Below, piece by piece: positions 1 to 20,384 of a stretch of 20,384 bases of DNA. The first letter of the stretch is position 1; each line of letters begins with the position of its first letter. The DNA lies in IMG/VR virus record IMGVR_UViG_3300044732_000968, positions 1 to 20,384 of that record; one strand, 5' to 3'. Under the pieces are notes generated by a model. That model saw nothing but the letters and a program-made list of their open reading frames with translations, was not told the DNA's origin and did not search any database. The DNA is from a virus. The translations under genes were made by a program, and so were the position numbers.

Positions 1-70
1 TTGAGTTGGTTGTGTTTGGGGTACGACCAGATATAGTGGTACGCTTGAACTGAATCTTATTATTAGCCAT
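1..70 (-). CDS. Start of a fibre-like structural protein, cut by left window edge
   Basis: Read on the minus strand from the ATG at 70-68, an open frame runs off the left edge and gives 23 codons beginning MANNKIQFKRTTISGR, followed by TPNTTNS. This Lys-Ile-Gln-x-Lys-Arg start followed by a Ser/Thr/Pro-rich stretch is typical of the N-termini of T4-like fibre and tail appendage proteins. It also resembles the start of the fibre protein at 2962-4452 (MANLIQIKRSETTATP). A good Shine-Dalgarno sequence (GGAGAG, 80-75) stands 4 bases before the ATG, and a perfect T4-type late promoter lies 65 bases upstream. The gene continues the minus-strand structural series that the plus-strand glycosyltransferase cassette interrupts. 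Only the first residues are visible, so the exact family is inferred. Confidence 0.72.
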   Translation of the reverse strand, partial: MANNKIQFKRTTISGRTPNTTNS

Positions 71-74
71 GTGG

Positions 75-80
75 CTCTCC
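75..80 (-). promoter_or_regulatory. Ribosome binding site of the left-edge fibre gene
   Basis: The minus strand reads GGAGAG, then CCAC, then ATG. It is the strongest Shine-Dalgarno match seen in this region and supports the ATG at 70 as a real start, although only 23 codons are visible. Confidence 0.7.
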
Positions 81-86
81 AAAAGC

Positions 87-98
87 AGATATATATCT
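87..98. repeat. 12-bp perfect palindrome in the divergent spacer
   Basis: AGATATATATCT equals its own reverse complement. It lies between the two divergent genes, inside the predicted leader of the leftward late transcript. It could be a protein-binding site or simply an AT-rich chance palindrome. Confidence 0.4.
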
Positions 99-105
99 TA
101 CAGGC

Positions 106-119
106 CAACTATTTAGTTG
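106..119. repeat. Inverted repeat overlapping the -35 box (possible operator)
   Basis: CAACTA, two bases, then TAGTTG form a perfect 6-bp inverted repeat. Its right half shares TTG with the -35 hexamer of the rightward promoter (117-122), a usual position for a repressor site. In the leftward transcript the same bases could form a small hairpin of 5 bp with a 4-base loop. Function is inferred from position only. Confidence 0.4.
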
Positions 120-144
120 ACTTAATTACAATTCTATTTATAAT
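117..144 (+). promoter_or_regulatory. Sigma70-type promoter for the glycosyltransferase pair
   Basis: The plus strand has TTGACT (117-122) as -35, a 16-base spacer and a perfect TATAAT (139-144) as -10. The expected transcription start, about 7 bases past the -10, falls at 150-151, which is the first base of the ATG at 151. The transcript would therefore be leaderless or nearly so. A host-type promoter suggests the glycosyltransferases are made before the late genes. The -10 shares bases 139-142 with a late promoter on the other strand. Confidence 0.65.
135..142 (-). promoter_or_regulatory. T4-type late promoter, perfect TATAAATA
   Basis: The minus strand reads TATAAATA at 142-135, an exact match to the T4 late promoter consensus, which needs no -35 box and uses the phage sigma factor gp55. 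It lies 65 bases before the ATG of the left-edge fibre gene, giving a leader of nearly 60 bases that contains the two palindromes. Confidence 0.7.
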
Positions 145-150
145 GGGACA

Positions 151-2187
151 ATGATGAGAATAGCTTTTATTGACACACTCGGTTCACCTTATGATGGTTC
201 CACTCTCACAAAGAGAGGTCTTGGAGGATCTGAGTCAGCCGTCATTCGAATGTCCGAAGAACTAGCAAAGCTAGGATTTGATGTGACTGTCTATAACGAC
301 TGTGCATCAGATGATGCAGTGCCTGGTGAGTACAACAATGTGCTATACACTCCTATAGAAAGCATGGGCTCATATACCAAGACATACGATGTTGCAATCG
401 TTTCTCGTTCTGTGAAGCCGATTGCAAACGGTTGGGAGCCAATTATGAGCGCCAAGCATGTCTGCCTTTGGATGCATGACACGTTCTGTGAAGACGATGA
501 TCAGATCGAGTATCTAATTAACATCGGACATCTGAACGAAATCTTCACACTATCGGATTGGCATACAGGCTATGTCACTCACTGTGATCATGGCTTCCGC
601 CGTAACTATGATGTTCTGAAGAGTCACGTCTTCATGACTCGCAATGGTATCGGCAACATGAATCCTGGATGGATTGATGTTCGTGATAAGGATCCTAACC
701 TTTTTGTCTTCAATGCTTCTGTCACAAAGGGAATGATTCCTCTTGTAAAGCAGATTTGGCCAGAGGTCAAGCGTAGGATCCCCGATGCTAAGTTGAAGGT
801 CGTTGGTGGATACTATAAGCTCCGCCAAGCCGAAGGTCCTGATAAGCAAGAGCAGGACTGGACCGATCTCATGGTCAACTATGGCGCTGACATTGAGTTC
901 ACTGGTGTTATCTCTCAGCAAGAGATCTCGGATATCCTTTGCAAAGCCTCCTACATGATCTATCCTGCAGGACAACCAGAGACATTTGGTATCTCTACTC
1001 TTGAGGCTCTCGCTCATAATGTTCCGTTGATCACATGTCAGTTTGCAGCACTCGAAGAAACTGCAATTGATCTGGCATCATGGAAGATCAAGTATCCTGT
1101 AGAACCTAACTGGGCTATGCAATGGCTTAATCAAGACCACCAGGTCAAACTATTTGTTGATAAGGTCGTAGAGGCTTATAACACACCCTACCTACACCAG
1201 CAGAAGATGTATGCGTGTAATCAGGTAAAGGATATCTGTACATGGGATACGGTTGCCCTACAATGGAAGCAGCATTTGTATAAGAAGCTCGGTAAGTATT
1301 TGCCAATCGAAGAATACCGTAAGGTCACAAAGATCAACGATAAGGTTCGTAGAGTCTTCAATCGTCGCTTTATGAATACCGAAGAGCTGCAGCCAGCAAA
1401 GATCTCGGATGAAAAATCTATTGCTGTCATTACACCTGTCTACAATGCAGAGGCATATATTGAAAGATGTATTCTATCTGTAGCTCAACAAGACTATACT
1501 GACTATCACATGTACATTATTGACGATTGCTCAACAGACAATACAGTAAAGGTCGCAAAGGAAACTATTGCTTCACTTCCAGAATGGCAGCGTTACTACT
1601 TTAGTGTTTATAAAAATGAAGAGAATGTTGGAGCTGTTGCAAACCACTTCGATACTATCGAGCAGCTTGTAACCGAACAAGTCGTTATACTTCTTGATGG
1701 TGATGATTCGCTTGTCAATGACCCCTCTATCTTCCATATGTACAACAACCTTTATCATGAGGGTGCAGAGTTTACATATGGATCCTGCTGGTCAATGGTT
1801 GATAATATTCCATTGATTGCACAAGAATATCCACCAGAGGTTAAGGCAAACAAAACCTATCGTGAATATAAGTTCAACTGGAACATGCCATACACACATC
1901 TACGCACGTTCAATACCTCGTTAGTCAAGACCCTTGCAAGAGAGGATCTGCAGATCGATGGTGAGTGGCCAAGAGCTGGTGGAGACACTGCATTGTTCTA
2001 CTACTTGTTAGAGAAAGCTGATCCAGAAAAGGTTGTCTGCGTAACAGATATCGTGTATAACTACAATGACATGAACCCCCTGAACGACTACAAAGTCAAC
2101 TCAGACGAGCAGACAGCAACTTCTCAGAAGATTATTGCTAAACCATCTCCGTTCCTTCCAGGACAGATTGATTTGAGACCTCTATGA
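151..2187 (+). CDS. Two-domain glycosyltransferase (GT-B/GT4-like fused to GT-A/GT2-like)
   Basis: This 678-residue protein joins two glycosyltransferase modules. Residues 1 to about 385 look like a GT-B family 4 enzyme: the glycine-rich donor-side loop GLGGSES (23-29), a second Rossmann half starting near FVFNASVTKG (185-194), and PETFGISTLEAL (276-287), whose E277 and E285 form the EX7E motif that contacts the sugar nucleotide. Residues about 422-678 are a GT-A family 2 module, with PVYNAE (429-434), IIDDCSTDNT (456-465), the metal-binding DGDD (516-519) and a late GGDTALF acidic segment. No signal peptide or membrane helix is visible, so it should be cytoplasmic. Start ATG151 (or ATG154) has no clear Shine-Dalgarno but lies about 7 bases past a -10 box, so leaderless translation is possible. 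It overlaps the next gene by ATGA. The acceptor is unknown: host envelope sugars, phage DNA or virion proteins are all possible. Confidence 0.85.
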   Translation: MMRIAFIDTLGSPYDGSTLTKRGLGGSESAVIRMSEELAKLGFDVTVYNDCASDDAVPGEYNNVLYTPIESMGSYTKTYDVAIVSRSVKPIANGWEPIMSAKHVCLWMHDTFCEDDDQIEYLINIGHLNEIFTLSDWHTGYVTHCDHGFRRNYDVLKSHVFMTRNGIGNMNPGWIDVRDKDPNLFVFNASVTKGMIPLVKQIWPEVKRRIPDAKLKVVGGYYKLRQAEGPDKQEQDWTDLMVNYGADIEFTGVISQQEISDILCKASYMIYPAGQPETFGISTLEALAHNVPLITCQFAALEETAIDLASWKIKYPVEPNWAMQWLNQDHQVKLFVDKVVEAYNTPYLHQQKMYACNQVKDICTWDTVALQWKQHLYKKLGKYLPIEEYRKVTKINDKVRRVFNRRFMNTEELQPAKISDEKSIAVITPVYNAEAYIERCILSVAQQDYTDYHMYIIDDCSTDNTVKVAKETIASLPEWQRYYFSVYKNEENVGAVANHFDTIEQLVTEQVVILLDGDDSLVNDPSIFHMYNNLYHEGAEFTYGSCWSMVDNIPLIAQEYPPEVKANKTYREYKFNWNMPYTHLRTFNTSLVKTLAREDLQIDGEWPRAGGDTALFYYLLEKADPEKVVCVTDIVYNYNDMNPLNDYKVNSDEQTATSQKIIAKPSPFLPGQIDLRPL

Positions 2188-2783
2188 AAAAGATCCTGAT
2201 TGCCATTCCTACTGCTCGCTACATCGAGGCAGAGACCTTCAAGTCAATCTATGATCTGGAGGTTCCGGAAGGATACGAGGTTACCTTTCAGTACTTCTAT
2301 GGATACAGAGTCGATCAGGTCCGCAATCTGATTGCTGACTGGGTTGTTCGTGGCTTCGACTATCTGTTCTCTGTCGATCACGACATCACGTTTCCATCAG
2401 ACACACTAAACAAACTTCTGGCGCACGACAAGGATCTTGTGTCAGGAGTCTATAGACAAAGACTCGAGCCACAGATGCTTGAGGTCTATGAGCCGTTCGG
2501 TACAAGAATGTCTGCAGAAGATCTATATGCGAAGGACTGGCAGCTAGTCGGAATCGGCGGCTGTGGCTTCGGTTGTGTGCTGGTGAAGAAAGAGGTATTG
2601 GTGGGCGTTGGATATCCGCAGTTCGAATATCACCACGCACTAAACCACAACGATACAATCAGCGAGGATACAGACTTCTGTAAGAAGGCCCTTGCCAAAG
2701 GCTTTAGGTTGTGGTGTGACCCATCAATTCGTTGTGGTCACATTGGATCCACAACTATGGTTGTAGAGATTCCGAAGGTTTAG
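2184..2783 (+). CDS. Small GT-A-type glycosyltransferase
   Basis: A 199-residue protein with a GT-A-type layout. It has a beta-strand start KKILIAIPT (2-10), an RN pair (47-48) often seen in phage members of this group, the DxD-like VDHD (64-67) expected to hold the metal and sugar nucleotide, and a glycine/cysteine segment GGCGFGCV (125-132). It also has SEDTDFCKKA (160-169) followed by GHIG (185-188), resembling the catalytic acid and the late histidine motif of the family. It is short for a glycosyltransferase but carries all core motifs and no membrane segment. Its ATG overlaps the stop of the preceding gene (ATGA), implying translational coupling and joint function. Its last 29 bases overlap, tail to tail, the minus-strand gene ending at 2755, and no terminator is seen between them. 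The acceptor is not deducible. Confidence 0.75.
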   Translation: MKKILIAIPTARYIEAETFKSIYDLEVPEGYEVTFQYFYGYRVDQVRNLIADWVVRGFDYLFSVDHDITFPSDTLNKLLAHDKDLVSGVYRQRLEPQMLEVYEPFGTRMSAEDLYAKDWQLVGIGGCGFGCVLVKKEVLVGVGYPQFEYHHALNHNDTISEDTDFCKKALAKGFRLWCDPSIRCGHIGSTTMVVEIPKV

Positions 2784-2958
2784 TTTTCTTCTTTAACTTC
2801 TCGAGATCGAGAAGAGCCTGTTGATGTTCTACTTGAAGGCTGGCGTAACTCTTTTCGAGTAATGCCAGCCTTGCTTCATGTAAAACATTCTTACTTACGG
2901 CGTCATGTAGGTTCGCAGTCAGGCGATTGATGTACTCATTAACAAAATCAGCTTCCAT
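2755..2958 (-). CDS. Small coiled-coil protein (67 aa), unknown function
   Basis: A 67-residue protein beginning MEADFVNEYINRL. Its C-terminal half is rich in Leu, Glu, Gln and Lys with heptad-like spacing (LLEKSYASLQ, then LLDLEKLKKK), which predicts a helical coiled coil. It ends in a Lys/Pro/Ser tail. It starts 3 bases after the stop of the 496-residue fibre gene with no Shine-Dalgarno of its own, so it is probably translated by coupling. In position and style it parallels the 60-residue coiled-coil protein at 9232-9414, which also neighbours a long fibre gene. A role in fibre assembly or attachment is an inference. The 3' end overlaps the glycosyltransferase gene on the other strand by 29 bases. 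Confidence 0.6.
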   Translation of the reverse strand: MEADFVNEYINRLTANLHDAVSKNVLHEARLALLEKSYASLQVEHQQALLDLEKLKKKTKPSESLQP

Positions 2959-2961
2959 AAG

Positions 2962-4452
2962 TTAGAACGAGCCTCCGTCTAGTGTTCCGTATACAACCGT
3001 TGTTCCGTTAGATTGTAATACATAGCCATCGGTTCCGAGAGCTAAGTTTGTCATGCCGTTGGTTGAGTTACCTACAAGAACACCACCGCTCGTCAGAGTC
3101 GAGAGCTTCATAGTGTTTGCAGAGATGGCAACATCGATGGTTGAGTTAGCAGTGATGCTAAAGGTATTGCTAAATGAGAAAAGAGCGCCTGAGTTTAGAT
3201 AAGCCTCAAGAACAGCTGTTCCGTATCCAACGCCACCAGTATCAACTGTTGTTGTAGGCTCAACTTGGAGACCAGTATACAGTTTGAATATGCCGTCTGT
3301 TGCATCACGGAACAAACCAGTGTATCGTGTGCCACCGCTATTGTACATACCGTACAGACCAACATCAACGATGTCAGCGCCGTTACCATTTGCTAACTTG
3401 ATCAGCGGATCTTCGATAGTAAGGTTAGTTGTATCGATGGTTGTTAGCGTACCCGATACCGTCAGGTTACCCGAAAGCGAAAGGTCCGTAATAGACAGAG
3501 CGGAGTTAACATGGATACCGGATGTGTTAACTGTGAGAGTGGATCCAGTAGTGACACCAACAGAATCCGCTGCAACGCTGATACCGTTTGCAGCTACGAC
3601 ATTAAGGGTCACATCGCCTGTAGTTCCACCGCCCGTAAGACCGTCACCAGCAACAACTGATGTGATATCAGCAAGTGTATTGGCCCAGTAAACAGAGGTT
3701 CCATTCGAATGGAGAACCTGACCAGCCGCACCAGATGTACCGTTTGCGTTGAGGGCGGTTCCGCTTCCAACAGTTATGCGCGATGTGTTAGCGCTAAAGG
3801 CTGTTCCAACCGCAATAACATTACCGCTGAGCTCACCAGTTGTCCAGACACCAGTGCCGTTAGCAACAACAGCCGAGCCAACCGTAACAGCAAGAGCGTT
3901 GACAGTAGCTGTTGCAAACAAGTTACCTGTTGTGATTGTCGTGCCGTTGGCTGTCGAGAAAACAGATGTGTTGCCTACAGCGAAGTCGCTTGCGTTAATC
4001 TTGCCGCCAACGCCCAAGCCACCAGTGATTACAATTGCACCAGTAGAGTTGTTGGAACTAGCTGTTGCGTTGGTGAATGTGTGAGTGTTTGTCCACGCAT
4101 AAGTTGCGTTGACGTTAATCATAACAGCGCCTTGTGGGAGCCAGTATGTGTTACCGCTAGCGTCTACTGACAGCAGATAGCCTGCGCCTGGGCTTGCGAC
4201 ACCGTTCGCTGTGATTGTCTGAACAACAACGTTACCGGCAATGATCTTGTCAATACCAGAAGTAGAGTTGGCAACAAGTGCCTGATTGGCTGTCAGCGTA
4301 CCAGGGCTTCTAGCTCCACCGATTGCTGTGACGCCGCCATAGTTACCTATGTAAAGTACGTCTGAATTGCCAGAAAAAGCTAGTTCACCGTTGGCTAATG
4401 ATGTAGGGGTAGCTGTAGTTTCCGACCGTTTGATCTGAATTAGATTGGCCAT
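2962..4452 (-). CDS. Tail fibre-like structural protein (496 aa)
   Basis: The N-terminus MANLIQIKRSETTATP, then ANGELAFS, matches the short tail- or baseplate-docking start common to T4-like fibre and tropism-determinant proteins. The body is Asn/Thr/Ser/Gly/Val-rich beta-strand sequence with many short turns (ITGGLGVGGKI, AGQVLHSNG, LTGGGTTGDV). Near residues 326-352 it carries LTVSGTLTTIDTTNLTIEDP, a motif frequent in marine T4-like fibre proteins. No C-terminal peptidase S74 chaperone is present. The protein ends in LDGGSF, nearly the same as the end of the 87-residue protein encoded just upstream. The start is supported by AAGGGA 7 bases before the ATG and overlapping the preceding stop. 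A late promoter candidate (GATAAATA) lies 66 bases upstream, inside the preceding gene. Likely an adhesion or baseplate appendage component; the receptor is unknown. Confidence 0.78.
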   Translation of the reverse strand: MANLIQIKRSETTATPTSLANGELAFSGNSDVLYIGNYGGVTAIGGARSPGTLTANQALVANSTSGIDKIIAGNVVVQTITANGVASPGAGYLLSVDASGNTYWLPQGAVMINVNATYAWTNTHTFTNATASSNNSTGAIVITGGLGVGGKINASDFAVGNTSVFSTANGTTITTGNLFATATVNALAVTVGSAVVANGTGVWTTGELSGNVIAVGTAFSANTSRITVGSGTALNANGTSGAAGQVLHSNGTSVYWANTLADITSVVAGDGLTGGGTTGDVTLNVVAANGISVAADSVGVTTGSTLTVNTSGIHVNSALSITDLSLSGNLTVSGTLTTIDTTNLTIEDPLIKLANGNGADIVDVGLYGMYNSGGTRYTGLFRDATDGIFKLYTGLQVEPTTTVDTGGVGYGTAVLEAYLNSGALFSFSNTFSITANSTIDVAISANTMKLSTLTSGGVLVGNSTNGMTNLALGTDGYVLQSNGTTVVYGTLDGGSF

Positions 4453-4462
4453 ATTCTATCCC

Positions 4463-4726
4463 TTAGAAAGTCCCTCCATCCAGTCCGGATGCTCCGAGGT
4501 CGATTAGTTTAACTTCATATTTATCTAAACTGGCATTGTACACTAGAGTAGCACCTTCGACCACATTTGTCTCAACAACATCAGCAATGTCTTCGATAGA
4601 CCTGATCTCATTAATCTGATTCTTTAATGTGACGCCAGGTGCGGCCGAGTTCAATCGACCATCAGACTTTGCTACAGCTATGATGCTGTTGCTAACTCTT
4701 CCTGTGAGTGAAGCTCTTAGTGCCAT
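4463..4726 (-). CDS. Small virion-associated protein (87 aa), unknown
   Basis: An 87-residue protein, MALRASLTGRV at the start and ending ASGLDGGTF. The end nearly repeats the last residues of the adjacent fibre protein (LDGGSF). The middle (GVTLKNQINEIRSIEDIADV) is probably helical and the rest beta-rich. A GAGG Shine-Dalgarno sits 5 bases before the ATG, and the gene starts 2 bases after the preceding stop, so translation is coupled. It lies among fibre genes, which suggests a small structural or connector protein; no family function is recognised. The coding sequence contains a probable late promoter for the next gene at 4518-4525. Confidence 0.65.
   Translation of the reverse strand: MALRASLTGRVSNSIIAVAKSDGRLNSAAPGVTLKNQINEIRSIEDIADVVETNVVEGATLVYNASLDKYEVKLIDLGASGLDGGTF
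4518..4525 (-). promoter_or_regulatory. Late promoter candidate (GATAAATA) inside the 87-aa gene
   Basis: The minus strand reads GATAAATA at 4525-4518, 7 of 8 bases of the T4 late consensus. It lies 66 bases before the ATG of the 496-residue fibre gene, nearly the same distance as the perfect promoter at 135-142 before its gene (65). The in-frame codons encode Asp-Lys-Tyr. Confidence 0.5.
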
Positions 4727-4728
4727 TA

Positions 4729-5058
4729 TTACCTCGTTACTTGAGGAGTGACTGTTACGATGCCTTCGATCAGTCGTGATACTGTGCCCAGACTATCAGT
4801 GAGCTCACAGTCGTATACGTATCTACCAGGAGAGATGTTACCAGTGACAGCAGCATTCATCGAAAGAGTCACAGCGCCCGAAGCATTGCCTATACCGATC
4901 GTAAACGAATGAGCGTTAGTAGAGGTATAGTGCTTGCGCATCTGAGCTGCACCTGTGTAGCCAGTCAGATCAACAGGATCGCCGTTATCATCCGTAACGT
5001 CAATAGAAGTGGAGTAGTTAGCTCCTTGATCTATTGTAATGTGTGCCTTAATTGCCAT
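4729..5058 (-). CDS. Small BppU N-terminal-like beta-sandwich protein (109 aa)
   Basis: A 109-residue protein with the pattern of an immunoglobulin-like beta-sandwich of the kind seen at the N-terminus of BppU baseplate proteins and in small phage structural proteins. It has IDVTDDNGDPVDLTGYTG near residues 18-35, then AQMRKHYTS, an alternating strand (GAVTLSMNA), SPGRYVYDCEL (76-86) and a final strand GIVTVTPQVT. The GxYxYDxxL turn and the closing GxVTVxPxVT are the most telling parts. It starts 10 bases after the preceding stop with a weak AAGAGA ribosome site. Likely a small structural protein that decorates or connects fibres; the exact place in the particle is unknown. Confidence 0.65.
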   Translation of the reverse strand: MAIKAHITIDQGANYSTSIDVTDDNGDPVDLTGYTGAAQMRKHYTSTNAHSFTIGIGNASGAVTLSMNAAVTGNISPGRYVYDCELTDSLGTVSRLIEGIVTVTPQVTR

Positions 5059-5068
5059 TTGTTATCTC

Positions 5069-5602
5069 TTAAAACCCTTCTACGGTTGCACTCAGTGATA
5101 CTGGCGCAGATGCTAAAACTTCTCCGGTAATAGTATTACGCACTTCAGCTTGAAATTCAACATCATTCGTGCCATTAGTTCCACGACTTACAAACCAATA
5201 TGGGCTCGTTGCGCATGATATCCATGTGTCTTCGGCAGAACTCCCACCTTCAAAAGTACCATAGGTCCGAACAACTTTAATCTGATATTGACCAAGATTT
5301 GCTGGATTAAGACAGAGTGAATATGTGTCGCCACTGACGTCACCGCCAACAAATATTTTTCCGGTAGAGCTATTGATACCCCATTGCGCCTCGGCATATT
5401 CTGAAGCAGTGGCACTAACACCATCAGGATACAAAGTAATATCATCTAAAAATCCTACCCATCCACCACTAGTACGTATTTTAGCATTACTAGCATTTTG
5501 CCAAAAACCAGCATAGTAATATGCTAATCCACGGTCATCAAGTATAGCATCGTTTCGATTTACAGCTTTCCAACCTGTTGATGTGTAGATATGCATTGCC
5601 AT
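5069..5602 (-). CDS. Virion-associated protein, unknown (177 aa)
   Basis: I choose the ATG at 5602-5600 because it overlaps the stop of the collagen-like gene as TAATG, a coupled restart. An upstream TTG at 5617 would add five residues but is less likely. The product starts [18 protein letters not shown] and has Trp/Gly-rich strands (RTSGGWVGF, QWGINSSTG). Its last part (EFQAEVRNTITGEVLASAPVSL by pieces) looks like an Ig-like strand pair, ending in SATVEGF. By eye the DNA is more AT-rich than the flanking fibre genes, hinting at a separately acquired module. Lying between the collagen-like protein and a small beta-sandwich protein, it may be a fibre tip or accessory; no family is recognised. 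Confidence 0.6.
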   Translation of the reverse strand: MAMHIYTSTGWKAVNRNDAILDDRGLAYYYAGFWQNASNAKIRTSGGWVGFLDDITLYPDGVSATASEYAEAQWGINSSTGKIFVGGDVSGDTYSLCLNPANLGQYQIKVVRTYGTFEGGSSAEDTWISCATSPYWFVSRGTNGTNDVEFQAEVRNTITGEVLASAPVSLSATVEGF

Positions 5603-6891
5603 TAGATCTGAATCCAAATGTCGCCGACAGTTGTTGAACTAGGTTGTGTGCCTTGCACAAACACCTGTCCACCACCAGTGTACCCACTAGTTACGTGACG
5701 TAGAATTGGAGCTGCTGCAGATGCTGAGCTACCCTGAGATCCTGTAAATCCAATCGGTCCTTGTGGTCCTGTCGGTCCACCTGGTCCTGTAGGTCCAGCA
5801 GGCCCCTGTGGTCCTGGAGGACCTGCTGGACCGCCAGGACCTTGAGCACCTAGCGAACCAGTGAAGCCAATTGGACCTTGAGCTCCTTGAGGACCAGTAG
5901 GACCACCTGGCCCAATTGATCCTTGAGCACCTTGAGCACCCTGCACACCTTGAGGTCCGGCTGGACCCTGAGCACCTTGCGATCCAGTGAATCCGATCGG
6001 ACCTTGTGGACCTGTTGAACCAGTTGGACCCTGTGGTCCTGGTGGGCCAGCTGGCCCCTGTCCGCCAAGCGAGCCAGTGAAACCAATTGGGCCTTGTGGA
6101 CCAGTAGGACCTTGAGGACCTGTTGAACCAATTGGACCTTGCGCACCCGTGTCACCTTTTGATCCCGTGAAACCAATAGGACCTTGTGGTCCTGGAGGAC
6201 CAATAGGACCTTGTGGTCCTTGAGGACCATCAGCGCCTCGAGAACCCGTGAAGCCGATCGGACCCTGTGATCCTGGAGGACCTTGTGGTCCAGGAGGACC
6301 AATTGGACCGATAGGACCAATAGGACCTGTCGGACCCTGAGCGCCTTGCGATCCAGTGAAACCAACTATGCCTTGTGGGCCAGTCGGACCGGTTGGACCA
6401 GCAGGACCTTGTGGGCCAGTCGTACCTATAGGTCCTTGTGGACCTTGTGCTCCAAGGGATCCAGTAAAGCCGGTTGTACCCTGAGCACCTTGTGGGCCTG
6501 TTGGGCCAATAGGACCTGTAGGACCAACTGCGGTAGAAGCAGAGCCCGTAAATCCAATTGGACCTTGAGCACCCTGGGCACCAATAGAGCCAGTGAAACC
6601 TCTTTCACCCTGAGCACCCACTGGGCCTACATATGTTGTCCAGTAAAGACCGGCAGCATTAGAAGCAAGAACCTGGCCGGCGGATCCGAATGATCCATTG
6701 GCAATGATACCGCCCGTGATTACCGCGTTACCCGAGATACCAATTGCAGCTGCGTTGATTGTATTAGCGACAGAAAGGTTTGCCCCTACTGCTACGTTTG
6801 CAGTCATAGAAACATCATGCCCGAAGATCGAGTTGGTGCCTGCACCAATAACAGCAATACCGTTTTCTACTTTAAATCTTGTATTAGCCAT
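5602..6891 (-). CDS. Collagen-like fibre protein (429 aa)
   Basis: Residues 1-88 form a beta-rich head beginning [18 protein letters not shown] and ending [18 protein letters not shown], a linker also found in the 496-residue fibre protein. Residues 89 to about 386 are nearly pure Gly-X-Y triplets (roughly 98), very rich in Pro and Gln, so a collagen triple helix and a trimeric rod are expected. The triplet register is broken once, by four residues (STAV) after the second of ten GFTGS motifs. The last 43 residues are non-collagenous and end [10 protein letters not shown], a conserved phage fibre ending that may nucleate trimerisation. The ribosome site AGGA lies 5 bases before the ATG, 11 bases after the preceding gene. 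Collagen-like rods are common in phage fibres as spacers that hold a tip away from the particle. Confidence 0.88.
5734..6627 (-). repeat. Gly-X-Y collagen-like repeat with ten GFTGS cassettes
   Basis: The region encodes about 98 Gly-X-Y triplets. GFTGS recurs ten times, usually as PIGFTGS followed by a variable residue and a GAQGP-like run, so larger cassettes have been duplicated on top of the triplet. The underlying DNA is a near-repeat of nine-base units and is prone to slippage and length change. Confidence 0.9.
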
Positions 6892-6902
6892 TTGTTCCTA
6901 CT

Positions 6903-9230
6903 TTACTTGATCAGATGTGCAACGACTTTAACAGCCGAGTTGTTTCTCAGCTGAGCCATTGTGATGTCTACGTTAGCGCCATTAACAGCTGCAGTGAATG
7001 TTCCGAGAGGAGCTACTGTGTTCGCTCCGCCTGATGATGGAGGAGAAGCCACAACGCCATAGACAGCAACATATGCGTCCGTTCCATCGTGAGCAACGAC
7101 CATCTCAGCGATCTGGTTGTTACCAGCGTTTGATGCTTGAACCATCAGCTTACCTGTTCTGTAGGTAGCCTTAGGGAAGCTATAGATCAGTCTCGGTGAA
7201 GCAGTCGTTCCGATATCGGCGATAGCAACTACATCGATGACATAGTCAGAGTTGATGGTTGCGTTACCACCGATAACTGTATTGCCTACAAGGTTTGATG
7301 TACCCGAGACTCTTAAATTGCCACCAACGTTTGCAGTGCCAGTGAGGTTGAGGAAGCCACCGATTGTAGCATTCGTACCAACTCCAAGAGTTGTCCCCAC
7401 GTTCGCTGTTGTAGATACATCCACGAACCCTGTGATTGATGTGTTACCAAGCGAAGCTGTATTAGCTACAATCAGCTGACCGTTTGCAACAACATTGGCT
7501 CGGAAGTTCGCAACGCCGCCAACATTTGCCGTTGTCGATACATTGATGAAACCTGTAAGGCTAGTATTACCACCAGCGATTGTGGTTCCTACTTGTAGCG
7601 ATCCAGCAACGTTTGCAGAAGATGAAACGTTAATGAACCCTGTTACAGTCGTGTTACCTGTGTCGAGGGTGTTGTTGATAGTAACTGTGCCACCAGCAAC
7701 TGTAGTTCCAGTAATTGCAACGTTACCAACAAGGTTTGATGTGCCTGTGACTCTTAAATTGCCGCCAACGTTTGCAGCACCTGTAAGGTTAAGGAATCCA
7801 CCAATCGTTGCGTTAGTGCCAACTCCAAGAGTCGTTCCTACGTTCGCTGTTGTGGATACGTCAATGAAACCAGTAACTGTTGTGTTGCCAAGTGAAGCAG
7901 TATTGGCTACAATCAACTGACCATTAGCTACTACGTTAGCTCTGAAGGTTGCAATACCACCAACGTTAGCAGTGGTCGCAACGTTAAGGAAGCCGCCAAT
8001 GGTAGCGTTTGTACCTACAGTGATTGTGGATCCGACATTAACAGCTGCAGATACGTTAGCAGAACCAGTGATGTCAAATGCTACAGTAGGTGTTGAGGTG
8101 TTGATACCTACTCTATTCGTAGCCGCGTCTACAAACAATGTTCCAGCGTCAATGTTGACGTTACCAGTAATTGTATGCAGAGTTCCGACGATAGCAGCGT
8201 TTGCCGCAACGTTGAATGCCGTTCCACCAATTGCTGTGTTAGTAGCAGTAGAGTTACCTGTGATAGTAATTGCTGATACAGATGTGTTCGAGCGAAACAC
8301 CTGGCTGGCAGCAGTTACTGAAAGATTAGCTGTTGACGTTACAGACGTGCCTGTGATACCAACGTTAGCAGCAATGTTGAAATCTGTACCACCAATAGCC
8401 GTATTAGTTGCTGTCGAGTTACCTACAATCGATACCGCTGTAACTGATGAATTAGACTTAAATACTTGGGAGTTAGCAGTTGATACTAAGTTAGCTGATG
8501 ATGTTACAGCAGCTCCCGTAATAACTACGTTGGCTGATAGAGCAGCATTTGAGGTGATATTAAGATCTGTTCCGCCAATTGTAGTATTGGTAGCCGTCGA
8601 GTTACCAGCAATTGAAACAGCAGTTACAGAAGAGTTAGACTTAAATACTTGTGAAGCAGCTGTTGAAGTAATATTAGCCGATGAAGTGATAGCCGAACCA
8701 GTTACAGCAACATTAGCAGCAATGTTGAGGTCTGTGCCTCCAACCGCAGTGTTGGTTGCAGTTGAGTTACCAGTGATAGCAATAGCTGTGATAGATGAGT
8801 TAGATTTGAACGACTGAGTGTTCGATGTAACAGTAATAACTCTTGCCGTTGCTACTACATTAGATGTAATGTCTAGCTGCGTGCCGTTAATGAAAACGTT
8901 TGCACCGGTAGCTGCAATATTGGCTGTGAATGTAGTATTAGAAGCAACATTGACTGCTGCTCCTGTGAATACGGTATTGGAAATGATTTCTAGATTAGCA
9001 GCAGTGCTAGTAGTGCCACCACGAAGAGCAGTTTCAGCAATCAGTGTGTTAGCAGCAAAGCTACCATACAATCTTGCGTTGCGCTGAGCTGCTGTAGTGC
9101 CCGTGTTTGCAAAGGTAGCATTGGCAGTGATTACTTCTGTCGACAACGCATCGAGCAGCTGATTGGTACGGATGACCCATGTACCAAATGTTTCTGTGGT
9201 TGTGTCAACATTAGCTACATATCTAGCCAT
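6903..9230 (-). CDS. Repetitive tail fibre-like structural protein (775 aa)
   Basis: The head (1-140) starts MARYVANVDTTTETFGTWVI, a start often seen in T4-like appendage proteins. Residues 141 to about 350 hold four imperfect copies of a 55-61 residue unit (FKSNSS, then GNSTATNT, then IGGTDLNIAANV). A second repeat field follows, with strand-turn units such as VGTNATIGGFLN and TGFINVSTTANV, including an 80-residue duplication 147 residues apart. The final ~110 residues form a distinct domain, including FPKATYRTGKLMVQ, EMVVAHDGTDAY and the end VKVVAHLIK, a known conserved C-terminus of marine T4-like fibre proteins. The middle probably folds as an elongated beta-solenoid or trimeric fibre. 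AGGA lies 8 bases before the ATG, within the end of the preceding gene. There are many Asn-x-Ser/Thr sites. Receptor and partner are unknown. Confidence 0.8.
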   Translation of the reverse strand: MARYVANVDTTTETFGTWVIRTNQLLDALSTEVITANATFANTGTTAAQRNARLYGSFAANTLIAETALRGGTTSTAANLEIISNTVFTGAAVNVASNTTFTANIAATGANVFINGTQLDITSNVVATARVITVTSNTQSFKSNSSITAIAITGNSTATNTAVGGTDLNIAANVAVTGSAITSSANITSTAASQVFKSNSSVTAVSIAGNSTATNTTIGGTDLNITSNAALSANVVITGAAVTSSANLVSTANSQVFKSNSSVTAVSIVGNSTATNTAIGGTDFNIAANVGITGTSVTSTANLSVTAASQVFRSNTSVSAITITGNSTATNTAIGGTAFNVAANAAIVGTLHTITGNVNIDAGTLFVDAATNRVGINTSTPTVAFDITGSANVSAAVNVGSTITVGTNATIGGFLNVATTANVGGIATFRANVVANGQLIVANTASLGNTTVTGFIDVSTTANVGTTLGVGTNATIGGFLNLTGAANVGGNLRVTGTSNLVGNVAITGTTVAGGTVTINNTLDTGNTTVTGFINVSSSANVAGSLQVGTTIAGGNTSLTGFINVSTTANVGGVANFRANVVANGQLIVANTASLGNTSITGFVDVSTTANVGTTLGVGTNATIGGFLNLTGTANVGGNLRVSGTSNLVGNTVIGGNATINSDYVIDVVAIADIGTTASPRLIYSFPKATYRTGKLMVQASNAGNNQIAEMVVAHDGTDAYVAVYGVVASPPSSGGANTVAPLGTFTAAVNGANVDITMAQLRNNSAVKVVAHLIK
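7288..7529 (-). repeat. Direct repeat copy 2 in the 775-aa fibre gene
   Basis: About 242 bases nearly repeat 7729-7970, offset by 441 bases (147 codons). The protein copies differ at few residues, such as LTGTANVGG against LTGAANVGG, while many third codon positions differ. The duplication is therefore not recent, or the protein is under constraint. Confidence 0.8.
7729..7970 (-). repeat. Direct repeat copy 1 in the 775-aa fibre gene
   Basis: Partner of the repeat at 7288-7529. Both encode FRANVVANGQLIVANTASLG and then TTLGVGTNATIGGFLNLTG. Being in frame and the same length, the pair could recombine to shorten or lengthen the fibre by 147 residues. Confidence 0.8.
8181..8810 (-). repeat. Four imperfect 55-61 residue repeats in the fibre shaft
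   Basis: Units start at residues 141, 196, 257 and 312. Each has F(K/R)SN(S/T)S, an Ile/Val-rich strand, an invariant GNSTATNT, then GGT and NIAAN or a close variant. The second unit carries a six-residue insertion (near ALSANV). The fourth fades after about residue 350. The regular spacing suggests one solenoid or fibre-knob element per unit. Confidence 0.8.
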
Positions 9231-9231
9231 C

Positions 9232-9414
9232 TTAATTCCTGTTAATAACTTGAGCCAGTAGGGCTTTGATTTCTGTCAGCTCGTTCTTGAGGCTATTTAC
9301 TTCCTCAGAGACTTCTCGAGACCTTTTATCGGCCTCGCGTTGACCGAGTAGAGCCTTATAATAACTATCATCAGTATTTATAAGGATGCCCTGTGAGTCC
9401 CTGATAAAAGACAT
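9232..9414 (-). CDS. Small coiled-coil protein (60 aa), unknown function
   Basis: A 60-residue protein, MSFIRDSQGILINTDDSYYK at the start. It is followed by a charged linker (QREADKRSREV) and a C-terminal heptad pattern (VNSLKNELTEIKALLAQVI) that predicts a short coiled coil. Small proteins with a RDxxGxxxNTD start and a zipper-like end are frequent beside structural genes in marine T4-like phages; their role is not established. Its ATG overlaps the stop of the 722-residue gene as TAATG, and its stop is 1 base from the next ATG, so it is coupled on both sides. The sequence also holds a perfect late promoter at 9375-9382. Confidence 0.72.
   Translation of the reverse strand: MSFIRDSQGILINTDDSYYKALLGQREADKRSREVSEEVNSLKNELTEIKALLAQVINRN
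9375..9382 (-). promoter_or_regulatory. T4-type late promoter, perfect TATAAATA, inside the 60-aa gene
   Basis: The minus strand reads TATAAATA at 9382-9375. It lies within codons for Leu-Ile-Asn-Thr of the small gene and about 145 bases before the ATG of the 775-residue fibre gene, which would let the fibre genes be transcribed without the baseplate genes upstream. Confidence 0.6.
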
Positions 9415-11582
9415 TATGCAGAGACCCCGATTACCTGAATCTGATCAATCTTTGGAGCAATGTACGTACTATCAGAAAGGAACACTACCTTGATCTGCAT
9501 AGCATTAAACTTATCGAACGTCACCAGCGAAGAGTTGTAGTATCGAGATACGTTATCGTTGGTGATGTTGTTGAATGCTGTGTTGTAGTACTTCAACCTA
9601 TCAACCTTGAAACCGGATCCTACAACATTGTTGTTATTGATGTTTGTAGCAAGCTGAACCGATGAAGATCCAGCAACACTAACGACATCGATGATGTAAT
9701 CTTCTGGAATCAGTGGATTGTATAGCTTTACAACATCTCCAGCAGCCAGGTTAGCTGATGGTGTCACACCTTGAGCAGAAATGGTGTTGCTGCCTAGAGT
9801 CGATGTAAACGTTCCTGCTAGCACTTGAGCCGAATCGGCATAGAGCGGTAGGCCTAGTTCGTAATCTACGAAATCTGTTTCATCATCCTTAGAGCTAAAG
9901 CGACCTTCGTTTTCCTTGTACTGAAGAGGTGTCCAAGCACGATCGTCGAATGCATCAGGATCTGCTGAGTTGTGAACTCTTGCGTATACCTTGATCTCAG
10001 TATTGGCTGGTCTGTATGCAGTCATGAACACGCGAATGTCTTCTGCAAAGCGATTGTTAGCAAAGGATACCTTAGAGGTAATGTGCTTGCTCTCTGCTAG
10101 GTAAGGACCTTCGATTTCAGAATCAATTACAACAGTGTTAGCGTCTGTAGTCGTATAGGTGTTCGAAACCATGTTTGTGATAACGTACATATCAAGAAGC
10201 CGCTCATCAATAGATGGGGCAACATATAGCTCTGCGTTCGATGAAGTAACAGTCATCGTAGTATTGACAACAGCCGATGGACGATAGATCTCATAAGCAC
10301 CATCATCAAGAAGAACAGCTGCCGGTAGGTTTGGGTTATCAACCTCCAGCGAACGCGATTGAATGTACGCGTCATACTGGTTAAGGTTTCGAATATATGT
10401 CTGGTTCACATCAACCTTAATTTGGTTGTTGTAAGAGAACAGATACGAAGCACCGTCCTTGTAGGCAAATGTAATCTTATTTTCGATCGTGCCTTTGGAA
10501 GGAAGGGTAACATCGCTGTTCAGCTTGATACGGTCAGCTGAAAGGTTTCCTACTTCCGAGATTGTGCAATTGGCTAGCGAATCTTCCCCATAGAGAAGAT
10601 TGCTGCCAGCCTGGAATTTGAATGTTGTGTTAGAAGCATTAGATCCCTTGAGATATAGCTTTCTACGAGAAGGGTTATAGTAGTGAACCTGGCCAACTGG
10701 TGGCTTCATCCAATTGGTTCCTGTGTTTGAATGTACGATCGGTGACGTAAGAGTCAATTCGGTATTCGATACAACGTTGAGAACTTCAACCACATCTTTG
10801 TACGAAGTGTTAGACCACAGGACGAGCTTATCCCCTGGAATGATACCAGCAGTGCCAAAGTGAGCCCCACCTGAGGTAGTAGATAGAAGATAGCTAGTGC
10901 CGGATGTAAACTGTACGTTGCCTGTTGAGTTTGCTACAACCTGGAACACGTTTTCACCACCAATGAATCTTCCACTTGGATTGGTGATTGTGAAAAACTC
11001 ATAGCGGTTAGGAATGTATGTTTCAGTAACCGTGTTGGCTGTGTACTGCGCACACTTCAGAGCGAACTTAAGATCCGAATCTGATTGTGGCCTATACGTG
11101 CCCGAGTTAGTAGACAGATAGAGCTTACCATCCTTGACAAGGTTCGAACCAGGCGAAGCGCTGTTCGTGCCCACAAGAGCATCTCCCAGTTTATTGGTCC
11201 ATAGTTGGAAACCTGGATCGCCGAATGTGATAACAATACCGTAGAACCTACCAGTAGGGATTGTCAGAGGTTTGTTAAAACCGAACGTGACAGAGCTTGT
11301 TGCATCGCTATACCCTGGAGCAATCTCATTGTATGATTTGCTAGCGTACACACCTGCAAAGACCTTTGATAGGTCTGGTTCGTTCTCAGTCAACTCACAA
11401 ATACGCACTGTAACAAAGGGGTTAATTAAACCCGTAACTCCTGGCACAGTGAATAGTGGCTTAAAGAACAGGTCAACAGACGTCAGCGTTACCGTCCCAC
11501 TCTTGTTGACGATATCGGGATCAGCATAAAATGTCTGAATCATGCTATAATTTGAAATAGTTGTAACGGGAATACTGGTCAT
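9414..11582 (-). CDS. Virion structural protein, probably baseplate-associated (722 aa)
   Basis: A 722-residue beta-rich protein beginning MTSIPVTTISNYSMIQTFYA and ending KIDQIQVIGVSA. The first ~190 residues look like a beta-sandwich with FVTVRICELTENEPDLSKVF and GRFYGIVITFGDPGFQLW. Later parts contain two copies of a small module with a G-D-x-hydrophobic-x-L turn and a ValVal-Ser-x-x-ThrLeu strand (IPGDKLVLW, then NVVSNTELTL; AAGDVVKLY, then DVVSVAGSSSVQL). These are also present in the neighbouring baseplate proteins. A clear ribosome site (GAAGG, 5 bases) precedes the ATG, and a late promoter candidate lies 29 bases upstream. It follows the DUF4815 gene, as in related phages, so a baseplate or baseplate-fibre junction role is likely; the exact T4 counterpart is not recognised. 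Confidence 0.7.
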   Translation of the reverse strand: MTSIPVTTISNYSMIQTFYADPDIVNKSGTVTLTSVDLFFKPLFTVPGVTGLINPFVTVRICELTENEPDLSKVFAGVYASKSYNEIAPGYSDATSSVTFGFNKPLTIPTGRFYGIVITFGDPGFQLWTNKLGDALVGTNSASPGSNLVKDGKLYLSTNSGTYRPQSDSDLKFALKCAQYTANTVTETYIPNRYEFFTITNPSGRFIGGENVFQVVANSTGNVQFTSGTSYLLSTTSGGAHFGTAGIIPGDKLVLWSNTSYKDVVEVLNVVSNTELTLTSPIVHSNTGTNWMKPPVGQVHYYNPSRRKLYLKGSNASNTTFKFQAGSNLLYGEDSLANCTISEVGNLSADRIKLNSDVTLPSKGTIENKITFAYKDGASYLFSYNNQIKVDVNQTYIRNLNQYDAYIQSRSLEVDNPNLPAAVLLDDGAYEIYRPSAVVNTTMTVTSSNAELYVAPSIDERLLDMYVITNMVSNTYTTTDANTVVIDSEIEGPYLAESKHITSKVSFANNRFAEDIRVFMTAYRPANTEIKVYARVHNSADPDAFDDRAWTPLQYKENEGRFSSKDDETDFVDYELGLPLYADSAQVLAGTFTSTLGSNTISAQGVTPSANLAAGDVVKLYNPLIPEDYIIDVVSVAGSSSVQLATNINNNNVVGSGFKVDRLKYYNTAFNNITNDNVSRYYNSSLVTFDKFNAMQIKVVFLSDSTYIAPKIDQIQVIGVSA

Positions 11583-11610
11583 TAGAACCTTCTGTCTCTT
11601 GTACTGTTCT

Positions 11611-11618
11611 TATTTATT
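11611..11618 (-). promoter_or_regulatory. Late promoter candidate (AATAAATA) in the 50-bp gap
   Basis: The minus strand reads AATAAATA at 11618-11611, 7 of 8 bases of the late consensus. It sits in the only sizeable intergenic gap of the structural series (11583-11632), 29 bases before the ATG of the 722-residue gene. Its intergenic place makes it more credible than a chance match in a coding region. Confidence 0.58.
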
Positions 11619-11632
11619 ACGCTTCAAATGGC

Positions 11633-14600
11633 TTAATACTCTTGAATGTTATTCTGATACTCAAATCCTCTTCCACCACCTCCGGCTACAATTGCATCTG
11701 TCGCTTGATATAGTTGAGTGGGGTTCGAGTCGCCAGTCATAGTTGGAATTGCTGCTGGTTGAGGTTGAGCGGTGAACACTCTCCTGATGTAATTCTTAAC
11801 TTGAATTACCGACTCAGAGCGAGACGAACCATCTGTGTTTTCAATCTTGACTGCCTTTGTTGCTGCAATCATTTGTGTCGCAGCAGCAGCTTCAGAAGTG
11901 ACGTCTACAGACTGGATAGTTGGGTAGTAGTAGTATGTGAATCGCAACTCACCGTTAGCATCTGACTGCAGACCACCATTAAGTATTCTGCCAACTTGCC
12001 TACAATTAGCAGTCTTATCAATACCCTCCATGTAGAACTTATGATCTGTAATCGGTCTTAGACCTGTGATGTGAATATCAAAAGCCTGCTCTGCAGCGAT
12101 AACGCCTGGATCACTTGGGTTAACCCCTGGGCTTCCTGGGTTGAAGTTATTGAAGTTGAAGTTAATGGCATCAGCTGTAATGTTGTTGAGGAATGTCCAT
12201 CCACCATCCCAGAACGACATATTGTATCCAACAGTTGCAGAGAATCCGTTAACATAGCTCTGCTCCGTAGCGGAAACGTCCGCAGGATAGAACAACTTGA
12301 ATCCGTACGTTCCACCTTGACCTTGGCCGCCATGATTCTTGCCCTTGTAGACACGAACCATGTAGTAGCGACCGCTGTCTGGATTGTGTGACCAAAGCAG
12401 CTTAAGCTGATCTTCGTACCATCTGCTGGTGCCGAAGAAGTTATAGCTCTTACCGTTAAGCGATCCAAGATGCTCGAGGCTTCTGCCACCATTAAGGCCA
12501 GTCAGTCCCTTGGTGTCGCGGTCATTTGATGTGATAGCCTGAGCATCAGCACCCGAGTTTCTTATAATGTTAGTCCAAGGACCACCTTCTGTCTGACTCT
12601 GGAATACAAGAACACCAATGTTGTTGTCTCTACTGTTGATGTAGAATTCAGCAGCACCAGCTGATTCGCTGAATGTGTAGAAGTACTCATCATAATAGAT
12701 ACCACTGTCAGAGTTCAGCCTGTTCTTTTCGCTTTCGATAACCGAGATAGTCTGAGTTACAGTCGTGGGGGCTGCGTTCTGTACAACAACTTGTGTGATT
12801 GTAACCGTGCCTGTGGTAACGTTGTTATTACCGCCAGCTACATTCGAAGTTGCATTCGAAGTTGCATTCGAGGTTGTATTCGAAACCACATTTGCAGCCA
12901 CGTTTGCGACTGGCTTAACTGGCGGAACTACAGGACCCGATGTTGCACCTGGTTGAGCAATAAACGACTTTTCAATAAACGGTAGAGAAATGGTAGTACC
13001 TTGGCTCACCGGAATGAGTGGTAGGTTGATCTCTTCGACCTTTGGTGAGAGGTATCCGTCAACGATAGCTGCGTTGTACTGAGGATTAGAAGTCTCTGCA
13101 TAGCTATAGTTATCGAAGCCATCCACAAAGAAGCCGAACTTAAAGCGCTCAAGTGCACTGTTTGCAGAGCTCGGAATTACCTTCTTCTGAGTTAGAGTCT
13201 CGACAAGGGTGAAGGTAACATAGCGCTCTAGTGTTTGTAGTCTTCTATCCAGAGCTCCAATGTCCACCATCGTATAGCCACGTGGCTGCAGGACAGAACG
13301 CTGAGCATCGTTGATAGGAGCACTGACACGATATGCCAGCACTCTACGATTCGAGTAGGTTTCGTTTGCAATTCTGTGGTTAAAGAAGTCAAGTGTTTCT
13401 GCAGATGGCACCTTCGGGTGTGAAGGATATGGGGGAATCTGCAGAATGTTAATTGTCATAGCATCCGAAGGTGCTGCAGGTGCGTCAGGCGATCCTGGCG
13501 TTCCCTTCATAACAGTGAAGTCCCCTTGCTCGTCGATGATTACACGATCCGTACGACCAAGATAGTATTCAACAATACCTGTCAGATTCGAATCAGGAGC
13601 GGGGAACTTCTTATCTGTTGTTCCGAACTTATCAGCTGTTGCCTTTTCCTGTGGATTGATAGGAGCAGAAGCAGCAGTAGAGTTAGGTGTCGCGTTTGCA
13701 ACCGACATAGGACGGAAGTCAAACTGGTCACGTAGATCGTAGTAGTCGCCTCTCGTTCCATACACTTCTGGAATTTCCATAGTGTTGATGGATGCAGCTG
13801 ATGATGCAAGAGTAACAGAATCGTTGATGGTATATGTTCCGCCCGAACCTGGAGCCTTAAGGCCTTCACCAGCAACCGTGAAGTGATCGAACTTTACAAG
13901 TAGGAAGTTAGATGTGGTGATCGCAGTATTAGCATCCGACTTTCTGTACAGATACGACATACCATAGAAGTTTTCGTTCTGGTTGTGATCGATGTAGTAT
14001 TCGTTCGTTATGTCTACGACACCCGCACCACCTGGAGCGAAGTTGTTGTTGGATCCAAGGAACACACCCTTGACATGGAAGATATCAGGAACACCAAGTG
14101 CCCAAGGACCTGTATTCGTTGTAGCGTTGTTCGAAAGCTGAAGACGCACAAACTTGTCACGGTTAACAGTCTTAGCAACTGGTGTCGTGTTTGAAGAACG
14201 AACGTTATAGGCTACAGATACCTTTGTTGCAACGTTGACAGATGCGCCTAGGTTTACAACCAGGTTGTTAGCATTCGCATCAACGTTAGCTGATCTTCCT
14301 GCACGCAGTGAGATTGGAACATACTGCGGGAAGTACATTACAGCGTTGCCGGAATTGTCAACGCCGTTTGTTGTCAGGAACATGAGCGTATCATTAGCCA
14401 CAGAAGCAATTTGTCTTACATCGCCAGAGCTCAATTTAATAAAGTCGCCCGCTTCGAACGTCGAAGTAAATGATGTTGACGTGCCGTTCGCTCTAGTATT
14501 AGCTGCCCATGTCTGAACGCTACCCGCAGCATTAGCGGCGAACTGAACGTTTGCCATAGGAGCAATAATCAGATCCTGCTCTTGAGCTGGTGAAATGGTT

Positions 14601-16762
14601 GCGCCAGGTGTGTATGGGAACTTCTCGTTACCTGTGGCTGTGATTGTAATCGTACCGCCTGTTGCAATCTGGAAGCTGTTAGCAGAGTCGATTGTTCTGT
14701 AGATATAAGAGAAGTTGTTACCTGTCTTAACAGCAGGACGTCCTGCGTAGTACAGAAGCGATGAAAGATTCGAATCCTTGAGAACAGCTTCGCCGCCCTC
14801 GAGCACTGCATCACATACACCCTTATATGCGCCGTTATAGAAGATCGATCTTATAAGGGAGAAGTTACGAGCTGTCGCAAGTTGGATGTCAAACAGATAC
14901 AAGCGGTATACGCAAGATGATGTTCCAGGAACACCCGACTCAAGAGTGAGTGAGCGGATGCGAGCTGTTCCAAGAGAGGTTCCTAGTGAACCTGCAGATG
15001 GAGCTGATCCAGCACTACCACCAGAAATGAAATCTGCTGGGGCTGGATACAGAGATACTTGGTCTCCGATATTGAACTGGAAGATACCACTAAGCTCGTT
15101 CACACGAATGTAGTTGCCATAGTTTAGTGTGATGTTCGCATTGTTAGCCACGAACGTATCGATACCCTTGTCGATAGAAGCAGTGAATGAACGGACAGTT
15201 TCGAGACGATTGCCGTTAAGATAAGCTACACCTGGATCGATGCTAATGCTGAACTTTGTAGCTTCGTTGGCAATCGACGAGGCTGGAATTGTGTTAAGGA
15301 TGAACGGATCGATAACATAGTTACCCGATTCTTCCTTTGTTCTTCTTGCGAGTTCTTTACCCAGGATGTTATACTGAGTCTGCTGAATCTGCTTGTAAGG
15401 ATTGCCTTCTGAGAACTCAACAACAGAGAAGAAGCTAGAGTTAGCATCTGCTTCTGCTTTTGTCTTAACAACAAGCGCAGGAGTAAGTTGAAGACGGTTT
15501 GCACCAGGAGCAGTTACGTTAGGCTCACCAGTTGCGTTATCGAGCAGCGATATGTCTTGGTTCGAGTTGATAATGGCTTCTGAAGTATCGAAGCCAACAG
15601 CCTTGTTGAATGAGGTGTTTGCATACTTCTCAACAATCACCAGGTGCTCATTAACACGAGTAAAGTAACCCTTCTGATAGATTACACCCTTACCAACCGT
15701 AACACCATAGCCAGCGCCTGTAGGGCTGAACGATGAGTTGGCAATAGACAGCTGTGTCAGGAACGACTGGGCAACTAGGTTAGCAGTGTTGATCTGCGTT
15801 GTGGTAGCACCAACTGATTGGATAGACACAGTTGGAAGAACATAGTAGCCCGAACCCTTTTGAGTCACAGTCAGCGAGCTGATTTCGCCGTTAATTGTTC
15901 CTGTTCTCATTGTAACAGCAGCGCCAGAACCAACCAGGGCAACTAGCTTCACGATACTAGAGTTAGCCGCGCCACCGATTTGCTGAACGTTGGTGTTAGT
16001 AGAAAACGTCCACTTCTGAGTATTAGCTGCCTTTAGATCCGCTGCCTGTGGCTTGATGCGAACAATAATAGCTTCGGAGTTGGATGTTGTGTCAACACCA
16101 ACAATTAGACAGTTTGCCGTGCCGTCTGTCAGATACTGACCGTTTGCAATAGTGTTTGCAAGAGTCGTGCCACCGCTCGAGTTCTGAACAGCAACAGAGC
16201 TTAGAACAACAACAGAGTCGGCGTTTGAGAAGCCGGCTGAGTCGTCGTACGAGATAATCTTTTCGATTGGGTTTGATGGCTTGTATACGGTCAGTGTATC
16301 GTTAGCAACAAACTGTTGACGCTCTGTAGAGACAGAAGAGATGTTAGCATAGCCAGAGTTGATGTACTTTACGTAGATTGTCTTGAGGTCTGGCGATCTC
16401 GACTCATATCCATCTACTGTAGTTTGAATAGATGCGATAAGAGGAGAAACGTTTGCAGTGTCCTTGACATAGTAACCGATAAGTTGGTTTACGTTGACAG
16501 GAGCGCCATCTATCTGGTTATCCTTGAGCTTTACATATTGCAGAGCTGACTGGAACGTGATGTCGCAGCCGTCGACAACAGTACCACGCTTGAATACGTG
16601 ATCACCAAAACGTTCGATTTGCTTCTGAAGAATAGTCTGAAACTGATTGAGCTCGCGAGCCTGCACAGCCACACCAGGGCGGAACAAGACCTTATAGTAG
16701 TCTTTGTTCTCATCATAGTCGTCAAAATATGGAGAGACGCTTAGATCTGTCTGAATAGGCAT
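11633..16762 (-). CDS. DUF4815-type large virion structural protein (1709 aa)
   Basis: The start MPIQTDLSVSPYFDDYDENK, then FRPGVAVQARELNQFQTIL and KQIERFGDHVFKRG, is the signature of DUF4815 proteins, large baseplate-linked proteins of T4-like phages. The long middle is beta-rich and carries the GxGY strand motif (QKGSGYYVLPTVSI) and a GDxxxLxxGDxxxIxSVxNDT module. Residues about 1270-1310 form a Pro- then Asn/Thr-rich hinge (VVPPVKPVANV, then SNATSNATSN) coded by a 12-base repeat. Residues about 1340-1560 form an aromatic-rich segment (YYDEYFYTFSES, SRWYEDQLKLLW). GLRP (1567-1570) opens a conserved C-terminal module including NGGLQSDANGELRFTY. It starts 5 bases after the gp8 stop; the nearest ribosome site, GGAG, is 11 bases away. 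Probably a peripheral baseplate or fibre-anchoring component. Confidence 0.8.
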   Translation of the reverse strand: MPIQTDLSVSPYFDDYDENKDYYKVLFRPGVAVQARELNQFQTILQKQIERFGDHVFKRGTVVDGCDITFQSALQYVKLKDNQIDGAPVNVNQLIGYYVKDTANVSPLIASIQTTVDGYESRSPDLKTIYVKYINSGYANISSVSTERQQFVANDTLTVYKPSNPIEKIISYDDSAGFSNADSVVVLSSVAVQNSSGGTTLANTIANGQYLTDGTANCLIVGVDTTSNSEAIIVRIKPQAADLKAANTQKWTFSTNTNVQQIGGAANSSIVKLVALVGSGAAVTMRTGTINGEISSLTVTQKGSGYYVLPTVSIQSVGATTTQINTANLVAQSFLTQLSIANSSFSPTGAGYGVTVGKGVIYQKGYFTRVNEHLVIVEKYANTSFNKAVGFDTSEAIINSNQDISLLDNATGEPNVTAPGANRLQLTPALVVKTKAEADANSSFFSVVEFSEGNPYKQIQQTQYNILGKELARRTKEESGNYVIDPFILNTIPASSIANEATKFSISIDPGVAYLNGNRLETVRSFTASIDKGIDTFVANNANITLNYGNYIRVNELSGIFQFNIGDQVSLYPAPADFISGGSAGSAPSAGSLGTSLGTARIRSLTLESGVPGTSSCVYRLYLFDIQLATARNFSLIRSIFYNGAYKGVCDAVLEGGEAVLKDSNLSSLLYYAGRPAVKTGNNFSYIYRTIDSANSFQIATGGTITITATGNEKFPYTPGATISPAQEQDLIIAPMANVQFAANAAGSVQTWAANTRANGTSTSFTSTFEAGDFIKLSSGDVRQIASVANDTLMFLTTNGVDNSGNAVMYFPQYVPISLRAGRSANVDANANNLVVNLGASVNVATKVSVAYNVRSSNTTPVAKTVNRDKFVRLQLSNNATTNTGPWALGVPDIFHVKGVFLGSNNNFAPGGAGVVDITNEYYIDHNQNENFYGMSYLYRKSDANTAITTSNFLLVKFDHFTVAGEGLKAPGSGGTYTINDSVTLASSAASINTMEIPEVYGTRGDYYDLRDQFDFRPMSVANATPNSTAASAPINPQEKATADKFGTTDKKFPAPDSNLTGIVEYYLGRTDRVIIDEQGDFTVMKGTPGSPDAPAAPSDAMTINILQIPPYPSHPKVPSAETLDFFNHRIANETYSNRRVLAYRVSAPINDAQRSVLQPRGYTMVDIGALDRRLQTLERYVTFTLVETLTQKKVIPSSANSALERFKFGFFVDGFDNYSYAETSNPQYNAAIVDGYLSPKVEEINLPLIPVSQGTTISLPFIEKSFIAQPGATSGPVVPPVKPVANVAANVVSNTTSNATSNATSNVAGGNNNVTTGTVTITQVVVQNAAPTTVTQTISVIESEKNRLNSDSGIYYDEYFYTFSESAGAAEFYINSRDNNIGVLVFQSQTEGGPWTNIIRNSGADAQAITSNDRDTKGLTGLNGGRSLEHLGSLNGKSYNFFGTSRWYEDQLKLLWSHNPDSGRYYMVRVYKGKNHGGQGQGGTYGFKLFYPADVSATEQSYVNGFSATVGYNMSFWDGGWTFLNNITADAINFNFNNFNPGSPGVNPSDPGVIAAEQAFDIHITGLRPITDHKFYMEGIDKTANCRQVGRILNGGLQSDANGELRFTYYYYPTIQSVDVTSEAAAATQMIAATKAVKIENTDGSSRSESVIQVKNYIRRVFTAQPQPAAIPTMTGDSNPTQLYQATDAIVAGGGGRGFEYQNNIQEY
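12841..12900 (-). repeat. 12-bp tandem repeat coding an Asn/Thr hinge
   Basis: On the plus strand the unit cattcgaagttg occurs twice exactly, then three times with changes (cattcgaggttg, tattcgaaacca, catttgcagcca). It encodes SNAT/SNVV-like tetrapeptides in the hinge of the DUF4815 protein. The 12-base unit keeps the reading frame when copies are gained or lost. Confidence 0.85.
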
Positions 16763-16767
16763 TTAAC

Positions 16768-18837
16768 TTAGAACTCCAGAATCAATTTGATTGTTTCAGT
16801 CTGATTGTTTGATCTTGCAATTGGCGGGAGGTTTTCAATGTAGACAACCTCTCCACTACCTGGCACAAGCTCACCCTCGTATTTAGCTTCAACGAGAAAC
16901 TGTGCTTGACTATTCGCGCCAGTAGCAACGCCGTCCTCAACGCCCGTCTGCCAGATGTTTTGCACGTTTGTGACATACATAAAATCGGCGTTACTGACAG
17001 AAGTGTCATCTACGACCGCATATAACCTTGCTGATGGCGTGTCGTATGGAGCAACAGCAGAGTCTTGTGTGACTAGCTCATCTGCAGCAAACGTGCCAGT
17101 GATTTTACCAGCCAGCTTAGTCAGCTGTGAGAATGTAGCATAGTTGTTAGTCGAACGAACATCGGGGGTGGATCCACCACGTGAAATCTTTATTGTATCC
17201 GCAACAGTTGTGCAGTATGATTCTTCACCAATGAACTTCATGCTCGATGATACATTAGCTACATTGACGTTAGCAAGATAGATTGTGCCGGATGAGTTAG
17301 CACTGATAATACCAAAAGCACTCGCTGTGACCAATGAGATGTTGCATGTGACGGATGTGAACGAAGCGTTGGTGTCAAGCACCAGCTCTGTATTGCTTGC
17401 AATCGATACCACGTTACCGTATACATTGTTAAGACCATCTGAGACAAGAAGTCTACTACCAACCGCTAGACTATCTTGGAATAGTGTGCCATTGCCTTTG
17501 ATCGTTGAGTTAGTGAATGTGTTTGCTGTGCCTGTCAGACGAACGCTTGTGTATTGTGAGACTTCTTCTGCAGGAAGGAATGCCCCTACTGTATTACCAG
17601 CAGAGTACTTAACCTCGACATTAGCGAACAGAGGATTTCTTAGAAGACCTACTTGGCGGTAATCATTCTCTGTTCTCAATTCACCACCAACAGCTACGCC
17701 TTCGTTCTCTACGAACTTAACAGCAATACCAGCATAGTTTGCGCCAAGCTCTGAGAAGCAGTTTGCACCGTGGCCGTTCTGTGGTGACATGATCGCACGA
17801 AGCGAAGCGTTAGCCGACACACCTACTGTGTTAGCTGGTCTGATGATTGCTGTGGCTGACTTGTAGCCGGATCCAGGAGTCATCACCTCGATCTTCTGTA
17901 CTGAGTTGCTTGCCGCACCTGTGATAATAGCTCTCGCAATACAATTTGCAACTTTGGATCCACCGGTGTCGAACACATCTACGAATGGATACACTTCAAA
18001 CGTATCGTTAACAGTAATGGCGTTATCGAATGGTTGAGTGACGAATGCTACCTTTTGAGCTCCCACAGCATAGGTGCCGATAACTCTGTATTCGTCTTTC
18101 GCAGCCCCAGATGTGATTCTCAGAAGGCAGTTATTATAGAAGTTAGAAATCGTGCTGGCTGTTGAGCCAAGAGCGTATGCATACTCGTTACCGAGCACGC
18201 GGACATCTTCGATCTTCTCGAAGTAACCTACAAGGTAGTTTGCGTAGCCAACGCCACCATCTTCTACTTTGATTACTTCGATAGAACCAGGAACGGCATT
18301 CGCAGTAACAGAAGAGTTAGCCACAACAGGCATATATTCCGTTGTTGCAAACTTATTCATGATTGTGTTGTTAGCGGAGTACATGTACTTCCAGATGTAG
18401 CCATCTGATGTCTCGAACGCATCATTGTCTGTTCCTGAAGGCTCTACTGTCGATGCTGTGTTTGAGTCATTGAACAGACACTTGTATGTGTGATACTGAG
18501 CGCCAGCATTGACAGTGGCATAGAACTCTTTCGTGAAAAGCACAGGATCAGTGTCATCATACATTGTGTATGTTGTGCCTGATTCCCAATCGTATCTTGG
18601 AATCATTGCCTTGATGTCAGTCGTACCAACTCTCTTACCGAACAACATATCATTGTAGATAGCAATGTAGTTGTTGACAACAGCATCGTTAGGAGATGGA
18701 ATTGTAGTGTCGCCGCCACTATATGGTGTGTGCTTTGCAGCAAACACATAGTAAGCCGAGCCCACAGTCACTTCATCGACAAAGTCGAGGGCTGTGGTTA
18801 CACTGAGTTTCTTGGATACGATTTGTTTAGTGCTCAT
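16768..18837 (-). CDS. 8: Baseplate wedge protein, T4 gp8 homologue (689 aa)
   Basis: The C-terminus SGEVVYIENLPPIARSNNQT, then ETIKLILEF, aligns with the end of T4 gp8 (SGEMIYMENRPPI, QTEEINILFTF). Further matches are IPRYDW (T4 IPRRDW) near residues 89-94, the YKCLFND segment and DGYIWKYMY (T4 DGYVWEYLY). gp8 is a wedge subunit that forms a dimer between gp7 and the peripheral baseplate proteins. At 689 residues this copy is about twice the T4 length (334). The extra sequence is mostly in the middle and holds GxGY motifs (EDGGVGYANYLV, TPGSGYKSATAII) and a GSRLLVSDG, then VVSIASNTELVL module. The ATG lies 9 bases after the preceding stop with no Shine-Dalgarno, so coupling or a leaderless transcript is likely; two late promoter candidates precede it. 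Confidence 0.87.
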   Translation of the reverse strand: MSTKQIVSKKLSVTTALDFVDEVTVGSAYYVFAAKHTPYSGGDTTIPSPNDAVVNNYIAIYNDMLFGKRVGTTDIKAMIPRYDWESGTTYTMYDDTDPVLFTKEFYATVNAGAQYHTYKCLFNDSNTASTVEPSGTDNDAFETSDGYIWKYMYSANNTIMNKFATTEYMPVVANSSVTANAVPGSIEVIKVEDGGVGYANYLVGYFEKIEDVRVLGNEYAYALGSTASTISNFYNNCLLRITSGAAKDEYRVIGTYAVGAQKVAFVTQPFDNAITVNDTFEVYPFVDVFDTGGSKVANCIARAIITGAASNSVQKIEVMTPGSGYKSATAIIRPANTVGVSANASLRAIMSPQNGHGANCFSELGANYAGIAVKFVENEGVAVGGELRTENDYRQVGLLRNPLFANVEVKYSAGNTVGAFLPAEEVSQYTSVRLTGTANTFTNSTIKGNGTLFQDSLAVGSRLLVSDGLNNVYGNVVSIASNTELVLDTNASFTSVTCNISLVTASAFGIISANSSGTIYLANVNVANVSSSMKFIGEESYCTTVADTIKISRGGSTPDVRSTNNYATFSQLTKLAGKITGTFAADELVTQDSAVAPYDTPSARLYAVVDDTSVSNADFMYVTNVQNIWQTGVEDGVATGANSQAQFLVEAKYEGELVPGSGEVVYIENLPPIARSNNQTETIKLILEF

Positions 18838-18842
18838 AGGAT

Positions 18843-18850
18843 ATATTTAT
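18843..18850 (-). promoter_or_regulatory. Second late promoter candidate (CATAAATA) at the gp8 start
   Basis: The minus strand reads CATAAATA at 18850-18843, 7 of 8 consensus bases, overlapping the stop of the preceding gene. If used with T4 spacing, transcription would begin at or very near the A of the gp8 ATG at 18837, giving a leaderless message. This fits the missing ribosome site but may be chance in an AT-rich junction. Confidence 0.33.
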
Positions 18851-20384
18851 GTCTCGTTTACCTGGGCAATGAAGTGCCCAATTCCGTTGCCATCTGTTAT
18901 ATTTATCGTTGTAATGGCGAGGAAGTGGCCATTCTGTGTCAATCCATTAGTTACATTAGCAGCCGAACCGCCTCTTGTAGCGGATAGCTTGACACCAGCA
19001 CTATTAGCGCTCACAACATAATACTGACCGTTGTTTGCAAGTCCCGATAGAGCTGTGTTGCCAACTGCTGTAGAATACTTTACGATATCATTGTTCTGGA
19101 AGTTATGACGCGTCAGAGTGATAAAGTCAGACGTAGAGTTAACAGCTGAGTTACTATTAAACGAATAAGAAAGGATTCTTGGATTCGAAGTCAGCTTGAT
19201 TGTGTCGGTGGTTGTATTAGCCACATAGTATGTGTTGTTGTTACCAAGTTCTGTTAATGCAGTGTTCGTAGAATGAGCATAGTAGTTCACCTTCATACCA
19301 TTTGCGAACGAGTGAGCAACAAGAGTAATAGTGTCGCCTGCTACTTCCGTCTCTGCATTGAACGAATCTGCATTCACAGGGTCGAACGTATTGGCAGCTG
19401 AATCTGCGTATGCAACATTTGCAATAAACTTGTCTTCAAGAACCACGCCACCGAAGAAGCGTGTGCCTGCTGTGTGCATAACCTTCTTGAACATGTCTGC
19501 ATAACGAGCAAGAGGAATGCGTGAAAGAACTTCGTACGAATACTCTTGATAGTAGTCGCCGTCTTGAACCTTTGCAGTCGAGCTCAGCTGACCTTTCGTG
19601 TCCTTATAGTAACCTGTGCCAGTACCAATGCCGTATACATTAGCAACAACTGTGCCTGTTCTCAGACCATCTTCTGAGATGTATGTCAGCTCTTCGCCAG
19701 TTTTATAACCGAGACCAGAGTCGGTGATCTGAATACCTGTAACGGATCCGTTAGCTGTAACGGTGTTGGCGAACACATTAGCGTTCAGACCGATTGGAAG
19801 CAGCTCATCATCTTCTGTGACGCTGACGATGGTCCCGACAGCACCAGAAATCTGCCCCGTCACTGTCAGTGTGGGCTGGAATAGATTATCAAACTGAATT
19901 CTCTTCACAAACAAGTGAGTCGAATTAGATCCCTTGACAATGCCTTTTGCTGTTGACGTAATTGTAGAGTTGGTAGATACTGAACTTACAGTTGCCGTGA
20001 ATAGAACGTTAGATCCGGATGTGATCGGAGTAGCATTAACTTGGAATGTTCCGCCAACTTCCTTTACAATGATTGTATTAGCAGTTGCTTGGATCGAGTC
20101 GATGATCCCGTTAGCAGTCCCTTGAATAACTTTCTCGCCCACTGCAAGACCTGTCTCATCTGAGATAACAAGTGTTGTCTTGGAAAGTGTAGTGTTTGTC
20201 TGTAGAAGACGTTCGCCTGCAAGGAACGCGCCAGTCGATCCGCTAAGCTGCATTACATAATCAGCTCTGCCGAAGCCACTGAGATATGGTTGCTCTACAA
20301 TCACATACGGATCGACCGTATATGCTGTTCCTGGGTTGATCTCTGTAATTCTTCCGATCGTACCAATTGTGAACGAATCGAAGT
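18847..20384 (-). CDS. Baseplate/virion structural protein upstream of gp8, 5' end outside window
   Basis: The frame is open to the right edge. Upstream of a GTG at 20304 it continues without a stop as FDSFTIGTIGRITEIN, then PGTAYTVDPYVIVEQPYL, so the real start lies beyond 20384 and at least 511 residues are present. Visible features are GxGY strand motifs (ITDSGLGYKTGEEL), GexL/GekV turn modules near the visible N-terminal part, and a conserved-looking segment EVLSRIPLARYADMFKKVMH, then AGTRFFGGVVLE. Two copies of an ITLxxHxF, NTALxxL, YYV unit occur near the C-terminus. The place directly before gp8 is that of the wedge protein gp7 in T4, and a gp7-like role is possible, but I cannot show homology. 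The stop TAA (18849-18847) is 9 bases from the gp8 ATG. Confidence 0.75.
   Translation of the reverse strand, partial: FDSFTIGTIGRITEINPGTAYTVDPYVIVEQPYLSGFGRADYVMQLSGSTGAFLAGERLLQTNTTLSKTTLVISDETGLAVGEKVIQGTANGIIDSIQATANTIIVKEVGGTFQVNATPITSGSNVLFTATVSSVSTNSTITSTAKGIVKGSNSTHLFVKRIQFDNLFQPTLTVTGQISGAVGTIVSVTEDDELLPIGLNANVFANTVTANGSVTGIQITDSGLGYKTGEELTYISEDGLRTGTVVANVYGIGTGTGYYKDTKGQLSSTAKVQDGDYYQEYSYEVLSRIPLARYADMFKKVMHTAGTRFFGGVVLEDKFIANVAYADSAANTFDPVNADSFNAETEVAGDTITLVAHSFANGMKVNYYAHSTNTALTELGNNNTYYVANTTTDTIKLTSNPRILSYSFNSNSAVNSTSDFITLTRHNFQNNDIVKYSTAVGNTALSGLANNGQYYVVSANSAGVKLSATRGGSAANVTNGLTQNGHFLAITTINITDGNGIGHFIAQVNET
18900..18907 (-). promoter_or_regulatory. Late promoter candidate (GATAAATA) 63 bases before gp8
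   Basis: The minus strand reads GATAAATA at 18907-18900 inside the end of the upstream gene (codons for Thr-Ile-Asn-Ile). The distance to the gp8 ATG, 63 bases, matches the 65 and 66 bases seen for the promoters at 135-142 and 4518-4525. Confidence 0.5.
18980..19345 (-). repeat. Two tandem ITLxxHxF / YYV modules
   Basis: The upper copy (about 19188-19345) encodes DTITLVAHSFANG, then NTALTELGNNNTYYVAN. The lower copy (about 18980-19134) encodes DFITLTRHNFQNND, then NTALSGLANNGQYYVVS. Each ends in a K-L strand. Such ~50-residue units recur in phage and adhesin proteins; here they are adjacent and diverged. Confidence 0.75.

Follow-up and report, generated by a model that had tools for sequence, protein, structure and literature searches.

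What the 80-base spacer between two divergent sets of genes in an uncultured phage is built to control is the question raised by this locus. An earlier note on the same DNA had seen in it overlapping promoters of two classes, which could act as an early/late switch, and two repeats as possible additional control sites. Judged from comparison with related sequences, the spacer is probably understood as the 5' control region of a late fibre gene, in which an array of hairpins with the loop ANAU constitutes a putative translational operator, with a glycosyltransferase pair and its own sigma70-type promoter lying alongside. The window (the whole stretch of 20,384 nucleotides analysed here) is a piece of a T4-type phage and encodes a baseplate wedge protein (phrog_438); a search for a cultured phage near-identical to it found none. 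The genes on either side of the spacer are as follows.

1-70, minus strand: 5' end of the fibre gene (23 codons in the window; N-terminus MANNKIQFKRT; collagen repeats)
154-2187, plus strand: glycosyltransferase, 678 aa, with GT group 1 and GT family 2 domains
2184-2783, plus strand: second rightward gene, glycosyltransferase-like, 199 aa (phrog_1574, E 1.5e-23; phrog_12406, E 2.4e-5)

Tail fibres determine host range. The leftward gene begins with ATG at 70-68 (minus strand) and can be followed for 1640 aa in a longer, near-identical contig, until that contig ends. Its reading as a fibre gene in the earlier note is borne out by the copy in a related locus (L001), which matches Pfam Collagen (E 1e-33) and a PHROG tail fiber family. 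The N-terminal motif is common to T4 gp37, which begins MATLKQIQFKRSKIAG..GELAINLKD, and the N-terminal domain matches T4-type genes annotated as long distal tail fibre at E values from 1e-3 to 2e-7; the N-terminus is thus of the gp37 type, and the gene would encode a putative distal long tail fibre. The same N-terminus was sought in bacterial genomes, as a sign of prophages, and none was found. The description of the rightward genes as glycosyltransferases holds for the first, by its domains, and less well for the second, which is only weakly glycosyltransferase-like: phrog_12406 is a glycosyltransferase family, phrog_1574 is annotated as of unknown function. The first gene has a conserved start at 154 and a further in-frame ATG at 151. 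When used as query in IMG/VR, the glycosyltransferase returned 80 loci, 57-100% identical, whose spacers were compared; the sequences counted here and below are related to one another, and the counts do not represent independent events. A second search employed the fibre N-terminus as query in place of the glycosyltransferase.

Every motif of the promoters described earlier is present, read from the sequence, at the position then given.

117-122, plus strand: -35 element TTGACT of the rightward promoter, formed by the right arm of the hairpin HP1 (see below)
139-144, plus strand: -10 element TATAAT, 16 bases after the -35; positions 139-142 are common with the late box
135-142, minus strand: T4-type late promoter box TATAAATA, leftward, with a predicted start near 129

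The sigma70 match (11 of 12 positions) is the best among 29 in the 20 kb, a total number equal to that in shuffles, and has p 0.002 within the spacer. The box TATAAATA occurs twice in the window (0.51 expected). Its other copy, at 9375-9382 (minus strand), is intragenic, some 145 nt ahead of the first codon of the open reading frame ending at 6903, and recurs in a relative (L169:3764). In 20 diverged spacers, both promoter types were scored on both strands against dinucleotide shuffles: the rightward sigma70 promoter gave a combined p of 3e-8 (opposite-strand control 0.99) and the leftward box one of 1e-9 (control 0.55). The 224 kb of relatives plus the window contain 30 copies of TATAAATA, 18 of which lie between genes, as compared with 0-7 for permuted octamers, and in the relatives the box marks intergenic starts of genes. 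Two relatives carrying the spacer encode a homologue of gp55 (phrog_234, E 2.5e-60 and 6e-61), the window being a 20-kb fragment; this accords with the gp55-type polymerase invoked in the earlier note. Strand-correct conservation, the intergenic placement of TATAAATA and gp55 in spacer-bearing contigs together make it very likely that both promoters are real. The claim of divergent promoters of two classes thus stands: the right polarity is kept in the 20 diverged spacers, and the comparison among related phages that had been suggested finds both boxes conserved. The late box resembles the T4 late promoters (gp55/gp33/gp45) in its sequence, its intergenic location ahead of structural genes and the gp55 homologue in relatives, and differs from them in that, in the clade of the window, it overlaps a sigma70 -10 element in opposite orientation.

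The overlap invites the reading of an occlusion switch, in which host polymerase would fire to the right early and the gp55 polymerase would later occupy the shared site, fire to the left and shut off the glycosyltransferases. Conservation of both promoters with correct polarity speaks for it, as do the gp55 genes of relatives and the bases shared by the -10 element and the late box in the window clade, the L028 clade and L075. The sharing of 139-142, real in the window, varies between lineages as the elements shift relative to each other: there is no gap between them in L063 and L066, a gap of 2-7 nt in L070 and L055 and one of 17 nt in L065, and their order is reversed in L044 and L050. Among relatives keeping both genes, no conservation of base sharing was found; what is kept is closeness. 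Moreover, a late/late overlap, TATTTATAAATA, occurs elsewhere in relatives; AT precedes 3 of 17 other intergenic late boxes, creating TATAAT on the opposite strand there too; and temporal classes alone would keep both promoters apart. An occlusion switch as the function of the spacer is, on balance, somewhat unlikely. Occlusion may contribute a one-way bias, but it is not what is conserved. The TATTTATAAATA sites are two late promoters overlapping back to back with four bases in common, and are found at L174:7342-7353, at L176:13426-13437 and in the cultured cyanophage Sf-CH8 (L515, about 455-466).

The repeats of the spacer, when read on the strand of the fibre mRNA, resolve into three hairpins around the signals for translation initiation.

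104-121, minus strand: HP1, GUCAACUAAAUAGUUGGC, 7-bp stem with one U-G pair, loop AAAU at 114-111
87-98, minus strand: HP2, AGAUAUAUAUCU, stem 98-95/90-87, loop AUAU at 94-91
77-80, minus strand: Shine-Dalgarno sequence GGAG of the fibre gene, between HP2 and HP3
65-76, minus strand: HP3, start-codon hairpin AGCC-ACAU-GGCU, whose loop (72-69) contains the A and U of the fibre AUG at 70-68

HP1 was noted before as a 14-base inverted repeat, CAACTATTTAGTTG, at 106-119; the repeat is there, and its real extent is 104-121 once the G-U pair on the minus strand is admitted. HP2 corresponds to the 12-base palindrome AGATATATATCT at 87-98, likewise present though not as a control site of the promoter pair; it occurs once in the window and once per contig in relatives of up to 81 kb, always at the same position. 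The third hairpin, at 76-65, had been missed.

In the loci adjacent to a glycosyltransferase, HP1 is 93% paired, with a covariation of 0.55 versus 0.22 when shuffled, and HP2 is 98% paired, its arms covarying around an invariant centre TATATA. For rows picked solely for the loop at a fixed distance (set A7), with no selection on the stem, the inner three HP2 pairs are formed in 65 of 66 cells and all four Watson-Crick types are represented. Hairpins are present at 60 of 68 fibre starts as against 1.25 in shuffles. The loops TATATA, TAAATA, TAGATA and TACATA made up nearly all of an agnostic tally of hairpins upstream of fibre starts, from which their complements TATTTA, TATCTA and TATGTA were absent. 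In a larger set, asymmetric loops numbered 41 in the sense and 0 in the antisense orientation, the loop in fibre sense being UANAUA. A dimeric DNA site would be indifferent to strand and an RNA loop is not; the loops have the polarity of an RNA element. The balance of G-U versus A-C pairs favours the sense strand mildly (12:8 overall, 7:2 inside stems), and was dropped as sole proof of RNA on account of that mildness.

Position relative to the start codon is as constrained as the loop. Among starts whose nearest upstream hairpin has its centre at a distance of 20-25 nt, GCC-ANAU-GGC surrounds the AUG in 38 of 40; the AUG hairpin is found at none of the 11 starts of the -11 class, in which the last hairpin lies 10-13 nt away and the Shine-Dalgarno sequence is located in a hairpin arm, at none of the 8 starts without hairpins, and at 14 of 1166 control starts (2 of the 180 that begin ATG GC). 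Where codon 2 specifies Pro instead of Ala, the upstream arm reads GGC instead of GCC, in compensation. From these positions in the two classes, the hairpin centres fall at about -42, -22 and 0 or at about -31 and -11; spacing is 19-22 bp at most loci. A stem that covaries on the sense strand and an overlap with the AUG or the Shine-Dalgarno sequence, the two features looked for in a translational operator, were thus both found. The sequence comparison establishes a conserved sense-strand RNA structure that is specific to the fibre gene and captures its initiation signals. A pairing of the 5' flank of HP2 with the Shine-Dalgarno sequence was considered and rejected as weak (z 3.2; at least 4 pairs in 33 of 88 cases, 20.7 expected) and absent in the window.

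Specificity for the fibre gene is evident from several sides. Contigs without an adjacent glycosyltransferase or divergent promoter still show one or two of these hairpins immediately ahead of the fibre start codon, on wholly different stems, and in contigs of 188, 164, 133, 101 and 84 kb start-proximal UANAUA hairpins stand only ahead of the fibre gene. A scan of IMG/VR DNA for the HP2 loop together with HP3, made without use of the fibre protein sequence, gave at least 114 matches; among the matches listed, 62 form the HP2 stem, and 51 of these 62 precede a fibre N-terminus with KR[TS], the remainder mostly a variant form. Applied to bacterial and archaeal genomes, the pattern yielded one stem in the 129 matches listed. 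A covariance model (R1) built without the window finds in it a single match, at 101-63 (E 8e-8), and in 0.92 Mb six matches with E<0.01, every one at a fibre start. Rfam covariance models found nothing at gathering score in 8 loci and, in window positions 1-400, just an unrelated snoRNA below cut-off. Versions of the array are present in the cultured phages P-SSM2, S-B43, S-CBS2 and DSL-LC02; it was looked for and absent in T4, JSE, P-HM1 and a Vibrio phage. Its absence from T4 and from the enterobacterial and Acinetobacter relatives examined implies that this type of fibre does not require it. In the leaders L520, L518, L574 and L579, from phages with a different fibre subfamily, the HP1 stem is long (6-11 bp) and the loop is the same.

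On these grounds, the most likely function of the array, inferred from its sequence, is that of a translational operator acting on fibre synthesis. A late transcript running leftward from TATAAATA would have a leader of about 60 nt that forms three hairpins, centred at distances of about 42, 22 and 0 nt from the AUG, each with the tetraloop ANAU on a freely varying stem and the third with the AUG in its loop; the second arrangement, in other phages, would place hairpins at about -31 and -11, with the Shine-Dalgarno sequence in a hairpin arm. A factor recognising ANAU (a phage protein, the fibre itself or an assembly partner) would bind the evenly spaced sites cooperatively and, once bound, mask the AUG or the Shine-Dalgarno sequence and so govern when the fibre is made or in what quantity. 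By themselves, stems of 3-4 pairs are weak; that of HP2 in the window has 4 pairs, A-U except one, and the folding energy of the window leader is not better than that of shuffles (z -0.9), so help from a protein or the ribosome must be assumed. That loop, spacing and enclosed start codon are kept while all stems vary points strongly to a specific binder.

The hairpins could alternatively be elements of mRNA processing or stability, or terminators of the upstream gene, with no part in translational control. They do occupy 5' ends or gaps between cistrons, and the first hairpin of L346 and L360 is rich in GC, with T runs after it, as in a terminator. Most copies, however, have no U tract, the position of the hairpin is tied to the fibre AUG (centre at 20-25 or 10-13), and the hairpin takes in the AUG or the Shine-Dalgarno sequence, all of which renders this explanation unlikely.

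A role at the DNA level, in which HP1 and HP2, separated by two helical turns, would be the operators through which a dimeric regulator acts on the divergent promoters, is close to the original view of the repeats as control sites. The sites are indeed palindromic and 19-22 bp apart in most loci, and several lineages have the centre of HP1 at a distance of 4 nt from the -35 element. We dropped the proposal, as very improbable, because fibre homologues without glycosyltransferase or divergent promoter still have such repeats; besides, the arms vary freely, the centre is strand-polar in the manner of an RNA element of the fibre strand (TANATA, never TATNTA), and the identical loop is employed around the AUG. 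There is a parallel in the p4/p6 switch of phi29 at A2c/A2b/A3, where early and late promoters likewise lie close together with inverted repeats between them and the repeats are DNA sites for p4 that switch the promoters (PMC3100819); the repeats of the window differ in that they belong to the fibre mRNA and are also found without a second promoter. Repeats beside overlapping promoters can thus resemble operators and yet belong to an mRNA, which corrects the earlier reading.

Least probable of all is a recombination seam for the exchange of fibre modules, similar to the promoter/stem-loop cassettes proposed for T4-type phages: fibre genes of T4 relatives are mosaic (PMC2993671) and L040, L046 and L049 have another gene to the left of a retained HP2, but stem sequences differ among phages and so offer no homology for recombination, while the features kept are loop, spacing and AUG placement. 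In these three loci the fibre gene was swapped for another, HP2 being intact and HP1 decayed.

As regards the favoured translational operator, there are analogies with known phage systems. The replicase hairpin of MS2 is the translational operator of an RNA-phage coat protein, with loop ANYA and the AUG in the stem. In common with it, the fibre array has a short hairpin, a conserved 4-nt loop and a tolerant stem and includes the initiation region of the controlled gene; it differs in having two or three hairpins in register, the loop ANAU and the AUG in the loop, and in belonging to DNA phages, with a fibre gene as target and a putative binder. To our knowledge, structured post-transcriptional control of tail-fibre synthesis has hardly been described in DNA phages. 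Operators of the RNA-phage coat-protein type are also treated in PMC3561173. RegA repression in T4 likewise acts at or just 5' of the AUG in mRNAs of T4-type phages, with the distinction that RegA sites have no secondary structure and serve some 30 mRNAs (PMC3014915); the fibre array is structured, unlike the unstructured A+U-rich site that defines a RegA operator, and is confined to one late gene. No account of such a hairpin array was found in the part of the open-access literature that was searched. Whether ANAU-loop arrays form an undescribed and widespread class of translational operator, read by a putative RNA-binding factor in tailed phages, both T4-type and others, from several environments, we regard as evenly balanced. 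If so, the array would set the timing or the amount of receptor-binding fibre made across these phages. Because the array recurs ahead of a single kind of fibre gene, not only in many contigs but also in cyanophages held in culture, it is accessible to experiment.

The glycosyltransferase pair was probably the later arrival, since the array exists without it: the most likely course is that the pair came to lie next to a fibre leader already in place and acquired its -35 element from the HP1 arm. The rightward promoter would thus borrow that arm and, in the window clade, overlap the late box. A constant distance of 17 bp between HP1 and the rightward -10 was entertained and abandoned, being true in the window clade and weak in others. 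In this clade, TATAAT lies 8-9 nt ahead of the conserved glycosyltransferase start codon (9 nt in the window), leaving no room for a Shine-Dalgarno sequence, and the rightward mRNA is therefore predicted to be leaderless; it would begin at the AUG or at most 3 nt from it. The cI mRNA of lambda made from PRM is similarly leaderless, its -10 being placed so that transcription begins at the start codon. Promoters of Deinococcus-Thermus with the -10 adjacent to the open reading frame (PMC12340547) also share the principle of a TATAAT that positions the transcription start at the start codon; unlike these cases, the present one concerns a T4-type phage and the window clade only, related and distant lineages having a rightward leader with a Shine-Dalgarno sequence. 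The freshwater cyanophage DSL-LC02 of Synechococcus (OR032571; L753/L761) repeats the layout of the window, with a collagen-like fibre, a late box, hairpins and a mannosyltransferase in divergent orientation, the mannosyltransferase being preceded, as identified by eye, by TTGACA-17-TAGAAT.
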